DNA of 64,000 nt from Sutcliffiella horikoshii. GTDB lineage: Bacteria; Bacillota; Bacilli; Bacillales; Bacillaceae_I. Below the pieces are notes generated by a model. It was not told where the DNA came from, ran no database searches, and worked only from the letters and a program-made list of their open reading frames with translations. Of this stretch, positions 1 through 64,000 are shown piece by piece. The stretch covers positions 2,434,666-2,498,665 of the forward strand of contig KV440964.1 in the NCBI GenBank assembly GCA_001636495.1, read 5' to 3'. The number at the start of each line of letters is the position of its first letter. The stretch's first letter is position 1. Position numbers and translations under genes: made by a program.

Positions 1-133
1 GCCTTGGTATGGCAGTCTCATGAAATATTTACCACAAATCGGCTATTTTACGTTCTGGCTTAGCATATTTTCCATTGCGGTCGCGTATTATTTCTCGTTA
101 AGGCAAAACAGAATGAAGATATCGTTTGATTAA
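1..133 (+). CDS. ypjA: YpjA (DUF1405 membrane protein), C-terminal end only
   Basis: Only the last 43 codons are in the window; the reading frame enters at base 2 and stops with TAA at 131-133. The visible piece carries one hydrophobic helix (FWLSIFSIAVAYYF) followed by a short basic tail, as at the end of an integral membrane protein. Identification as YpjA/DUF1405 rests mainly on position: in B. subtilis ypjA lies directly upstream of ypjB, the next gene here. No function can be assigned from this fragment. Confidence 0.6.
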   Translation, partial: PWYGSLMKYLPQIGYFTFWLSIFSIAVAYYFSLRQNRMKISFD

Positions 134-192
134 TGTTCTAACCTTGTCCACTCTCTCATAACATTTAGTAGAGAATATGGGAGGGACAAGCG

Positions 193-990
193 ATGAAAGC
201 AAAAAAACTTATAATTGCCATACTACTAATACTACTTATATTTCCTACTGGAATAAAGGCGCACTCTCATGAACCACTGCAGCCTTTTGCGCTTAACTTC
301 ATCATGGATGATGCCCTTCAACTTGTAAAAACGGAGAGATACGTGGAGGCCCATAATCTGCTCGATATATTTTCCGATGAATTTACAAAACTCATGGTTG
401 CCAATCAGCAGATTCCGATGTCAGAAGTGCGAATCATTTCGGTTGCACATCAGCAATCACTTAGTTCTTTAAGTGATGTGACCCTTCCTCATGAGGAGAA
501 GGTGAGGGCTGTCATCAGATTACGTCTTGCAATGGATGCGATGACATCTGAGCATCAACCAATGTGGGTGGAGATGGAAGACACCATAGTGATGACGTTT
601 CAACAACTAAAGGACTCTGTTGACACTCGTGACAGCGATTCATATGAACAGTTATATAGACGTTTGCTGCTTGAATACGATATGATCCATCCAAGCATTA
701 GACTCGATGTCAAGCCTGAACATATCCAGAAGGTTGATGCTCACATCGACTATTTGGATAAAAATAGACAAGCATTACTTTCCCATACTGAGGAATTCGA
801 TGATATGGAAGTGATTGAAGCGGACTTGAAAGCACTCTTTCGAGAGTTGAAAGAGGATGAAACAGATCCGTCGCTATTGTGGGTAATGATATCCACAGGA
901 AGCTTTATTTTGCTGACGCTGTCCTATGTAGGCTTCCGTAAGTACTTAGGTGCGAAGAAGCTGGAGATGCGCAAAAAGCTTAAAGATTGA
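193..990 (+). CDS. ypjB: Sporulation protein YpjB
   Basis: A 265-residue protein with an N-terminal signal sequence (basic MKAKK followed by a run of Ile/Leu, likely cleavage near residue 23), a long acidic alpha-helical middle, and a C-terminal transmembrane segment around residues 229-247 followed by a basic tail. The topology suggests a membrane-anchored domain outside the cytoplasm. It matches the YpjB sporulation family in length, architecture and position after ypjA. The ATG is preceded by GGGAGGG. The upstream CATAACAT resembles a sporulation sigma -10 element, but I could not find a convincing matching -35. The molecular role is unknown. Confidence 0.8.
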   Translation: MKAKKLIIAILLILLIFPTGIKAHSHEPLQPFALNFIMDDALQLVKTERYVEAHNLLDIFSDEFTKLMVANQQIPMSEVRIISVAHQQSLSSLSDVTLPHEEKVRAVIRLRLAMDAMTSEHQPMWVEMEDTIVMTFQQLKDSVDTRDSDSYEQLYRRLLLEYDMIHPSIRLDVKPEHIQKVDAHIDYLDKNRQALLSHTEEFDDMEVIEADLKALFRELKEDETDPSLLWVMISTGSFILLTLSYVGFRKYLGAKKLEMRKKLKD

Positions 991-1071
991 CAGGGATAAA
1001 AAAGAACAAATAAAATAATCCTAATAGGAAGACTATATTTAGCGGATTTAAAGCTAAGGAGGGACTTACTA

Positions 1072-1752
1072 ATGGGATTAGGAATGTATCTGATCTATTT
1101 CGCTGTCTTACTGATTGTCCCGTTGTGGGCACAGTCTAGAGTAAAGAGCTCTTATAAAAAGTACTCCAAAGTTGCTTCCTCTTCAGGAATGCCTGGAGCA
1201 GAGGTCGCACGAAAAATATTACATGATAATGGGATTTACGATGTGAATGTTGAGGAAACAAGAGGACATTTGACCGATCACTATGATCCAAGGTCGAAAA
1301 CTATCCGGTTGTCCTCCCATAACTATCATGGCAATTCCATCGCTGGTGCAGCGATTGCAGCGCATGAAGTTGGTCATGCGATCCAGGACAACCAGGATTA
1401 CGCCTTTCTACGCTTCCGCCATTCGCTTGTGCCTGTAGCAAGTCTGGGTTCGAATATGTCATTTTTCCTTATATTCGCGGGACTCATTTTTGGAGCAAGC
1501 AACCTGATTCTTGTCGGAATCATTTTCATGGCAGCTGCGGTATTGTTCCAGCTAGTCACACTGCCGGTGGAGTTTGATGCTTCCAACCGGGCGATGGATC
1601 AGGTAGTATCACTTGGTATCATCAATAACTACGAGGAACGTGAAACCAAGAAAGTATTGAATGCTGCCGCATTGACCTATGTTGCAGCAGCTGCTGTGGC
1701 AGTGGCCGAGTTGACGAGGTTTATATTGATATATTTGGGAAGTCGGGAATAG
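1072..1752 (+). CDS. yugP: Membrane zinc metallopeptidase, YugP family
   Basis: A 226-residue membrane protein with the gluzincin motif HEVGH at residues 98-102, preceded by a region rich in small residues, and three or four hydrophobic segments (about 3-20, 120-140, 142-165 and 200-220). This is the pattern of the YugP/PF04298 family of predicted neutral zinc proteases; the second His pair and Glu are presumed to bind and activate zinc. RBS is AAGGAGGG, 8 nt before ATG. In B. subtilis yugP lies at another locus, so its place between ypjB and ypjC looks like a lineage-specific arrangement. Substrate unknown. Confidence 0.85.
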   Translation: MGLGMYLIYFAVLLIVPLWAQSRVKSSYKKYSKVASSSGMPGAEVARKILHDNGIYDVNVEETRGHLTDHYDPRSKTIRLSSHNYHGNSIAGAAIAAHEVGHAIQDNQDYAFLRFRHSLVPVASLGSNMSFFLIFAGLIFGASNLILVGIIFMAAAVLFQLVTLPVEFDASNRAMDQVVSLGIINNYEERETKKVLNAAALTYVAAAAVAVAELTRFILIYLGSRE

Positions 1753-1777
1753 AATAGGTAGATGATTTTGTAGATGG

Positions 1778-1804
1778 AGCAGCCCTTTTTTGGGCTGCTT
1801 TTTG
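1778..1804 (+). terminator. Intrinsic terminator of the yugP gene
   Basis: The arms AGCAGCCC and GGGCTGCT form an 8-bp stem with a T-rich loop and are followed by TTTTT. It lies 25 bp after the yugP stop. Confidence 0.85.
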
Positions 1805-1839
1805 GCTATTAAGTGGAATAATTGATGTTGATGGTTGAA

Positions 1840-1995
1840 GACAATCTCGAGTGGATTTTGCGGATGAGATTGTCATTACAAGGGTCATAAAGACAATCTC
1901 GAGAGTATTTTCCGATTGGAATTGTCATTATAACAATCACGAAGAAAACTGAAGTGATTTTCCAAGAAATAAGGCCTTCATCGCCTCGATGAAGA
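1840..1995. repeat. Palindromic repeat units with a 52-bp period
   Basis: GACAATCTCGAG occurs at 1840 and again at 1892, exactly 52 bp apart. Each copy is followed by an ATTTT-GAT segment and the complementary GAGATTGTC or GAATTGTC, so alternating hairpins can form. A further hairpin of the same style (AGGCCTTCAT / ATGAAGACCT) lies at about 1972-1998. No plausible gene fills the gap between yugP and the convergent ypjC. The same period is seen in unrelated-looking units near 38.7 kb. Confidence 0.6.
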
Positions 1996-2034
1996 CCTTT
2001 TACAAAAGAAACAGTCAGCCAATGACAGAAAAAC

Positions 2035-2910
2035 TTACCGCTCCACCGGATTCTTGTTCTCATCCAGTGTAAAACCTTCGCCAAGCACATCATGCACATC
2101 GCTGACTGCAACAAATGCATGCGGATCAACGGAAGTGATGACATTTTTCAGCTTGACCAACTCATTCTTCGCAACTACACAATAGAGGACGTTCCGCTCC
2201 ACCTTTGAAAAGGAACCTTGTCCACGCAGGATAGTGACTCCGCGGTCCATCTCCTGATGAACTTTAGAAGCTATCTCTTCATGCTTATCAGAAATGATGG
2301 TTGCACCCTTGGCGGCATAAGCACCCTCCTGCATGAAGTCAATCACACGTGCCGCAACAAACACTGCCACAAGTGTATACATCGCTTCCTGGTAGGTTAG
2401 ATACATGATGAGTGACAGTACGATGACCACTGCATCAAACAAGAACATCGCTTTCCCCATGCTCCATCCAATATACTTGTGGGCAAGTCGTGCGATGATG
2501 TCCACTCCACCGGTAGTTCCTCCATATCTGAAAATGATACCAAGACCAATACCGATGAACACCCCGGCAAACAATGCCGCCAACGTCAAATCATCTTCAA
2601 GGGGCGGGAACATTAACGGAACCCTTTGGAAGATCCATAAGAAAAGGGACAAACTGAATGTTCCGATCAGCGTATAGAAGAACGTGTTTCTTCCAAGCAA
2701 CTTCCAGCCGATGAAAAATATCGGGATGTTAAGCAATAGATTTGTATAGGAAGGATCGAATCTAAAAAGAAAGTATAAAAGCAGGGTAATACCGGTAAAG
2801 CCGCCTTCTGCAAGATTGTTTTGCATATTAAAATTTACTAATCCAAATGCGAAGATGGCAGATCCAATTAAAATGTAAATGATATTTTTGATTTTTAAGC
2901 CTTTTAACAT
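2035..2910 (-). CDS. ypjC: YitT family membrane protein YpjC
   Basis: A 291-residue protein with five to six hydrophobic segments in the first 175 residues (including YILIGSAIFAFGLVNF and a Gly-rich FIGIGLGIIFRYGGTTGGVD loop) and a soluble C-terminal domain of about 85 residues. This is the UPF0750/YitT fold with the DUF2179 domain at the end. It sits between ypjB and the mazG-like gene as in B. subtilis, but on the opposite strand to both. The ATG is preceded by TTGGAGG. A TATAAT at about 2949-2954, read on the minus strand, could be its -10. Function is unknown for the family. Confidence 0.85.
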   Translation of the reverse strand: MLKGLKIKNIIYILIGSAIFAFGLVNFNMQNNLAEGGFTGITLLLYFLFRFDPSYTNLLLNIPIFFIGWKLLGRNTFFYTLIGTFSLSLFLWIFQRVPLMFPPLEDDLTLAALFAGVFIGIGLGIIFRYGGTTGGVDIIARLAHKYIGWSMGKAMFLFDAVVIVLSLIMYLTYQEAMYTLVAVFVAARVIDFMQEGAYAAKGATIISDKHEEIASKVHQEMDRGVTILRGQGSFSKVERNVLYCVVAKNELVKLKNVITSVDPHAFVAVSDVHDVLGEGFTLDENKNPVER

Positions 2911-3034
2911 GGTGAACCTCCAAGACCTAGATAGTTTACAACCTCTCTATTATAATAGACAGAAAGAAGATAAGTAAATGAGAATTAAATTTACGGTCTG
3001 TAGATTTCTGTTTTGTTCAGACAAGCTCAAACAT

Positions 3035-3063
3035 TTGTCAAATGATAGGGTTTTAGCTAACAT
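3035..3063 (+). promoter_or_regulatory. Candidate sigma-A promoter of the mazG-dapB-birA operon
   Basis: TTGTCA at 3035-3040 and TAACAT at 3058-3063 are separated by 17 bp and lie about 20 bp before the first gene of the seven-gene operon. Confidence 0.55.
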
Positions 3064-3085
3064 GATAAAGTGAGGTGAGAAGTGT

Positions 3086-3424
3086 ATGAGTGAGAAGACA
3101 ATGCAACAAATGCAAAAGGAAGTGGATGATTATATCTCCCAGTTTAAAGAAGGTTATTTCAGTCCGTTGGCGATGCTTGCGAGAATGACGGAGGAACTTG
3201 GGGAATTATCTCGTGAGGTCAACCACTTTTACGGAGAAAAGCCGAAAAAGAGTACAGAAAAAGAGAATACAGTAGAGGAAGAGCTAGGTGACATGCTGTT
3301 TGTCATGATTTGCTTCGCTAACTCCTTGAACATAGATTTACAAGAAGCGCACGACCGGGTTATGGAGAAGTTCCAGACACGGGATAAAGATAGATGGACA
3401 AGAATTGAGGAGGAAGAGAAATAA
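3086..3424 (+). CDS. ypjD: MazG-like nucleotide pyrophosphohydrolase YpjD
   Basis: A 112-residue all-alpha protein with the MazG metal-binding signature: [10 protein letters not shown] at about residues 36-45 and EEELGDMLF at about 67-75, the acidic residues that coordinate Mg2+ in this superfamily. Short single-domain members hydrolyse NTPs or dNTPs to the monophosphate and PPi, probably as house-cleaning enzymes; the substrate of this one is unknown. It is the first gene of a tightly packed operon. Its TAA overlaps the dapB ATG by one base (TAATG), which indicates translational coupling. Confidence 0.9.
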
Positions 3425-4227
3425 TGGACAACATCAAGATAATACTTGCTGGACCGCGTGGACGCATGGGGCGTGAAGCGGTGGATTTAATACATAATGT
3501 GGATCATTTTCAATTAGTGGCATGCCTGGATCGGGTGAACGAGGGGAAGATGCTTTCCGAGGTGGACGGATTTCCATCCATTGAGGCACCTATTTATAGT
3601 GATCCGGAAAAATGCTTTCAAGAAGTGGAAGCTGATGTGCTGATAGATTTGACCACACCTGAAATCGGGAAAATCAATACGAAACTTGCTGTGGAGTATG
3701 GAATTCGACCAGTTGTCGGTACGACCGGATTTAATGAAGAGGAACTTCAGGAATTGACGGAGCTTGCCGAGTCAAAAAAAGTGGGGGTCATCATTGCCCC
3801 GAACTTTGCTGTAGGAGCCATATTGATGATGAAATTCGCACAGATGGCGGCAAAGCATTTTCAAGACGTGGAAATCATGGAATTGCATCATGATCGAAAA
3901 TTGGATGCACCATCTGGGACCGCAATCAAGACAGCTGAACTGATATCCAAGACAAGGGAGCCGAAACGCCAAGGTCACCCAGAGGAAGAAGAAACGATCA
4001 CAGGGGCAAGAGGGGCTGAAACGAAAGACGGTATCCGCATTCATAGTGTCAGACTTCCAGGTCTCGTTGCACACCAAGAGGTGATGTTTGGTGGAGAAGG
4101 ACAATCCTTGACGATACGACATGATTCCTACAATCGTGCAAGCTTCATGTCAGGGGTAAAATTGTCTGTAGAAACTATCGTGTCTTTGGAAGTACTGGTA
4201 TACGGGTTGGAAAATATCATTGAGTAA
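3424..4227 (+). CDS. dapB: 4-hydroxy-tetrahydrodipicolinate reductase DapB
   Basis: A 267-residue enzyme of the diaminopimelate/lysine pathway that reduces 4-hydroxy-tetrahydrodipicolinate with NAD(P)H. It has the N-terminal dinucleotide-binding loop GPRGRMGR (residues 9-16), the GTTGF segment near residue 100, and the catalytic [15 protein letters not shown] motif near 153-167 containing the proton-donor His and Lys. Length is normal for Firmicute DapB. It is coupled to the upstream mazG-like gene and followed 14 bp later by mgsA. The product supports peptidoglycan cross-links and spore dipicolinate. Confidence 0.97.
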
Positions 4228-4241
4228 CGGGGGAAACGGTC

Positions 4242-4661
4242 ATGAAGGTAGCGTTAATTGCACACGATAAGAAAAAACCGGATATGATTCAATTTGCTAC
4301 GGCTTATAAAACGGTACTAGAAAAGCACGAAATTTTTGCTACAGGAACGACAGGTCTAAGGATTTCCGAAGCAACTGGGTTATCTGTTCATAGATTTCAA
4401 TCTGGACCACTTGGTGGAGATCAGGAGATTGGAGCGTTGATTGCACAGAACAAGATGGACATGGTCATTTTTTTCCGAGACCCATTGACTGCTCAGCCGC
4501 ATGAACCAGATGTCACTGCTTTATTGAGGTTGTGTGACGTTTATTCTATTCCGCTAGCTACCAATATGGGGACTGCTGAAATATTAATTCATGGTCTTTC
4601 AAGGGGAGAGCTCGGTTGGAGAGAAATTGTACATGGCAAAGAGGCGGAACCCAATGACTGA
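4242..4661 (+). CDS. mgsA: Methylglyoxal synthase MgsA
   Basis: A 139-residue protein that converts dihydroxyacetone phosphate to methylglyoxal and phosphate. The family motifs are present: ALIAHDKKK at the N terminus, [15 protein letters not shown], the catalytic Asp in FFRDPL (about residue 78) and [10 protein letters not shown]. The RBS GGGGG lies just before ATG. The gene order dapB-mgsA-bshB1 matches B. subtilis. The mgsA stop overlaps the next start (ATGACTGA). Close linkage with bacillithiol genes is notable because thiols detoxify methylglyoxal. Confidence 0.97.
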
Positions 4662-5364
4662 TCAACTGGATATCCTCGCATTCGGGGCTCATCCCGATGA
4701 TGTGGAGATTGGAATGGCCGGTACCCTTGCTAAATACAAAGAACAAGGCTATACAACCGGAATCTGTGATTTGACCTATGCGGAAAGGTCATCCAATGGA
4801 ACTGTTGAAATCAGGCAGAAGGAAGCAAGTGAAGCTGCTAAGGTCCTCGAATTGGATGCACGCATTCAGCTTTCATTGCCAGATAGAGGTCTGTTTATGA
4901 AAGAAGAATACATACTAGAGATTGTATCTGTCATTAGAAAATACAAGCCTCGCCTTGTATTTGCCCCTTTTTATGAAGATCGCCATCCTGACCATGGGAA
5001 TTGTGCCAAATTAGTGGAGGAAGCTGTATTTTCTTCAGGTATCAAACGAGTGGAAGATTCTATGGTGCAAAGCGCACATAAACCGGAGAATCTTTATTTT
5101 TATCAGATAAACGGGTTGCATAAGCCGGAATTCTATATTGATATTACAAACCAGATTGATAAGAAGACGAAGGCGCTTGAAGTCTATACAAGCCAGTTTG
5201 AAAAAAATCCCGATGGAGTGGACACACCGTTGACCAACGGGTATGTAGAGGCGGTCATCAGCCGTGAACGTGCATATGGAAAACAGGTTGGCTCCATGTA
5301 TGCGGAAGGATTTTTTGCAAAAGGACCACTTGTCCTAAATTATGATTTATTAGGTGGGATTTAA
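4654..5364 (+). CDS. bshB1: Bacillithiol biosynthesis deacetylase BshB1
   Basis: A zinc-dependent LmbE/PIG-L family hydrolase (236 residues) that removes the acetyl group from GlcNAc-malate. The N terminus [20 protein letters not shown] carries the zinc-binding AHPDD motif, and the third zinc ligand is in the DRHPDHGNC segment near residue 110. I chose the ATG at 4654 because the homology begins exactly there and because it overlaps the mgsA stop; the open frame extends further upstream inside mgsA. The next gene encodes the preceding step, BshA. Confidence 0.95.
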
Positions 5365-6504
5365 TTGAAATTGAAAATTGGCATTACCTGCTATCCAACG
5401 GTAGGAGGATCAGGGGTAATTGCAACGGAATTGGGGAAGCTTTTGGCGGAGAAGGGGCATGAGATCCATTTCATTTCCTCGAGCATGCCATTTCGACTAA
5501 ATAAAGTGTATAGCAATATCTACTACCATGAGGTGCAGGTGAACCAATATTCCGTTTTCCAGTATCCACCTTACGATTTGGCATTGGCAAGTAAGATGGC
5601 AGAAGTGGCAAAACGGGAAAAACTGGATCTGTTACATGTACACTATGCGATTCCACATGCGGTGTGTGCGTATCTGGCAAAAAAAATGACAGATGATCAA
5701 TTGAAGATTGTAACAACCCTTCATGGGACAGATATTACGGTTTTGGGGTATGATCCATCATTAAACGATATGATCCGATTTGGAATTGAGGGGTCGGACG
5801 TGGTGACGGCTGTATCCGAGTCACTAGTTCAACAGACATATGATTTACTCCAACCGAAAAAGGCAATTCAAACTGTTTATAACTTTATAGATGAGCGTGT
5901 ATATTACAAAAAGGACACTCAGGACCTAAAAGGGCAATATGGAATAGCAGAGGAAGAGAAAGTCATCATCCATGTCTCTAATTTTCGTAAAGTGAAACGA
6001 GTACAAGATGTAGTGAGATCCTTCCACCTTATTGAAAAGCAGGTTCCATCCAAGCTGTTGCTTGTCGGCGATGGACCAGAAATATCGGTCGTATGCAACC
6101 TTGTGAGAGAACTGGGGCTAAAAGATAAAGTGCTGTTTCTTGGAAAGCAGGAGAACCTGGAAGATCTGTACTCCATCAGCGACCTTATGCTTCTTTTATC
6201 TGAAAAGGAGAGCTTTGGCCTTGTATTACTGGAAGCGATGGCGTGTGGCGTTCCTTCTGTCGGAACAAGAATTGGAGGGATTCCGGAAGTGATTGACAAT
6301 GGCAAGACCGGTTTCCTGAGTGATGTGGGTGATGTAGAAGACATTGCAAAAAATGCTATTAAGATTCTGGGTGATACTACTTTACATACTACTTTTGCTG
6401 AGAATGCCATCACGAGGGTAAAAGAGCACTTCAGCTCTCAGAGAATAGTGGAACAGTACGAAGATATGTACAAGCAATTAATCGATAACCCAAGTGAAAG
6501 TTGA
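5365..6504 (+). CDS. bshA: Bacillithiol glycosyltransferase BshA
   Basis: A 379-residue GT4-type glycosyltransferase that joins GlcNAc from UDP-GlcNAc to L-malate, the first step of bacillithiol synthesis. It starts at TTG, directly after the bshB1 stop, with TAGGTGGGA as RBS. The N terminus [21 protein letters not shown] and the C-terminal EX7E-type motif ([16 protein letters not shown]) fit the family. A Rossmann nucleotide-binding half lies at about 190-350. The cca gene begins immediately downstream. Confidence 0.96.
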
Positions 6505-6514
6505 GGGAGAAACG

Positions 6515-7726
6515 ATGAACAAACCCTTCCATCAAGGTATTCTAATTATTGAACGTCTAGAAGAAAACGGACATGAGGCTTACTTTGTGGGGGGCTCTGT
6601 TCGTGATACCTTAATGAATAGAGTGATAGGTGACATAGACATTGCGACTTCTGCCACTCCGGAAGAGATTCAGGCCCTTTTTCCAAAAACGATTGATGTT
6701 GGAGCAGAGCATGGAACCATCATCGTTGTTACCTCAGATCAGGAAAGCTATGAGGTGACGACATTCCGGACAGATGGAACCTATACGGATAACCGGCATC
6801 CTGACAACGTGACGTTTGTGAAGAGCCTGGAGGAAGATCTGAAGCGCAGGGACTTTACCATGAATGCAATAGCGATGACAAAGAACGGGAAAATCCTCGA
6901 CCCGTTCCATGGGGAAAGTGATATTAAAAGAAGAGTGATTCGTACAGTGGGGAAAGCAACAGAGCGATTCAAAGAAGATGCCTTACGAATGTTGCGTGCC
7001 GTTCGCTTTTCCAGTCAATTGTCATTTTCCGTGGAGGCGGATACGTTTTTGGGCATCCAGAAAGATCGAGCCCTGTTGGAGATGGTTTCCGTTGAAAGGA
7101 AAACGATGGAAATGGAGAAACTCCTGAAAGGACAAGGCGTTAAAAATGCGCTCGAGCTTTTGGTGACAACCGGGCTTTATGCATTCCTCCCTCATTTTGG
7201 TGAGAAGGGGAATAGGTTGCGAGACCTTGCTAAATTACCTGTATATGAGCTGAAAAGCCGTTCAGCCCTTTGGACGTTGTTGGTTATTGTCTTAGAAATG
7301 GACGATGCGAAAGGTTTCTTGAACAGTTGGAAACTGCCGAAAAAGGTGAGTAAGTCTGTTCAGGAGAATCTGAACGTGATCAATCAATACAAAGAAAAGG
7401 GATGGGCTAAAGAAATTATATACAGATCAGGCCTTGAGCAATCTTTAGAGGCTCATCAAGTGATGCGGGTTCTAGGATGGGACAAACTAGGGTCAAGTAT
7501 CCAAATCCAAAAAATATACAATTCTCTGCCTATTCACAGTCTAAAAGACATCGTTATTGATGGTCATGACCTTATAAAGATAGCAGGAGAGAAACGAGGA
7601 AAATGGATTGCCATGCTATATCAGGATTTGGAAATGGCATTGGTTCATGAGGAACTACAAAATGAAAGAGCGGCTTTGAAGGAGTGGGTATGTAATTGGC
7701 TACAGAAATACGATCAAAACTATTGA
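6515..7726 (+). CDS. cca: CCA tRNA nucleotidyltransferase
   Basis: A class II CCA-adding enzyme of 403 residues that builds or repairs the 3' CCA end of tRNAs. The N-terminal catalytic head shows YFVGGSVRDTLM, the DID metal-binding pair (GDIDIAT) and RRDFTMNAIA. The ERKTMEMEKLL region marks the neck and body helices. The ATG at 6515 is chosen because it follows GAGGGAG at ideal spacing; an in-frame GTG at 6494 would overlap bshA and lacks family support. birA overlaps its 3' end by 31 bp. Confidence 0.95.
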   Translation: MNKPFHQGILIIERLEENGHEAYFVGGSVRDTLMNRVIGDIDIATSATPEEIQALFPKTIDVGAEHGTIIVVTSDQESYEVTTFRTDGTYTDNRHPDNVTFVKSLEEDLKRRDFTMNAIAMTKNGKILDPFHGESDIKRRVIRTVGKATERFKEDALRMLRAVRFSSQLSFSVEADTFLGIQKDRALLEMVSVERKTMEMEKLLKGQGVKNALELLVTTGLYAFLPHFGEKGNRLRDLAKLPVYELKSRSALWTLLVIVLEMDDAKGFLNSWKLPKKVSKSVQENLNVINQYKEKGWAKEIIYRSGLEQSLEAHQVMRVLGWDKLGSSIQIQKIYNSLPIHSLKDIVIDGHDLIKIAGEKRGKWIAMLYQDLEMALVHEELQNERAALKEWVCNWLQKYDQNY

Positions 7727-8682
7727 AAATGTTTACGGATATAGAGGGGGATTTTCTTTCAGGGCAGAAAATCAGTGAAGAACTAGGTTGTTCAAGAACG
7801 GCGGTTTGGAAGCATATTGAAGACTTGAGGCAAGAGGGCTATGAGCTCGAGGCAGTGAGAAGAAAAGGATACCGGATTAAGACCATTCCAGATAAGATCT
7901 CGCACAATGAAATTTCGTTGGGATTGAAAACGGAAGCCCTCGGTCGGAAAATCCATTTTGAGGAATCGGTCACTTCTACCCAAAAGATCGCACATCAGTT
8001 AGCGCATGATGGCGCACCGGAAGGAACCTTGATTGTTGCAGAAGAACAGACCTCCGGTAGAGGAAGATTGAGCAGAGCTTGGCATTCACCAAAGCACACA
8101 GGCGTCTGGATGAGTTTGATCCTTCGCCCCAATCTGCCTCCTGCAAAAGCTCCTCAACTGACATTATTGACGGCAGTGGCGATCACACAAGCCATCGAAG
8201 ACGTGACGGGATTGCGTCCGGATATCAAATGGCCGAATGATATTCTGATTTATAAAAAGAAGACAGTCGGAATTCTGACCGAAATGCAAGCGGAAGCGGA
8301 TAAAATCAATTCCGTCATTATTGGAATGGGGATAAATGTCAATCAGGCATTGGAGCATTTCCCGGAAGAGCTTCATTCCATTGCCACCTCCTTGTCCATT
8401 GAACTTGGAGAATCTGTGAATCGTGCTGAGCTTATCCAGACCATTCTAGTCAAGTTTGAGACACTGTACCATAAATACTTGGAGCATGGATTTTACCCGA
8501 TTAAACTGCTATGGGAGTCCTATGCCATCAGCATCGGTAAGAGAATCATCGCCCGGACAATTACAGGAACTTTGGAGGGTGAAGCAAAAGGAATCACAGA
8601 AGATGGAGTTCTGATGTTAGAAGATGACCAAAAAGTGATTCACTATATTCACTCAGCAGATATACAAATTGGAAGCGATTAA
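7696..8682 (+). CDS. birA: Bifunctional biotin ligase / biotin operon repressor BirA
   Basis: A 328-residue two-domain protein. Residues 1-65 form a winged helix (SGQKISEELGCSRTAVWKHI), the DNA-binding part used to repress biotin genes. The remainder is the biotin-protein ligase with the biotinyl-AMP loop GRGRLSRAWHSP at about 117-128 and the KWPNDI motif. It starts at TTG inside cca with GGAGTGGG as RBS. It ends the mazG-dapB-mgsA-bshB1-bshA-cca-birA operon. It may also respond to the panBCD region only by proximity; no biotin operator was seen next to it. Confidence 0.95.
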   Translation: MATEIRSKLLKMFTDIEGDFLSGQKISEELGCSRTAVWKHIEDLRQEGYELEAVRRKGYRIKTIPDKISHNEISLGLKTEALGRKIHFEESVTSTQKIAHQLAHDGAPEGTLIVAEEQTSGRGRLSRAWHSPKHTGVWMSLILRPNLPPAKAPQLTLLTAVAITQAIEDVTGLRPDIKWPNDILIYKKKTVGILTEMQAEADKINSVIIGMGINVNQALEHFPEELHSIATSLSIELGESVNRAELIQTILVKFETLYHKYLEHGFYPIKLLWESYAISIGKRIIARTITGTLEGEAKGITEDGVLMLEDDQKVIHYIHSADIQIGSD

Positions 8683-8709
8683 ATGATGGCATCTTTTCCA
8701 AACATATTC

Positions 8710-8888
8710 TATAATAGTTGAGATGGGCAGTATCTTTCAGAACTGCACCTGACCATTGTATTACCATGAAAACAACCAACCGAATATCTGCCTTGATCCA
8801 AAGGACTGGGACAGAGGGATTGAACTGAATTTGTTTTTTATTGCTATCCAACCATCCTTCTTTCGCATGCGCAAAAGAAGGATTTTTT
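8710..8888 (+). ncRNA. panBCD 5' leader, candidate pan-motif regulatory RNA with attenuator
   Basis: TATAAT at 8710-8715 (poor -35) could start a leader of about 200 nt. It can fold into competing helices: GCAGT/ACTGC near 8727-8746, the long-range GGCAG/CTGCC pairing of 8726-8730 with 8788-8792, and CCTT/AAGG near 8791-8804. It ends in a strong hairpin (ATCCTTCTTT / AAAGAAGGAT, 8854-8883) followed by six T residues, 40 nt before panB. A conserved 'pan' RNA motif is known upstream of panB in Firmicutes; I cannot confirm the match to its consensus by eye. The final hairpin might instead only terminate birA read-through. Confidence 0.5.
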
Positions 8889-8928
8889 CGGTTCATTTCC
8901 TCTCCTTATTAAAAAAGGAGGAAGGAAA

Positions 8929-9759
8929 ATGAAAACTACGTCTGATTTTTTGAAAATGAAAAAGAATGATGAGAAAATCGCCATGTTAACCGCATACGAC
9001 TACCCATCCGCCAAGCTTGCAGAAGAGGCGGGAGTGGACATGATTCTCGTAGGTGACTCCCTCGGGATGGTTGTCCTTGGTTACGAATCTACTGTTCCTG
9101 TTACAGTGGAGGATATGATCCATCATACGAAAGCGGTAAAACGTGGCGCACCCTCTACCTTTGTTGTTACCGATATGCCATTTATGTCCTATCATCTATC
9201 CATGGAAAACACCCTTTTAAATGCCAAAAGGATTGTACAGGAATCTGGGGCGCATGCACTTAAAGTCGAAGGGGGAGGGGAAGTGTTCCATGTCATCTCC
9301 TCGCTTACCAGTGCAGGAATCCCCGTGGTGGCACACCTTGGTCTTACTCCCCAATCAGTCGGAGTTCTTGGTGGCTACAAAGTACAAGGGAAAGATGTGG
9401 AAAGTGCGAAGAAGATGATAATTGATGCAAGGACCGCTGAGGAAGCAGGTGCGATGGCTCTAGTCTTGGAATGCGTGCCAAAGCAGCTTGCGAGGGACAT
9501 TGCCGCACAACTTTCCATTCCCGTCATCGGAATTGGAGCAGGTGTGGATGTGGACGGCCAGGTACTTGTGTACCATGATGTGGTCAAATATGGAGTAGAT
9601 CGTGTACCAAAGTTTGTGCAATCATATGCGGACTCCCAAACATTGATGAAGGACGGCTTGCGTCAATATGTAGAGGAAGTGAAAGATAAAGCATTTCCTA
9701 AAGCGGAACATAGTTTTACCATGAAAGAGGAGACTTTGCATCGACTATATGGGGGATAA
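8929..9759 (+). CDS. panB: 3-methyl-2-oxobutanoate hydroxymethyltransferase PanB
   Basis: A 276-residue TIM-barrel enzyme that transfers a hydroxymethyl group from 5,10-methylene-THF to 2-oxoisovalerate, giving ketopantoate. The motifs [16 protein letters not shown] and [12 protein letters not shown] (metal-binding Asp) are at the N terminus, with the HLGLTPQS segment and the catalytic Glu in VLECVP further on. RBS is AAGGAGGAAGG. It is the first gene of panB-panC-panD, whose members are 3-5 bp apart. Confidence 0.97.
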
Positions 9760-9764
9760 GTAGC

Positions 9765-10628
9765 GTGGAAATTGTAAAAAAAATTAAAGACATGCAGCAT
9801 GTCATAAAAATAGAGAAGCAAAAAGGCAAAAAGATCGGCTTTGTACCCACAATGGGCTTTTTGCATGAAGGACATCAGACATTGCTTAAGGAAGCAAGCG
9901 AACATAATGATGTCGTTGTGTTGAGCATATTTGTCAATCCTTTGCAATTTGGACCCAATGAAGATTTCGATGCCTATCCCCGAGATAGAAAACGGGATGA
10001 GGAAATTGCTAAGGACCTTGGAGTTGACTATCTGTTCTATCCGAGTGTGGATGAAATGTACAAAGCAGAACGGACAACCATTATTAAAGTGGAAAAACGA
10101 GTAGATGTTCTTTGCGGAAAGCATCGCTCAGGACATTTTGATGGGGTAGCAACCGTCGTTATGAAGCTCTTTCAAATTGTCACACCGGATACGGCTTATT
10201 TTGGAATGAAAGATGCTCAACAGGTTGCGGTGATAGATGGCCTCATAAACGATTATCATCTACCTGTGGAGTTGGTTCGAGTAGGTACGGTCAGGGAGAA
10301 CGACGGTCTGGCGAAAAGCTCAAGAAATGTGTACCTGAACGAATTCGAGAGAGAAAAAGCTCCATACCTATATAAAGCTCTGATCTTCGGTAAAAAGCTG
10401 ATTGAAAAAGAGGAAATGGCAATTGGTGATATAAAGAAGAAAATAGAGGAATTTATCACACTTCATACTGGAGTCCAAGCGGAATACGTGGAAATCTACG
10501 CATACCCTACCCTTCAGGAAGTAAAAACGCCATTGGAAGAGGAGAACATCATTATTGCTCTGGCAGTTAAGTTCTCAAAAGCTAGATTAATTGACAACAT
10601 TGTCTTTTCATACAATAAGGGGGAATAA
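9765..10628 (+). CDS. panC: Pantothenate synthetase PanC
   Basis: A 287-residue ATP-dependent ligase joining pantoate and beta-alanine. The nucleotidyltransferase HIGH-like motif lies in PTMGFLHEGH (residues 29-38), the pantoate-binding segment in SIFVNPLQFG, and the KMSKS-like region in RENDGLAKSSRN. It starts with GTG five bases after the panB stop. It uses the products of its two operon partners, PanB (towards pantoate) and PanD (beta-alanine). Confidence 0.97.
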   Translation: MEIVKKIKDMQHVIKIEKQKGKKIGFVPTMGFLHEGHQTLLKEASEHNDVVVLSIFVNPLQFGPNEDFDAYPRDRKRDEEIAKDLGVDYLFYPSVDEMYKAERTTIIKVEKRVDVLCGKHRSGHFDGVATVVMKLFQIVTPDTAYFGMKDAQQVAVIDGLINDYHLPVELVRVGTVRENDGLAKSSRNVYLNEFEREKAPYLYKALIFGKKLIEKEEMAIGDIKKKIEEFITLHTGVQAEYVEIYAYPTLQEVKTPLEEENIIIALAVKFSKARLIDNIVFSYNKGE

Positions 10629-10631
10629 CAA

Positions 10632-11015
10632 GTGTTTCGTACATTAATGAATGCAAAAATACACCGTGCCCGAGTAACGGAATCCAACTTGAACTATGTC
10701 GGGAGTATTACAATTGACGAAGATATTCTGGAAGCGGTTGGTATGGTACCAAACGAGAAAGTCCAGATTGTGAACAACAACAATGGCGCCCGCTTTGAAA
10801 CCTACATCATTCCAGGTAAAAGAGGCGGGAAAGAATTTTGCCTAAATGGTGCGGCTGCGAGACTAGTTCAAGAAGGCGATGTCATTATCGTCATTTCTTA
10901 TGCAATGATGGCAGAGGAAAAAGTGAAAGAGCATCAACCTAAAGTTGCTGTCATGAACGAATATAATGAAATTGTCGAGATGCTTGGTACAGAGCCTGCT
11001 GCCACTATCATGTAG
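10632..11015 (+). CDS. panD: Aspartate 1-decarboxylase PanD
   Basis: A 127-residue pro-enzyme that makes beta-alanine from aspartate. It self-cleaves between Gly24 and Ser25 (YVGSIT) to create the pyruvoyl cofactor. The conserved [11 protein letters not shown] segment and [17 protein letters not shown] are present, and the length is typical. It starts at GTG with AAGGGGGAA as RBS, three bases after panC. A strong terminator follows. Confidence 0.97.
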
Positions 11016-11044
11016 CCATTATCAGGATACATTAACTTTTAATG

Positions 11045-11072
11045 AACCCCCCTTGTGAATAGGGGGTTTTTC
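11045..11072 (+). terminator. Intrinsic terminator of panBCD
   Basis: AACCCCC and GGGGGTT form the stem, followed by a TTTTTC tract; it closes the pan operon before dinG. Confidence 0.85.
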
Positions 11073-11172
11073 TATTAGATCAATGGGAAAAATAAAAATA
11101 CGTATTTTTTTCATATGGTGTCTATGGTACCTTTTATATAGATTCTTTTCAGATGTAATGAGGTGTAGTTAA

Positions 11173-13746
11173 ATGAAACAGCGATTTGTGGTTCTCGACT
11201 TGGAAACGACAGGGAATTCCCCGAAGAAAAATGACAAAATAATACAAGTTGGCGCTGTTTTAATTGAAGATGGCGAAATAGTCGAGCGTTTTTCAAGCTT
11301 TGTAAATCCGGAATGTGCCATTCCTCCATTTATTGAGCAGTTAACGAATATTAAACAGGAAATGGTTGACCGTGCTCCAACCTTTCAGCAAATTGCACCG
11401 ATGTTGAATGAAATGCTGGCAGGGTCTTCTTTGGTGGCGCACAATGTCCCGTTTGACCTGTCATTTTTGCAACATGAATTGAGATCAAGTGGCTTTCCTG
11501 CCTTTTCTGGAAACACCTTTGATACAGTGGAACTAGCAAGAATTCTGCTACCGACTCAAAAAAGTTATAAATTAACAGATCTGTCCATCTATTATCAGCT
11601 TAATCATGATAATCCGCATAGAGCAGATAGTGATGCAGAAGCCACCGCAATTATCTTCCTAAAGCTATTGGAGAAGATTAACAAGCTTCCTCCCGTCACA
11701 GTAAATCAGTTACATACATTTTTACATACGATGAAAAGTGACATTTATCTATTGTTTCAAACAGAAGGCAGCATCATACCCGAAGATTATGTTTTATACG
11801 ACGATAAGCTTGTTGTTAAAAAGATCAGAGTATATAGTCTTAAGCAAAAAGACCAAAACAAAAAGAAGTTCCTAGATCAAGTTTTGACACTGCTGAAGCC
11901 GGTGGGGAAGGAAGTGAGTAATCTTCTTGAATCCCGTCAACATGGGCTGTTGGAATTACCTCCATCTGAAGCCAAAAAGATAAATCATGTATGGGGCGCA
12001 ATAGTGTTTGCTCTTCAACAAAACAAACAGGTTGCCATTTCTTCTGTCACATCGGATACAAAGCGGACCCTAGAAAAGCTGGTTCACAAAATCAATCGGG
12101 AATCCGTGTCCTTTCTTTCTGAAATCAAAGGGAAATTCTTTTATCTAAGTCTGTCTAGGTTCTCTGCAGCTCTAGAAGAGGAAGATGATAATTATGATGC
12201 AGTCCTGACTAAAGCACAGATTCTTGTATGGTTGACGGAGACAGATACAGGGGACATGGAGGAACTTTCCCTTTCATCTGGTGGAAGGTTGTTATGGGAT
12301 GCGATAAACTGCTCATACGGAAGAACGAAGAGACAGGAGAAAGAAGATTTATGTTTTTATCAAAATGCTGTAAGAAGAATGGATGGATCTTATGTAATTT
12401 TTACCAATCATCAATTTCTCGCAAAGGAAATTTGGAAGCAGGATATTTTTAAGGGATTGGATTATTTTCTAGTGGAGGATGCTAATTTTTTTCAGCACAA
12501 TGTGAGCAGATTCCTCGGTAAACAAATAAGCTACCTGGATATATATTTTGCTCTGACAAAACTAAAGGAAACGTCCATAGTTATGCAGGCAAAGGAAGAA
12601 CTGGATGAAGCATTTAGGATGATTAGAAGCTATTGCCTTTCAAGGACCAAGAAAAGCCATCAAAGATCCATTTATAGATATGACCTGTTGAAAGAGAGTT
12701 CCCCTGGCTGGTTTGCCGTCCTCGAAGCGGCACAGCGTCTTTGCATGAAGCTGACAGAAGTTCTCATTTCTTTGGAAAAGCGAGGTGTAGAAATGGGAAT
12801 CCATCATGAATCTGACCTCCTTCCATTAAAACAAATGAGGGACACATTCCATTCCCTCTTATTTGAGAAGAGGAACAATGCGCTTACTTGGTTTGATGTC
12901 TTGGCAAAGGGTGCTAAGAATTCCGTCACGATCTATGAGGAGCCCATCGACATTTCACAGAGCCTAGCAGAAAAGTTCTACCAGCAAAAAAGCAGCGTCC
13001 TTTTTATTTCACAGGCAATGAGTGTAGATAATCGATTCGATTATATGGTAGAAGAGCTTGGATTGACCGATTTTTATCCTAAAACGGTCACTTATGAAGC
13101 AAATGAAGGGTTTGGCTATCCTGGTGTGTTTATACCGACAGACATGCCGACCATTACAAGGGGGAAAAATGAAGCCTTTATCCAAATGGCAGCCATCCAA
13201 ATAAAAGAGATACTGGAAGAAAAGGGAGGGAGGATCCTTGTCACTTTTTCGTCGCTTGAAATGCTAGCTGCAGTCTACCAGGAAATCAAGTCCCTACCTA
13301 ATTCCGAGGAAACAGTGGTTGTAAGTCAAAGCAGCATGACAGGAGGAAAACAGAAGATTCTCAAGGCAGCCTCCAATTTTGAAAAATCCATTCTGCTAGT
13401 GTCGAACAGCTTTCTCGAAGAAGTATCCCTGACTGATGAAACTATAGACACATTGGTGGTAATCCGTTTGCCTTTCAAAGCGATGGACGAACCGCTGATG
13501 GCAGCTAGGATTGCTAATGTGGAAGGACAAGGGCGTAATTCATTTACAGATGTTTCCCTGCCAATTGCCGTTTTGAGATTTAAGAAAATGGTTGGCGTGT
13601 TCCTAGAAGAAGGCGGATCAAAAGATATATTTATTTTTGACAGGAGAGTGGTGGATAAACGTTACGGCCGTTCGTTTATAGACGCCATTCCAAATGCAAT
13701 CGTTAGAAAAGATTCATTTTTTTCCTTGTTGAATAGTATGAATTAG
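11173..13746 (+). CDS. dinG: DinG-family exonuclease with a degenerate helicase domain
   Basis: An 857-residue protein in the dinG position (after panD). The N-terminal DnaQ-type 3'-5' exonuclease (about 1-170) is intact: DLETTG at 8-13, HNVPFDLSFL, and HRADSDAEAT. The helicase half still aligns with DinG (for example DNYDAVLTKAQILVWLTET), but the ATPase motifs are gone. The stretch expected to hold the Walker A loop (about 257-300) contains no GxGKS/T, the DEAH box reads VEDAN at 434-438, and motif VI reads RFKKMVGVF from 802 instead of a QGxGRLIR form. The frame is uninterrupted, so this is not a fresh pseudogene. Inference: a nuclease-only or structural protein. Confidence 0.85.
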   Translation: MKQRFVVLDLETTGNSPKKNDKIIQVGAVLIEDGEIVERFSSFVNPECAIPPFIEQLTNIKQEMVDRAPTFQQIAPMLNEMLAGSSLVAHNVPFDLSFLQHELRSSGFPAFSGNTFDTVELARILLPTQKSYKLTDLSIYYQLNHDNPHRADSDAEATAIIFLKLLEKINKLPPVTVNQLHTFLHTMKSDIYLLFQTEGSIIPEDYVLYDDKLVVKKIRVYSLKQKDQNKKKFLDQVLTLLKPVGKEVSNLLESRQHGLLELPPSEAKKINHVWGAIVFALQQNKQVAISSVTSDTKRTLEKLVHKINRESVSFLSEIKGKFFYLSLSRFSAALEEEDDNYDAVLTKAQILVWLTETDTGDMEELSLSSGGRLLWDAINCSYGRTKRQEKEDLCFYQNAVRRMDGSYVIFTNHQFLAKEIWKQDIFKGLDYFLVEDANFFQHNVSRFLGKQISYLDIYFALTKLKETSIVMQAKEELDEAFRMIRSYCLSRTKKSHQRSIYRYDLLKESSPGWFAVLEAAQRLCMKLTEVLISLEKRGVEMGIHHESDLLPLKQMRDTFHSLLFEKRNNALTWFDVLAKGAKNSVTIYEEPIDISQSLAEKFYQQKSSVLFISQAMSVDNRFDYMVEELGLTDFYPKTVTYEANEGFGYPGVFIPTDMPTITRGKNEAFIQMAAIQIKEILEEKGGRILVTFSSLEMLAAVYQEIKSLPNSEETVVVSQSSMTGGKQKILKAASNFEKSILLVSNSFLEEVSLTDETIDTLVVIRLPFKAMDEPLMAARIANVEGQGRNSFTDVSLPIAVLRFKKMVGVFLEEGGSKDIFIFDRRVVDKRYGRSFIDAIPNAIVRKDSFFSLLNSMN

Positions 13747-13789
13747 TGCCTTTTTAGTTAGGTTAATACAGTATATTCATAACTAAGAA

Positions 13790-14641
13790 GTGGAATGGAT
13801 GAACTTAATGTGGAATATGATGACCATTTGTTTAATGCTATTCAATTGGGGGATATTTCAGCCAGAACTCCCTCATGATGTGGAGCGAATTCATTTAAAT
13901 TTAACCAAAAATGAAATAGCCTTCACATTTTTTGATTTATCACAAGGTGAAAGTACATTGATACAATCAGGTACAGGGGACAATATTCTTCTTAATACCG
14001 GTGGGCCGGAAGCAGGGGAAGAGCTATTATATTATCTCGATATTTACGGCGTCGAAGAGCTGACTTCTGTTATTGTCACAAGTGAGGCAGATGAATATAT
14101 CGGCAATTTGCAAAGTTTGGTAAAGAATGTACAAGTTAATAATGTCGTATTACCTGATTCTTCCTTTGACCTTCCCATACAAATAAAGAATGTCACATGG
14201 AAAGTCGGGAAAATGGATGAACTATTACATGGCCTAACATGTGAAGTCCTGAGTAAAGGAAGCAAAGACGATCATTTTGCCATGGACTTATTATTGGAAT
14301 ACAAAGGCACATACATTCTTTACATGACCAGCGCAAAAGAAGAAGTAGAAGCCAACCTCATGAAAGATAAAGATTTAAGTGTAGTAAACATCCTGAAAGT
14401 GGGGGATTTCGGCAGTCCTTCCGGTACGACAGAAGCTTTTCTGAAGGAATGTGATCCCCAAGTTGCCATAGTATTCCATAAGAACCAACAAAAAGGAATA
14501 ACGGACGTATTGGAACGCCTCCATGAGACATGGATGGACATCTATCAGACCCGTCAGGTAGGAAATATTTCTGTGAAAGCAAAGGATCATGATTACCAGG
14601 TGTTTACGATTACACTGGATGCATATCGTTCCATATCCTAA
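13790..14641 (+). CDS. ComEC-like metallo-beta-lactamase-fold protein without metal ligands
   Basis: A 283-residue protein with a short hydrophobic N terminus (probable signal or anchor) and a domain resembling the C-terminal MBL domain of ComEC. FFDLSQGESTLIQ corresponds to the usual FLDVGQGDA segment, and ILLNTGG to ILIDTGG. The metal motif is lost: residues 97-106 read TSEADEYIGN where ComEC has SHPDADHIGG, so the His and Asp ligands are replaced. A hydrolytic role is therefore unlikely; it may bind a ligand or be structural. It lies 43 bp after dinG. GTG at 13790 is used, though ATG at 13799 or 13808 is possible. Confidence 0.65.
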   Translation: MEWMNLMWNMMTICLMLFNWGIFQPELPHDVERIHLNLTKNEIAFTFFDLSQGESTLIQSGTGDNILLNTGGPEAGEELLYYLDIYGVEELTSVIVTSEADEYIGNLQSLVKNVQVNNVVLPDSSFDLPIQIKNVTWKVGKMDELLHGLTCEVLSKGSKDDHFAMDLLLEYKGTYILYMTSAKEEVEANLMKDKDLSVVNILKVGDFGSPSGTTEAFLKECDPQVAIVFHKNQQKGITDVLERLHETWMDIYQTRQVGNISVKAKDHDYQVFTITLDAYRSIS

Positions 14642-14647
14642 AAAAAG

Positions 14648-14680
14648 GGTGAATCTGCTCTTATAGACAGATTCACCTTT
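14648..14680 (+). terminator. Intrinsic terminator after the ComEC-like gene
   Basis: GGTGAATCTG pairs with CAGATTCACC around a 10-nt loop, followed by TTT. It separates this unit from the ypmA promoter. Confidence 0.75.
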
Positions 14681-14720
14681 CAAGTTGGTGTGGGATAGAA
14701 GTAAAATTTTATACTTTCAC

Positions 14721-14759
14721 GTACATCAATGTACTAAACTGAATAGAAACTGTTATAAT
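14721..14759 (+). promoter_or_regulatory. ypmA-ypmB-aspB promoter with an overlapping palindrome
   Basis: TATAAT lies at 14754-14759. The -35 region expected at 14731-14736 is poor (GTACTA) and coincides with the right half of a perfect palindrome, GTACAT-CA-ATGTAC at 14721-14734. A weak -35 covered by a palindrome suggests an activator or repressor site; the regulator is unknown. Confidence 0.45.
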
Positions 14760-14857
14760 GTGTTTGAACACTATAGGTGATTCAGTACTTATATTCTAAC
14801 CGACTCTACCGGTCAGTATGAGTAACAAAAATTGTTTGAACGCAGGAGGATTTTGGG

Positions 14858-15028
14858 ATGGAAAGTAAAATCGAAATTATATCAACTGTAACAGTGGAAA
14901 ATTCATCCGATTTGTATAAAATCGTGGATACATTGAACAGAACGTTAAAAAGAGAAAACCTTATGTTTGGCTTGGCACTTGACCAAGAAAACCAAGATAA
15001 AGCAGTTTTCACCATATATCGTACATAA
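14858..15028 (+). CDS. ypmA: YpmA family protein (DUF4264)
   Basis: A 56-residue protein (MESKIEIISTVTVEN..., ending FTIYRT) that matches the small YpmA family in length and in position before ypmB. A strong AGGAGG at 14844-14849 fixes the start. It looks like a compact alpha/beta domain with no signal or membrane segment. The function is unknown. It is the first gene of ypmA-ypmB-aspB, with a leader of about 90 nt. Confidence 0.85.
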   Translation: MESKIEIISTVTVENSSDLYKIVDTLNRTLKRENLMFGLALDQENQDKAVFTIYRT

Positions 15029-15040
15029 AGAAGTGATGAA

Positions 15041-15511
15041 ATGAAAAAGTGGATATTAATCAGCATTATCATGATTGCCATCATTATATTATGGCAGGTC
15101 ATTAGCATATACCAAACAGCGATGTCTCCAGTTAAGAAAGAAATGGAACACGCAGCAGAAATCGCAAAGCAAGAAACAAATCTGATGACGGTGGATCAGA
15201 TATCAACATACAATGGCACTAATGCCTACATTATTGTGCAAGGAACCAATGAGGAGAACGAAGAGATGGTCGTATGGGTAGACGAAAACAAGGAAGTCGT
15301 GTTAACCCGTGCGGAAGATGGAATACCCAAAGAAGAAGTATTGAACTATCTCCAGACGGACAGGGAGCCCAAAGAAATCATTTCCGTTACATTGGCCATG
15401 GAAAAAAACACACCACTGTGGGAAATTAAGTTCAAGGACAGTAATAATCAATATAACTTTCATTACATCAAGTATGATAATGGAGAATACTTTCAACGAA
15501 TAATCTTTTAA
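15041..15511 (+). CDS. ypmB: YpmB family membrane-anchored protein (DUF5590)
   Basis: A 156-residue protein with a single N-terminal transmembrane anchor (residues 4-22, WILISIIMIAIIILWQV) and an extracytoplasmic domain resembling a PepSY/cystatin-like fold (VWVDENKEVV, WEIKFKDSNNQYNFHYI). It lies 12 bp after ypmA and 21 bp before aspB, so the three are probably co-transcribed. Family function is unknown; PepSY-like domains are often thought to modulate proteases or wall enzymes. Confidence 0.85.
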   Translation: MKKWILISIIMIAIIILWQVISIYQTAMSPVKKEMEHAAEIAKQETNLMTVDQISTYNGTNAYIIVQGTNEENEEMVVWVDENKEVVLTRAEDGIPKEEVLNYLQTDREPKEIISVTLAMEKNTPLWEIKFKDSNNQYNFHYIKYDNGEYFQRIIF

Positions 15512-15532
15512 TGGTAGCGGGAGGAAGTACAA

Positions 15533-16720
15533 ATGAAATTAGCCAAGAGAGTATCAACATTAACACCATCTACGACATTGGAAATTACAGCAAAAGCGAA
15601 AGAATTGAAGGACGCAGGTCATGATGTGATAGGACTTGGAGCAGGGGAACCGGATTTCAATACACCACAACACATTCTGAATGCTGCAAAAGAGGCGATG
15701 GATAAGGGCTTTACTAAATACACCCCATCTGGCGGATTACCTGCATTGAAAAAGGAAATAATCAGCAAGCTTGAGCAGGATCAAGAACTTACGTATAAGC
15801 CTTCTGAAGTGATTGTATGTATTGGCGCAAAACATGCCCTTTATACTTTATTCCAAGTAATCCTTGATGAAGGGGACGAAGTAATCATCCCTACTCCATA
15901 TTGGGTAAGCTACCCTGAACAGGTTAAATTAGCTGAAGGTGTACCAGTATATGTAGAGGGTAAGGAAGAAAATCAATTCAAAATAACTGCTGAACAATTA
16001 AAGGCAACGATCACATCGAAAACAAAGGCGGTAGTACTGAATTCCCCAAGTAACCCAACAGGTATGGTATATAGTAGGGAAGAACTTCAGGAGTTAGGAA
16101 AAGTGTGCCTTGAGCATAATATCTTGATTGTTTCTGATGAGATTTATGAAAAGCTGCTTTATGATGGAAACAAGCATGTCTCTATCGCTCAGCTTTCTCC
16201 AGAACTGAAAAATCAGACAATCATCATCAATGGTGTATCCAAATCACACTCTATGACGGGCTGGAGAATCGGGTATGCTGTTGGTAACCAGGCCATCATC
16301 AGTGCGATGACAAACCTCGCAAGCCATAGTACATCAAACCCAACCTCTATTTCACAATATGCAACGATTGCTGCATATAAGGGGCCGCAAGATGATGTAG
16401 AAGTGATGCGAAAAGCATTTGAAGAGCGACTGAATATCATTTTTGAAAAGCTGAATCAGATTCCTGGCTTCCATTGCCTTAAACCACAAGGAGCTTTCTA
16501 TTTATTCCCGAAAGCGATTGAAGCGGCTAAAATGGCTGGCTTTAAAGACGTGGACAGCTTTGTAAAAGCATTATTAGAAGAGGAAAAAGTCGCACTTGTT
16601 CCTGGTTCCGGTTTTGGAGCAGATGACTATGTACGTCTTTCATATGCCACAAGTCTAGACCTGTTAGAAAGTGCTGTGGAGCGAATTTCCAACTACATGG
16701 CAAAAGTGACGGCTAAGTAG
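15533..16720 (+). CDS. aspB: Aspartate aminotransferase AspB
   Basis: A 395-residue fold-type I PLP enzyme interconverting aspartate/2-oxoglutarate and oxaloacetate/glutamate. The N terminus LAKRVSTLTPSTTLEI and GLGAGEPDFNTP are typical of the Bacillus subgroup. The PLP lysine is Lys237 in GVSKSHSMTGWR, the cofactor-binding Asn/Asp are in NSPSNPTG and SDEIYE, and the carboxylate-binding Arg is in YVRLSYA. RBS is GGGAGG. Its aspartate product feeds the next gene, asnS, only indirectly. Confidence 0.95.
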   Translation: MKLAKRVSTLTPSTTLEITAKAKELKDAGHDVIGLGAGEPDFNTPQHILNAAKEAMDKGFTKYTPSGGLPALKKEIISKLEQDQELTYKPSEVIVCIGAKHALYTLFQVILDEGDEVIIPTPYWVSYPEQVKLAEGVPVYVEGKEENQFKITAEQLKATITSKTKAVVLNSPSNPTGMVYSREELQELGKVCLEHNILIVSDEIYEKLLYDGNKHVSIAQLSPELKNQTIIINGVSKSHSMTGWRIGYAVGNQAIISAMTNLASHSTSNPTSISQYATIAAYKGPQDDVEVMRKAFEERLNIIFEKLNQIPGFHCLKPQGAFYLFPKAIEAAKMAGFKDVDSFVKALLEEEKVALVPGSGFGADDYVRLSYATSLDLLESAVERISNYMAKVTAK

Positions 16721-16762
16721 TAATGCTTAGCCTTCCTCTATTTATGATGCTGTGAAAATTGT

Positions 16763-16791
16763 TTGCTTACCCTATTACAGGCTTGTATAAT
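16763..16791 (+). promoter_or_regulatory. Sigma-A promoter of asnS
   Basis: TTGCTT at 16763-16768 and TATAAT at 16786-16791 are spaced by 17 bp, about 60 bp before the asnS start. No T-box leader is visible between promoter and gene. Confidence 0.75.
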
Positions 16792-16852
16792 AGAGGATAT
16801 GTACATAAAAATGTAAATACATTGCAAGAACAATGCTGGAGGGAATAAAGTA

Positions 16853-18145
16853 GTGAAAACGACAATAGCTGAAGTACATAAACATGTTGGGGAAGAAGTA
16901 ACCATTGGTGCTTGGATTGCCAACAAAAGATCAAGTGGGAAAATTGCCTTCCTACAATTACGTGACGGTTCTGGTTTCATCCAAGGAGTAGTCGTAAAAG
17001 CAGAAGTGGATGAGTCTGTATTCCAAGCAGCAAAATCGGTCACACAAGAAACTTCTGTATATGTAACAGGAGTTGTGCGCGAGGACGAAAGATCTCCGTT
17101 TGGATACGAACTTGGTGTAACGGGAGTAGAAGTGATCCATGAAGCTGTGGACTATCCAATCACTCCAAAAAATCATGGAACAGAATTCCTAATGGATAAC
17201 CGTCATTTATGGTTGCGCTCTAAAAAACAGCATGCCATCATGAAAATCAGAAACGAAGTCATCCGTGCAACTTACGAATTCTTCAATGAAAACGGGTTCT
17301 CCAAAGTGGATCCGCCAATTCTGACTGGTAGTGCCCCTGAAGGTACATCTGAATTGTTTGCAACAAAATATTTCGATGAAGATGCCTACCTTTCTCAAAG
17401 TGGACAACTTTATATGGAAGCGGCAGCAATGGCGCTCGGGAAAGTATTCTCCTTTGGACCGACATTCCGTGCCGAAAAATCCAAAACAAGACGTCATTTA
17501 ATTGAATTCTGGATGATTGAGCCGGAAATGGCGTTCTACGAATTCGAAGACAACCTTGTCGTTCAGGAACAATATGTATCATTCATTGTTCAATCTGTCG
17601 TAAAGAACTGCAAATTGGAACTTGGGATCTTGGACAGAGATTTGTCTAAGCTTGAAAAAATCCAAGCACCATTCCCTAGAATCTCTTATGACGATGCCAT
17701 TAAATTCTTGAATGAAAAAGGATTTGACGATATCGAGTGGGGCGACGATTTCGGTGCTCCTCATGAAACTGCCATTGCAGAGAGCTATGATATGCCTGTA
17801 TTCATCACACACTATCCAGTAGGAATTAAACCTTTCTACATGCAACCACATCCGGAACGTGATGACGTGGTGCTATGTGCGGACCTGATTGCTCCAGAAG
17901 GCTATGGAGAGATCATTGGTGGTTCCGAACGTATCCATGACTATGATCTATTAAAACAACGCTTAGAAGAGCATAATCTGGAGTCTGACGCTTATAAATG
18001 GTACCTGGAGCTTCGTCAATACGGGTCCGTGCCTCATTCCGGCTTTGGACTTGGTCTAGAGCGTACTGTGGCTTGGATCAGCGGAACAGAGCATGTACGT
18101 GAAGCTATTCCATTCCCAAGGTTACTAAACCGCTTATACCCTTAA
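16853..18145 (+). CDS. asnS: Asparaginyl-tRNA synthetase AsnS
   Basis: A 430-residue class II aminoacyl-tRNA synthetase that charges tRNA-Asn. It has an N-terminal OB-fold anticodon-binding domain (about 1-105, with [21 protein letters not shown]), class II motif 2 in [22 protein letters not shown], and motif 3 in [12 protein letters not shown] near the C terminus. It starts at GTG with TGGAGGG as RBS. Monocistronic: its own promoter and terminator flank it. Confidence 0.97.
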
Positions 18146-18152
18146 TAATATT

Positions 18153-18186
18153 GGCCACCCACCATTTTGGCGGGTGGCTGCTTTTA
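18153..18186 (+). terminator. Intrinsic terminator of asnS
   Basis: GCCACCCACC pairs with GGCGGGTGGC (one mismatch region in the loop), followed by TGCTTTT. It lies 8 bp after the stop codon. Confidence 0.8.
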
Positions 18187-18284
18187 TGTTGTCTAAGTAT
18201 AAATTCAGTTATAAATCCCATGAAAAATATTCCCCTATGAAGAAGTCCTATAAATTTGTTATACTTATCGGAGAGGTGTCTCAA

Positions 18285-18986
18285 ATGAAAAAAGAGCAAT
18301 TTATTGAATTTATGGAAGAGGGAAACCTGACTGTTCCTAAATACTTGTTAAATAATTATGTTAATCTTGGGTTAAATGAAAAAGAATTTTTACTTCTCCT
18401 GCATGTACACTCTTTTGTGGAAAGCGGTATTATTTTTCCAACCCCAATGGAAATCGCAGATAAGATGACGATAGATCCTTCTGAGTGTATGGAAATACTC
18501 CGTCATCTACTTCAAAAAGGGTATGTATCCATCAGTGATGAAATGGATGAGTACTCCATCAAATACGAACGCTATTCTCTCCAACCCCTATGGGAAAAAA
18601 TGATTCACTATATGATGGACCAAAACAAGCAAGTCTCTCAACAGTCGAATCAAGAGCAGGAAATTAATTTATATACAGTATTTGAGCAAGAATTCGGTCG
18701 ACCGTTATCCCCATTTGAATGTGAATCACTAAATATGTGGATGGATCAAGATCATCACGACCCAACCATCATTAAAGCTGCTTTAAGAGAAGCTGTCATA
18801 TCAGGCAAATTGAACTTCCGCTATATTGATCGGATTCTATTCGAATGGAAAAAGAACGGAATTAAAACAATTAACCAGGCAAATGAGTATGGCAAAAAGT
18901 TTCGTAAGAACCAGCAAAAGCCTACTTCTGTTCCACCAAATAAGTCAAGCAACAACACGGTTCCATTTTACAACTGGCTTGATTAA
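18285..18986 (+). CDS. dnaD: Replication initiation protein DnaD
   Basis: A 233-residue primosomal protein that acts with DnaA, DnaB and DnaI in loading the replicative helicase. The N-terminal winged helix DDBH1 spans about 1-100, and the DDBH2 domain about 125-200, including the family motif YIDRILFEWKKNGI near its end. A basic, flexible tail follows. The ATG at 18285 is chosen because it follows GAGAGGTG and aligns with DnaD homologues; the frame is open further upstream, but that part overlaps the asnS terminator. Confidence 0.93.
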   Translation: MKKEQFIEFMEEGNLTVPKYLLNNYVNLGLNEKEFLLLLHVHSFVESGIIFPTPMEIADKMTIDPSECMEILRHLLQKGYVSISDEMDEYSIKYERYSLQPLWEKMIHYMMDQNKQVSQQSNQEQEINLYTVFEQEFGRPLSPFECESLNMWMDQDHHDPTIIKAALREAVISGKLNFRYIDRILFEWKKNGIKTINQANEYGKKFRKNQQKPTSVPPNKSSNNTVPFYNWLD

Positions 18987-18993
18987 ACAACAG

Positions 18994-19028
18994 GGAACAC
19001 GTAATGAAAGAGTTGCGTGTTCCTTTTT
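18994..19028 (+). terminator. Intrinsic terminator after dnaD
   Basis: GGAACACG pairs with CGTGTTCC around a 14-nt loop, then TTTTT. Because it lies upstream of nth, it argues against the long upstream extension of the nth frame; some read-through to nth is still possible. Confidence 0.75.
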
Positions 19029-19065
19029 CTATCAATTAATCAATAGCGAAAGGCAGGACCAACTG

Positions 19066-19719
19066 ATGTTAAACCTGAAACAGATAAAAGAGGTAGTCGA
19101 GATTATGGGCGAAATGTTCCCAGACGCCCATTGTGAATTAAATCATAAAAACCCATTTGAGTTAGTGATTGCGGTTGCACTTTCGGCGCAGTGTACGGAT
19201 GCACTCGTCAACAAAGTGACAAAAAATCTGTTTGAAAAATATCAAAAACCAGAAGACTATCTCGCAGTATCATTGGAAGAACTACAACAAGATATCCGTT
19301 CTATCGGTCTATACAGAAACAAGGCCAAAAACATCCGCAGCCTATGTCAGATGCTTCTTGAAGAGTATGGTGGGGAGGTTCCTAAAGAGAGGGATGAACT
19401 GGTTAAATTGGCGGGGGTGGGAAGAAAAACGGCAAATGTAGTAGTATCTGTAGCCTTTGGTGTACCCGCTATTGCGGTAGATACCCACGTTGAAAGAGTG
19501 AGTAAGCGTCTAGGGATTTGCAAGTGGAAGGATAGTGTGTTGGAAGTAGAGAAAACCTTGATGAGAAAAATTCCGATTGAAGAGTGGTCAGCTACTCATC
19601 ACCGTCTTATCTTCTTTGGCCGCTATCATTGTAAAGCCCAAAACCCTCAATGTGAAAGCTGTCCGTTGCTGGAGATGTGTAGAGAAGGAAAGAAGAGAAT
19701 GAAGAAGAAGGTGGGTTAA
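19066..19719 (+). CDS. nth: Endonuclease III Nth
   Basis: A 217-residue DNA glycosylase/AP lyase of base excision repair acting on oxidised pyrimidines. It has the helix-hairpin-helix LAGVGRKTANVV with catalytic Lys121, catalytic Asp139 in VDTHVERV, and the C-terminal [4Fe-4S] motif C-x6-C-x2-C-x5-C (CKAQNPQCESCPLLEMC). I start at ATG 19066, where family similarity begins (MLNLKQI). The stop overlaps ypoC by one base (TAATG). Confidence 0.96.
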   Translation: MLNLKQIKEVVEIMGEMFPDAHCELNHKNPFELVIAVALSAQCTDALVNKVTKNLFEKYQKPEDYLAVSLEELQQDIRSIGLYRNKAKNIRSLCQMLLEEYGGEVPKERDELVKLAGVGRKTANVVVSVAFGVPAIAVDTHVERVSKRLGICKWKDSVLEVEKTLMRKIPIEEWSATHHRLIFFGRYHCKAQNPQCESCPLLEMCREGKKRMKKKVG

Positions 19720-20219
19720 TGAAGATTCCTGAGGCGTTTGTACATCCTTATTTTTATTCCCAACAGGACTCTATCCAAACCACTCATTTTGATATGGAGG
19801 ATATCATCACCGCTCCATTCAAATATGACATTGCCTACTATCTTGGCGCAGCTCCATATAGTCTTCCATGGGAGAATACAAGCGATAGTATTCCGTTAAT
19901 CCTTATGAGCTGGAAGGCAAAGGAGAGCTTCCTCAATAGCTTGCACGATAAAAGAGATCGGAAAGCAGCGAAGGGCGAGATGATACCTGCCATAGCATGG
20001 TATCTCCAAATGCAGTTTTGGATGAATGGACAGCCTGTCAGAAGTGTGAATGATTGGAAAAGGGACGTTCAGTCTTTGAAATGGAAACCGATGAATGTGG
20101 ATGAGAGGCTTGACTTTATTATAAAAAAACCGGAGTTGTTTCATTCCTTCATTCAATTGCAACAGCTTTTTACGGAGTGCACTAAGCTCTTTTATAAAAG
20201 CAAAGCGTTACAGAAATAA
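19719..20219 (+). CDS. ypoC: YpoC family protein
   Basis: A 166-residue soluble protein, translationally coupled to nth (TAATG), in the same place as B. subtilis ypoC between nth and ponA. It has no signal or membrane segment and no catalytic motif I recognise; the C-terminal half is helical and basic (WLQMQFWMNGQPV, RLDFIIKKPELF). Function unknown. Its TAA stop lies within a 14-bp sequence repeated downstream of a noncoding insertion. Confidence 0.8.
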   Translation: MKIPEAFVHPYFYSQQDSIQTTHFDMEDIITAPFKYDIAYYLGAAPYSLPWENTSDSIPLILMSWKAKESFLNSLHDKRDRKAAKGEMIPAIAWYLQMQFWMNGQPVRSVNDWKRDVQSLKWKPMNVDERLDFIIKKPELFHSFIQLQQLFTECTKLFYKSKALQK

Positions 20220-20409
20220 ACAAAGAGGCATGTTGATCTTCGTTACAGGCGCTTCGCTTTCCGCGGGCGGTCCGGGAGCCTCCTCGGGCTGCGCCCTGCG
20301 GGGTCTCCCATGTCCCTTCCTCCCGCAGGAGTCTGCGCGCCTTTCTCTACGATCAACAGGAGTAGTGCATATTCCTATAGGGTAAAAACCTATCTATAAA
20401 CAAAGAGGC
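20216..20409. repeat. GC-rich intergenic element copy 1 with 14-bp flanking direct repeat
   Basis: The element core, 20231-20358, begins TGTTGATC and ends GATCAACA (8-bp perfect inverted ends). Inside it carries the family segments CGCTTTCCGCGGGCGG, AGCCTCCTCGG, CCTGCGGGGTCTC and CTCCCGCAGGAGTC. ATAAACAAAGAGGC occurs at 20216-20229 and again at 20396-20409, bracketing the core plus a 37-bp tail. Related copies in this window lie at about 45.4, 60.3 and 60.5 kb. No coding capacity is apparent. Confidence 0.8.
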
Positions 20410-20440
20410 TACCATGTATTTGGTAGCCTCTTTGTTTGTT
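20399..20440. terminator. Bidirectional terminator between ypoC and ponA
   Basis: ACAAAGAGGCTACC pairs with GGTAGCCTCTTTGT around an 8-nt loop, with T-rich (plus) and A-rich (minus) flanks. It serves the convergent ponA and ypoC ends. Confidence 0.85.
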
Positions 20441-20443
20441 GTA

Positions 20444-23137
20444 TCAGTCGTTGTCGTCAGAGTCAGAGTCATTGTTATTGCCACGCTGACCCTGTCCGTT
20501 ACGGTTAGTGTTACCTTGTGTATTAGTACCATCTGATTCTTCACCGTCGCCATCTCCAGGTGGCTCTTCGCCATCCCCAGGAGGCTCCTCGCCGTCTCCA
20601 GGCGGCTCTTCGCCATCTCCAGGTGGTTCTTCACCATCTCCAGGTGGTTCTTCACCATCCCCAGGCGGTTCCTCACCATCTCCAGGAGGGGTAGGGATCT
20701 CAGGAATAATGCTTTCATCCTCTTCTTCTACAGCTTCAGGTATTGTCACTGTTTGCGAAGCTGCGTCACTTTTGTTTTCATTGTTTTCATCCTGTACGGC
20801 AATCAGTTCAAATTTGAATGTTGCGCCAGGATCCGGTGACTCTACGACCAATCCAAGATCTTTCGTTTCCGTCAATGGTTGAGGCGAGCCTTCGTTAACT
20901 GCTACGTTAATGACGAAGGTTACACCTTCCTTACGGTCCTCTGGATATTCCCAGTTTAGATTGATGACATTTGCTTCTTCATCATACTGTGCGGTGAAGC
21001 CAGTAGGAGTAGGAAGCTTGTCATATTCTTTAGAGACCTCAGTTGGTTCAGTTCCCTTAACAAAATATTCGTTCGTAATTTGATCAGAAGGAGTAAACTC
21101 GCTCGCTTTTAATGGAGGATTTGATCCTTTCTCGATTGGAACCCGAACGACGCTGTTAGGAACAGGGAAGTCTGCCTTATCTTCGCTTGTAGTGGATATG
21201 TTTTCCATTAGTTGCTTAAAGATGATGCGGGACAAATACTGATCTTGATTCACTCCATCAATAGGGCGCAAATAATTATCTTCGCCAGTTCTTCTGAATC
21301 CAGTCCAAACTGCTGCTGTATAGGTAGGAGTGTAACCTGCAAACCATGTACTAGGGACTCCGCCATTTGGAATACCAAATTCATTGATGGTATCTTTTGA
21401 AAAGTTGGTGGTTCCTGATTTACCGGCAATATTTAACCCAGACACGTTAGCAGCGGTAGCTAGGCCGCTACGAACGGAAGTTTTCAGCATATCTGTAATC
21501 ATAAAGGCGGTAGAGTCTTTCATTACCACTTCTGATTCTTTACTTAGATTAACACTTGTACCGTCTTGGAAGACAACTTTGGTTACAGCAAATGGTTCTG
21601 TGTAAACCCCGCCACTACCGAAAGAGCTGTACGCTCCAGCCATTTGAAGAGGGGAGACACCATTAGTAAATCCACCAATTGCATAAGCCTCGTTAATCTC
21701 TTCCTCAAGAGGGATGCCCAATTTAACGGCAAAATCACGAGCGCGGTCAAGGCCTACTTCTTGCAGAGCTTTCAAAGCAGGTATATTTCGGGAGTCAGCC
21801 AAATGCTGTCTCATGCTAAGAAACCCTTTATGTTTGTTATCCCAGTTGTTCAATTCTGTACCAGACGAATACTTATATGGTTCATCATTAATCTGGTGGT
21901 ATGTGGACCAATCTAGGTATTCTATCGCAGGAGCATAGTCAAGGATCGGCTTGATTGCGGATGCCGGCTGAACCTTGATGCCGGTTGCATAGTTTGTACC
22001 TGTCTTCATATGGTTCCGTCCGCCACCTATCGCGCGGATTTCACCACTTTGCGTATCAATTAAAGCAATACCAGCTTGATAATCTTCATTTTCTAGATGT
22101 GGAATACCACTTTCATCAGACAAAAGATACTCCACTTGCTCTTGGGCATTTACATCCAGCGTTGTATAAATTTCCAATCCGTCTGCTTGAGGATCTACAT
22201 CACCAAGTTGGTCGGATAGTTCATCAATAACCCGATCAATAAATGCATTGTATTTATTGGAGTAATTTGTTTTTTCCACATCGTCTGCCAAAGTCGAATC
22301 TACAGGTGTCGCTCTGGCATCATCTGCTTCTTCCTGTGTGATCTTGCCATGCTTCACCATAAGGCTAAGGACGATATTACGTCGTTTTTCAGCATTTTCC
22401 GGGTTTGTTACAGGGTTGTAGCTATTCGGACTTTGAGGAAGTCCGGCAAGCATTGCAGCCTCATGCAGCTCCAGTTCGTCCAATGATTTGCCATAGTAGT
22501 TTTTTGCAGCATTTGAGATGCCATATGCATAGTTTGAGAAGTAAATACGGTTTAAGTACATCTCCAGTATTTCGTCCTTGGTAAAACGGGATTCCAGTTG
22601 ATAGGCCAAGTAGAATTCCTGCGCCTTACGTTTCAACGTCTTATCAGTTGATAGGAAAGACAGTTTAACGAGCTGTTGCGTAATGGTACTACCACCTTCA
22701 GAACCAAATCCTCTAGTGACGTTCGCCAATACAGCTCCGGCAAGTCGTCGGTAGTCTACTCCGTTATGTTCATAGAAACGGACATCCTCTGTCGCAAGGA
22801 ATGCATCTTTTACAAGATCAGGAATATCATCCGAATCAACATACTCTCGTGCTTCATGACCTCCGATTTCTGCAGCAAGCTCCCCATCCATTCCATAAAC
22901 TTTAGATGGTACAGGGACTTTAAGAAGCGTTTCATCTAGCGGTGGGGTGCTTTGCACATAATAAGCGAAAGTTCCAATACCGGTAAGTAATCCTACAATT
23001 CCAATAATAAGTGCAGATAAAAATATTTTTTTGAAAAGCCCTTTCTTGGAACTTTTTTTCTTTGTTCCATTTTTGGCATTTCTTTCTTCTTCCATTGCTC
23101 TTCTTCTCTGTTCTCTTGATTGATACTTTTCAGTCAT
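20444..23137 (-). CDS. ponA: Class A penicillin-binding protein PBP1 (PonA)
   Basis: An 897-residue bifunctional peptidoglycan synthase. It has a basic cytoplasmic tail, a transmembrane helix (about 33-55), and a GT51 glycosyltransferase domain with ATEDVRFYEHNGVDYRRLAGA and GGSTITQQLVK. The transpeptidase has the SxxK-type motif in QPASAIKP, SRN in ADSRNIPA, and KSGTTN. A fibronectin-III-like module lies at about 695-800. The tail has seven GDGEEPP repeats (about residues 812-860) and ends in a Gly/Asn/Asp-rich region. It follows recU by 45 bp as in B. subtilis. The Pro/Glu/Gly tail is probably a flexible extracellular linker. Confidence 0.95.
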   Translation of the reverse strand: MTEKYQSREQRRRAMEEERNAKNGTKKKSSKKGLFKKIFLSALIIGIVGLLTGIGTFAYYVQSTPPLDETLLKVPVPSKVYGMDGELAAEIGGHEAREYVDSDDIPDLVKDAFLATEDVRFYEHNGVDYRRLAGAVLANVTRGFGSEGGSTITQQLVKLSFLSTDKTLKRKAQEFYLAYQLESRFTKDEILEMYLNRIYFSNYAYGISNAAKNYYGKSLDELELHEAAMLAGLPQSPNSYNPVTNPENAEKRRNIVLSLMVKHGKITQEEADDARATPVDSTLADDVEKTNYSNKYNAFIDRVIDELSDQLGDVDPQADGLEIYTTLDVNAQEQVEYLLSDESGIPHLENEDYQAGIALIDTQSGEIRAIGGGRNHMKTGTNYATGIKVQPASAIKPILDYAPAIEYLDWSTYHQINDEPYKYSSGTELNNWDNKHKGFLSMRQHLADSRNIPALKALQEVGLDRARDFAVKLGIPLEEEINEAYAIGGFTNGVSPLQMAGAYSSFGSGGVYTEPFAVTKVVFQDGTSVNLSKESEVVMKDSTAFMITDMLKTSVRSGLATAANVSGLNIAGKSGTTNFSKDTINEFGIPNGGVPSTWFAGYTPTYTAAVWTGFRRTGEDNYLRPIDGVNQDQYLSRIIFKQLMENISTTSEDKADFPVPNSVVRVPIEKGSNPPLKASEFTPSDQITNEYFVKGTEPTEVSKEYDKLPTPTGFTAQYDEEANVINLNWEYPEDRKEGVTFVINVAVNEGSPQPLTETKDLGLVVESPDPGATFKFELIAVQDENNENKSDAASQTVTIPEAVEEEDESIIPEIPTPPGDGEEPPGDGEEPPGDGEEPPGDGEEPPGDGEEPPGDGEEPPGDGDGEESDGTNTQGNTNRNGQGQRGNNNDSDSDDND
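20558..20704 (-). repeat. 21-bp minisatellite within ponA
   Basis: Seven tandem 21-bp units encode GDGEEPP. Third-codon positions vary between units (for example GGC/GGT/GGA Gly codons), showing the repeat is not newly expanded. The opposite strand gives a false SPSPGGS open frame. Confidence 0.9.
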
Positions 23138-23182
23138 CTTTCAGACCTGCCTTTCTTTACTCATACAGATATTCCAGGGCTT

Positions 23183-23779
23183 TTAATAATACATGTCAAT
23201 AATTTTAATATAATCGATTCTAGGCTGGTAGCCTTGTGGAATTAAGTATCCATCACGTTCCACCTCTAGTTTAGTAATAGACTTTCTTTCCCCGGATTCT
23301 TTCCTTTCCCAATAATGAAATAATTTCTCAGCTGGTAGCAGGTACACTTCATTAAAAAGACGGAACATTAATATGACGAAACAGATTCCATTTTGTTTCA
23401 CAACCTGTCGCATATGTTGAATCTGATGTTCATGGAAGTTTTGAAGGGGGAAGGAGGTCTTGTTCTTTGTCTCCTTCGCTTCAAAGTCGATATATTTCCC
23501 TTTATATACCCCATTGAAGTCTGTAGTTGACGCCTGTTTGAAATAGGCTTCCTTAATGACGGCTGCACTTCTTTTCGGATAATGAACGTCTACTATCTGG
23601 ATGGGTGTAGGCTTTTTATGGACAACCGCTAATCCCTGATGAAGATAATACAAATTGGAATCATGCAAATCATCCTCTAAACTCATTCCTCTGTTACCGT
23701 ACAAAGTAGGACCAGTCTTTTTGGAAGGTGTACTGCCATTTGCCTGAAATACCTTACCGTTTGGGTAACGGATATTCAT
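23183..23779 (-). CDS. recU: Holliday junction resolvase RecU
   Basis: A 198-residue endonuclease that resolves four-way junctions in recombination and chromosome segregation. It has the N-terminal [15 protein letters not shown] motif and the PD-(D/E)xK core: Asp in [11 protein letters not shown] and ExK in IDFEAKETK, with the later [10 protein letters not shown] segment. RBS is AGAGGGGGAAA. It is the promoter-proximal gene of the recU-ponA pair. Confidence 0.96.
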
Positions 23780-23810
23780 AAATTTCCCCCTCTAGACTAA
23801 AACTAATCTT

Positions 23811-23840
23811 ATATTAGAAAAAAACGTCATCTTTTTGTAA
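23811..23840 (-). promoter_or_regulatory. Candidate sigma-A promoter of recU-ponA
   Basis: Read on the minus strand, TTACAA (23835-23840) and TAATAT (23811-23816) are separated by 18 bp. The divergent yppC gene begins about 30 bp away. Confidence 0.5.
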
Positions 23841-23872
23841 TCTTTGTTACTTATTGTAGATGAAAGGAGACA

Positions 23873-24892
23873 ATGGCATTGGAGCATGTTTCTCTCTATG
23901 TGCAAATAGAAGAAAGAAGGGAGAAGTACAGATACTCCTTTCAAGAAAATAAGTTTATCACTACTATTAAAAAAAATACAGCAAAATACAATATCGATAA
24001 TATCTCCCGTACCAAGGCTTATGCGGCCTTTTATAATAGGAATCCTGAGATAAGGTGGGCCTTTTTGGCCAGTATGGTATCTCGCAATGCCGGATGGAAT
24101 ATGACGGACCTTCAAGGAAGGTGGTTTGCTCTTGCTTTGGAGTGGCAAAAGCGTTTTCCGATTTTCCTAACTTATGAAATGGCCAATTGGTTGATTTTTA
24201 ATGATGCTTTTCCACAATTATTACTATACGAATTATCCATCTATTATAACAAACCACTATTTCATTTATTGAAAGAATTTAACGTTTCATGTTTCATGGA
24301 AGCAGAATGGCAATACTTCTGGGAAACGGGGGATAAGGAGAGGCTAGTTACTTCCTTGATTATCAACGAACAAAATCTGATACAAGAACCGGTTTTACAT
24401 AACAAAAGGTTGAAAAGAAAGGTATTTGGTACAAGTGTATATGTATTTCAGGACTTGGGACATTTTAGTTGTGTTATTTTTCCGACACTTGATGGAAGAC
24501 TTTATGGTTACTCTGTTCATGGTTTTCAAAAGCTTGATAATCGAATCGAACTTGGAAAGAAGTTGGCATCTCTTTTGTTTTCCGATGAAGTAAACGATTC
24601 ATTTTATAACTTCTCATTAAAAACGGAACATACTGGATCCCGCTTTGACTATGAACAATACTTACATGAAGGTTTATATAGGGAAACTCCTATTTTAAGG
24701 GGGGTCTATCCGATTATTTCACATGCAAAGGTGAAAGCTAAGGATGATTGGGTTTTCGGACAGGCTAAACATATTTCGAAATGGAGAAGTCCTGTTTCTA
24801 CAGTAATAAGCAAAGAAATGGACATTACAAAATGGTTTGTTCACAAACAACATCAGATGCACAGCTTGATTGCATTGAAAAATTGGCTATAG
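23873..24892 (+). CDS. yppC: YppC, DUF2515 family protein
   Basis: A 339-residue soluble protein divergent from recU, in the same place as B. subtilis yppC. The motifs RTKAYAAFYNRNPEIRWAFLASMVSRNAGWNMTDL and a Trp/Tyr-rich C-terminal half characterise DUF2515. No enzymatic motif is recognised. RBS is AAAGGAG, five bases before ATG. It is followed by a bidirectional terminator shared with sspM. Confidence 0.8.
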   Translation: MALEHVSLYVQIEERREKYRYSFQENKFITTIKKNTAKYNIDNISRTKAYAAFYNRNPEIRWAFLASMVSRNAGWNMTDLQGRWFALALEWQKRFPIFLTYEMANWLIFNDAFPQLLLYELSIYYNKPLFHLLKEFNVSCFMEAEWQYFWETGDKERLVTSLIINEQNLIQEPVLHNKRLKRKVFGTSVYVFQDLGHFSCVIFPTLDGRLYGYSVHGFQKLDNRIELGKKLASLLFSDEVNDSFYNFSLKTEHTGSRFDYEQYLHEGLYRETPILRGVYPIISHAKVKAKDDWVFGQAKHISKWRSPVSTVISKEMDITKWFVHKQHQMHSLIALKNWL

Positions 24893-24893
24893 A

Positions 24894-24926
24894 AAACAGC
24901 TCCCCTTGAAAGGAGCTGTTTTTATG
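24894..24926. terminator. Bidirectional terminator between yppC and sspM
   Basis: AAACAGCTCC pairs with GGAGCTGTTT around an 8-nt loop, with T residues on the plus side and A residues on the other. Confidence 0.85.
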
Positions 24927-24935
24927 TTTCGTACA

Positions 24936-25043
24936 TCATGTTGAAGGGCGGTTTGGCCCCTTTAGCTTTTTGTCTTCTTGCCCTGGTGCGCTTTCCACTT
25001 GATTTTTACGTTGTTGTTGTTGGTTTTTCTGTTGTTTGGACAT
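24936..25043 (-). CDS. sspM: Small acid-soluble spore protein SspM
   Basis: A 35-residue Gln/Lys-rich peptide (MSKQQKNQQQQRKNQ...) ending KKLKGPNRPST. The ending matches the B. subtilis SspM ending KKLGGPNRPST, and the gene lies next to yppC as in that species. The open frame extends upstream, but the start at 25043 has an excellent AAGGAGGAGGT RBS. Minor SASPs of this type are made in the forespore; I did not find a convincing sigma-G promoter. Confidence 0.85.
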   Translation of the reverse strand: MSKQQKNQQQQRKNQVESAPGQEDKKLKGPNRPST

Positions 25044-25234
25044 GGTCAGACCTCCTCCTTGCTTTTTGATTCCATTGTATTTTTTACTAATTGGTGTGTA
25101 ATCATGCGAAAAATGGTAGAGGATTTGCAAATAAACACTTTCTTTGACGAATTAGTTCTAGTTTTGTCACACAGGAAGGTAGAAGGACAGGCACGACGAA
25201 ATTATATATTAACAAAGTATGGAGGGGATTTCGT

Positions 25235-25495
25235 ATGTCCAACAATGTATTGGTTTCCAGAAGTGAGATTACGGACTTGTTCCATGAAATGATGCTTCAA
25301 ATGGATGTATTGGAGGAGACGATGTCAAGTTCACTTAAAATAGAGCGAGAAGAAATGGAAGAGGTAATGAAACACCAGATCAATCGCTTGCATGTTACGT
25401 TGGATGAAGTGGAAAAAGTGATGGCTGAACATCGTATGTCAAAAGTGCAAGCCCCAAAAGCAATCAACTTTAATGAGAGTGCTTACTCTGTGTAA
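25235..25495 (+). CDS. yppD: YppD-like small protein
   Basis: An 86-residue protein, mostly one acidic helical stretch (VLEETMSSSLKIEREEMEEVMKHQ), possibly a coiled coil. RBS GGAGGGG precedes ATG. It is assigned to yppD by position between sspM and yppE; sequence recognition is weak. Function unknown. The 190-bp gap upstream holds no other gene that I can see. Confidence 0.55.
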   Translation: MSNNVLVSRSEITDLFHEMMLQMDVLEETMSSSLKIEREEMEEVMKHQINRLHVTLDEVEKVMAEHRMSKVQAPKAINFNESAYSV

Positions 25496-25534
25496 GAAGT
25501 TATGGTAATATGTATTGCTAGAGGTGAAGGTAAA

Positions 25535-25897
25535 ATGTCTGGCAATCAGAAGAGTGTTGAAAAACAATCTGCTCAAATTTTGGACTACTTGGACAGGGTG
25601 GAAGAAATCTTTCATTCATCCAGAGTCAAGAATGAAGATCCCGATTTTTTTCATACGGTCAAGCCCTTTGCGGACGAAGTGTATGTAACGGTTCAGCAAT
25701 GGGAAAAGACTGTTAAAGAGTGGATTTTGGCGGAACAGCCAAAGTACATCCATACCCAACAGATAGATAGCACAGTTGAAAACATAAACATGGTTACAGT
25801 GCAGTGTTTTTATCCTGATACGCGTGAAAAACGTTTCAAGGGCATGATCCAATCCATTAGATATGTTTTGAATGATACCCTATCTAAAATAAAATGA
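25535..25897 (+). CDS. yppE: YppE family protein (DUF1798)
   Basis: A 120-residue helical protein whose start is fixed by AGAGGTGAAGG before ATG 25535; an upstream GTG at 25502 in the same frame lacks an RBS. The pattern DFFHTVKPFADEVYVTVQQWE and the C-terminal RFKGMIQSIRYVLNDTL match the YppE four-helix family. Function unknown. It converges on a minus-strand small gene across a shared terminator. Confidence 0.75.
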   Translation: MSGNQKSVEKQSAQILDYLDRVEEIFHSSRVKNEDPDFFHTVKPFADEVYVTVQQWEKTVKEWILAEQPKYIHTQQIDSTVENINMVTVQCFYPDTREKRFKGMIQSIRYVLNDTLSKIK

Positions 25898-25901
25898 TGG
25901 T

Positions 25902-25942
25902 GAAGCCTGGCCAGGGAATAGGTCAGGCTTCATCGTTTTTTT
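25902..25942. terminator. Bidirectional terminator between yppE and the 55-residue gene
   Basis: GAAGCCTGGCC and GGTCAGGCTTC form a long stem followed by TTTTTTT at 25935-25942, overlapping the stop codon of the opposing gene. Confidence 0.85.
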
Positions 25943-26108
25943 ATGAGCGATCCTTTTCGGCTTTGTTGCTTACGGGTGGATCCTCAGCAGTTGCTACAGG
26001 CTCAATTGCATACTCCACCTTTTCAAAAACCTTTTTCTCAGCAGGTTTTGCACCTATTGTTGGTTCATGCCCTTTTTTCTTGTGGTTAAAGCTTTTTCCA
26101 CGACTCAT
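25941..26108 (-). CDS. Small hydrophilic protein of unknown function
   Basis: A 55-residue Lys-rich protein (MSRGKSFNHKKKGHEP..., ending NKAEKDRS). A strong AAGGAGGGAAAG RBS precedes ATG 26108, and a terminator overlaps its stop, which supports a real gene. Composition (Lys, Glu, Pro, no Cys) resembles minor spore proteins, and all its neighbours are sporulation-linked, but I recognise no family. Confidence 0.65.
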   Translation of the reverse strand: MSRGKSFNHKKKGHEPTIGAKPAEKKVFEKVEYAIEPVATAEDPPVSNKAEKDRS

Positions 26109-26175
26109 CTCTTTCCCTCCTTTACTTCACTTAGCTTTCCACACAAATGTATTTCTCATTACTATCCACAAATAA

Positions 26176-26202
26176 AAAGAGACCATAAAAGGTCTCAAGG
26201 TA
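26176..26202 (-). terminator. Terminator downstream of yppF
   Basis: On the minus strand GAGACC pairs with GGTCTC around TTTTAT, followed by TTTTTATTT. Confidence 0.7.
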
Positions 26203-26212
26203 ATAGGCAGTA

Positions 26213-26416
26213 TTATGTTAATTCTAAAATATCTTCAAATGTATTAGGCGGAACAGCACCTTTTGCTTCCAGTTCACGAATCAGATTGCGAAAATGACCT
26301 ATTGTCAAGTCTCCTCGAAGATAAAGCTGTCTGGCAAAATCCATTAACTCGTTGTGTTCCATCGGTTCATAGCTTTTACAAGCGACAAATTTGTGACGCA
26401 ACTCTTCTAGTACCAT
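26213..26416 (-). CDS. yppF: YppF family protein
   Basis: A 67-residue protein starting MVLEELRHKFV, with LMDFARQLYLRGDLTIGHFRNLIRELEAKGA, the conserved YppF pattern (compare the YIxGxLSINEYRNIIRDLE region of the B. subtilis protein). GGGGGGAT precedes ATG 26416; the open frame reaches 26467 but without an RBS. Function unknown; it is divergent from yppG. Confidence 0.75.
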   Translation of the reverse strand: MVLEELRHKFVACKSYEPMEHNELMDFARQLYLRGDLTIGHFRNLIRELEAKGAVPPNTFEDILELT

Positions 26417-26531
26417 CCAAATCCCCCCACTTTTGAAGTTAGTTTTATGATAGCACGCAATCATCATTTTTCTTGTTTTTTAAAAAATGAAACTTCCGAC
26501 AAATAAAGACGAATTTTGCAAATTAGATTAG

Positions 26532-26565
26532 ACGATTTCCCTTCGAAAGGGAATCGTTTTCTACA
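26532..26565 (+). other. Terminator-like hairpin in the yppF-yppG divergent region
   Basis: ACGATT-TCCCTT / AAGGGA-ATCGT forms an 11-bp stem with one bulge, followed by TTTTCTAC. It lies upstream of the yppG promoter and is not downstream of any plus-strand gene. Confidence 0.5.
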
Positions 26566-26588
26566 TTGTTTGAGTGATCCTAATAGGC

Positions 26589-26616
26589 ACCTTTCCTGGG
26601 TCGTGTTCATATGTTA
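26589..26616 (+). promoter_or_regulatory. Candidate sigma-K promoter of yppG
   Basis: AC at 26589-26590, a 17-bp spacer and CATATGTTA at 26608-26616 fit the sigma-K consensus (AC, 16-17 bp, CATANNNTA) without mismatch, 30 bp before the yppG start. Confidence 0.6.
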
Positions 26617-26645
26617 TGTATAGCTAGAAAAGAGGAGGGGTTTGA

Positions 26646-27281
26646 ATGTTTAGGAGAATGTATGGCAGACCTAGACATTTATCATATAATCGCAACATGT
26701 CTTTATTAAATCAGCTTCCTTTCTTAAACAACATTCTGCCTAACGGTAATGGTGGAGGAATGCAAGGGATGTTCCCTCAGCAGTTTATGGGTGGAGGCTG
26801 GATGAACCAACAGGGAATGGCTCCAAACTACATGAATACGATGCCCTTTTCAGGAGGAAATGTTCCATCTTCAGGCTTTCCTTTTAATATGATGAATCAG
26901 ATGGGACAAAATGCATATCCACCAAATATGCAAATGGGTGGGGGAGGTCAGAATCCCTATCCGCAAGGCATGCAGATGGGGGGAATGGGGCAAAATGGAT
27001 TCCCTTTAGGAATGCAGATGCCTGGAATGGCTCAGGGTGGAGGCTCGAATGGAGGGTTAATGCCAAACCAGATGGGCATGCCATTTATGAATCCATATCC
27101 GACGCAGTCACAATCAGCTAAACAGCAAACATCTCAGGTGAATTCTTTTATGAATCAATTCAAAGGTCAAGACGGGAATGTGGATATGAAAAAAATGATG
27201 GATACTGCGGGTCAGATGATGAATACAGTGAACCAGTTGAATAACATGTTCAAAGGTATTGCAGCTACGTTTAAAGCATAG
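26646..27281 (+). CDS. yppG: YppG family spore coat-associated protein
   Basis: A 211-residue Met/Gly/Gln/Asn-rich protein. It starts MFRRMYGRPRHLSYNR and has repeats such as NPYPQGMQMGG and FPLGMQMPG between about residues 85 and 145. A conserved C-terminal segment (VNSFMNQFKGQDGNVDMKKMMDTAGQMMNTVNQLNNMFKG) characterises the YppG family. RBS is AGAGGAGGGG. The sigma-K-type promoter upstream fits late mother-cell expression, and YppG is known as a coat-associated protein in B. subtilis. The low-complexity middle resembles that of the CotD protein near 35 kb. Confidence 0.8.
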   Translation: MFRRMYGRPRHLSYNRNMSLLNQLPFLNNILPNGNGGGMQGMFPQQFMGGGWMNQQGMAPNYMNTMPFSGGNVPSSGFPFNMMNQMGQNAYPPNMQMGGGGQNPYPQGMQMGGMGQNGFPLGMQMPGMAQGGGSNGGLMPNQMGMPFMNPYPTQSQSAKQQTSQVNSFMNQFKGQDGNVDMKKMMDTAGQMMNTVNQLNNMFKGIAATFKA

Positions 27282-27298
27282 ATGTTTTGATCCTGACG

Positions 27299-27330
27299 AA
27301 AAGATGCCCTGAAAAAGGCATCTTTTTATT
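27299..27330. terminator. Bidirectional terminator after yppG
   Basis: AAGATGCC pairs with GGCATCTT around CTGAAAAA, followed by TTTATT; it also serves the convergent small gene. Confidence 0.85.
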
Positions 27331-27520
27331 TGTGGTAATCACCCTTAGGTTCCTGTTCAAAGAAGAAGTTGTCAAGCTGTTCTTCTTCTTGGTGGTTGAG
27401 GGATGAACTGTAATATGGATTTTCGTCTTTTTGTTTATCATCAAGATTCGTTTTAATTACCAATGAAGGCGAAGTGGATGGACTTGCGTACACTTTTTTA
27501 TAGGGTTCTTTACTCATCAT
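27326..27520 (-). CDS. Small acidic hypothetical protein
   Basis: A 64-residue (or 63, from the second ATG at 27517) hydrophilic protein, MMSKEPYKKVYASPS..., with a Gln/Glu-rich end (NHQEEEQLDNFFFEQEPKGDYHK). The AGGAGG core at 27526-27531 is 5 bases from the first ATG and 8 from the second, so the second may be the true start. No signal, membrane segment or known family is recognised. Neighbours suggest a sporulation link. Confidence 0.6.
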   Translation of the reverse strand: MMSKEPYKKVYASPSTSPSLVIKTNLDDKQKDENPYYSSSLNHQEEEQLDNFFFEQEPKGDYHK

Positions 27521-27654
27521 GTACACCTCCTAGAGTATATCCTGTGCCTACATAAGAAAATTATGTAGAACATAGGTTGAAATTCATTTCCAAACATAAA
27601 ATCAAACGCTTCTATCCAAGCTAATAAGGAAATGTATGAAAGGGAGGCAATGTC

Positions 27655-27804
27655 ATGACAAACAAAAATGATAACAGAGAACGTAAAAATAAATACCCTA
27701 ATAACCAACACAGAGAAGAAACGGCTAAAGAGATGGCAAGCATTCAGATGGACTCCACACCTGAAGAAAATGCAAAATATGGTTCCAAATCACATAAAAA
27801 CTAA
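27655..27804 (+). CDS. Small SASP-like hydrophilic protein
   Basis: A 49-residue protein (MTNKNDNRERKNKYPNNQHREE..., ending KYGSKSHKN), very rich in Asn, Lys and Glu, with no Cys or Trp. AAAGGGAGG gives a strong RBS, and a clear terminator follows 8 bp after the stop. Composition and neighbourhood resemble minor small acid-soluble spore proteins, but I cannot match it to a named one. Confidence 0.65.
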   Translation: MTNKNDNRERKNKYPNNQHREETAKEMASIQMDSTPEENAKYGSKSHKN

Positions 27805-27811
27805 CATGCAA

Positions 27812-27847
27812 AAACAACGCAGCTGGTCTTCTGCGTTGTTTTTGTTT
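27812..27847. terminator. Bidirectional terminator before hsp20
   Basis: AAACAACGCA pairs with TGCGTTGTTT around a 10-nt loop, followed by TTTGTTTTT; it lies between convergent genes. Confidence 0.85.
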
Positions 27848-27866
27848 TTAGCTCGGAATCCGATAA

Positions 27867-28331
27867 CTAATCCCCAATATTGATTTGTTTAATGTTTTTC
27901 TTAGGTATACGGATTTGCAAAAGACCATCACGGTAATTTGCCTGTAAAGCATGCAATTTCACGTAAGCGGGTACAGGGATAGTGCGTTTAGATTCCTTCA
28001 TCGAATAGCTATTGCTTACAAATTGAGAAGTGGTATCTATTGTTTCCAGTTGTTCTTCATTCTTTACCGAGATGGTTAAATACCTGTCAAAGGTTTCAAT
28101 ACTAATCTGTTCCTTTTTTACTCCCGGAAGCTTGCAGCTTACAATAAACTCTCCCGAAGTTTCCCTTGTTTCTACTGGTAGGGTAGCGTCTGCAAAGGTA
28201 TTCCCGAATATATCATCCATTTGCTGCAACATACCTTTTATTGGGGAACTACGGAAAAAAGCATCAATGGACGTCATAAGGTTGTTTTGGGAAGGTCTTT
28301 TTTGTGGAAGCTTATCCTGTTCATCTTTCAT
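27867..28331 (-). CDS. Hsp20/alpha-crystallin family protein
   Basis: A 154-residue small heat-shock-type protein. The alpha-crystallin domain spans about residues 52-150, with the signature GEFIVSCKLPGVKKEQISIE and RYLTISVKNE, and a hydrophobic C-terminal IRIP motif. An N-terminal arm of about 50 residues is charged. Bacillus has coat-associated members (CotM, CotP), and the neighbourhood is sporulation-rich, so a spore role is possible, but the sequence alone does not decide it. RBS AGAAAGGAG precedes ATG. Confidence 0.85.
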   Translation of the reverse strand: MKDEQDKLPQKRPSQNNLMTSIDAFFRSSPIKGMLQQMDDIFGNTFADATLPVETRETSGEFIVSCKLPGVKKEQISIETFDRYLTISVKNEEQLETIDTTSQFVSNSYSMKESKRTIPVPAYVKLHALQANYRDGLLQIRIPKKNIKQINIGD

Positions 28332-28486
28332 GGAATTGCTCCTTTCTTGCTCTTTATCATTACTATATTGAACCAGGTCTAGATGGGTTACATTTTTAAT
28401 GATGGAGGAATCGACAAAATTTTCATGGTAAGCGCGTACAATCTATGATATTTTTGGAATTAAGAAGTTAAAAAAGGAAGTTTGTT

Positions 28487-30409
28487 ATGCAGTTATTAAA
28501 AAATACATATTTTTTAAAAGTACTGAAAGTTGTTTTTCCGTTAACCATCTTAATTGTTTTATATATTGAAGGAAAAAAACAAATTCAATCCATTAATATG
28601 GCACTGGTAATGGAAAAGATAAGGGATATCGGATTTTTCTCTTTTACTTGGCTTGTGATTTTAGGGTTTTTGGCGGTTTCTACCATGATATTTTACGATC
28701 TATACGTCGCTCGGAAATTGAAGTTGAATATACGCGCAAACAAGCTGGCCGTGTACGGTTTCTCTTCCAATTCCTTTGCAAATTTCATGGGTTTTGGTGG
28801 ATTTGCAGGAGTAGGGTTAAGAACGATGTATTATCGGAAATATACAAGGGATTTTTCTGTTTTGTTGAAAAGTGTTACGATCATTCTTCCTTACATGCTC
28901 TGCGGTCTATCAATATTTGCTTGGTGGATCGTCCTTTATGAATGGTCAAACCCTACTTTGCTTTTAGCGTATCCTATTTTAAAATTGCCTCTTCTCATCA
29001 TGAGCGGCTATTTGTTCTTTATCGTAATAGCAAGCCATTTCACAAAAAGCTTGCAAACAAGACATCAGCTTATGCTGATAGTCGTTTCCATCTTGGAATG
29101 GGTTTTCGCTGGAATCGTGTTCTGGCAGACATCTGTTCTGTTGAATGTCGACGTTCCTGTAGTCATTACCTTCACTCTTTTCTTTATGGCAGCCATTGCA
29201 GGTGTATTAAGTACAGTGCCTGGTGGTGTAGGAGCTTTTGATTTTGTCGTTCTGGTCGGATTCGCTTCTTTTGGAGTATATGAGGAGAAACTGGTGGCAC
29301 TGCTTCTATTGTATCGGTTAGTTTACTATGTAATACCTTTTCTCATAAGTATCGTTTTTTTCTTATACTTCATGTTCAAGGAGAAAGCATGGAAATCACT
29401 GCTGCCGGAAAGACGATCGTGGGCGGTGCTATGCCATCGGACCCTTTCTATCTGGGTACTTATTGTGGGTGTATTATTAGTATTGTTTCCGGTCATTCCT
29501 GCAATCGTCCGCAAAATAAGCATTGCGAATGAATTCCTATCCTTGGAAATGATGCAAATCTCCCATCAGTTTTCTATTACGATAGGGATTACATTACTTG
29601 TTTTAGCTAGAGCGATTGAGGATAGGGTTAAGAGGGCTTATTATTTTACCTTTTTCATTCTTGCTTTTGGAATACTAGTAAGTATTTCGAAAGGGTTCCA
29701 TTTCTGGGAAGCGGTTCTTTTACTTGTCGCGATGCTACTATTGTATTTTTCAAGAAAGCTCTTTTATCGAAAAAGCAGTCAATATACTTTTGTAAAAGGA
29801 CTTATTGACGGTATCATCCTATTAGCTATTGCATTGATTTATGTAATCGTGGGTTCGTTGCAAATCTCTTATATACAAAGAATTGTACCCAAGAGGCTCG
29901 AAGACCTTTTTTCTCTTGATACACAATCGTTGTTGCAAGACGTTGGTTTCGGTGTGCTTTTGGCAATTGTGCTTATATATTTTGGTTTGTTTTTCAAAAG
30001 GTGGAAAGGCACCGCAACTTTATTTAAGGCGGTTTCCAAAAGAAGCAATCATCTTCCACGTCCACTTTTTCAACATAAAGCAATGTATGTCTATTCCTCT
30101 GATCAAGGGAATATCTATTATCAGAAATGGATGGATAATCTTATTGTGATGGAAAGGATAGAATTGGAGCCGGATTCACACTTACAGAGTGTCTTTTTAT
30201 GTCAGAAGTTTGAAAATGAGATGGATAGATACGGTTTTATCGTCATTGTTCCAAGTATTAATAAAGAGGAGATACCTACTTTTATTGATGCCGGGTTTCA
30301 GATAATTAAAGAGGATGAAACAGTCTATGCTTTATCGAATAATGTTCCGCAAATTGTCGCAAAAACCAATATAAAATGGTTAAATCGTATCGTGAATAAA
30401 ATGACCTGA
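28487..30409 (+). CDS. MprF-like multi-pass membrane protein with a shortened C-terminal domain
   Basis: A 640-residue protein. The first roughly 510 residues contain about 13-14 hydrophobic helices and align with the MprF flippase region: LKVVFPLTILIVLYIEGKK, MGFGGFAGVGLRTMYYRKYTRD and VPGGVGAFDFVVLVGFASFGV. The soluble end (about 515-640; YVYSSDQGNIYYQKWMDNLIVMERI...) corresponds only to the start of the synthase domain. The large second half of the GNAT-like lysyl-phosphatidylglycerol synthase of full-length MprF (about 850 residues in B. subtilis) is absent. Aminoacylation is therefore doubtful, and it may act only as a lipid flippase or regulator. No neighbouring operon partner. Confidence 0.75.
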   Translation: MQLLKNTYFLKVLKVVFPLTILIVLYIEGKKQIQSINMALVMEKIRDIGFFSFTWLVILGFLAVSTMIFYDLYVARKLKLNIRANKLAVYGFSSNSFANFMGFGGFAGVGLRTMYYRKYTRDFSVLLKSVTIILPYMLCGLSIFAWWIVLYEWSNPTLLLAYPILKLPLLIMSGYLFFIVIASHFTKSLQTRHQLMLIVVSILEWVFAGIVFWQTSVLLNVDVPVVITFTLFFMAAIAGVLSTVPGGVGAFDFVVLVGFASFGVYEEKLVALLLLYRLVYYVIPFLISIVFFLYFMFKEKAWKSLLPERRSWAVLCHRTLSIWVLIVGVLLVLFPVIPAIVRKISIANEFLSLEMMQISHQFSITIGITLLVLARAIEDRVKRAYYFTFFILAFGILVSISKGFHFWEAVLLLVAMLLLYFSRKLFYRKSSQYTFVKGLIDGIILLAIALIYVIVGSLQISYIQRIVPKRLEDLFSLDTQSLLQDVGFGVLLAIVLIYFGLFFKRWKGTATLFKAVSKRSNHLPRPLFQHKAMYVYSSDQGNIYYQKWMDNLIVMERIELEPDSHLQSVFLCQKFENEMDRYGFIVIVPSINKEEIPTFIDAGFQIIKEDETVYALSNNVPQIVAKTNIKWLNRIVNKMT

Positions 30410-30573
30410 AGCATGCTTTTTCACTGGATATATGTTATAATTTAATGGAAGAGATTGTATGACGAGGATGCTTTTTTTATTTTTTTCTTATTTTTTCCTC
30501 GTAAATTGGAATACTAAGAGTATATTAGTGAGGATAAACTGCGCCCCACCTCAACAGATAGGAGAGTGGTACT

Positions 30574-30786
30574 ATGGCTTTTGGAAGAAGAGAAGTTGAA
30601 GAAATCGTTACTGAGGAAACGAAAGTATGGGTATGTGAATCAGAGGATTGCAACGGCTGGATGAGAGATAACTTCAAGAACAGTGAGATCGAAGTCCCTA
30701 CCTGCCCTTTATGCCAAAGCGGCATGACACAATCCACCAAAGTCTTAGCAGTCATCAACAACTATAGTCAAAATCAGAAGATGTAA
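30574..30786 (+). CDS. Cold-inducible YdjO family protein
   Basis: A 70-residue protein with two Cys pairs: CESEDC (residues about 21-26) and CPLC (about 47-50), together a likely zinc ribbon. The pattern KVWVCESEDCNGWMRDNF...CPLCQSGM matches the YdjO cold-inducible family. A TATAAT-like box at 30436-30441 would give a leader of about 130 nt that contains a pyrimidine-rich hairpin loop, reminiscent of cold-shock leaders. RBS is AGGAGAG. Terminator follows. Confidence 0.75.
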   Translation: MAFGRREVEEIVTEETKVWVCESEDCNGWMRDNFKNSEIEVPTCPLCQSGMTQSTKVLAVINNYSQNQKM

Positions 30787-30803
30787 ATACATTACCAGAT
30801 AGG

Positions 30804-30842
30804 AAAACCAAGTGCTGAACAAGTGCTTGGTTTTTCTTTTTT
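30804..30842 (+). terminator. Intrinsic terminator of the ydjO-like gene
   Basis: AAAACCAAG pairs with CTTGGTTTT around a 13-nt loop, then TTCTTTTTT. Confidence 0.75.
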
Positions 30843-30847
30843 AGACT

Positions 30848-30876
30848 TTACGAACCGAACGCTTATTCGATAAAAT
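30848..30876 (+). promoter_or_regulatory. mrfAB promoter with a LexA-type box
   Basis: TAAAAT (30871-30876) and a weak TTACGA (30848-30853) are 17 bp apart. CGAACGCTTATTCG at 30856-30869 lies in the spacer and matches the Bacillus LexA consensus CGAAC-N4-GTTCG at 9 of 10 defined positions. This position would block polymerase if bound. SOS control is inferred, not shown. Confidence 0.55.
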
Positions 30877-30901
30877 AGAATGTAGACAATGAGGTGAGCG
30901 T

Positions 30902-33169
30902 ATGAAATGGAGAAAAACGATTTATGAAGTCATTGATTGGATGAAAAGGGAAGAGTCGATAGCTAAAAATATTGTTCATTGGGAAACGGTCCCGCCAAAA
31001 GAAGCGCAATCCGTTCCGTTCCCTGAAGAGATAGACCAGAGACTGTTACATTCATTGACCAACAGGGGGATTTCCTCTCTATATACACATCAGGCAGCTG
31101 CTTTTGACGCAGCCATCCATAAAAGGCACTTTGTAGCAGTCACTCCGACTGCATCTGGAAAAACGTTGTGCTACAATCTGCCTGTGCTTCAAAAGATTGT
31201 CCAGAACAATGATGCTCGTGCACTTTATCTATTTCCTACCAAAGCACTTGCACAAGATCAGAAAAGTGAATTGAACGAAATCATCACACAGATGGGTGTT
31301 CCAATCAACAGCTATACATATGACGGGGATACTGCGCCGACGATTAGACAAAAGGTAAGAAAAGCAGGGCATGTCGTTATTACAAATCCTGATATGTTAC
31401 ATTCCGCCATTTTGCCACATCACACCAAATGGGTTTCCCTCTTTGAAAACCTGGAATACATCGTGATAGATGAACTGCATACCTACAGGGGCGTTTTTGG
31501 CAGCCATGTAGCAAATGTAATCAGGAGACTGAAGCGGATCTGCAATTTTTATGGTAGCAATCCAACATTCATTTGTACCTCTGCCACAATAGCGAATCCA
31601 AAGGAATTGGCAGAAGAGCTAACTGGAGAAAACTTTGAACTGATTAACAATAATGGGGCACCATCGAGTAAGAAGCATATTGTTTTCTATAATCCGCCAA
31701 TCGTCAATAAGCCACTCAATATAAGAAGGAGTGCCACATTGGAAGTAAGAAAGCTAGCGGCTGAATTCCTACAGGAAAAAATTCAGACCATTGTGTTCGC
31801 CAAGAGCAGGGTCAGGGTAGAAATTCTATTGACCTATTTGAAAGAGCTTGTAAAGGATCAGCTTGGGGAAAAGTCCATTCAGGGATATCGTGGGGGCTAT
31901 TTACCCACACAACGTAGAGCGATTGAAAAGGGTTTGAGAAATGGAGAGATTTACGGTGTCATCAGCACAAATGCACTTGAGCTGGGTGTTGATATAGGGC
32001 AGCTGCAGGTATGTATCATGACAGGTTATCCAGGAACGATTGCAAGTGCATGGCAGCAGGCGGGACGTGCAGGAAGAAGACAGGGGGAGGCTGTCATTGT
32101 GATGGTTGCGAGTTCAAACCCTCTTGACCAGTATGTCATCCAGCATCCTGAATTTTTCCTGAAAAGCAATCCCGAATCAGCCAGAATCAATCCGAATAAT
32201 CTCATTATCCTTGTGGATCACATTAAATGTGCCGCCTATGAACTGCCATTTAAACAAGGTGATACATTTGATGGTGTGGAGCTGGAAGATATTCTTGACT
32301 ATTTGACGGAAGAGAGGGTCCTCCATGAAAACAACGGGAAGTGGCATTGGATGAATGATGCTTTTCCAGCACATAACATCAGTCTCCGATCAGCCTCTCA
32401 GGAAAATGTCATTATTGTCGATCAGAGCTCTGAACCGGCAAATAAAGTGATTGGAGAAATGGACCGTTTCAGCTCGATGACTCTGCTTCATGATGAGGCC
32501 ATCTATCTTCATCAAGGAGTACAATATCAAGTGGAGAAGCTGGATTGGGAAGAAAAGAAGGCGTTTGTAAGGGAAGTGAATGTCGACTACTTTACCGATG
32601 CAAATCTTGCGGTTTCCTTGGACGTTTTGGAAGTGGACAAGCAGATGGATTATACAGCCGGCACCATTTCTTACGGGGATGTTTCTGTCAGGGCGATGGC
32701 TACCATTTTCAAGAAAATTAAATTTGAAACGCATGAAAACATCGGTTCAGGGCCGATTTATCTGCCTGAAGAAGAGCTGCAGACCAGTGCAACATGGATA
32801 ACGTTGGAGGAGGAAATCACCCAAAGCCTAAAAGGCGATGATTTGGAAAAAAGTTTGCTAGGCATCGCTCATGCTTTGAAGCATGTTGCTCCTCTATTGT
32901 TGATGTGTGAGCCGATGGACGTGCAGGTAGTCCCACAAGTCAAGTCTACCCACGATGAAAAGCCAGTGGTATATTTTTATGACCGCTATCCAGGTGGGGT
33001 AGGTCTAAGCGAAAAAGCGTATTCTCATATAAATGAATTACTCAATAGAGCAAGCGAACTGATTGGAAGCTGTCCATGCCGCTCTGGATGTCCATCGTGT
33101 ATTGGTGCAGACTATCCGGATGAGGATTCCAAACAGTTGGCATTATCACTTCTTCAACAGCTTGTGTAA
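30902..33169 (+). CDS. mrfA: DEAD/DEAH-box DNA repair helicase MrfA (YprA)
   Basis: A 755-residue superfamily 2 helicase. It has Walker A in TPTASGKTLCYN (near residue 82), motif II VIDELHTYRG, motif III TSATIANP and motif VI QQAGRAGRRQGEA. A C-terminal MZB domain carries four Cys (CPCRSGCPSC), probably a zinc site. In B. subtilis MrfA works with MrfB in repair of mitomycin C lesions independently of UvrABC. The gene pair is preserved here (14 bp apart), and the LexA-type box upstream fits a damage-response role. The start codon follows GAGGTGAGCGT. Confidence 0.92.
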   Translation: MKWRKTIYEVIDWMKREESIAKNIVHWETVPPKEAQSVPFPEEIDQRLLHSLTNRGISSLYTHQAAAFDAAIHKRHFVAVTPTASGKTLCYNLPVLQKIVQNNDARALYLFPTKALAQDQKSELNEIITQMGVPINSYTYDGDTAPTIRQKVRKAGHVVITNPDMLHSAILPHHTKWVSLFENLEYIVIDELHTYRGVFGSHVANVIRRLKRICNFYGSNPTFICTSATIANPKELAEELTGENFELINNNGAPSSKKHIVFYNPPIVNKPLNIRRSATLEVRKLAAEFLQEKIQTIVFAKSRVRVEILLTYLKELVKDQLGEKSIQGYRGGYLPTQRRAIEKGLRNGEIYGVISTNALELGVDIGQLQVCIMTGYPGTIASAWQQAGRAGRRQGEAVIVMVASSNPLDQYVIQHPEFFLKSNPESARINPNNLIILVDHIKCAAYELPFKQGDTFDGVELEDILDYLTEERVLHENNGKWHWMNDAFPAHNISLRSASQENVIIVDQSSEPANKVIGEMDRFSSMTLLHDEAIYLHQGVQYQVEKLDWEEKKAFVREVNVDYFTDANLAVSLDVLEVDKQMDYTAGTISYGDVSVRAMATIFKKIKFETHENIGSGPIYLPEEELQTSATWITLEEEITQSLKGDDLEKSLLGIAHALKHVAPLLLMCEPMDVQVVPQVKSTHDEKPVVYFYDRYPGGVGLSEKAYSHINELLNRASELIGSCPCRSGCPSCIGADYPDEDSKQLALSLLQQLV

Positions 33170-33183
33170 AGTGGGGTGAAAAA

Positions 33184-34446
33184 ATGAGCATGAAGAATAA
33201 ATTGAAAAGGATGAAGAAACATCTACAATCTGATTCCTCCCAATCAACTGAGAGTGAAGTAGCACAACCAAATGAGGATTCTACGTCCAGTCAGATCGAA
33301 ATACCAAATCTGAAAGAGTGGGAATCTTTTGGAGCTAAGCCATACTATGCCAATGGGGAGTATTGTTTCATTCGTGAAGTGGCGTATGATCTGGACTTTC
33401 GGCATGGAAAGTATAGGCTCGGGGAACTTTTGCCGGTGATGGAAGAGTGGCAGGCATCGGGTGTGGAGCATCCTTTATCTGCAAAAGGCCATCATGCTTC
33501 AGACTTATTCTTTTTTGATACGGAAACTACCGGATTGAGTGGAGGAACGGGAACCACTATATTCCTTCTTGGATATGCCAGGGTATTAAAAGATAAAGTA
33601 ATCGTTAGGCAACACTTGCTTCCAGGCCCGGGTAACGAAGTCGCGCTTTATCAAAGTTTTCTAGAAGAAGTAGATTACACAACATTAGTCACTTATAATG
33701 GAAAGGCATTTGATTGGCCACAAGTTAGGACACGTCACACTCTAATAAGAGAGCATGTCCCGAAACTTCCTTCCTTCGGCCATTATGATCTTCTGCATGC
33801 TTCAAGAAGGCTTTGGAAAAGTAAAATGGAATCAGTTAGGCTTGCAAATGTAGAGAAGGAGATTTTGGGCATTCAACGTAAGGATGACGTACCTGGTTTT
33901 TTGGCCCCTATGATTTATTTTGATTTTGTAAAGACACATGAAATGCAGGGAATTAAAGGTGTGCTTAAACACAATGAATGGGATGTGCTCACCCTTATTA
34001 CCTTGTACGCCCATTTATCAAAGCTCCTTTTGGTGAGGAACAAGGAAAGAAACAAAGAGGAAGAGTATGAGGTAGGGCGCTGGTATGATGCATTGGGAGA
34101 AAAGGCAGCGGCAGCGACAATATATAAGAACATACTCGATTCTTCTTGGGAGGCAACCTTTAAATTGGGGATGATGAAGAAACAAGAGCAAAATTACGAA
34201 GAAGCAAAAAGGTTGTTCCTCCAATGCTATCAACATGATGATAATCTACAAAAGGAAGAAGCTGGGATTGAATTGGCGAAAATCCTCGAGCATAGGGACA
34301 AAGACTTATCGCTTGCTTTGTTTTATACGCAAAAGTCCATGGATTTCTACATGGAAAAGAATAAGGGTTTCTTGAAAAACAAGCCTTCCATTTTAGCTGA
34401 TTTTGAAAAGAGAATGAAACGATTGCAAAGAAAATTAAATAAATGA
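33184..34446 (+). CDS. mrfB: DNA repair exonuclease MrfB (YprB)
   Basis: A 420-residue protein. The DnaQ/RNase H-like exonuclease domain spans about 90-275, with FFDTETTGLSGG holding the first catalytic Asp and Glu, TYNGKAFDWPQ, and HNEWDVLTL with the terminal Asp. A helical TPR-like region (about 300-420; KLGMMKKQEQNYEEAKRLF) follows. It is the partner of MrfA in mitomycin C repair. It begins 14 bp after mrfA with GTGGGG as RBS; an N-terminal charged stretch of about 40 residues appears disordered. Confidence 0.9.
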   Translation: MSMKNKLKRMKKHLQSDSSQSTESEVAQPNEDSTSSQIEIPNLKEWESFGAKPYYANGEYCFIREVAYDLDFRHGKYRLGELLPVMEEWQASGVEHPLSAKGHHASDLFFFDTETTGLSGGTGTTIFLLGYARVLKDKVIVRQHLLPGPGNEVALYQSFLEEVDYTTLVTYNGKAFDWPQVRTRHTLIREHVPKLPSFGHYDLLHASRRLWKSKMESVRLANVEKEILGIQRKDDVPGFLAPMIYFDFVKTHEMQGIKGVLKHNEWDVLTLITLYAHLSKLLLVRNKERNKEEEYEVGRWYDALGEKAAAATIYKNILDSSWEATFKLGMMKKQEQNYEEAKRLFLQCYQHDDNLQKEEAGIELAKILEHRDKDLSLALFYTQKSMDFYMEKNKGFLKNKPSILADFEKRMKRLQRKLNK

Positions 34447-34487
34447 AGTTTTTTTCACATTTTGTCCAAATTTCTGTAAAACATATA

Positions 34488-34516
34488 TTGTCAACGTGCT
34501 TTTTACCATGTAAAAT
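34488..34516 (+). promoter_or_regulatory. Candidate sigma-A promoter in the mrfB-cotD gap
   Basis: TTGTCA (34488-34493), 17 bp, TAAAAT (34511-34516). It points at a 32-codon frame at 34568. Confidence 0.55.
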
Positions 34517-34567
34517 TAACAATTGTGAATGGCAAAACTACTTTAGAAATATGGGAGAGAGAGCACG

Positions 34568-34666
34568 TTGTCTAGATTTATTTTATGCTTGTTTTTTGTG
34601 GTTATCGGTCTCACGTTATTTGGGCTTTCCAATTTAAAGGATAATATTTATACGATTTTACTATAA
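34568..34666 (+). CDS. Tiny single-membrane-helix peptide
   Basis: A 32-codon frame starting TTG: MSRFILCLFFVVIGLTLFG followed by a short polar segment and ILL. It consists essentially of one membrane helix. GGGAGAGAG lies 8-16 bases upstream and a good promoter about 50 bp before that. It resembles the small membrane peptides found in Bacillus spores and stress responses, but no family is recognised, and the TTG start lowers confidence. Confidence 0.4.
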   Translation: MSRFILCLFFVVIGLTLFGLSNLKDNIYTILL

Positions 34667-34716
34667 AAATGGTAGGCAAATGTATATATCTTGTGAAAAT
34701 AGGTGTTTGTATTAGT

Positions 34717-34744
34717 ACATGTACCTCACTTCTTTCATAGTTTG
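34717..34744 (+). promoter_or_regulatory. Candidate sigma-K promoter of cotD
   Basis: AC at 34717-34718, a 17-bp spacer and CATAGTTTG at 34736-34744 fit sigma-K (one mismatch at the last -10 base). The cotD gene of B. subtilis is known to be transcribed by sigma-K. Confidence 0.5.
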
Positions 34745-34785
34745 TTAATGTAAAGAGAAAAACAAATTGAAAGGAGATCAAGAGT

Positions 34786-35199
34786 ATGTACAACAAATGC
34801 AGACCTAACATGATGGCACCAATCGTCCATCCTACTAAATGTTGTGTAAAAAATCTATATTCTACTACTGAGGTTCCTCACATTCATCCTTCACACACAA
34901 CATATGTAAACAACCAACAGTTCCAACACAAACACTATTTCCCGCACACGGATTCCATGGTGGATTCTGTATCTCACCAACACTTCAATTGTGGCCCTGG
35001 TGGCCCTGGAATGGGTGGAGCACCTGGTATGGGTATGGGTGGTCAACCTGGTCAAGTAATGGGAGCACAAACTAATGCTGGATACGGTCAAATGGGAATG
35101 CCTGGTCAAGTAATGGGTGCACAACAAGGTCCTGGAATGGGACAAATGGGACCTGGCGGCATGCCTGGTCAATGTAAGCCTTATGGCTATGGAAGATAA
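34786..35199 (+). CDS. cotD: Spore coat protein CotD with an extended Gly/Met-rich tail
   Basis: A 137-residue protein whose first 65 residues match CotD: Cys/His/Pro-rich, with PTKCCVKN, VPHIHPSHTTYVNNQQFQHKHYFPHT and HFNCG. The remaining half is a Gly/Met/Gln tail with GQPGQVMGAQ and MPGQVMGAQ repeats, ending in CKPYGYGR. B. subtilis CotD is only about 75 residues and lacks such a tail. RBS is AAAGGAG. It is a structural coat component of the mature spore, expected to be expressed late in the mother cell. Confidence 0.85.
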   Translation: MYNKCRPNMMAPIVHPTKCCVKNLYSTTEVPHIHPSHTTYVNNQQFQHKHYFPHTDSMVDSVSHQHFNCGPGGPGMGGAPGMGMGGQPGQVMGAQTNAGYGQMGMPGQVMGAQQGPGMGQMGPGGMPGQCKPYGYGR

Positions 35200-35240
35200 G
35201 CGGATTTTAACACAATCTGCTTGAATAAATATTGTAGAGA

Positions 35241-35270
35241 AAGAACTGGCTTCAAGTCAGTTCTTTTTTC
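35241..35270 (+). terminator. Intrinsic terminator of cotD
   Basis: AAGAACTG pairs with CAGTTCTT around a 9-nt loop, then TTTTCC. Confidence 0.8.
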
Positions 35271-35338
35271 CTTTACATAATTCGTATAAAACTTGCGCTT
35301 TTTTCGCTTTCTATTTATTATTTTAGGTAGAGGTGCTT

Positions 35339-35905
35339 ATGAAAGTATTAGTAATTACTGGTTATAAACCACAAGAGCTTCAAATATTTAAAAAAGATGA
35401 TCCAGCTATCGCCTATATTAAAAAGGCGGTTCAGAAAAGACTCACTGCTTTACTGGAAGAGAACAATGAGCTAGAATGGATTGTTATCAGTGGACAGCTG
35501 GGAGTGGAGCTTTGGGCAGCGGAAGTGGTGTATGACCTTCAAGTCACATATCCAAATCTAAAATTGGCTGTTTTCACCCCGTTTCTCGAGCAGGAAGAAA
35601 AATGGAGTGAGCAAAATAAGGAGTATTACGAGTTTATTTTGTCACAAGCTAATCATATTGACTCCATTACAAAAAAGAAGTACGAATCCCCTCTGCAGCT
35701 ACGATTAAAAAACCAGTTCATCGTAGATAAGTCAGATGGACTATTAGTGGTTTATGATGAAGAGGGTCCGGGTAGTCCTCAATATATTATCGAGCTCGCC
35801 CGAAAAAAATCGGATTTAACCGATTACCCTATATATATAATCGACAGCTATGAACTTCAGCTTGTTGTAGAAGAGGAACAGTTTAATGACACACAGAATT
35901 GGTAA
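35339..35905 (+). CDS. ypsA: YpsA (DUF1273, SLOG superfamily)
   Basis: A 188-residue protein with the conserved N terminus [14 protein letters not shown], the [17 protein letters not shown] segment and [19 protein letters not shown], typical of YpsA. The fold is Rossmann-like (SLOG), and nucleotide-derived ligand binding is suspected. YpsA has been linked to cell division inhibition in Firmicutes and lies next to gpsB here and in B. subtilis. ATG 35339 follows AGGTAGAGGT; the upstream GTG at 35333 is less likely. Confidence 0.92.
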
Positions 35906-36002
35906 TGAAATAAGAAAACCATAAAATAAAAATAGAAATTGACAAGTGACCCATCTTGGGAAGTTTTTTAAAAATGGGCACTCGCGTAGAGGTGAGGAAC
36001 TT

Positions 36003-36308
36003 ATGCTATCAGATAAAATTAAATTAACGTCAAAAGAAATCCTGGAAAAAGAGTTCAAATCAGGAATGAGAGGCTACAAAGCAGAAGATGTGGATAAATT
36101 TTTAGATGTGGTAATCAAGGATTACGAAACGTTTTACCAAGAATATGATTTATTGGTCCAAGAAAACGCAAGGCTGAAGAGACAGGTCGAAGAAGCGGGT
36201 AAAAAGCCGCAACAGACAAATACCAATAGTGGATCTACCAACTTTGATATTCTGAGAAGGCTTTCGAACCTTGAGAAACATGTTTTCGGAAGTAAGTTAT
36301 ACGACTGA
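36003..36308 (+). CDS. gpsB: Cell division regulator GpsB
   Basis: A 101-residue DivIVA-like coiled-coil protein. It has the N-terminal lipid-binding motif [29 protein letters not shown] and an extended helix to about residue 70, then a polar linker and a short C-terminal helical segment ([15 protein letters not shown]). It coordinates PBP1 (PonA, encoded in this window) between septum and side wall. ATG 36003 follows AGAGGTGAGG; the open frame extends to 35946 without family support. Confidence 0.95.
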
Positions 36309-36321
36309 CAGTAATTTACAG

Positions 36322-36350
36322 TTGCAATCATCGCTTAAATTTACTATACT
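36322..36350 (+). promoter_or_regulatory. Sigma-A promoter of rnpB
   Basis: TTGCAA (36322-36327), 17 bp, TATACT (36345-36350). The predicted start near 36357 coincides with the 5' end of the RNase P RNA fold. Confidence 0.8.
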
Positions 36351-36356
36351 ATATCT

Positions 36357-36778
36357 TGCTGACATCAATAGTGATTGGGTAACCGCTACAGTTTCGGCTG
36401 TAGAGGAAAGTCCATGCTCGCACAGGCTGAGATGCTTGTAGTGTTCGTGCCTAGCGAAAAAATAAGCTAGGGTAGCTTGGTTTTCGGACGAAGCTAACGG
36501 CAGGGAACGCACCTAAGTCTTTTTAGATATGGTGTTAATACCTTGAAAGTGCCACAGTGACGTAGTCTTACAAGAAATTGTAAGAGTGGAACGAGGTAAA
36601 CCCCTCGAGCGAGAAACCCAAATAATGGTAGGGGCACCTTCTCTAAGGAATCAAACGATGAGAGGGACAGATACTTTTAAGTTTCTGTAGACAGATGGTT
36701 ACCACCTGCGTACAAGGAGCGATCCGTTTGCAGTACAAAGGAACAGAACATGGCTTACAGATCACTATTGATTGAATG
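36357..36778 (+). ncRNA. rnpB: RNase P RNA, Bacillus B-type
   Basis: The catalytic RNA of RNase P, which matures tRNA 5' ends. Strongly conserved B-type segments are visible: GAGGAAAGTCCATGCTCGCA, GTGCCTAGCGA, TGAAAGTGCCACAGTGACG, GGTAAACCCCTCGAGCGAGA, and GCAGTACAAAGGAACAGAA near the 3' end. Helix P1 closes the molecule: ATCAATAGTGAT (36364-36375) pairs perfectly with ATCACTATTGAT (36761-36772). Its location between gpsB and ypsC is the same as in B. subtilis. Confidence 0.97.
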
Positions 36779-36806
36779 TCGCATCCAACGATGATTATGT
36801 AACATA

Positions 36807-36836
36807 AGCTCTCCTGTTGCCAGGAGAGCTTTCTTT
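36807..36836 (+). terminator. Terminator after rnpB
   Basis: AAGCTCTCCTG and CAGGAGAGCTT form an 11-bp stem followed by TCTTTG. Confidence 0.8.
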
Positions 36837-36915
36837 GATAGAGTGGATATTTTTATATACTTGTTGTGGCAATAATACATATTAGAAATTGAATTTCAGT
36901 AAGGGTGAATCTCAA

Positions 36916-38058
36916 ATGAAGAACTATACATTAATCGCAACAGCAGCAATGGGTTTAGAATCTCTTGTTGCCAAGGAAGTAAGGGATTTAGGTTATGAAT
37001 GTACAGTAGATAATGGGAAAGTTATTTTTCAAGGGGATGCAATGGCTATCTGTCGAGCAAACCTTTGGTTAAGAACTGCAGACCGCATTAAAGTGGTTGT
37101 TGGAGAATTCAGAGCGACCTCTTTTGAGGAACTTTTTGAGAAAACGAAGGCACTTCCATGGGGAGACTATCTTCCTGAAGACGCAGAATTCCCAGTTATT
37201 GGTAAGTCGGTGAAATCCAAACTGTTCAGTGTGCCGGATTGCCAAGCCATCGTGAAAAAAGCAGTAGTGGAAAAAATGAAGGCGCATTACAGCATACAGT
37301 CTGCCTGGTTGGATGAAAAAGGTGCTGTTTACAAAATAGAAGTGGCACTATTAAAAGATGTTGCTCAAATTACCATTGACGCTTCAGGTATAGGCTTGCA
37401 CAAACGTGGTTATCGAGCTGACCAAGGGGAAGCTCCGCTTAAAGAAACTCTTGCAGCAGCCCTTGTTATGCTGACTAACTGGTATCCTGACAAGCCGTTT
37501 GTGGACCCGTTCTGTGGTTCCGGTACCATTCCAATCGAAGCGGCATTAATTGGACAAAACATTGCACCAGGATTTAACCGAGACTTTGTGTCTGAAGATT
37601 GGCATTGGGTAGGGGAAGACTTATGGAGTAAAGCTCGTGAAGAGATGGAAGACAAGGCCAATTACGATCAACCTTTGGATATTGCGGGATATGATATTGA
37701 CCACCGTATGATTTCCATTGCGAAAGAAAATGCTTTTGAGGCTGGACTTGGGGAACTAATCGAATTTAAGCAAATGCAAGTAGGCGATTTTACCACAAGG
37801 AAAGAATATGGTGTTATTATCGGCAACCCTCCATACGGAGAGCGTCTAGGGGAACGACCGGAAGTGGAGAAGATGTATAGGGAGATGGGGAAGGCTTACT
37901 CTGAACTAGAGACGTGGTCCGTCTATATGCTGACGTCACATGAAGGCTTTGAAAGTTTCTACGGGAAAAAAGCAACCAAAAAACGCAAATTGTTTAATGG
38001 CTTTATTAAAACAGATTTGTATCAATACTGGGGAAAGCGTCCACCCAAAAAGGGATAA
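36916..38058 (+). CDS. ypsC: THUMP-domain rRNA methyltransferase YpsC (RlmKL-like)
   Basis: A 380-residue SAM-dependent RNA methyltransferase. The THUMP RNA-binding domain lies at about 45-160. The Rossmann methyltransferase half has the SAM motif DPFCGSGTIPIEAA and the catalytic NPPY in IIGNPPYGERLG, typical of N2-guanine methylation. The family acts on 23S rRNA. ATG 36916 lies 8 bp after AAGGGTG. It sits beside rnpB as in B. subtilis. Confidence 0.93.
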   Translation: MKNYTLIATAAMGLESLVAKEVRDLGYECTVDNGKVIFQGDAMAICRANLWLRTADRIKVVVGEFRATSFEELFEKTKALPWGDYLPEDAEFPVIGKSVKSKLFSVPDCQAIVKKAVVEKMKAHYSIQSAWLDEKGAVYKIEVALLKDVAQITIDASGIGLHKRGYRADQGEAPLKETLAAALVMLTNWYPDKPFVDPFCGSGTIPIEAALIGQNIAPGFNRDFVSEDWHWVGEDLWSKAREEMEDKANYDQPLDIAGYDIDHRMISIAKENAFEAGLGELIEFKQMQVGDFTTRKEYGVIIGNPPYGERLGERPEVEKMYREMGKAYSELETWSVYMLTSHEGFESFYGKKATKKRKLFNGFIKTDLYQYWGKRPPKKG

Positions 38059-38113
38059 AAACGTTTAATTGGACCAATCACAGGGAATTTACGTCTGTAA
38101 AGGAGTGATTGTG

Positions 38114-38317
38114 TTGAAAAACCAGAGTAAAGAGAAAACATTATTAGAGCGAAATGAAAAAGAGAAAGCTTTTAAAGAAAACGAAAAAAAACAGAAAAAC
38201 CGTGATCAGCTTGTCATGCCCATAGATGAACTACCACTAGAAGAGATTAAATACGAAAAAGAAGAAGAACGCGATAAGAAGGGTTCCAAGGACCGATCAT
38301 CAAGCAAAGAGAATTAA
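38114..38317 (+). CDS. Small, highly charged hypothetical protein
   Basis: A 67-residue Lys/Glu-rich protein (MKNQSKEKTLLERNEKEK..., ending KDRSSSKEN), probably one long helix with a disordered end. AAAGGAG lies 8 bases before TTG 38114; a GTG three bases upstream is an alternative start, and the frame is open to 38069. No family is recognised. It lies between ypsC and the small gene at 38411. Confidence 0.55.
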   Translation: MKNQSKEKTLLERNEKEKAFKENEKKQKNRDQLVMPIDELPLEEIKYEKEEERDKKGSKDRSSSKEN

Positions 38318-38410
38318 ACAAATCATCATTATTACCTTCACTGCCTGAATGAATAAATTTTAAAAATTGGGCATAGAATACTTCTATCAATACTGTTTGG
38401 AGGGGTTTCT

Positions 38411-38605
38411 ATGCCTTTGCACGTGAATGATTTTATGAGAATCTCCAAAGCATTGGAAAGTAGCTATCAGCGCCTTGCGAGTGAAAACCTGCTAGATAAT
38501 CATGAATGTGTAGAACGAATGAACGCTGCACGTGATGAATATACAAAAGCAATGCTGTATGCCACACTGCTTGATGATGAGATTATCCATATTACTAAGA
38601 ACTAA
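38411..38605 (+). CDS. Small helical protein, probable YptA
   Basis: A 64-residue protein (MPLHVNDFMRISKALESSYQR...), predicted all helical and acidic, with TTGGAGGGG before ATG and a terminator immediately after. The position between ypsC and ypvA is that of B. subtilis yptA; I do not recognise the sequence well enough to give the name firmly. Function unknown. Confidence 0.6.
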   Translation: MPLHVNDFMRISKALESSYQRLASENLLDNHECVERMNAARDEYTKAMLYATLLDDEIIHITKN

Positions 38606-38608
38606 GAG

Positions 38609-38634
38609 AAACCTCCTATTTGGAGGTTTTTTTA
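38609..38634 (+). terminator. Intrinsic terminator after the 64-residue gene
   Basis: AAACCTCC pairs with GGAGGTTT around TATTT, then TTTTATT. Confidence 0.85.
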
Positions 38635-38668
38635 TTAGGAGTTGATGTATCAAGACCTCCGTTAAGCA

Positions 38669-38873
38669 GGAATCGAGAAGGAGAAGTCTTCATAGAGCGG
38701 ATGAAGACTTCAGTGGAGAAGAAATCGAAGAACAGAAGTCCTCATGAGGTGGATGAAGACTTCAGTTGAGGGGAAATCGAGGAACAGAAGTCCTCATGAG
38801 GTGGATGAAGACTTCAGTGGAGGGGAAATCGAAGAACAGAAGTCCTCATGACGCGAATGGAGCAACTAAAGTC
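38669..38873. repeat. Tandem palindromic repeats, exact 52-bp period
   Basis: AAGTC(T/C)TCAT starts at 38684, 38736, 38788 and 38840, each exactly 52 bp after the previous one. Each of the first three units reads as a stem (AAGTCTTCAT-type arm, 7-nt loop, ATGAAGACTT) followed by a spacer of the form CAGTGGAG-GAAATCGAAGAACAG. The fourth is truncated and diverges after 38850. The array occupies the intergenic region before ypvA and encodes nothing convincing. Confidence 0.85.
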
Positions 38874-38930
38874 ACTAGCCCATAAAAAGGCCGAAAGAGT
38901 ATACCCCTTCCACATATCTAAATACCCAGC

Positions 38931-38960
38931 TTGACAAGTACTCCCTGAATAGTAGATAAT
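38931..38960 (+). promoter_or_regulatory. Sigma-A promoter of ypvA
   Basis: TTGACA (38931-38936), 18 bp, GATAAT (38955-38960), 36 bp before the ATG. Confidence 0.75.
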
Positions 38961-38995
38961 GACTAGATGCAAACTTTTTCTCGGAGGTACATAGA

Positions 38996-40915
38996 ATGAA
39001 CAATCGTCTGCCATTTACAATGAACAAAGGGGATGCCTTTTTTGATCGCCTGAACGAATGGATCGGGGATGTATTTTACGACATCCTACCTGAAGCTGGA
39101 TTCGAATTGCGTGATGAACAGATCTTTATGGCTTTCCAACTGGAAAGAGCGTTTAAAGAGAAAAAGGTAATATTCTCAGAAGCCGGTGTAGGAACAGGCA
39201 AGACAATGGTGTACCTTTTGTATGCAATCTGTTATGCGAGATATATGGGGAAACCAGCTATCATAACCTGTGCCGATGAATCTTTGATTGAGCAGCTTGT
39301 GAAAAAAGAAGGAGACATTGCAAAGCTCTCCAAAGTTCTAGACATTACAATGGATGTACGTCTAGCAAAATCTCCGGAACAATACCTGTGTTTAAACAAA
39401 TTAGATATTGCCGTAAATAAGTATGATAATGACAACATAGATGAAGTGTATGATGCACTTCCAAGCTTTGTGACAAAGCCAGCTGCGATGCAATCTTTCC
39501 ATCCTTATGGAGACCGCAAAGATTACGCAAAACTGAATGACGAGGAATGGGACATGGTCGGATGGGATACGTTCCAAGACTGTTTCAGCTGTGAAAAACG
39601 ACATCGTTGTGGACAAACTCTATCCCGTGATCATTACAGAAAATCTACAGATCTTATTATCTGTTCTCATGATTTTTACATGGAACATGTTTGGACGTTT
39701 GACAAAAGAAAGCGCGAAGGACAGCTTCCTTTATTGCCAGAAGCATCAAGTGTCGTTTTTGATGAAGGGCATTTATTGGAGTTTGCTGCGCAAAAAGCAC
39801 TAACGTACAAAATTAAAAATCAGCAAGTAGAAGAAATTCTAACCCGCTTATTAGGAAATGACTTAAGGGAAGAATTTGCGTATCTAGTAGAGGATTCTTT
39901 ACAGGCAAACGATTTGTTTTTTGAAATGCTGGAAGAAAATCTGACAAGTATTGAGGGCTCAGAACGTAAAGACATTGCCATGGATACACGACTTGTAAAA
40001 AGTGCCAAAGACCTTTTAGAAAAAATAGAAGAGATAGGAAATCAACTTGTTTTCGAAGGGGAACTCCATACGGTAGATCATTATCAGCTGCATATAGTGG
40101 AGGAATACTTAGATTCTATTGAATTCCTACTAAAGCTACTTTTGTCAAAAGAAGATGTGATAGCTTGGGCAGAACATGCAAATAAGGATCTGACCCTTGT
40201 TGTGATGCCAAAAACTGTGGAAGAGGTCTTAAAGGAGAATGTCTTTTCTAAACAGATTCCGTTTATCTTTTCTTCTGCAACCTTATCTGACAATGAAAAC
40301 TTTAGTTATCTTGCATCTTCATTAGGAATAGGAGACTATTTATCCTTTTCCATTAATTCTCCATTTGATTACGAAGAGAATATGAAACTTTCTTTGGAGG
40401 TTGAAGAGGATTTCCATGTGAAATTCAACAAAACATTGGAATCCATCGAACGAAATGGTGGAAGAACGCTTGTGCTCTTCTCCACTAAAGAAGAATTACT
40501 AAAGTTTAAGTCTGAAAATGCCAATAACATGGACTATCCATTCCTATATGAAGGGGAAAAGGAAATAAGTGTGTTAGTTTCTGAATTCCAAAATGAAGAA
40601 CGGGCTGTTCTTTGTGCTTATCATTTATGGGAAGGCTTGGATATACCAGGACCTTCATTGTCCAACGTTGTGATTTGGTCCTTGCCATTTCCTCCGAATG
40701 ATCCAGTATTTGCTGCTAAACGTAAAGGGTTGGATGACCCGTATATGCAATTGGATGTTCCGTACATGCTGTTGCGTCTTCGCCAAGGGATGGGACGACT
40801 CATTCGTACCACCGAAGATAAAGGGGAGGTTACCTTATATCTTCCTTCAGGATTACAGGCAGATGTTCGTGAAAAACTAGAAGGGGTACTCCCTACCAGC
40901 CCAGTGACATTATAA
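38996..40915 (+). CDS. ypvA: ATP-dependent DNA helicase YpvA (XPD/DinG-like, Fe-S)
   Basis: A 639-residue superfamily 2 helicase with intact motifs: Walker A SEAGVGTGKTMVY, DEGH in VVFDEGHLLEF, SATLSD, and motif VI RLRQGMGRLIRT. Four Cys (132, 196, 199, 205) sit between motifs Ia and II in the arrangement of the XPD/DinG [4Fe-4S] domain, suggesting 5'-3' unwinding. It lacks the exonuclease domain seen in the dinG homologue of this window, whose ATPase is lost, so the two may be functionally complementary. RBS is CGGAGGT. Confidence 0.92.
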   Translation: MNNRLPFTMNKGDAFFDRLNEWIGDVFYDILPEAGFELRDEQIFMAFQLERAFKEKKVIFSEAGVGTGKTMVYLLYAICYARYMGKPAIITCADESLIEQLVKKEGDIAKLSKVLDITMDVRLAKSPEQYLCLNKLDIAVNKYDNDNIDEVYDALPSFVTKPAAMQSFHPYGDRKDYAKLNDEEWDMVGWDTFQDCFSCEKRHRCGQTLSRDHYRKSTDLIICSHDFYMEHVWTFDKRKREGQLPLLPEASSVVFDEGHLLEFAAQKALTYKIKNQQVEEILTRLLGNDLREEFAYLVEDSLQANDLFFEMLEENLTSIEGSERKDIAMDTRLVKSAKDLLEKIEEIGNQLVFEGELHTVDHYQLHIVEEYLDSIEFLLKLLLSKEDVIAWAEHANKDLTLVVMPKTVEEVLKENVFSKQIPFIFSSATLSDNENFSYLASSLGIGDYLSFSINSPFDYEENMKLSLEVEEDFHVKFNKTLESIERNGGRTLVLFSTKEELLKFKSENANNMDYPFLYEGEKEISVLVSEFQNEERAVLCAYHLWEGLDIPGPSLSNVVIWSLPFPPNDPVFAAKRKGLDDPYMQLDVPYMLLRLRQGMGRLIRTTEDKGEVTLYLPSGLQADVREKLEGVLPTSPVTL

Positions 40916-40932
40916 AAGCCTAATTATGAAAG

Positions 40933-40961
40933 AGCACCGGAAAATGATTCGGTGCTTTTTT
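40933..40961 (+). terminator. Intrinsic terminator of ypvA
   Basis: AGCACCG pairs with CGGTGCT around a 10-nt loop, followed by TTTTT. Confidence 0.8.
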
Positions 40962-40991
40962 GTAATCAAAAAATAGTGAGCTTTAAATTTG

Positions 40992-41021
40992 TTGCAAACT
41001 AGTGAGAAAATTGTGTATTCT
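40992..41021 (+). promoter_or_regulatory. Candidate sigma-A promoter of ypwA
   Basis: TTGCAA (40992-40997), 18 bp, TATTCT (41016-41021), 37 bp before the ATG. Confidence 0.5.
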
Positions 41022-41058
41022 TAACAGTAGCTCTAATGATAAATGGGGGAGATTATAT

Positions 41059-42576
41059 ATGGTAGAGATCAGTACAGTAAAAGAAGAATACTTGAATCAT
41101 ATCAACAAGATGGACAGCTATAATGAGGCGCTATCTCTTATATTTTGGGATTTAAGAACGGGAGCCCCTAAAAAGGGAGTCGACCGTCGATCGGATGTCA
41201 TAGGGATCTTGTCCTCTGAAGTTTTTAAGATGTCAACGTCTGAAGAGATGGCAAGCTATTTGACTCAGCTATTAAGCGATGAGAATTTCAATGAACTGGA
41301 TGAAATAACAAAGGCATCGCTCTTAGAAAGCAAAAAGAATTATGAAAGAAACAAAAAAATACCGGCAAAAGAGTACCAGGAATATGTTGTTCTCTCCACA
41401 AAGGCTGAGTCCGTATGGGAAGAGGCAAAAGAAAAATCGGATTTTTCCTTACTTCAGCCGTACTTGGAAAAGCTGGTGGATTTCAATAATAAATTTATTG
41501 AATACTGGGGCTATGAAGGAAACAAGTATAATACATTATTGGATATGTATGAGCCGGGAATTACAGTGGAGAAATTAGATGAGGTGTTCGCTAAATTGAA
41601 GGACCGGATAGTTCCGCTTGTCCAAAACATCGCTGATTCTTCCGTACAGCCAAGAGCCAAAGATCTATTAGTTCATTTCCCAAAAGATAAACAGCGTGAC
41701 TTCAGTCTGGAAATCTTAAAAGAGTTAGCTTATGATTTTGACTCTGGCCGATTGGATGAAACTGTACATCCGTTTGCAATAGGCCTGAATCCAGGAGATG
41801 TACGAGTGACCACTAAATATGATGAAGAGGATTTCCGTACGGCTGTATTCGGAACCATTCACGAATGTGGACATGCCCTATATGAACAAAACATCTCTAA
41901 AGAGCTACAGGGGACAGGATTATGCTCCGGGACATCCATGGGAATTCACGAGTCTCAATCTTTATTTTATGAGAACTTTGTGGGACGCCATGAAAACTTC
42001 TGGAAACGTCATTATGGTAGCCTTCAAAGCTATGCAGGTGGAAAGTTCGATGAAATCAGTTTAGATGAATTCTACTTGGCAATCAATGAGTCCAAACCTT
42101 CTCTAATACGTATTGAAGCGGATGAACTGACTTACTCCTTACATATCATGATTCGCTATGAATTGGAAAAAGCCTTATTTAATGGTGAATTGGAAGTAAA
42201 GGATCTTCCTGCGGCGTGGAATGAAAAATATCAAAGTTATCTAGGCATCACACCACCAAATGATGCGAAAGGTGTATTACAGGATGTCCACTGGTCTGGA
42301 GGGAGCTTCGGTTACTTCCCTTCCTATGCACTTGGTTATATGTATGCTGCCCAATTCATGCAGGCGATGCAGAAGGATCTTCCAAACTATGATGAGCTAC
42401 TGGAAAACGGCAATCTTGAACCGGTGAAAGATTGGTTGACAGATAAGGTTCATCAATATGGAAAGTTGAAGAAGCCATTGGAAATTCTGAAAGATGTAAC
42501 AGGTGAGGAATTGAATGCGGACCATCTAATTAAGTATCTAGAAGACAAATACAATAAAATCTATCAATTAACATGA
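41059..42576 (+). CDS. ypwA: M32 carboxypeptidase YpwA
   Basis: A 505-residue metallocarboxypeptidase of the Taq family. The zinc motif HECGH is at residues 268-272, with the family motifs DPxRxT-like (GDVRVTTKY), GIHESQS and IRIEADELTY. It removes C-terminal residues from peptides in the cytoplasm. ATG 41059 follows GGGGGAG; the open frame upstream to 41002 overlaps the promoter and is not homologous. Gene order ypvA-ypwA is as in B. subtilis. Confidence 0.94.
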   Translation: MVEISTVKEEYLNHINKMDSYNEALSLIFWDLRTGAPKKGVDRRSDVIGILSSEVFKMSTSEEMASYLTQLLSDENFNELDEITKASLLESKKNYERNKKIPAKEYQEYVVLSTKAESVWEEAKEKSDFSLLQPYLEKLVDFNNKFIEYWGYEGNKYNTLLDMYEPGITVEKLDEVFAKLKDRIVPLVQNIADSSVQPRAKDLLVHFPKDKQRDFSLEILKELAYDFDSGRLDETVHPFAIGLNPGDVRVTTKYDEEDFRTAVFGTIHECGHALYEQNISKELQGTGLCSGTSMGIHESQSLFYENFVGRHENFWKRHYGSLQSYAGGKFDEISLDEFYLAINESKPSLIRIEADELTYSLHIMIRYELEKALFNGELEVKDLPAAWNEKYQSYLGITPPNDAKGVLQDVHWSGGSFGYFPSYALGYMYAAQFMQAMQKDLPNYDELLENGNLEPVKDWLTDKVHQYGKLKKPLEILKDVTGEELNADHLIKYLEDKYNKIYQLT

Positions 42577-42586
42577 TAGGGGAAAG

Positions 42587-42616
42587 GGCCAGGGGTTAAT
42601 CTCTGGTCTTTTTTTT
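42587..42616 (+). terminator. Intrinsic terminator of ypwA
   Basis: GGCCAGGGG pairs imperfectly with CTCTGGTC around TTAAT, followed by a run of eight T. Confidence 0.7.
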
Positions 42617-42735
42617 GTATCCAACGGCAAATTAAAACTTTTCACCATTTTACTGGTTGATAAAGTGTTTTTTGTTGAACAATAAAAGTAAATGCAGTAG
42701 GATGTAATACCTAAAGAGTTTACAGGAGGATCAAC

Positions 42736-43269
42736 ATGTTAGATTTACGTTTTGAATTTACAGCTAAGGATGAATCCACAGTAATTTTACGTCCGGTGGA
42801 AGAAGCGGATGCAGAAGATATAGTGACTGCTGTTGAGAGTATTATTGCTGCCGGTCAATACATTCAGAAGGACGTACCTCGAACTCCTGAGGAAGAAAAG
42901 TTGTTCATACGTGATATGAAAGCAAAGGAAAATATGTATATTGGCGTAGAGCGCAATGGACGAGTGGTAGGAATTGCCCGAGTCATTCGAGGTGAAATAC
43001 AAATGAAGCGACATACAGGTCTTTTTCGTACGTGGCTTGCAGAGGAAGCTCAGGGGTTAGGAATTGGAAAAAAGATTATGGATTATACCGATATGTGGTG
43101 TGAGCAACATATAAGGAAACTATCTCTAACAGTCTTTTCTTCCAACGAGATTGCCTATCAACTGTATAAAAAATATGGATTTCATGAAGAAGGAAACCAA
43201 AAAGAGCAAGCCTTCATCAATGGGGAATATGTAGATGAACTATGGATGGCAAAGTTCTACAAAAAGTGA
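42736..43269 (+). CDS. GNAT family N-acetyltransferase
   Basis: A 177-residue single-domain GNAT enzyme. It has motif A with the acetyl-CoA pyrophosphate loop QGLGIGKKIMDYT (about residues 111-123) and motif B NEIAYQLYKKYGFHEEG (about 138-154). The amino-group substrate cannot be told from sequence; small molecules or ribosomal protein N termini are both common in this group. AGGAGGA precedes ATG. It is flanked by terminators, so probably monocistronic. Confidence 0.88.
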   Translation: MLDLRFEFTAKDESTVILRPVEEADAEDIVTAVESIIAAGQYIQKDVPRTPEEEKLFIRDMKAKENMYIGVERNGRVVGIARVIRGEIQMKRHTGLFRTWLAEEAQGLGIGKKIMDYTDMWCEQHIRKLSLTVFSSNEIAYQLYKKYGFHEEGNQKEQAFINGEYVDELWMAKFYKK

Positions 43270-43353
43270 TTTCCAATAATTTATAGTGATAAAAGAAGTT
43301 GTATTCGTTATAATAAAAGTGCACAACACAACAACTCCTTTAAAACGAAATGT

Positions 43354-43386
43354 ACCTTCCCAGAAAAATGGGGAGGTTTTTTTTGT
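43354..43386 (+). terminator. Terminator between the GNAT gene and bpsA
   Basis: ACCTTCCC pairs with GGGGAGGT (one G-T) around an 8-nt loop, followed by TTTTTTTTG. Confidence 0.75.
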
Positions 43387-43496
43387 TTATTCCTCCAAAT
43401 ATCTTACAACATATCCCTTTCGAAGTATTTCTAACTGAATAATTATATAAAATATGGAAAAATTAACAGTACCAAATCGGATGAGGTGCACGAATT

Positions 43497-44576
43497 ATGC
43501 CAAAAATACTGTCTGTTGGAACGTCCATACCAAAATACCCGATCCAACAGGATACGGTTGTTGAATTTGCCAAAGAGTTATTCGAAGAGTCTTTCAAAGA
43601 TATTAATCGTCTTCTTACCGTCTTTCAAAATGGCCAAATAGAAAAACGGCATTTTGCAAGGGATGTTGAATGGTTCAGAGAACCTCATACACTCGAAGAG
43701 AAAAATGATATTTACATAACAGAGGCAGTGGCTTATGGTTCAGAAGCGATAAATGCTTGCTTGCACAATGCAGCAACGCTTTCAAAAACTATAGCTCATG
43801 AAGACATCGAAGCTATTTTTTATATATCCACAACAGGAATGTCGACACCAAGTATTGAGGCAAGGATAATGAATGTCCTTCCGTTCTCCCCATATACCAA
43901 AAGAATTCCTATATGGGGACTCGGTTGTGCAGGTGGTGCGGCTGGTCTTTCAAGAGCGTATGAGTATTGTCTCGCATTTCCTCACGCAAAAGTTCTAGTA
44001 TTAAGTGTGGAACTTTGCAGTCTTACATTCCAAAAAAATGATCGATCAAAAAGTAATCTGGTAGGAACCTCCCTTTTTGCAGATGGCATCGCCTGTGTAC
44101 TGATGGTTGGTGACGAGGTGCAAGTGGATGACAGTAGGTGTTACCCGAAAGTTTTAGGTAGTCAATCGACCTTAATGAAAGATTCGGAGGATGTGATGGG
44201 ATGGGAAGTTAAGAACGATGGGCTTTACGTGGTCTTCTCTAGAGACATCCCTTTAATCATTACGAACTGGCTTGCTCCTAATGTGAGTCGATTCCTAGAA
44301 AACCATCGTGTAAAAATGGATGACTTGGAACATTTCGTTCTACATCCGGGAGGGAAAAAAGTATTGGAAGCATACCACGAATGCCTTGGAATAGAAGCTG
44401 ACAAGCTGGATACATCTTTACAAGTACTCAAAGAATACGGGAATATGTCCTCCGCAACCGTCTTGTATGTTCTGAAAGAAATCATGGAAAAGAATCCGAA
44501 TAAAGGGGACAAGGGGATTGCTGCTGCACTTGGACCGGGATTCAGTTCTGAAATGCTGTTACTGGAGTGGGAGTGA
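43497..44576 (+). CDS. bpsA: Type III polyketide synthase BpsA
   Basis: A 359-residue chalcone-synthase-like enzyme that makes alkylpyrones or triketide products from acyl-CoA starters. The catalytic Cys is Cys144 in WGLGCAGGAAGLSRA. The other triad members fall in FVLHPGGKKVLEA (His) and GNMSSATVLYVL (Asn). Length is typical of bacterial type III PKS. The adjacent gene encodes the methyltransferase BpsB, as in the B. subtilis bpsA-bpsB (bcsA-ypbQ) pair. Confidence 0.93.
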   Translation: MPKILSVGTSIPKYPIQQDTVVEFAKELFEESFKDINRLLTVFQNGQIEKRHFARDVEWFREPHTLEEKNDIYITEAVAYGSEAINACLHNAATLSKTIAHEDIEAIFYISTTGMSTPSIEARIMNVLPFSPYTKRIPIWGLGCAGGAAGLSRAYEYCLAFPHAKVLVLSVELCSLTFQKNDRSKSNLVGTSLFADGIACVLMVGDEVQVDDSRCYPKVLGSQSTLMKDSEDVMGWEVKNDGLYVVFSRDIPLIITNWLAPNVSRFLENHRVKMDDLEHFVLHPGGKKVLEAYHECLGIEADKLDTSLQVLKEYGNMSSATVLYVLKEIMEKNPNKGDKGIAAALGPGFSSEMLLLEWE

Positions 44577-44582
44577 GGAAGA

Positions 44583-45152
44583 ATGGTTTTCACATTGTTT
44601 TTTGCATTTATCGTCACCCAAAGAGTCCTTGAGCTCGGCATTGCCAGAAGAAACGAACAATGGATATTATCCCAAGGTGCTGTGGAGTACGGGCAGGAAC
44701 ATTATAAATATATGGTCAGTTTACATGTAGCATTTTTGGCTAGCTTGCTATTGGAAGTCATTGTGTACGATAAAACGCTGAGTGCCTTTTGGCCTGCCAT
44801 TCTTACCCTGTTTATCTTGACACAAGCTCTTCGTATATGGGCCATACAGTCATTGGGGAGATTTTGGAATACAAAGGTCTTGATTTTGCCGGATGCATCG
44901 ATTGTAAAGTCTGGACCGTACAAATTTCTTCGTCATCCCAATTATACTATTGTGGTGTTGGAAATTATGCTGATCCCTCTAATGTTTAATGCCTATTTTA
45001 CAGCCATAGTTTTTACATTGTTGAATGCCTGGATGTTAAGTGTAAGAATTCCGCTTGAGGAAAGGGTTCTATCGGACATGACAACGAATTATGCTTCTTA
45101 TATGGAGGAGCGGAATCGATTTTCTCCAACTTTTCAGAAAGAATCTGATTGA
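44583..45152 (+). CDS. bpsB: Isoprenylcysteine methyltransferase-like O-methyltransferase BpsB
   Basis: A 189-residue membrane protein with four to five hydrophobic helices and the ICMT signature FLRHPNYTIVVLEI near residue 118, followed by PLEERVL. In B. subtilis the homologue (YpbQ) methylates the alkylpyrones made by BpsA. It starts 6 bp after bpsA, so the pair is certainly co-transcribed. Products are expected to be membrane-located aliphatic polyketides. Confidence 0.9.
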   Translation: MVFTLFFAFIVTQRVLELGIARRNEQWILSQGAVEYGQEHYKYMVSLHVAFLASLLLEVIVYDKTLSAFWPAILTLFILTQALRIWAIQSLGRFWNTKVLILPDASIVKSGPYKFLRHPNYTIVVLEIMLIPLMFNAYFTAIVFTLLNAWMLSVRIPLEERVLSDMTTNYASYMEERNRFSPTFQKESD

Positions 45153-45158
45153 AAGTCA

Positions 45159-45204
45159 TTGTCAATTAGCTCGGAAGCTGATATGATTATGATAATAATT
45201 ATCA
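45159..45204 (+). promoter_or_regulatory. Fur-controlled promoter with a perfect 7-1-7 Fur box
   Basis: TTGTCA (45159-45164), 17 bp, TATGAT (45182-45187). TGATAATAATTATCA at 45190-45204 is a perfect 7-1-7 inverted repeat matching the Bacillus Fur consensus. It covers the expected transcription start, a classic repressor position. Confidence 0.8.
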
Positions 45205-45229
45205 CTATCAACGAGGGGGACATACCAAC

Positions 45230-45325
45230 ATGACATTATTGTTGATTGGTACAACTGTTGTAGCGTATTCCGTATTAATGAAAGTAGTTTTACAGCAAAC
45301 ATGTGAGCCTAAATCGATAAAATAA
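45230..45325 (+). CDS. Fur-regulated 31-residue membrane peptide
   Basis: A short frame, MTLLLIGTTVVAYSVLMKVVL followed by QQTCEPKSIK. One hydrophobic helix (residues 2-21) precedes a polar tail with one Cys. AGGGGGA lies 9 bases upstream. The unit has its own Fur-box promoter and its own terminator, giving a transcript of about 180 nt. B. subtilis has three small Fur-regulated proteins (FbpA-C) that act with the sRNA FsrA in iron sparing; this peptide is not recognisably homologous. The transcript could also act as RNA. Confidence 0.6.
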   Translation: MTLLLIGTTVVAYSVLMKVVLQQTCEPKSIK

Positions 45326-45335
45326 TATAATACAT

Positions 45336-45380
45336 AACAGGGGTTTCTACATCAGTACACGTAGAAGTCCCTGTTTTTTT
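45336..45380 (+). terminator. Terminator of the Fur-regulated unit
   Basis: AACAGGG pairs with CCCTGTT; an inner TTCTAC/GTAGAA stem extends the hairpin. TTTTTTT follows. Confidence 0.85.
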
Positions 45381-45410
45381 ATGCTTCAGCCCATTGCTCA
45401 AAGTGATTTC

Positions 45411-45540
45411 CCTGTAGATAGAAGTGCAGGGTGTGAGACTCCGGCGGGAGGTAGCGGTAGACTTGAGACCCCGCAGGCTTGCCGAGGAGGCTCAAGCACC
45501 GCCCCGCGGAAAGCGAACACCTGGAACGGAAATCTACAGG
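45411..45540. repeat. GC-rich intergenic element copy 2 (inverted relative to copy 1)
   Basis: It begins CCTGTAGAT and ends ATCTACAGG (9-bp perfect inverted ends). Read on the minus strand it contains CGCTTTCCGCGGGGCGG, GAGCCTCCTCGG, AAGCCTGCGGGGTCTC and CTCCCGCCGGAGTC, the same segments as copy 1 near 20.3 kb. No flanking direct repeat was found. The end sequence differs from copy 1 while the palindromic pairing of the ends is kept. Confidence 0.8.
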
Positions 45541-45696
45541 AGTTGAAACAAAATCCTTAGCAGAAAATCCATGCACATGTTTCTTGAAGAAAAATATTTA
45601 TAAATAAGGCAAGTAAAGTGGGAAAATACTGCAATATCAAGTAAAATAGACTGGGAGCACGGAGAAAAGATACACACAACTAAGGGGACATAAGAA

Positions 45697-48600
45697 ATGG
45701 GACCAAACAAACCAAAGCAGCAAACCCAACATCAAGAAAAGCACACAAGCCTGCTACAAACAAAACTAAACTTAATCCTAGAAAAATTACATAATCACGG
45801 TGATCATAGAAGTGCGAGAAAAGTCGCCGAACTTCTAAATAAAAACACGACGAAAGAATTGAGCATAGCATTTTGCGGGCATTTTTCAGCAGGGAAATCA
45901 TCCTTCATCAATGAAATGTTGGAAGAGGCCATTTTGCCTGCAAGTCCGATACCAACCTCTGCCAATGTTGTCCAGATCAGGAATGGAGAAGAGCTTGCAC
46001 ATGTTCATTTCTTTGAAGGGGAATCACTGGAGATCCTGCCACCCGTTTCGTTCGAACATGTAAAGGCATACTGCAAAAATGGGGATCAAGTGGAATCCGT
46101 AGAATATCAGTTTCCTTTTGAAAACCTTCCGGCGGACATGGTTGTGCTGGACACACCGGGGGTTGACTCTACTGACGATGCCCATCGTATATCCACTGAA
46201 TCTGCCTTGCATTTGGCGGATGTTATCTTCTATGTGATGGACTATAATCACGTCCAATCGGAAGTGAACCTAAAGTTTATTAAAGAACTTCAGGACAAGG
46301 AGAAAAAGATTTACTTGATTGTGAACCAAATAGATAAGCACAGGGAGGAAGAGATTTCATTCTCTACCTATAACGCAAGAATTCAAGAATCTTTCGACGA
46401 CTGGGGAATCGAGCCGGCAAGCATTTATTTTACAAGCCTGAAAGACACGGATCATCCTCTTAATGACCTTGCAATCGTTAAAGAGACAATTGATATCCTT
46501 AGACAAGATAAACTGGATATTCTACCTAAGACGATTGAAAAGGCACTCCAAAATGTACTGGATGAACATAAAGAATGGCTCCTGGAACAAAGGTCAGAAG
46601 AAATGGAGCGTCAAGAGCAAATTATCGAATCAAGCGAAGGGCTACCAAAAGATGTATCGGAAACCTTAAGGGATGCAATAGGAAAACTCAATCGGATCGA
46701 GTCTGAAACTGCTATGATAAAAGAGGAATTTATCGATCAGACAAAGCGAATATTAGAAAATGCCAATATCACGCCCTTTGAGATGAGGGAGCTTGCGGAG
46801 AGGTATCTTGAATCTCAGCAAAAAGGATTTAAAGTGGGTTTACTATTCTCTAGTAAAAAAACACAGGAAGAGCGGGGGCAAAGAAGTGTTGCCCTTCGAA
46901 AAGATTTGGGCGAGCGTGTGAAAACACAAATTGAGAAGTTCATCCATGAGCATATCATCTCCTTTTTAAAGGAGCATCATTTCTATTCAACCGCTATATT
47001 TGAGAAAGTCCAAGAGATTACGGTTCCTATTACGGACGGGTTTATATCAGGCCATGTGAAACCAGGTGCTGGTTATACCGGAAATGCTGTATTGCACTAT
47101 ACAAAAGATCTCGCCCATTCCATAAAATTAGAGTACCAAAAGCAGGTGCAAAAATTGATGGAAGGATTTTTCGAAAAACTCGATGAACAGGTGCAGAAGA
47201 AGACGAAAGCTTTAAAGGTGGAAGTAAAAAGACTGGAAACGGTACACCATGCACAAGAAGCCATTACCATTCTTCATATGGAACTCGAAGAACAATATGA
47301 GGCATTAAATAGCATCCTCGTAATGGACAAAGAAACACTAATGGGACTTGATGCTAAGGTTGAGCTTCTTTCCAAATATCTGAACCGTCCATATAAAAGA
47401 GTTCGTGGAGATGAGTTGCCATCCATTTCAAACAAGTTAAAACATGACAATCAGAACCAAGAAGTTGTCCAAGATATCATGAAGCAGAATGATCCCACGT
47501 CACTTTTAAAAGGGCTGAAGGATACAGCGAATTCTTTGAAAGGGATTCATGGATTCCAGACGATTGTGGATGACTTGAAAAAAAGAGCAGCTAAAATAGA
47601 GAATCAAACTTTTACCGTCGCTTTGTTCGGCGCATTCAGCGCTGGTAAGTCTTCCCTTGCCAATGCCTTATTTGGTGAAAAAGTGCTACCTGTTTCACCT
47701 AATCCAACAACCGCTTCCATCAATAAGATCTCTCCTGTCTCTAAGGGAAATCCACATGGAACGGTTAGTGTGCAGATGAAGACAGCCGAACAGATTTTTG
47801 AGGATGTAAAACAGGCTTTACTAATTTTTGACACCAAGTTAATAAACCTTGAAGAAGCTGGTCAGACAATAAAGAGTATTATCTCTAAAAATACCCATCT
47901 TGAACTAGATGCAAGCAAGAAGACTCAATTTCACTTTTTGAAAGCCTTCCTAAAAGGTTGGGAGGATATGAGTTCTCACTTAGGAATGCTTCAAAAGGTT
48001 ACGCTTAATGAATTTGAAGCATATGTCGCTCAGGAAGAGAAATCCTGTTTTGTAGAATGGATTGAAGTATTCTATGATTGTCCATTTACAAGACAAGGGT
48101 TAACACTAGTGGATACCCCGGGAGCGGATTCAATTAATGCAAGGCATACGGATGTATCGTTCGATTATATTAAGAATGCTGATGCCATCCTTTTTGTGAC
48201 CTATTACCAGCACGCTTTTTCAAAAGCGGACCGAGAATTCCTTATTCAACTGGGCAGAGTGAAGGACGCGTTTGCCATGGATAAAATGTTCTTCCTCGTA
48301 AATGCAGCAGACCTTGCAAATAATGAAGAGGAGCTTGAGTTGGTCTGTGATTATGTAGAAGAACAATTGACGACATATGGGATTCGTCATCCAAGATTGT
48401 ATCCTGTATCAAGTCTGCTTGCCCTTAAAGAAAAAGAAGGGCAACTCTTCCAACATCCATTCTTGAAAAGTTCCTTGATGAATGATTTTGAAAAAGCATT
48501 TTCTGATTTCATACAGGCGGACCTGGTGGAGATGAGTTTACATGCAGCGCAATTAGATCTAAACCGAGCGGTCGCTTTATTTGCTCATTTTGTCCAGCAA

Positions 48601-49383
48601 GCAAAGCTTGGATCGGATGAAAAAGAGAAATTAAAACTATTCCATACCAACAATAAAGTTGCGATAGAAGCACATATTAAGGAATACTCAACGGATAGCT
48701 TCTTCACGCTACTTGAGCAGGAAATAAATGAATTGCTTTACTATGTTAAGCAACGAACATTATTACGTTTTTCTGATTTTTTCAAAGAAAGCTTTAATCC
48801 GGCAGTAATCAGAGAGGACGGGAGAAATATGAAAGTGCAGCTGAACAGTTGTCTACATGAGCTTGTTACTGATATCTCCCACAATCTCTCACAGGAAGTA
48901 AGAGCAACAACTGTTCGGGCAGAGAATTTCATTTGGAAGACGCTGCACTCCTGGCAAAAAGAACTGGAAACCGAAGCGAAAAAGCTGGAAGGTCAGCTTT
49001 CCTTACGTTTTCTAGAGGTGGAGGAATTCCAACCGTATAAAATGAAAAGTACGTTTCCTTCTATCACTTCCAAGCTTGAAAAACAAACGGTAGGCTATTA
49101 CCGCAACACAAAAGCTTTCTTCGAGAAAAATGAAAAACAGAAAATGGCTCAGTTTTTGGAAGAGGAACTTTCTCCTCTGATGGATATTTACTTGAAGGGC
49201 AGCGAGGAGAACCTGACAGTTCATTATAAAAATGAACTCGAAGATGCCTTGCAAGAAGTGAGGCAGTATATCCTTAAACAGCTTCATGATTATTTTGATG
49301 GGATGCAGTCTGCACTCGAGCAGGAACAAGACATCCCGCAGTTGGAACGGGTACTGGAACACATTCAACCGCATAGGAACTAA
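45697..49383 (+). CDS. dynA: Dynamin-like GTPase DynA (two fused dynamin modules)
   Basis: A 1228-residue protein built from two tandem dynamin modules. The first GTPase has G1 GHFSAGKSSFIN near residue 60, G3 LDTPGVDST and G4 NQID. The second has G1 GAFSAGKSSLAN near residue 645, G3 VDTPGADSI and a NAAD-type G4. Each is followed by long coiled-coil stalks. DynA of B. subtilis tethers and fuses membranes without GTP hydrolysis being essential, aids membrane repair after antibiotics and delays phage lysis. Order bpsAB-dynA-ypbS is conserved, with a nucleotidyltransferase gene inserted 12 bp downstream. Confidence 0.95.
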   Translation: MGPNKPKQQTQHQEKHTSLLQTKLNLILEKLHNHGDHRSARKVAELLNKNTTKELSIAFCGHFSAGKSSFINEMLEEAILPASPIPTSANVVQIRNGEELAHVHFFEGESLEILPPVSFEHVKAYCKNGDQVESVEYQFPFENLPADMVVLDTPGVDSTDDAHRISTESALHLADVIFYVMDYNHVQSEVNLKFIKELQDKEKKIYLIVNQIDKHREEEISFSTYNARIQESFDDWGIEPASIYFTSLKDTDHPLNDLAIVKETIDILRQDKLDILPKTIEKALQNVLDEHKEWLLEQRSEEMERQEQIIESSEGLPKDVSETLRDAIGKLNRIESETAMIKEEFIDQTKRILENANITPFEMRELAERYLESQQKGFKVGLLFSSKKTQEERGQRSVALRKDLGERVKTQIEKFIHEHIISFLKEHHFYSTAIFEKVQEITVPITDGFISGHVKPGAGYTGNAVLHYTKDLAHSIKLEYQKQVQKLMEGFFEKLDEQVQKKTKALKVEVKRLETVHHAQEAITILHMELEEQYEALNSILVMDKETLMGLDAKVELLSKYLNRPYKRVRGDELPSISNKLKHDNQNQEVVQDIMKQNDPTSLLKGLKDTANSLKGIHGFQTIVDDLKKRAAKIENQTFTVALFGAFSAGKSSLANALFGEKVLPVSPNPTTASINKISPVSKGNPHGTVSVQMKTAEQIFEDVKQALLIFDTKLINLEEAGQTIKSIISKNTHLELDASKKTQFHFLKAFLKGWEDMSSHLGMLQKVTLNEFEAYVAQEEKSCFVEWIEVFYDCPFTRQGLTLVDTPGADSINARHTDVSFDYIKNADAILFVTYYQHAFSKADREFLIQLGRVKDAFAMDKMFFLVNAADLANNEEELELVCDYVEEQLTTYGIRHPRLYPVSSLLALKEKEGQLFQHPFLKSSLMNDFEKAFSDFIQADLVEMSLHAAQLDLNRAVALFAHFVQQAKLGSDEKEKLKLFHTNNKVAIEAHIKEYSTDSFFTLLEQEINELLYYVKQRTLLRFSDFFKESFNPAVIREDGRNMKVQLNSCLHELVTDISHNLSQEVRATTVRAENFIWKTLHSWQKELETEAKKLEGQLSLRFLEVEEFQPYKMKSTFPSITSKLEKQTVGYYRNTKAFFEKNEKQKMAQFLEEELSPLMDIYLKGSEENLTVHYKNELEDALQEVRQYILKQLHDYFDGMQSALEQEQDIPQLERVLEHIQPHRN

Positions 49384-49395
49384 GGAGGAAAACAG

Positions 49396-50154
49396 GTGAG
49401 CCGTATAGAGGATGCACTGAAAGAGATCGAGTGGAAACATAATGTCAATATTCTCTATGCCTGTGAGTCAGGAAGCAGGGCTTATGGGTTTGCATCCGAA
49501 ACCAGTGATTTCGATGTCCGGTTCATCTATATTGCTCCGCTTAAGAACTACCTTTCCTTATCAAGGAATGATGATACCATCACCGTCCAGGATGAAGAGT
49601 TGGACATACAGGGGTGGGATCTTAAAAAAGCGCTGCTGCTGGCCGGGAAGTCCAATCCATCTTTGTACGAGTGGATGGTATCACCCATTGTATATAGAGA
49701 GAGGAACCCGGTCATGCACCAATTGCAAGCGATTGTCTTAAATGATTTTTCACAAAAGGTGCTAGCCTTCCATTATGTAAATATGGCGAAGAAAAACCTT
49801 CAAGCCTGGATCGATAATAAAAATTGCTCTAATTTAGTACACGCTATTCGTGCAACTCTGATGCTGGAACAGGTCGTCCGCCAAGATCAAGTGACAATCC
49901 AATTTAAGGAACTTGAAAAGAATAGCAGCCTTTTCAATAAGGAAGAGCTATCGATACTATATCGTTTGAAGACGGGAGAATGGTTGAACGAACATCCGAT
50001 GATCGTTCAACTTCCTACCAAAGTACAGGGTTTTTTAACTGCGACAGAAAGGTCTTCGTTTCGGCTGGACAATGGAGTGGTGCAAATTAAAGTGTTAGAG
50101 GAGCTGTTTTTCCAGCAGTTGGGAATAGAGGGTGAGAGTGATCACGAAAGTTAA
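49396..50154 (+). CDS. Predicted nucleotidyltransferase (YcgL/RlaP-like)
   Basis: A 252-residue protein with a minimal nucleotidyltransferase core: ACESGSRAYGFASETSDFDVRFIY gives the GSRAxG loop and the catalytic DxD (residues 33-35). DIQGWDLKKALLLAGKSNPSLYEW and the helical C-terminal region match the DUF4269-like/PF10127 group that includes B. subtilis YcgL. Acceptor and biological role are unknown. GTG start at 49396 with TAAGGAGG, overlapping the end of the dynA unit, so probably translated from the dynA mRNA. It overlaps the next small gene. Confidence 0.8.
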   Translation: MSRIEDALKEIEWKHNVNILYACESGSRAYGFASETSDFDVRFIYIAPLKNYLSLSRNDDTITVQDEELDIQGWDLKKALLLAGKSNPSLYEWMVSPIVYRERNPVMHQLQAIVLNDFSQKVLAFHYVNMAKKNLQAWIDNKNCSNLVHAIRATLMLEQVVRQDQVTIQFKELEKNSSLFNKEELSILYRLKTGEWLNEHPMIVQLPTKVQGFLTATERSSFRLDNGVVQIKVLEELFFQQLGIEGESDHES

Positions 50155-50341
50155 TCGATTTCATGCATGTGCCACCTGTAAACATTATCAAGTGATAAAA
50201 TTGGAGAGAGGTACTGTATATCGTTGCAGTAGACTTGGATACGAAACGAAGCCACATTTCAGATTCGATTGTTGGCAACCTAAAGAGAACGTATTACAAT
50301 TAATGAAAAAAGAACAGAGAAAAATGGAGGAACAACCATGA
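50138..50341 (+). CDS. Small Cys-rich protein, possible zinc site
   Basis: A 67-residue protein (from GTG 50138; an in-frame GTG at 50132 is possible). Its Cys pattern is HACATCKHY, then YRCSRLG and FDCWQP, so four Cys plus His residues could form a zinc or other metal site. It overlaps the end of the nucleotidyltransferase gene and abuts ypbS (ATG at 50338 inside its stop region), indicating one operon dynA-NTase-this-ypbS. No named family is recognised. Confidence 0.6.
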   Translation: MITKVNRFHACATCKHYQVIKLERGTVYRCSRLGYETKPHFRFDCWQPKENVLQLMKKEQRKMEEQP

Positions 50342-50595
50342 GCGTACACAAAGCAATCAGTGAGCATTCTAGGAAACAAAACCAAGTCGTGATGAACTTT
50401 CTGCAACTTGAACAGCAAAGAGAGGCATACATAGAAGAGGCAATTGTACTATGCCAGCAAAACAAATCATTTACAACCGAAAAAATAAATGAGGTAACAA
50501 AAAGAATCAATGAACTTGCACGAAAAGGTATCGCTCCTCAGCGTCAACTGGTGACAAAGGAAATGGTGGAGGGATTTGTTTTTAGAAGTAAATAA
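50338..50595 (+). CDS. ypbS: YpbS family protein (DUF2533)
   Basis: An 85-residue helical protein, MSVHKAISEHSRKQNQVV..., with the conserved INEVTKRINELARKGIAPQRQLVTKEMVE pattern of YpbS. Its ATG overlaps the preceding stop (ATGA) and TGGAGG supplies the RBS. Function unknown. The order dynA-ypbS is conserved with B. subtilis apart from the two genes between them here. Confidence 0.75.
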   Translation: MSVHKAISEHSRKQNQVVMNFLQLEQQREAYIEEAIVLCQQNKSFTTEKINEVTKRINELARKGIAPQRQLVTKEMVEGFVFRSK

Positions 50596-50611
50596 CACGG
50601 GGAGGGAGACC

Positions 50612-51451
50612 ATGACGCAGATCGTTTCAGCAAAATGGGTGAAGGAGCAGTTGGATGAGCTCATTATCATTGATTGCCGCTTTCATCTTCATGCACCGGA
50701 AAAAGGTTTGGAAGAATATAAAGAACATCATGTCCCGGGGGCCCATTATATGGATCTGAATCAAGATCTTTCCGGAGAAATCAATACTCATGGAGGCAGA
50801 CATCCGCTGCCTGATTTTCAAAAACTGTATCGTAAATTGCAAGAAGCGGGAGTCCATGACGATGGAACGGTACTGCTTTACGATGACCAGAACGGTGCCA
50901 TGGCCTCAAGACTTTGGTTCCTTTTGCAGATTATGGGGCATAAACATGTCCTGGTTATGGATGGTGGCTACCGAGAGTGGTTGGAGCAGGGTTTTCCTGT
51001 AACTGCCGATGTTCCCCAAAAGGAAAAACGAGGAAATTTTTCCTTTAAGCTTTCAGATGACCTGGTGGTTGAAATGGAGGAAGTCAATTCTCATCTTTCT
51101 TCCTACAAGAATGGAACCGCCTATCTTCTCGATGCAAGGGAAGCAAAGCGGTATAAAGGGATAGAGGAGCCGATAGATAGGGTTGCCGGCCATATACCAG
51201 GTGCTCTGAACTTTTTCTGGATGGATAGTCTGGAGAATGGAAAGTGGAAACAGAAAGAAGATTTGAAAGAAAGATTTTTAAAGCTGGACTCTTCTAAAGA
51301 AATTGTCGTCTATTGTGGTTCCGGTGTTACCGCCTGTCCGACGATCTTGGCCCTAAAAGAAGCAGGTTATAATAATGTCAAGCTTTATGCCGGTAGCTGG
51401 AGTGACTGGATAAGTTACACAAAGAACCCAATATCTAAAATAGAAAGCTAA
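50612..51451 (+). CDS. Sulfurtransferase with two rhodanese domains (MST-like)
   Basis: A 279-residue protein. The inactive N-terminal rhodanese domain is at about 1-130 (IDCRFHLHAP, HVPGAHYMDLNQDLSGE), and the active C-terminal one at about 150-275. The catalytic Cys235 lies in YCGSGVTACP; a CGSGVTA loop is typical of 3-mercaptopyruvate sulfurtransferases, while thiosulfate enzymes have CRxGxT-type loops. ATG 50612 follows GGGGAGGGAG; the frame extends upstream into ypbS. It probably supplies persulfide sulfur in the cytoplasm. Confidence 0.88.
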   Translation: MTQIVSAKWVKEQLDELIIIDCRFHLHAPEKGLEEYKEHHVPGAHYMDLNQDLSGEINTHGGRHPLPDFQKLYRKLQEAGVHDDGTVLLYDDQNGAMASRLWFLLQIMGHKHVLVMDGGYREWLEQGFPVTADVPQKEKRGNFSFKLSDDLVVEMEEVNSHLSSYKNGTAYLLDAREAKRYKGIEEPIDRVAGHIPGALNFFWMDSLENGKWKQKEDLKERFLKLDSSKEIVVYCGSGVTACPTILALKEAGYNNVKLYAGSWSDWISYTKNPISKIES

Positions 51452-51524
51452 ATTTACCCTCCTGTAAATTACTGATTCCCTACACAAACTAAAAGGGATC
51501 CCAATGTAAAGGAGGAGATTTAGA

Positions 51525-51659
51525 ATGGGTCGTACGAAAAAAGGAAATGCAAATGCGCAGCGTAACAATAACGCCAAGCAAAAAGGTAACATGGATACAG
51601 AGTTTGCTTCTTATGCGGAATATGAAGCAGCGAAAATGACGAACAAGAAAAACCATTAA
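51525..51659 (+). CDS. Gamma-type SASP-like small protein
   Basis: A 44-residue protein: MGRTKKGNANAQRNNNAKQKGN, then MDTEFASYAEYEAAKMTNKKNH. The Asn/Gln/Lys-rich start and the TEFAS motif are features of gamma-type small acid-soluble spore proteins, where the germination protease cuts within T-E-F-A-S. Only one such repeat is present. AAAGGAGGAG is a strong RBS and a terminator follows directly. Forespore expression is inferred. Confidence 0.7.
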   Translation: MGRTKKGNANAQRNNNAKQKGNMDTEFASYAEYEAAKMTNKKNH

Positions 51660-51665
51660 ATAATT

Positions 51666-51698
51666 GAGCCATCACCTTCTAGGGGTGATGGCTTTTCT
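51666..51698 (+). terminator. Intrinsic terminator of the SASP-like gene
   Basis: GCCATCACC pairs with GGTGATGGC around TTCTAGG, then TTTTC. Confidence 0.85.
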
Positions 51699-51778
51699 AT
51701 ATTTTGAGATGCGAGCCATCTGTCCTCACACCCTAATCTGTGCTATAATCATAAGCGGAAAAGAGAGGGAGTGCTATT

Positions 51779-52648
51779 GTGAAAAAAGTATTACTGATAG
51801 ATGGAATGGCCTTATTATTTCGATCATTTTTTGCCACTAGTGTCTATAATCGTTTCATGTACACATCCAGCGGAATCCCGACCAATGCAGTACAGGGATT
51901 TGTTAAACATATGATCACTTCCATGGAAACCTTCGAGCCTACACATGTTGTTTGCTGCTGGGACATGGGAAGCAAGACGTTCCGTACCGAAATGTTTGAT
52001 GACTATAAAGCAAACAGACCAGCGCCGCCACAGGAATTAATTCCTCAGTTTGACCTTGTGAAGGAAGTCGTGGAGTCGTTCGATATCCCGAATATCGGAC
52101 TTGCAGGTTTTGAAGCGGATGATTGCTTGGGTACACTTGCTGAACTTTATCGGGAAGAAGCGGAGGTAACGATTCTGACGGGTGATCAAGATGTTCTGCA
52201 GCTTATCAAACCGAATATTAAAGTGGCTCTGCTTTTAAAAGGCTATGGCAACTATGAAGTGTTGGATGAGAATGGATTTTATGAGAAGAAGGGGCTAACA
52301 CCGCAGCAGCTGATAGACCTTAAAGCGATTATGGGTGACAGTAGTGATAATTACCCGGGCGTTAAAGGAGTCGGAGAAAAAACCGCTACAAAGCTGTTGA
52401 TGGAGTATCAGACTGTTGATGGCATCCTTGAAAATCTGGAAGCACTAACGAAAAGCCAACGTCAGAAATTTGAAGAGAGTTTGGATTTATTACACCTTTC
52501 TAGGGAGCTCGCAACTATTAAATGTGATGTACCGATTTCTTGTGAACTTCATGATGCCACAATCACAATCGATCGTAGCAAGGTCGCAAGTAAATTTGAT
52601 GAGTTGGAGTTCAAAAATCTACATGCCTTTATTAATAAGGTCTGCTAA
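51779..52648 (+). CDS. ypcP: 5'-3' exonuclease YpcP
   Basis: A 289-residue FEN-type nuclease resembling the N-terminal exonuclease domain of DNA polymerase I, but free-standing. It shows LLIDGMALLFRSFFA with the first metal-binding Asp, VVCCWDMGSKTFRT, GFEADDCLGTLA, TGDQDVLQL, and the H3TH helix-hairpin (IMGDSSDNYPGVKGVGEKTATKLL). It is used for RNA primer removal and repair. GTG 51779 with GAGAGGGAGTG as RBS; TATAAT at 51744-51749 is a likely -10. Confidence 0.95.
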   Translation: MKKVLLIDGMALLFRSFFATSVYNRFMYTSSGIPTNAVQGFVKHMITSMETFEPTHVVCCWDMGSKTFRTEMFDDYKANRPAPPQELIPQFDLVKEVVESFDIPNIGLAGFEADDCLGTLAELYREEAEVTILTGDQDVLQLIKPNIKVALLLKGYGNYEVLDENGFYEKKGLTPQQLIDLKAIMGDSSDNYPGVKGVGEKTATKLLMEYQTVDGILENLEALTKSQRQKFEESLDLLHLSRELATIKCDVPISCELHDATITIDRSKVASKFDELEFKNLHAFINKVC

Positions 52649-52653
52649 GTAAA

Positions 52654-52685
52654 AGAGAAGATGAGCGAATCATCTTCTCTTTTTC
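52654..52685. terminator. Bidirectional terminator between ypcP and sspL
   Basis: AGAGAAGATG pairs with CATCTTCTCT, followed by TTTTT; overlaps the sspL stop. Confidence 0.8.
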
Positions 52686-52824
52686 ATCTTTTTGTGTTGT
52701 CTTTTTTTGCTTTATTTTCAAGTTTGGAATGTACTTCTTGCCCAAACTCTGCATCCTGTCCATAACCTTGCGGATTGATACCTGGTGCTTTTTTTCCTCT
52801 GTTTGCAGGTTTGTTTTTGCTCAT
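52684..52824 (-). CDS. sspL: Small acid-soluble spore protein SspL
   Basis: A 46-residue protein (MSKNKPANRGKKAPG...) containing GINPQGYG and ending SKLENKAKKDNTKR. The ending corresponds to the ELEERAKKSNTKR end of B. subtilis SspL. AACGGAGGTGAG is a strong RBS for the ATG at 52824; the open frame upstream has none. It is a minor SASP expected in the forespore; the divergent promoter region is shared with the next gene. Confidence 0.85.
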   Translation of the reverse strand: MSKNKPANRGKKAPGINPQGYGQDAEFGQEVHSKLENKAKKDNTKR

Positions 52825-52921
52825 GCTTCTCACCTCCGTTAGATAGTTTTCCTTTTTCTTCAGGAAATTATGTTGAATTGTAAGGTACAATCTAACTCAA
52901 ACTAATTGGGAGGTGATTAGT

Positions 52922-53410
52922 TTGAACCGACCACTAAAAATTGCATTCAGTGCCATCATGCTGGCACAATTCATAAAAATCCCGATAAAATATCTCAGAT
53001 CCGGAAAATGGGAATGGAATACCTTTTTTGAAACCGGGGGGATGCCAAGTTCCCACTCTGCCGGAGTATCTGCTCTGGCTACCATCATTGCTTTGAAAAG
53101 AGGCTTCCGGACAATCGATTTTGCACTTTCAGCCATTTTTGGAGTGATCGTTATGTATGATGCTCAAGGAGTAAGAAGACAAACAGGAGAGATTACCCTA
53201 GCTGTCAACGACCTTGCAGAGAAATTGGACAGGCTTGAAGGAAAGCCGGATAAAAATATCCATGACAAATTGGAAAAACGTTTAAAAGAGCGTTTAGGGC
53301 ATCAACCAGAGGAAGTGGTTGGAGGTGCCTTGTTTGGAATTGCTTTAGCATTTCTGGGAATGCGCTTTCTTCCGAAAAAGAAAAAATTGGAACTTTGGGA
53401 CAAACTTTAA
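52922..53410 (+). CDS. Divergent PAP2 family membrane protein (YuiD-like)
   Basis: A 162-residue membrane protein with GGMPSSHSAGVSALATIIAL (the PSSHS segment of PAP2-type phosphatase folds) and MYDAQGVRRQTGE, the signature of the DUF212/divergent PAP2 family that includes YuiD. Three or four hydrophobic helices are visible. It starts at TTG 52922 because GGGAGGTGAT lies at correct spacing; GTG 52913 overlaps that site. Phosphatase activity is plausible but unproven in this family. Confidence 0.85.
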   Translation: MNRPLKIAFSAIMLAQFIKIPIKYLRSGKWEWNTFFETGGMPSSHSAGVSALATIIALKRGFRTIDFALSAIFGVIVMYDAQGVRRQTGEITLAVNDLAEKLDRLEGKPDKNIHDKLEKRLKERLGHQPEEVVGGALFGIALAFLGMRFLPKKKKLELWDKL

Positions 53411-53472
53411 TGGGCAAACGACAAATTTTGCGGTAAGATTGTAGGAGGGGATGAACAAAAGGATGGATAGAC

Positions 53473-53745
53473 ATGAAAAAATCATGGAGTACAGAAGAAT
53501 ACCTACAACAACTTACCGCAAAGGGTTTTAAATTTGGAGAAGATTCCCTTGGCTTTATAGAATTTGGCAAGCATTATACAGGCAGTTCCGACTACTTGGT
53601 CAACATAGCCATCGAAATTACGTTAAAGGCCCAAAAGCAATTTGATGGAAGCTTTTTTGTCTCATTCTTGGAAATGATCAAACAGGAACAGGTATACTCC
53701 AAGAAAGCAGCCTTCGAATTGGCCAAGGAAAAAAAGATTATATAA
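53473..53745 (+). CDS. Small protein, probable DUF6123 family
   Basis: A 90-residue protein: MKKSWSTEEYLQQLTAKGFKFGEDSLGFIEFGKHYTGSSDYLV, then AIEITLKAQKQFDGSFFVSFLEMI. The pattern recalls a small Bacillaceae family of unknown function that I associate with DUF6123 from memory only. It is soluble and basic at the C terminus. It is followed by a strong terminator. Confidence 0.55.
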   Translation: MKKSWSTEEYLQQLTAKGFKFGEDSLGFIEFGKHYTGSSDYLVNIAIEITLKAQKQFDGSFFVSFLEMIKQEQVYSKKAAFELAKEKKII

Positions 53746-53780
53746 AAGGACTTTCCCCTTATGGGAAAGTCCTTTTATAT
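53744..53780. terminator. Bidirectional terminator after the 90-residue gene
   Basis: A perfect 14-bp stem (AAAAGGACTTTCCC / GGGAAAGTCCTTTT) around CCTTAT, with T-rich continuation; it overlaps the upstream stop codon. Confidence 0.9.
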
Positions 53781-53830
53781 ATAAGTATGAAAATGTCCCA
53801 ACGCCAGAAGCGACGTCTAAAAACAACAAA

Positions 53831-54223
53831 TTATTTGTTATTTAATTGAATGGCTTTCCGAGACAATTGATCCGCCATTTTATTCTCTTTGCTCGGTACC
53901 CATTTGATGAAAAAGAGGTCGAGTTGATCGGATAAGGATAATGCCTCTTCCAACAGTACCCGATATTCCTGTTTTTTGGAAAATCGCTTTTCCATGGCAC
54001 TTTCCACAGCCTGAGAATCGGTGCGAAAAGAGACGATTTGATAGCCTTGTTTCGTGCAAATTTTCAAGGCTTCAATCAATGCATGGAACTCCGCTTGATG
54101 ATTTGACATGAACCCAAGTGGAATACTGTATTGTTCTGCACGACCATGGCCCTTGATGAATATTCCTGCACCCGAAGGACCTGGGTCACCGGCGCTAGCG
54201 CCATCTATATAAACTTCAATCAT
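53831..54223 (-). CDS. ypdQ: RNase HI-family protein YpdQ
   Basis: A 130-residue RNase H-fold protein with all four acidic positions of the active site: Asp in YIDGASAGDPG, Glu in QAEFHALIEAL, Asp in FRTDSQAVESA and Asp in ENKMADQLSRKA. It lacks a basic protrusion or hybrid-binding domain. Bacillus YpdQ proteins have been reported with little or no RNase H activity, so the role is uncertain. The related YpeP gene lies just beyond, divergently oriented. Confidence 0.88.
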   Translation of the reverse strand: MIEVYIDGASAGDPGPSGAGIFIKGHGRAEQYSIPLGFMSNHQAEFHALIEALKICTKQGYQIVSFRTDSQAVESAMEKRFSKKQEYRVLLEEALSLSDQLDLFFIKWVPSKENKMADQLSRKAIQLNNK

Positions 54224-54390
54224 CCAATTCCCCTGCCTATTAAATAAGTGTTACACAAACATATTTCCTTATGTCCTGTGATAAGATAAGAATACACAAT
54301 AACAGCGAAGGAATAAAGCCAAATCATTGATACCTTTTGGCACCAACGGGTATAAGAAAGATACAGTTAGTTGGAAAGGGGCTCCTTAAC

Positions 54391-55044
54391 ATGAAATTGA
54401 CGTTAGAGTGGCACTACCATACGCCAAAACATATAGAAACAACCTTCAGAAGTGAGGAGCTTGATATCAGGCTGGCGCTAAGGCTTGCTGAAGATATAGA
54501 AAAGACGGGAAGAGTGAAACGACTTTCCTTCTTTGACCAGAATGGATCGGAATGGACAAAAAAAGAAATTAATAAATGGATCAAACAGAGTGAGGTTGGA
54601 ATATCGGACGTTGTCGCCTACTTTGACGGTGGATATGATTCAGACACCAGACTGGCGGGAATCGGAAATGTGGTTTATTATAATCAAAATAGAAAAGACT
54701 ACAGATATAGAATAAATGCAAGGCTGGAGGAACTGGAATCCAACAACGAAGCGGAATATGCGGCGTTTTATTTTCTTGTACAACAGCTGGAGCATCTGGA
54801 AATACGTGCGATGGAAGTAACTTTCAAGGGAGATTCCCTTGTTGTTCTTAACCAGCTTTCCGGAGAATGGCCTTGTTATGACGAACTTTTCAACCGTTGG
54901 CTGGATAAAATAGAAGAGAAGTTAAAAACACTGAAAATTAGGCCTATCTATGAGCCAATCACACGAAAAGATAACACAGAGGCGCATCAGCTTGCAAAAC
55001 AGGCATTGGAAGGTACACCAATTGAAAGCAAATTGCTACTGTGA
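54391..55044 (+). CDS. ypeP: RNase H-fold protein YpeP (reverse transcriptase-like domain)
   Basis: A 217-residue protein. An N-terminal roughly 70-residue region (MKLTLEWHYHTPKHIETTFRSEEL...) precedes an RNase HI-like domain: Asp in AYFDGGYDSD, Glu in NNEAEYAAFYFL, Asp in FKGDSLVVLNQL and a final Glu/His region (NTEAHQLAKQAL) replacing the last Asp. AAAGGGG precedes ATG 54391. It faces away from ypdQ; the two share about 165 bp of control region. Confidence 0.85.
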   Translation: MKLTLEWHYHTPKHIETTFRSEELDIRLALRLAEDIEKTGRVKRLSFFDQNGSEWTKKEINKWIKQSEVGISDVVAYFDGGYDSDTRLAGIGNVVYYNQNRKDYRYRINARLEELESNNEAEYAAFYFLVQQLEHLEIRAMEVTFKGDSLVVLNQLSGEWPCYDELFNRWLDKIEEKLKTLKIRPIYEPITRKDNTEAHQLAKQALEGTPIESKLLL

Positions 55045-55065
55045 ATATAGGAGTGAAAAGAGAGA

Positions 55066-55254
55066 ATGATCAATCGTAAAAAGATACTGATGGAGGTTGG
55101 TGAAATTTTAGATACTTATTGTACGGAATGTCTTGTGAAGCAGACATTGCGGAAGGATTATGGAAAGACGCATGCTCAATCCTTCTGTATCAGTGAATGT
55201 ACAGTGGGTGCTGAAATAAAGAAACTGGGAGATCAGTTGGTGGAGCGCAAGTAA
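55066..55254 (+). CDS. ypeQ: Zinc-finger-like small protein YpeQ
   Basis: A 62-residue protein with the pattern CTECLVKQTLRKDYG...FCISECTVG, giving C-x2-C and C-x3-C pairs with a His, as in the short zinc-finger family found next to ypeP in Bacillus. It lies 21 bp after ypeP, probably in the same mRNA. Function unknown. The start follows a GGAGTG RBS. Confidence 0.7.
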   Translation: MINRKKILMEVGEILDTYCTECLVKQTLRKDYGKTHAQSFCISECTVGAEIKKLGDQLVERK

Positions 55255-55281
55255 CTGGCGCTTTGCTAGCTGGTTTTTTAT
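55252..55281 (+). terminator. Weak terminator after ypeQ
   Basis: AACTGGC can pair with GCTGGTT using two G-T pairs, followed by TTTTT. Confidence 0.45.
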
Positions 55282-55315
55282 TATGACTTTTATCTCAGCA
55301 CCTTACCCATTCAAA

Positions 55316-55341
55316 GAAAAAACCGCCGATTAGGCGGTCAT
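55316..55341 (-). terminator. Terminator of the DUF2564 gene
   Basis: On the minus strand ACCGCC and GGCGGT form a stem around TAATC, then TTTTTTC; it overlaps the stop codon. Confidence 0.75.
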
Positions 55342-55619
55342 TTTCGTGCTTCAGATAGCTGGTGTTCGCACTGGGAAAGCGTCAATTCACAGTTCTGAAG
55401 AAAATCTGTATCAAGGCCAGTACCTGCACTCTTTGCGTCATTAAGTAAGGATCTTGCGTTGGAAATAGCTCTCTCTGCATGATCCATTGCTTCCGAATCA
55501 AGGCTCATAGTAGCTGACCCGACCATTTTTTCAGCAGATTGGATGGAAACTTCCACTTGTGCTAAATCGTTATATCCTGTGTGTAATTCAGTATTGTTAT
55601 TATGTTGTTGGTTATCCAT
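55338..55619 (-). CDS. DUF2564 family protein
   Basis: A 93-residue helical protein with HTGYNDLAQVEVSIQSAEKMVGSATMSLD, then an amphipathic helix and CELTLSQCEHQLSEARK. The pattern is that of DUF2564, a small Bacillaceae family of unknown function. GAAGGAGGC precedes the ATG. It lies between ypeQ and cspD and is transcribed with neither. Confidence 0.75.
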   Translation of the reverse strand: MDNQQHNNNTELHTGYNDLAQVEVSIQSAEKMVGSATMSLDSEAMDHAERAISNARSLLNDAKSAGTGLDTDFLQNCELTLSQCEHQLSEARK

Positions 55620-55699
55620 TTATACAGCCTCCTTCTTTTTTTAGAATCGGTAAAAGTGGGCAAAGATATTCACTGTAAATAAATATAATATGAAAAGTA

Positions 55700-55738
55700 A
55701 AAAAGCAAAGAGACCAACCAAATTGGCGGTCTCTTTCT
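55700..55738 (-). terminator. Terminator of cspD
   Basis: CAAAGAGACC on one arm pairs with GGTCTCTTTC on the other; on the minus strand it is followed by CTTTTTTAC. Confidence 0.75.
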
Positions 55739-55770
55739 TGTTCAAATATATATTTTTTTATAGCGTTGAA

Positions 55771-55971
55771 TTAAAGTTTTGTAACGTTGGCAGCTTGTGG
55801 TCCGCGGTTTCCTTCTACGATTTCAAAAGAAACTTCATCGCCTTCTTCCAAAGATTTGAATCCTTCTCCAGTGATTGCAGAGAAATGTACGAATACGTCG
55901 TCTCCACCTTCTACTTCAATAAATCCAAACCCTTTTTCGTTGTTGAACCATTTTACTTTACCGTTTTGCAT
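55771..55971 (-). CDS. cspD: Cold-shock protein CspD
   Basis: A 66-residue OB-fold RNA chaperone nearly identical to B. subtilis CspD: RNP1 KGFGFIEV and RNP2 VFVHFSAI are present. GGAGGAAAAAG precedes ATG. The roughly 130-nt region upstream (55972-56100) is AT-rich with a CACATTGTGCG imperfect palindrome and could be a cold-shock leader. Such proteins bind single-stranded RNA and destabilise secondary structure. Confidence 0.97.
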
Positions 55972-56168
55972 CGTTCTTTTTCCTCCTAAAAATAGCGCAC
56001 AATGTGCCGTAAAATTGTATTATCACAACCAAATTCCAGAAAAAAAGAAAGCGGTTAAATGACAATTTCAATATACAATAAACTCTATATAAGAGTCAAG
56101 GTCTCAAACTTTGTACCTGTTTTATTTTCTTAATCTCTTCATATATATAGGTAAAGGAGGGATAAGCT

Positions 56169-56414
56169 ATGCTGCGGACACATTATGAGGGTAGGGAAAT
56201 GATCTTAAGGATCAAAACGAATCTTCATCTGTATGCTTTAAACGAGGACATTATCTACCAAAGCCTGTGCTCGGCATTAAAGGACATTTATTTCATGGAG
56301 TCCTTTGCGGTGCAGATTGACGACTATCTCGTGATAGGGGAGACTCAACAGAGTGCATATCCGCTAATAACTGTGCAGAACATAGTTCCCGTCAAAAATA
56401 TTGTATCCTCGTAA
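56169..56414 (+). CDS. Small hypothetical protein
   Basis: An 81-residue protein, MLRTHYEGREMILRIKTNLHLYA..., with two predicted beta-rich regions and a C-terminal VQIDDYLVIGETQQSAYPLITVQNIV. AAAGGAGGG is a strong RBS, and a terminator follows, so it is likely real. I recognise no family and no catalytic motif. It lies alone between cspD (divergent) and topB. Confidence 0.55.
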   Translation: MLRTHYEGREMILRIKTNLHLYALNEDIIYQSLCSALKDIYFMESFAVQIDDYLVIGETQQSAYPLITVQNIVPVKNIVSS

Positions 56415-56441
56415 CTATACAAACAAATGTTTTGGTTTTAT

Positions 56442-56496
56442 AATAAATGTAGGAAAAGGGATGGGGATACGCACTCTTTTCCTACATTTATTTTTA
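56442..56496 (+). terminator. Long-stem terminator before topB
   Basis: A perfect 17-bp stem: AATAAATGTAGGAAAAG (56442-56458) with CTTTTCCTACATTTATT (56476-56492), followed by TTT. It closes the 81-residue gene. Confidence 0.8.
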
Positions 56497-56519
56497 CATA
56501 GAGCGGAGTGGAAGATGTA

Positions 56520-58691
56520 GTGAAATTAATTATTGCTGAAAAGCCAGACCAAGGATTGAAGCTTGCTGCTCCATTTTCCTTCAAGAAAAAGGATGGGTAC
56601 GTAGAAATCCCCCCGCAACCGATGTTCCCGAAAGGTGCCTTGTTGACTTGGGCAGTAGGACATCTTTGTGAACTGTTATCCCCAGAAGAATACGACAAGG
56701 CATGGAAACGATGGTCCCTGCAAACTCTCCCAATCATACCCGAACGATTCCAACACAAAGTAACCAAATCCAAATGGAAGCAATTCCAAACAGTGAAAAA
56801 ATTAGTTCATCATCCTGAGGTTTCAGAAGTCATTATGGCAGGTGATGCAGAGCGGGAAGGTGAAGCAATTATCCGCATCATTCTTCTTGTCAGCAACTGT
56901 CATAAGCCCCTTAAACGCTTATGGATATCGTCTTTGACGCCCAAAGCGGTACAGAAAGGATTCGAAAACCTGTTGGAGGAACATCAAACCAGAAACGTCT
57001 ATTATGAAGCCTTAAGTAGATCATGTGCGGACTGGTTGGTAGGGATGAACGCGTCCAGGGCTTATACTTTGCTCTTGCAACAGAAAGGGATTTCGGATGT
57101 ATTTTCTACTGGTCGGGTGCAGACACCAACCCTTGCTTTAATTGTAAAAAGAGAGATGGAGATAGAGAATTTCCAATCAAAACCGTTTTGGGAGGTGCTG
57201 GCAACCTTCAAAATGAATGGAAAGAAATATAAAGGTAAATGGCATAAGGAGGAGGAGTCAAGGCTCGATGACCCTAACTTAGCCGAAAAAATAGTTCAGT
57301 TCTGTAAGGAGAAAGAGGCAAGGATTGACAATATCGAGAAGGAACGAAAAGAATTTCAGCCGCCTTTCCTTTTTAACTTATCTGCCTTACAGGCCACTGC
57401 CAACAGCATGTATAAATTTTCACCACAGAAAACGCTCGAGATTGCTCAGAAGTTATATGTCAAAGGGATTATCTCCTATCCGCGCTCTGACTCAAGCTTT
57501 GTGACGAAGGAAGAGGCAGCTATGTTTCCTGATACTCTTCAGAAGCTGAGTTCCTTTAATGCATTCAAAGATTATTTTCCTCTCCCATTTTCATCTGTCA
57601 TGAATAATAAACGAGTGGTAAATGAGAAAAAGGTAACCGATCACTATGCCATTATACCGACGGAGCAGGTTATCGATCCATCCAAGATGGCACCTGATGA
57701 GGAGAAAATTTACACACTTATCGCAAAGCGTCTTATTGCAGCTCACTATGATAAAGCGATATTTGACTATACTACGATTAATACCTTAGTAGATGGACGC
57801 GCCACATTTTTCTCAAAAGGCAAAGAAGAGGTGCAAGCTGGATGGCGTTCTGTCATCTATGGAAATAAAAAAGACAAGGAAACGGATGAAGAAGAACAAA
57901 ATCTCCCTTCCCTTGAAAATCACGAGACAGGTCTTGTGCATGATGTGAAAGCAAAAGAAGGGAAGACCCAACCACCTAAACGGTATACGGAAGGTCAATT
58001 GATTACTGTGATGAAAACCGCAGGCAAACACTTGGAGGATGGTGAACTCACGAAAGTGCTTAACAAAACGGAGGGTCTTGGAACAGAAGCGACCCGAGCC
58101 GGAATTATCGGTGTGTTAAAAGATAGAAAGTATATCGATGTTAAGAAAAATCAGGTTTTTGCTACCAATAAAGGTAAGCTCCTTATCCAATCTATCGGAT
58201 CAAGTATTCTAGCAAGTCCTGAAATGACTGCGAAATGGGAACAAAGGCTTCATGAGATCGGGGAAGGGAAGGCGTCACCCGAAGAATTCATGGAACAGGC
58301 CAAAAAGCTGTCCATAAAACTAATAGAGGATGCCAAAAAACAGAGTGAACAATGGTCATTTGAGGGAATGGATATCAGTGAATTCAAGTATGCCAAAGGA
58401 AAGCGCCGAGGCCGTGGTGCGGCAGGAATTGGCACCAAAGTCGGCACCTGTAAAAAATGTGATGGAGAAATTGTGGACAAAGGCTCTTTCTATGGATGTT
58501 CCAACTACAATTCTAAAAAATGCAATTTCACCATCTCCAAAAAGATCCTCGGAAAAACAATCTCCGCTACTAATGCGAAAAAGCTGTTAGGGGAAGGGAA
58601 AACCGATGAGATTAAGGGGTTCAAAAAAGGGGAAAAGGTATTCAACGCATCTCTTGAGTGGAAAGAAGACAGAATTCAATTTGTATTTTAA
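56520..58691 (+). CDS. topB: DNA topoisomerase III TopB
   Basis: A 723-residue type IA topoisomerase. It has the TOPRIM domain (KLIIAEKPDQ, then AGDAEREGEAI with the metal-binding acidic residues), active-site Tyr320 in GIISYPRSDSSFVT, and GTEATRAGII. A C-terminal zinc-like region follows (GTCKKCDGEI...GCSNYNSKKC). It decatenates DNA and resolves recombination intermediates. I choose GTG 56520 because family similarity begins at KLIIAEKP; GTG 56508 is the alternative. Confidence 0.93.
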   Translation: MKLIIAEKPDQGLKLAAPFSFKKKDGYVEIPPQPMFPKGALLTWAVGHLCELLSPEEYDKAWKRWSLQTLPIIPERFQHKVTKSKWKQFQTVKKLVHHPEVSEVIMAGDAEREGEAIIRIILLVSNCHKPLKRLWISSLTPKAVQKGFENLLEEHQTRNVYYEALSRSCADWLVGMNASRAYTLLLQQKGISDVFSTGRVQTPTLALIVKREMEIENFQSKPFWEVLATFKMNGKKYKGKWHKEEESRLDDPNLAEKIVQFCKEKEARIDNIEKERKEFQPPFLFNLSALQATANSMYKFSPQKTLEIAQKLYVKGIISYPRSDSSFVTKEEAAMFPDTLQKLSSFNAFKDYFPLPFSSVMNNKRVVNEKKVTDHYAIIPTEQVIDPSKMAPDEEKIYTLIAKRLIAAHYDKAIFDYTTINTLVDGRATFFSKGKEEVQAGWRSVIYGNKKDKETDEEEQNLPSLENHETGLVHDVKAKEGKTQPPKRYTEGQLITVMKTAGKHLEDGELTKVLNKTEGLGTEATRAGIIGVLKDRKYIDVKKNQVFATNKGKLLIQSIGSSILASPEMTAKWEQRLHEIGEGKASPEEFMEQAKKLSIKLIEDAKKQSEQWSFEGMDISEFKYAKGKRRGRGAAGIGTKVGTCKKCDGEIVDKGSFYGCSNYNSKKCNFTISKKILGKTISATNAKKLLGEGKTDEIKGFKKGEKVFNASLEWKEDRIQFVF

Positions 58692-58699
58692 GATTCCAT

Positions 58700-58732
58700 G
58701 GCCGGGTAGTAATGCTCGGCCTTATTTTTTTT
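58700..58732 (+). terminator. Terminator of topB
   Basis: GGCCGGG pairs with CTCGGCC (with one G-T) around an 8-nt loop, then TTATTTTTTTT. Confidence 0.75.
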
Positions 58733-58782
58733 CCTGACAAGGGAATAGTAGGAAGTGTAAACAGAAGGAAGGAGGGTTAAGT

Positions 58783-59502
58783 TTGCAGGAAGCAATACGA
58801 TTAAGTAACGTGCATTATAAAACCGAAGATATACATATTCTAAAAGGAATTACAGGTGTCATAAATGAGGGAGAAATCACAACCTTTGTTGGTCCATCGG
58901 GTGCCGGCAAGACTACCTTATTAAAACTGTTAAACGGTCTACTTTCTCCTACTACCGGGAAAATTGAGATAAATGGCAAAGAGATTAGCCAGTATGAACC
59001 GACAGAGCTTCGTAAGCTGGTTGGAATTGCTCTTCAAAGTGCCCCGATGGTTGATGGAGATGTGTTTGATAACCTTTCTTTGCCATTGCGGCTTCAGAAT
59101 AGTTCGCTTGCGGAACAAGAAGCGATAAGCATCTTAAATGTTGTTGGTCTTGGAGATGATCAATTACATCAGAACGTCAGGGATTTATCAGGGGGGCAGA
59201 GGCAAAAGGTGTCCATTGCACGAACATTAGTTAACCGGCCAAAGGTATTGCTATTGGACGAAATAACGGCTTCTTTGGATCAAGTATCCCAAAAAGAAAT
59301 CAATGAATTGATTCAAAGGGTAAGTAAGAAATACGGTACGACTATTGTATGGATTACTCACAACCTGAAACAGGCGCTAACGGTTGGAACCTACACGTGG
59401 TTTTTAATGGAAGGGCAACTGTTGGAAGCGGGGAAAAGCGAAGAAATTGAAAGCTCCCGAAATGAAAAAGTACAAGCTTTTCTTAGGGGGGATTTGGAAT
59501 GA
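58783..59502 (+). CDS. ABC transporter ATP-binding protein (FetA/YjkB-like)
   Basis: A 239-residue ABC ATPase: Walker A GPSGAGKTTLLK, signature LSGGQRQKVSIART, Walker B VLLLDEITAS and the H-loop in WITHNLKQ. It pairs with the UPF0014 permease that follows (4-bp overlap, ATGA). E. coli FetAB exports iron and the B. subtilis homologue is YjkBA; substrate here is inferred from the partner. It starts at TTG with AAGGAGGG. Confidence 0.85.
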   Translation: MQEAIRLSNVHYKTEDIHILKGITGVINEGEITTFVGPSGAGKTTLLKLLNGLLSPTTGKIEINGKEISQYEPTELRKLVGIALQSAPMVDGDVFDNLSLPLRLQNSSLAEQEAISILNVVGLGDDQLHQNVRDLSGGQRQKVSIARTLVNRPKVLLLDEITASLDQVSQKEINELIQRVSKKYGTTIVWITHNLKQALTVGTYTWFLMEGQLLEAGKSEEIESSRNEKVQAFLRGDLE

Positions 59503-60251
59503 ACGCACTGACTCTTTCCATCGCACTCATCTTTGTTCTCATACCTATTGTGCTTTCCAAAACCTTCCGGCTGGGCTTGGAGAAGGATACCATTATCGCG
59601 GTTGTAAGATCAGTGATACAGCTATTTATCGTCGGTTATTTGCTCACATTTGTATTTGAATCAGATGGGTATTTATTTATCACGCTAATGGTCATCATCA
59701 TGATTGCTGCTGCCGTACAGAATGTTGCCAGAAAGAAGACCCGGATCAAAGGAATCACATGGAAAGTGGCTGTTACCTTTATTTTTATTGAACTCCTGAC
59801 GCAAGGGATTTTGATTGGGTTCCAAATCACTCCTCCAACCGCGCAATATATCATTCCGATCAGTGGCATGATCATTGGGAACTCGATGGTGCTTGGAATC
59901 TTATTTCTAAATAGATTTATGTCAGAGGTAGAAGCAAGAGAGGATGAAATCGATTTAATCCTTTCTCTTGGTGGAACAACCAAACAGGCGATCCATACAC
60001 AACTCATTCGGGCGATCAAAGCAAGCATGATTCCCACCATTGAAAGCCAAAAAACAATCGGGCTTGTCCAGCTTCCTGGAATGATGAGCGGACAAATCAT
60101 TGCAGGTGCAAGTCCTTTACAAGCGGTGCAGTTTCAGTTGCTCATACTTTTTTTACTTTTGACGACGGCTTCTGTAACAAGCATTATGCTTGGCTTCCTC
60201 TCTTATCCAACCTTGTTCAATGAGCGAAAGCAACTTTTGAGGATGAGGTGA
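59499..60251 (+). CDS. FetB-family ABC transporter permease (UPF0014, YjkA-like)
   Basis: A 250-residue membrane protein with about seven helices. GMIIGNSMVLGILFLNRF and SLGGTTKQAI...IRAIKASMIPTIESQKTIGLVQLPGMMSGQIIAGASPLQAVQFQ are the family signature of FetB/UPF0014. Together with the upstream ATPase it probably exports iron or another small substrate. GGGGGG before ATG acts as RBS within the upstream gene. Downstream lies a long noncoding stretch with two repeat elements. Confidence 0.88.
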   Translation: MNALTLSIALIFVLIPIVLSKTFRLGLEKDTIIAVVRSVIQLFIVGYLLTFVFESDGYLFITLMVIIMIAAAVQNVARKKTRIKGITWKVAVTFIFIELLTQGILIGFQITPPTAQYIIPISGMIIGNSMVLGILFLNRFMSEVEAREDEIDLILSLGGTTKQAIHTQLIRAIKASMIPTIESQKTIGLVQLPGMMSGQIIAGASPLQAVQFQLLILFLLLTTASVTSIMLGFLSYPTLFNERKQLLRMR

Positions 60252-60310
60252 TATGGGCATTTAAAAACCATTCTGTGGGTTCTTTTAAAATATACGAAAG
60301 TATATGATAC

Positions 60311-60437
60311 TGTTGATTTCCGTTCCAGGCACTACGCTTTCCAGTGGGCGGTCCGGGAGCCTCCTTCGGCAAGCCTGCGGGGTCTCCCCTGTCCCTTCCT
60401 CCCACAGGAGTCTTCGCGCCTTCCACTCCAATCAACA
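60311..60437. repeat. GC-rich intergenic element copy 3
   Basis: It begins TGTTGATT and ends AATCAACA (inverted ends). It contains CGCTTTCCAGTGGGCGG, AGCCTCCTTCGG, CCTGCGGGGTCTC and CTCCCACAGGAGTC, in the same orientation as copy 1. The 10-bp TAAAAACCAT lies at 60262-60271 and again at 60466-60475 on either side, possibly a second flanking repeat. Confidence 0.8.
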
Positions 60438-60498
60438 AGGTGGTTTCATTCACCGAAAGGATATCTAAAAACCATCTTAATGAGATGACTGGTTTCTT

Positions 60499-60650
60499 GC
60501 TGTGGATTGGAGCCAAATGGCGAAGACTCCAGCGGGGGAGTAGCGACAATCTTGAGACCCCGCAGGGCGTAGCCCGAGGAGGCTCAAGGTCGCCCCGCGG
60601 AAAGCGAAGTCGTTTGCGGAAAGGAACAGCGGCGATCAACCAAACCACTA
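60499..60650. repeat. GC-rich intergenic element copy 4 (inverted relative to copy 3)
   Basis: In opposite orientation to copy 3, it shows GACTCCAGCGGGGGAG, GAGACCCCGCAGG, CCGAGGAGGCTC and CGCCCCGCGGAAAGCG. Boundaries are less clear; its ends (GGATTGG / CGATCAACC) are only roughly complementary. The two copies could pair over about 110 nt in an RNA read across both. Apart from the repeats I see nothing else in 60252-60672. Confidence 0.75.
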
Positions 60651-60672
60651 AAGTTTGTTGCTTTAAAGGACC

Positions 60673-60693
60673 GGGCGATTACTGCCCTTTTTT
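60673..60693 (+). terminator. Terminator-like hairpin after the fetAB-like pair
   Basis: GGGC pairs with GCCC around a 7-nt loop, followed by TTTTTT. The short stem makes it weak. Confidence 0.5.
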
Positions 60694-60703
60694 ATGATAT
60701 AAA

Positions 60704-61507
60704 TTAACTTCCGGTACTTGTAAAAGCGCGGATCCCTCTATTCCAGAACCAATAGGCAATCATAAATGAAAGGATGGCAATGGCAGGAGTAATGAGTGCC
60801 ATCGCTACCATTGATTCTTTTTCGAAAAAATAGGTTGCAGGGTAATAGGCCGTAAATCCATAAGGTATGAGCCAGGTAATGATTAATGTGACAATCTTTG
60901 GGTAAATGGTCAAAGGATACCTAGCAAATTCACTTAACTGAAATACCGAAACGACAATTGGAAGACTGTCCACCATCCAGAAGGAAAAGGTAATAAAAAA
61001 TAGGTTGATGGCTACAAATAGAATCCCACTTGAAAGAATGAAAACGAATAGTAAGAGTAAACTCTGTATCGTCCATTCAATCTGCAAGTTTACACTGGCG
61101 ATTGTCAGGACAATTCCGCCGATGATCAGCTGCCCGAATCCATCCTGTTGCACTCTTTCTGCTACTATTTGAAAGAGGGGATTGACTGGTCGCAATAATA
61201 GTCTGTCAAAGTTACCCGACCTTATATACTGCCATCCGAGCGTCCATAAATTATCAAAGAATATATGGTGGATGGAGCGACCTAAAAAGGCGATTGCATA
61301 TATGAACAAAATCTCATAATAAGTCCAACCCTTGAGAACTTCTATATGATCGAATACTATTTTCAAGAAGAAGAGTGCGGTAAATTGTTGGACCATAACA
61401 GAAAACAATCCGATGAAAAAGTCTGCTTTATATTCCATCATTACTTTTAAATGATTGCTAAAGTATTTTCCGTATAAGAACGCATATCGTTTATACTTTT
61501 TCCACAT
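60704..61507 (-). CDS. ABC-2 type exporter permease (DUF990-like)
   Basis: A 267-residue membrane protein with six helices, starting MWKKYKRYAFLYGKYFSNHLK. The IRSGNFDRLLLRPVNPLFQI motif in the first half is typical of ABC-2/DUF990 permeases. ATG 61507 follows TTGGAGGG and overlaps the end of the next permease by a few bases, indicating coupling. It forms a heterodimeric exporter with that permease and the upstream ATPase. Substrate unknown. Confidence 0.85.
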   Translation of the reverse strand: MWKKYKRYAFLYGKYFSNHLKVMMEYKADFFIGLFSVMVQQFTALFFLKIVFDHIEVLKGWTYYEILFIYAIAFLGRSIHHIFFDNLWTLGWQYIRSGNFDRLLLRPVNPLFQIVAERVQQDGFGQLIIGGIVLTIASVNLQIEWTIQSLLLLFVFILSSGILFVAINLFFITFSFWMVDSLPIVVSVFQLSEFARYPLTIYPKIVTLIITWLIPYGFTAYYPATYFFEKESMVAMALITPAIAILSFMIAYWFWNRGIRAFTSTGS

Positions 61508-61511
61508 AGGG

Positions 61512-62303
61512 CTACCCTCCAAACACGGTCACTTTTTTTACTGCTTGAGCCCAGACGACACGTACGATGACAAATAAGACGCCAAGCCAAAACAATTGGG
61601 TGGCGAATGCGATAAATGCTTCAGGTCCCATTGGTATTTGTCCTGTGTATATGGCGACAGGTACAAAGATCATCGACTGGAAGGGGAGGTAGCTACTCAC
61701 TTCCTGGAACCAACCGGGAAATAGGGTGAGAGGAATGAGCGCACCCGAAAAGAATTTGACGATGGCCTCGCGCAATACCCTTAACCCCCATACATTGACA
61801 GTCCAGAATGCCAATACTCCAATAATCAGGTCTATTTGTGTTCCAATAAGGATTCCTACAAGCATGCTGGCAAAGAATAAGACAGCGCTTTCCCAGGAAA
61901 GGGGGGCTTGAATGCCGATAAAAATAATGGCCACTAGAAAAATAGGAATGGTTGTACGAACAAAACTGTTGGCTTTAGAACCCAAATCCATAAAAATCAA
62001 TTTTGTCAGATAATCATATGGCTTGAGTAATTCCAACGCGATATCACCATTTTTAATATTCCTGGCCATCTCATTCGCGGCTCCAGAAACATAATTTTCT
62101 AACATCATGGCAATGACAACATAGGTGGTCATGGATTCAAAAGAAATGGAAGAAATCTCCGTTCGATTCTGGAATACCGCCACCCAGAAAAAGTACATGA
62201 TGACTAACCGGAGCAATGTAGAGACGACGTCAGCCCAGTACCAGGCTAAGTAGGCTGTCTCGACTTTAATTTGAGACTTTAACAGCTCCAAGTACTTCCG
62301 CAT
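61512..62303 (-). CDS. ABC-2 type exporter permease (second subunit)
   Basis: A 263-residue membrane protein with six helices (starts MRKYLELLKSQIKVETAYLAW). IKNGDIALELLKPYDYLTKLI corresponds to the same motif as in its partner. It overlaps the ATPase gene by 38 bp and the other permease slightly, so the three genes are translationally linked. The arrangement ATPase-permease-permease resembles exporters linked to lipid or drug transport in Bacillaceae. Confidence 0.85.
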   Translation of the reverse strand: MRKYLELLKSQIKVETAYLAWYWADVVSTLLRLVIMYFFWVAVFQNRTEISSISFESMTTYVVIAMMLENYVSGAANEMARNIKNGDIALELLKPYDYLTKLIFMDLGSKANSFVRTTIPIFLVAIIFIGIQAPLSWESAVLFFASMLVGILIGTQIDLIIGVLAFWTVNVWGLRVLREAIVKFFSGALIPLTLFPGWFQEVSSYLPFQSMIFVPVAIYTGQIPMGPEAFIAFATQLFWLGVLFVIVRVVWAQAVKKVTVFGG

Positions 62304-63294
62304 GTTCAGGCCCCCGTTCGTATATTTCCTGTACCACTTTCTCTATACCGAGCTCTGTTATGGTAAAGTCCTGGACCGGGTAGTCCTTCATCACTTCCTT
62401 CATAATCTCACTTCCAGAAATCACCGTGCTGTTAAAATGCAACAAAAAATGATTTGCTTCCTCCGGTTCTTCAAGATGAACCGACGTTTTCAAGGAAGAA
62501 GGGAGGATAAATAGGTTGGAGGAGTCAATTTCCATCTTTATTGTCCTGTTATATCTTGTTTGCTGCTTTAGAGCAAGCAGGCTTCCATCATAGATAACAC
62601 TGCCCTTGTCGATAATGATGATACGATGACAAAGCTCTTCGATATCCTGCATGTCATGGGTAGTTAAAATGATAGTGGTCTGATGTTCCCGGTTCATTTG
62701 TTTAATGAATTGACGGATTTTTATTTTTACCGAAGCGTCAAGACCAATTGTCGGCTCATCCAAGTATACAACGGATGGGTTGTGTAGAAAGGCTGCTGCC
62801 AGCTCACAGCGCATTTTTTGCCCGAGTGAAAGCTGTCTGACCGGAATGGGTAAAAGCGTTTCTAAATCTAACACTTCTTTAAATCTAGCAAGATTTCTTT
62901 CATAGACATCTTGCGGAACTTCGTATATATGTTTTAATAGTTCAAGAGATTCCTGTACTGGAATATCCCAAAAAAGCTGGGTCCGCTGTCCGAAAACGGC
63001 ACCGATACTTTTGGCGTTTTTTGTTCTCTCTATGTATGGGGTGATACCATTCACTGTTACAGAGCCTTCATCAGGAGTGAGGATTCCACTGATCATTTTG
63101 ATGGTAGTGGATTTACCTGCCCCATTAGACCCGATATACCCTACTATCTCACCTTTGGGGATGGTGAAACTAATATCATTTACCGCTGTCTTCTTCACGT
63201 ATTTTCTTTTGAACAATGCTTTCACCGCGCCAGACAGACCCGGATCCCTTTCGAACAAACGATAGTGTTTGCTAATGTTTTTTACTTCAATCAT
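62266..63294 (-). CDS. ABC exporter ATP-binding protein
   Basis: A 342-residue ABC ATPase: Walker A GSNGAGKSTTIK, signature LSLGQKMRCELAAAF, Walker B VVYLDEPTIGLD and H-loop TTHDMQ. The N terminus carries an insert (ERDPGLSGAVKALFKRKYVKK) before the fold, as in the natA/DUF990-linked exporters. An extra C-terminal domain of about 100 residues is present. First gene of the three-gene operon; GGAGGG before ATG. The signature reads LSLGQ rather than the usual LSGGQ. Confidence 0.88.
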   Translation of the reverse strand: MIEVKNISKHYRLFERDPGLSGAVKALFKRKYVKKTAVNDISFTIPKGEIVGYIGSNGAGKSTTIKMISGILTPDEGSVTVNGITPYIERTKNAKSIGAVFGQRTQLFWDIPVQESLELLKHIYEVPQDVYERNLARFKEVLDLETLLPIPVRQLSLGQKMRCELAAAFLHNPSVVYLDEPTIGLDASVKIKIRQFIKQMNREHQTTIILTTHDMQDIEELCHRIIIIDKGSVIYDGSLLALKQQTRYNRTIKMEIDSSNLFILPSSLKTSVHLEEPEEANHFLLHFNSTVISGSEIMKEVMKDYPVQDFTITELGIEKVVQEIYERGPEHAEVLGAVKVSN

Positions 63295-63442
63295 GTTCTA
63301 ACCCTCCTAGACTTTCCAAATGAAAGCACTGACAAATGAATATTATAAACATATATCATAAAAAATGGAAGATTTTTTCTTTGGGAATTCTTTTAATCGA
63401 ATATAAAATTATATCGCATCTTTAATAGCACGCACCCAATGA

Positions 63443-63474
63443 AAAAAGGATAAACCCCATTGGGTTCATCCCTT
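63443..63474 (-). terminator. Terminator of the paiB-like gene
   Basis: On the minus strand GGATGAACCC pairs with GGGTTTATCC around AATG, followed by TTTTTTC; it overlaps the stop codon. Confidence 0.75.
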
Positions 63475-64000
63475 AGTTATTTTGTCTGCTCTATGAAGAT
63501 CTTTTTCCATTAATTTCGCAATCTCGTTTGAGTCGTAATGAGTCTGTTTTTTCAGTTGTTCAATGACACGTTCCTTCCTTAACCTGGAGTGGTGTTGGTT
63601 TAATTTCCACTTACCCTCTAGCTTCTCCACTTGCATTCTCAAGCCTACAATTCCATTTAACATACTATCCACAGTGTCTTGGTTATCGTCTAGTCCCCAT
63701 GGGTTTTCAAACCCTTTTTCATAGAAATCCGTTGCTTCTTTCAATATATGTTTCAGCGATTTCTCATCCTGGACAATCTCTATTTTTCCGTTAGCATGTG
63801 CACTTACATAGTTCCAGGTAGATACAGTGTTTTCCTCTTCGTACCAAGAAGCGGAAATATAGGCATGAGGACCGGTGAATACTGCAAGGGCACGAGTGTC
63901 ATTCAGTGATTTCCATTGAGGGTTTGCTTTTGCCATATGCGATAGGAGGATGATGGAACCATCCTCCTTGTGAGAAACGATAAAAGGAAGGTGTGTGGCA
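63466..64000 (-). CDS. paiB: FMN-binding negative regulator PaiB-like, 5' end outside the window
   Basis: The frame reads without stop from the window edge to TAA at 63466: about 178 residues, against roughly 205 in the full family. At the edge ATHLPFIVSHKEDGSIILLSHMAKANPQWK matches PaiB, then FTGPHAYISASWYEEENTVSTWNYVSAH, the split-barrel flavin-binding core. PaiB is a split-barrel protein tied to transcriptional control of protease and sporulation genes in B. subtilis. The Met at 63936 is internal, not the start. Confidence 0.88.
   Translation of the reverse strand, partial: ATHLPFIVSHKEDGSIILLSHMAKANPQWKSLNDTRALAVFTGPHAYISASWYEEENTVSTWNYVSAHANGKIEIVQDEKSLKHILKEATDFYEKGFENPWGLDDNQDTVDSMLNGIVGLRMQVEKLEGKWKLNQHHSRLRKERVIEQLKKQTHYDSNEIAKLMEKDLHRADKITKG

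Follow-up and report, generated by a model that had tools for sequence, protein, structure and literature searches.

The dinG gene of Sutcliffiella horikoshii located at 11173..13746 of the analysed 64,000-nucleotide stretch (the window) encodes a protein of 857 aa of the ExoDinG type, in which an intact DEDDh exonuclease is followed by a helicase half with all ATPase motifs altered. The product most probably acts as an ExoDinG-type 3'-5' exo(ribo)nuclease that needs no ATP, with the dead helicase retained as a clamp, a reading given a probability of about 0.75. Judged from sequence comparisons, dead DinG is a genuine natural form of ExoDinG that is found clade-wide and has arisen repeatedly.

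The gene is encoded on the forward strand, as are all features described below. The 857-codon frame was open throughout, and the position, length and identification as a DinG homologue given in the first-pass annotation were all confirmed. The assignment of the product as a DEDDh exonuclease joined to an XPD/DinG helicase fold was based on Pfam and NCBIfam matches. The protein narrowly passed the cut-off of the DnaQ/DinG fusion family TIGR01407 (551.7 bits, cut-off 547.7) and scored under the cut-off of the helicase equivalog PRK08074 (749.2 bits, cut-off 789). The neighbours are panB-panC-panD upstream and ypmB-aspB-asnS downstream. The panC-panD-dinG-ypmB-aspB-asnS order places the gene at the Bacillales dinG locus; the same order holds for Bacillus subtilis DinG, as checked in B. 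spizizenii. B. subtilis DinG, a 3'-5' exo(ribo)nuclease, also has the same architecture as the window protein, and the S. aureus ExoDinG (SaDinG; PDB 8zef, 9ii8) is alike in domain order and in the DEDDh site. Among the best 80 of 560 relatives, same-genus DinG proteins were found in records of S. horikoshii, S. halmapala, S. deserti, S. rhizosphaerae and Bacillus tianshenii.

The DEDDh 3'-5' exonuclease domain comprised residues 1-195 (11173..11757; Pfam RNase_T, 2.2e-35, residues 6-162). Its motifs were found intact at the catalytic sites, as had been noted before: DLETTG (residues 9-14) with D9 and E11 (11197..11205), HNVPFD (residues 90-95, 11440..11457) with D95, and HRADSDAEAT (residues 149-158), the HRADSD part of which (11617..11634) carries H149 and D154. 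All five catalytic residues characteristic of ExoDinG were present, and each of them was found in 100% of 103 motor-intact relatives and of the dead proteins.

The helicase half (residues 250-857, 11920..13743), supported by a Pfam Helicase_C_2 match at residues 677-841 and by the structural model, encompasses MD1, the pFeS/Arch region and MD2. Alignment columns placed the lost Walker A site at LPPSEAKK (residues 262-269, 11956..11979), preceded by E261, the lost DEAH site at EDAN (residues 435-438, 12475..12486) and the lost motif VI site at KMVGVFLE (residues 805-812, 13585..13608). The first-pass annotation had reported a missing Walker A loop, VEDAN (residues 434-438) instead of DEAH and RFKKMVGVF (residues 802-810) at motif VI, and a pattern search bore out all three: [GA]xxxxGK[ST] was absent after residue 190, and DE[AGS]H and QxxGRxxR were absent from the whole protein. 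The same search detected all three patterns in 103/103 motor-intact relatives. Since the window protein carried none of them, the motifs were not merely shifted. The alignment additionally revealed degradation of the motif Q columns, of motif III (ISQA for TSAT, residues 612-615, 13006..13017) and of motif V (residues 743-752, 13399..13428), none of which had been listed before. The pseudo-FeS stretch, the border of which is approximate, contained two cysteines (C380 and C394), at most one being the mark taken for the Bacillales type.

A DinG protein was classified as dead if neither Walker A nor motif VI was present. In the GTDB family of the window (f1, Sutcliffiella and kin; 18 genomes of three genera examined), Walker A and motif VI were lost in 18/18 genomes and DE[AGS]H was absent in 17/18, with DESH in genome G016 as the exception. 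A loss common to all 18 genomes indicates that the window case is not an isolated error. A pseudogene or a sequencing error as the cause of the motif loss was ruled out by this presence in 18/18 members together with the dN/dS values given below.

The analysis was extended to a sample of 150 genomes of the order, in which missing and divergent cases were followed up. It comprised 19 genomes with dead DinG in five families (f1, 6; f9, 4; f21, 3; f23, 3; f31, 3), one with a part-degraded protein, 119 with an intact motor and 11 without a DinG match, in which only PolC-like exonuclease matches were obtained. The 119 intact cases consisted of 118 read directly and the frame-broken G119, which had Walker A and DEAH in another frame and motif VI beyond the piece; it was counted as intact and omitted from later alignments. 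In the part-degraded G049 (family f33), GKR replaced GK[ST], motif VI was lost and the frame was broken in MD2, with DEAH still present. Adding the family searches brought the DinG proteins read to 152, of which 119 were intact (103+16) and 32 dead, the last being G049. Outside f1, dead DinG was found in 4/4 genomes of f9, 3/3 of f23 and 3/4 of f31, the fourth f31 genome having no DinG match. The most telling family is f21, in which intact, dead and DinG-less members stand side by side: among eight genomes, four were dead (G037, G113, G080, G164), G165 was intact and three had no DinG match, one of these (G162) being 80% complete. The helicase half was deleted in none of the 32 dead proteins; 31 of them were encoded by one continuous frame and measured 803-922 aa, and the remaining one (G164) was spread over two contigs. 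Among 79 named loci read (the best 80 of 560 relatives with L305 omitted), 11 were dead (ten of f1, one of f31) and 68 intact; f9, f21 and f23 had no match among these best 80.

A DEAH-like box was still found in several dead or part-degraded proteins (DESH in G016; DEAH in G037, G089, G147 and G049), so motif II seems to have been the last of the ATPase motifs to go. The first-pass annotation had named relatives with clear but shifted motifs as the finding that would speak against ATPase loss. Shifted or alternative ATP motifs were searched for in all 32 dead proteins and nothing was detected near the Walker A place; beyond residue 190, two of the 32 matched GK[ST], G039 at 758 and G089 at 734, both distant from that place. 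The DEAH or DESH kept in the dead G016, G037, G089 and G147, and the RecA-like folds still predicted for the window protein, could speak for a non-canonical ATPase using ATP through altered motifs. However, the window protein shows changes in every one of motifs Q, I, II, III, V and VI, which does not fit a functional ATP-dependent helicase DinG, and in the alignment the P-loop of seven f1 proteins of 844 aa is three residues shorter than that of the window protein. Such an activity is thus barely credible.

The motif loss was mapped on trees of relatives, as the first-pass annotation had proposed, and proved clade-wide in f1 and recurrent in the order. In an rpoB tree of 60 genomes, intact families separated the five dead families, and the same was observed in an rpoB+rpoC tree (2379 columns). 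In the latter, f31 adjoined the intact f43 (support 100), dead f21 adjoined the intact G165 (100), f23 adjoined the intact f29 (90), and f9 and f1 stood apart. A single common loss was rejected, as the monophyly of all dead families was incompatible with rpoB (AU p 6e-69). On rpoB+rpoC, the AU test also rejected the groupings f1+f31 (p 3e-61), f1+f9 (0.004), f1+f23 (0.017) and f1+f9+f23 (0.0006); f9+f23 was not rejected (p 0.085), and by the SH test neither were f1+f9 and f1+f23. On rpoB alone, where constrained searches were shortened, the AU test left f1+f31, f9+f23, f1+f9 and f1+f23 standing (p 0.06-0.13). The pairs that include f21, as well as f9+f31 and f23+f31, were assessed only on rpoB with fast constrained searches, in which they fell at least 123 log units below the best tree, as compared with 46 for a fast unconstrained search. 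The ATPase was therefore lost at least four times in the order, and five times on the best tree; the groupings left standing by the AU test (f9+f23) and the SH test (f1+f9, f1+f23) limit the claim to at least four. The count rests on f1, f9, f21, f23 and f31, with f33 left out.

A tree of full-length DinG joined f9+f21+f23 (support 0.948) and f1+f31 (support 0). This grouping of dead families is read as long-branch attraction, because the exonuclease-only, rpoB and rpoB+rpoC trees separate the families and the intact G165 adjoins dead f21. It is unlikely that a single dead gene was passed from family to family, since all 16 dead loci checked had panC/panD upstream and/or ypmB/aspB downstream, within the reach of each locus.

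The selection acting on the two parts of the protein was evaluated by the Nei-Gojobori method using pairs with dS<1, which are not independent of one another. In 22 f1 pairs, 21 of them among seven species, dN/dS was 0.053-0.148 for residues 250-590, 0.054-0.118 for residues 591-857 and 0.031-0.150 for the exonuclease. The corresponding values for 15 intact same-genus pairs were 0.023-0.111 (residues 250-590) and 0.016-0.115 (residues 591-857). Between G000 and G014 the identity was 0.81 in MD1 versus 0.95 in the exonuclease, indicating that the dead MD1 changes faster. The dead helicase half is under purifying selection, with dN/dS far below 1 in both of its segments. The faster change of MD1 and the tendency to higher dN/dS than in intact pairs over residues 250-590 indicate that the constraint is somewhat weaker than in intact relatives. 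The proposal of the first-pass annotation that selection kept a nuclease together with a dead helicase scaffold agrees with these values and with the absence of deletions from the dead proteins.

Retention of individual residues was scored on columns at least 90% conserved in the 103 intact proteins, the motif columns being picked from general SF2 motif definitions. Family f1 kept 48/49 exonuclease columns, 3/26 ATP-motif columns, 6/6 DNA-contact columns and 55/80 other helicase-half columns. The low ATP-motif value arises partly by construction, as the dead class was defined on motifs I and VI. Motifs Q, III and V took no part in that definition; of their 11 columns each lineage kept 2-3, among them S613 and, in most cases, E749. 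DNA-contact columns, mapped by eye, were those of S. aureus DinG residues on the DNA path whose mutation is reported to abolish unwinding (PMC12345164). The K338 column was dropped because its residue is common to only 63% of intact proteins, and residues with partial effects (K385/K389, H428/H431, Y539) were left unscored. The contacts were also kept in f9 (5/6), f21 (6/6) and f31 (6/6), and f23 kept only 1/6.

In the window protein, the retained positions are K319 (12127..12129), mapped by eye to the S. aureus K336 column in the DNA channel and found in 0.94 of f1, R765 and F768 in RLPF (13465..13476; ssDNA residues K801 and F804 of S. aureus), F791 (13543..13545; F823), and R825 and Y831 (13645..13665; R858 and Y864), the last three sites placed by alignment. 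The MD2 columns are the ssDNA-binding ones of the S. aureus ExoDinG, with K801 replaced by arginine in the window.

These data bear on the question of whether the helicase half is merely decaying, that is, drifting without function since the ATPase became useless and heading for deletion. The faster change of MD1, the loss of DNA-contact columns in f23, the state of G049 (GKR, motif VI lost, frame break in MD2) and the 11/150 genomes without a DinG match would all fit such a course. It is nevertheless improbable: dN/dS stays at 0.05-0.15 in f1, the protein is present family-wide, all 32 dead proteins retain the helicase half, and the ssDNA residues are kept in four lineages. The reading of a dead helicase held as a clamp accommodates this retention; it does not cover f23, with its 1/6 contact columns.

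An AlphaFold2 model of the window DinG (pLDDT 90.1, pTM 0.86), the input alignment of which consisted mostly of motor-intact relatives, predicted an XPD/DinG fold with MD1, Arch and MD2, as in ExoDinG. Its best PDB match was the S. aureus DinG-ssDNA complex 8zef (TM 0.75, rmsd 6.9); the TM value with E. coli DinG 6fwr was 0.54.

The window encodes two further helicases with intact ATPase motifs that could have replaced the DinG motor: the XPD/DinG paralogue YpvA (38996..40915) and an MrfA/YprA-like SF2 helicase (30902..33169). The genome also carries a third helicase, XPD-like and intact in its motifs (L001). The first-pass annotation had suggested that YpvA supplies the unwinding, so that the loss of the DinG motor was tolerated. 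The window copy of YpvA is intact, and YpvA was detected in dead f1 (6/6 sampled) and dead f31 (3/3), but at E<=1e-60 nothing matched it in the dead families f9 (0/4), f21 (0/3) and f23 (0/3), compared with its presence in 79/119 intact-motor genomes. Every YpvA match scored 1e-217 or better, so this cut-off was not a close one. With no match in three of the five dead lineages, YpvA does not hold as a general cause, and its role as the replacement is very unlikely.

Alternatively, the MrfA helicase and the MrfB exonuclease could cover crosslink repair and make the DinG motor unneeded. MrfA was found in 19/19 dead and 10/11 DinG-less genomes versus 91/119 intact-motor ones (dead versus intact, Fisher p=0.013), and S. 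aureus DinG has been likened to a fused MrfA-MrfB (PMC12345164). However, this p value is too small, since the genomes are related; counted by lineage, MrfA was present in 5/5 dead lineages, which would occur by chance with a probability of about 0.26, and the part-degraded G049 had no MrfA match. A replacement by MrfAB is therefore rather unlikely.

The ATP-independent nuclease with a dead-helicase clamp is the preferred reading, and we infer the enzyme activity, the clamp mechanism and the cellular substrate as follows. The DEDDh domain would cut nucleic acid, and the former helicase, no longer binding or burning ATP, would play the role of a fixed clamp, holding single-stranded nucleic acid in the MD2 groove and feeding its 3' end to the exonuclease. 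Candidate substrates are 3' ends at stalled forks, R-loop RNA and unprocessed rRNA.

S. aureus DinG is described as holding seven bases in MD2 and four in the exonuclease domain, and high ATP inhibits both of its activities; it has the ATPase motifs that the window protein lacks and unwinds in the 5'-3' direction (PMC12345164). For B. subtilis DinG, an ssDNA-stimulated ATPase unneeded by the exonuclease is reported (PMC12525004). Its Walker mutant K290A loses the DNA-stimulated ATPase and degrades ssDNA like the ATP-free enzyme, even in 2.5 mM ATP, and the toxicity of overexpressed DinG requires the exonuclease and not ATP hydrolysis (PMC12525004). Listeria monocytogenes DinG is likewise an ExoDinG, whose nuclease takes part in rRNA quality control by acting on unprocessed rRNA, and the E465A variant retains exonuclease activity; the wild type has the DEAH box and the P-loop, both missing from the window protein (PMC12774634). 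As the exonuclease survives ATPase loss in K290A and E465A, the natural loss should also leave an ATP-independent exonuclease, and the dead lineages are a natural likeness of K290A. On the other hand, a helicase-dead S. aureus variant is reported not to restore crosslink resistance (PMC12345164), so the motor is of importance to at least one relative.

Possibly, the repeated loss was adaptive: lineages in which DinG serves mainly as a nuclease, with unprocessed rRNA or R-loop RNA as conceivable targets, may have benefited from shedding the control by ATP and turned the helicase fold into a substrate-selecting clamp. This proposal is tentative. In its favour, ATP lowers the DNA affinity of the S. 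aureus enzyme (PMC12345164); against it, ATP inhibition is described as slight in B. subtilis (PMC12525004) and no ATP repression is reported for Listeria (PMC12774634). If the loss was adaptive, ExoDinG would be a nuclease family with the helicase as an optional regulator.

Other proteins are known in which an inactive helicase fold is kept beside a nuclease, namely RecC and AddB, the latter belonging to the SF1 family. AddB resembles the window protein in this respect (PMC5443536), but sits in a complex with an active motor subunit. The mirror case is pExoDinG of the Caulobacter vibrioides type, a DinG that likewise has lost one enzyme of the two: the nuclease is predicted dead and the helicase is kept (PMC11981726). 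The same review of DinG-like proteins attributes a helicase groove to ExoDinG, and no ATPase-dead member is listed in the text consulted (PMC11981726). No printed report of an ATPase-dead ExoDinG was found in the open-access literature consulted.

Published work disagrees on whether Gram-positive ExoDinG should be regarded as a helicase or as a nuclease. For S. aureus DinG (also the subject of McRobbie et al. 2012), an initial report of no helicase activity was followed by a later one describing such activity, and B. subtilis DinG is described as having no robust helicase activity. At least four losses within the order suggest that ExoDinG can do without its ATPase there, and that selection maintains the nuclease and the scaffold. 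That the ATPase disappeared repeatedly, and the exonuclease residues stayed in place each time, constitutes independent evidence for the nuclease as the core function in the order. The dead proteins are ready test material in which nuclease and helicase roles can be separated without engineered mutants, and for such proteins the label "helicase" can mislead.

An inverted repeat followed by a T run was noticed by eye between panD and dinG (window 11045-11075). Because these elements separate the two genes, dinG is probably transcribed from its own promoter, as judged from the sequence.

Directly 3' of dinG, on the + strand, lies an ORF of 283 aa (window 13790-14641). In tblastn searches it was matched 3' of dinG in several loci of f1 (the GTDB family of S. 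horikoshii), of f9 and f31, two other families in which DinG has lost Walker A and motif VI, and of f33, the family of genome G049. It was also matched 3' of some dinG genes with an intact motor, in Anoxybacillus, Rossellomorea and Cytobacillus. The same searches did not find it at the dinG loci of S. rhizosphaerae, S. halmapala and the f9 genome G134 or in the checked loci of f21 and f23, the remaining families with a dead motor. A Pfam search with this ORF gave zero matches; by eye, we take it to resemble a metallo-beta-lactamase fold of the ComEC type that lacks its metal-ligand motif.

The same window as the dead DinG fusion also holds a two-gene helicase and exonuclease pair (window 30902-34446, + strand), in which the gene for an MrfA-like helicase precedes that for an MrfB-like exonuclease. 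In the order sample, 11 genomes lacked a DinG match, and MrfA was present in 10 of these. A third XPD/DinG-like helicase of the genome that contains the window (L001, C1:3393906-3397418) has intact ATPase motifs and contains a Cys-rich insert. In S. horikoshii DSM 8719, two dinG copies (L226 and L227) were located on separate contigs (9.4 kb and 55 kb) of one assembly; their scores and identities against the window DinG were equal, and they are perhaps an assembly duplicate.

All 16 same-genus genomes have two Cys residues (INC ... C[FY]Y; C380 and C394, window 12310-12354, + strand) in the part of DinG that was formerly the pFeS domain. The DinG of genome G017 has both Cys residues, and that of G016 only the first.

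A sixth case of degradation, in part only, was the DinG of G049 (L322), with GKR at the position expected to read GK[ST], motif VI lost, DEAH kept and MD2 interrupted by a broken reading frame. This protein may represent an early step in the same motor-loss process.
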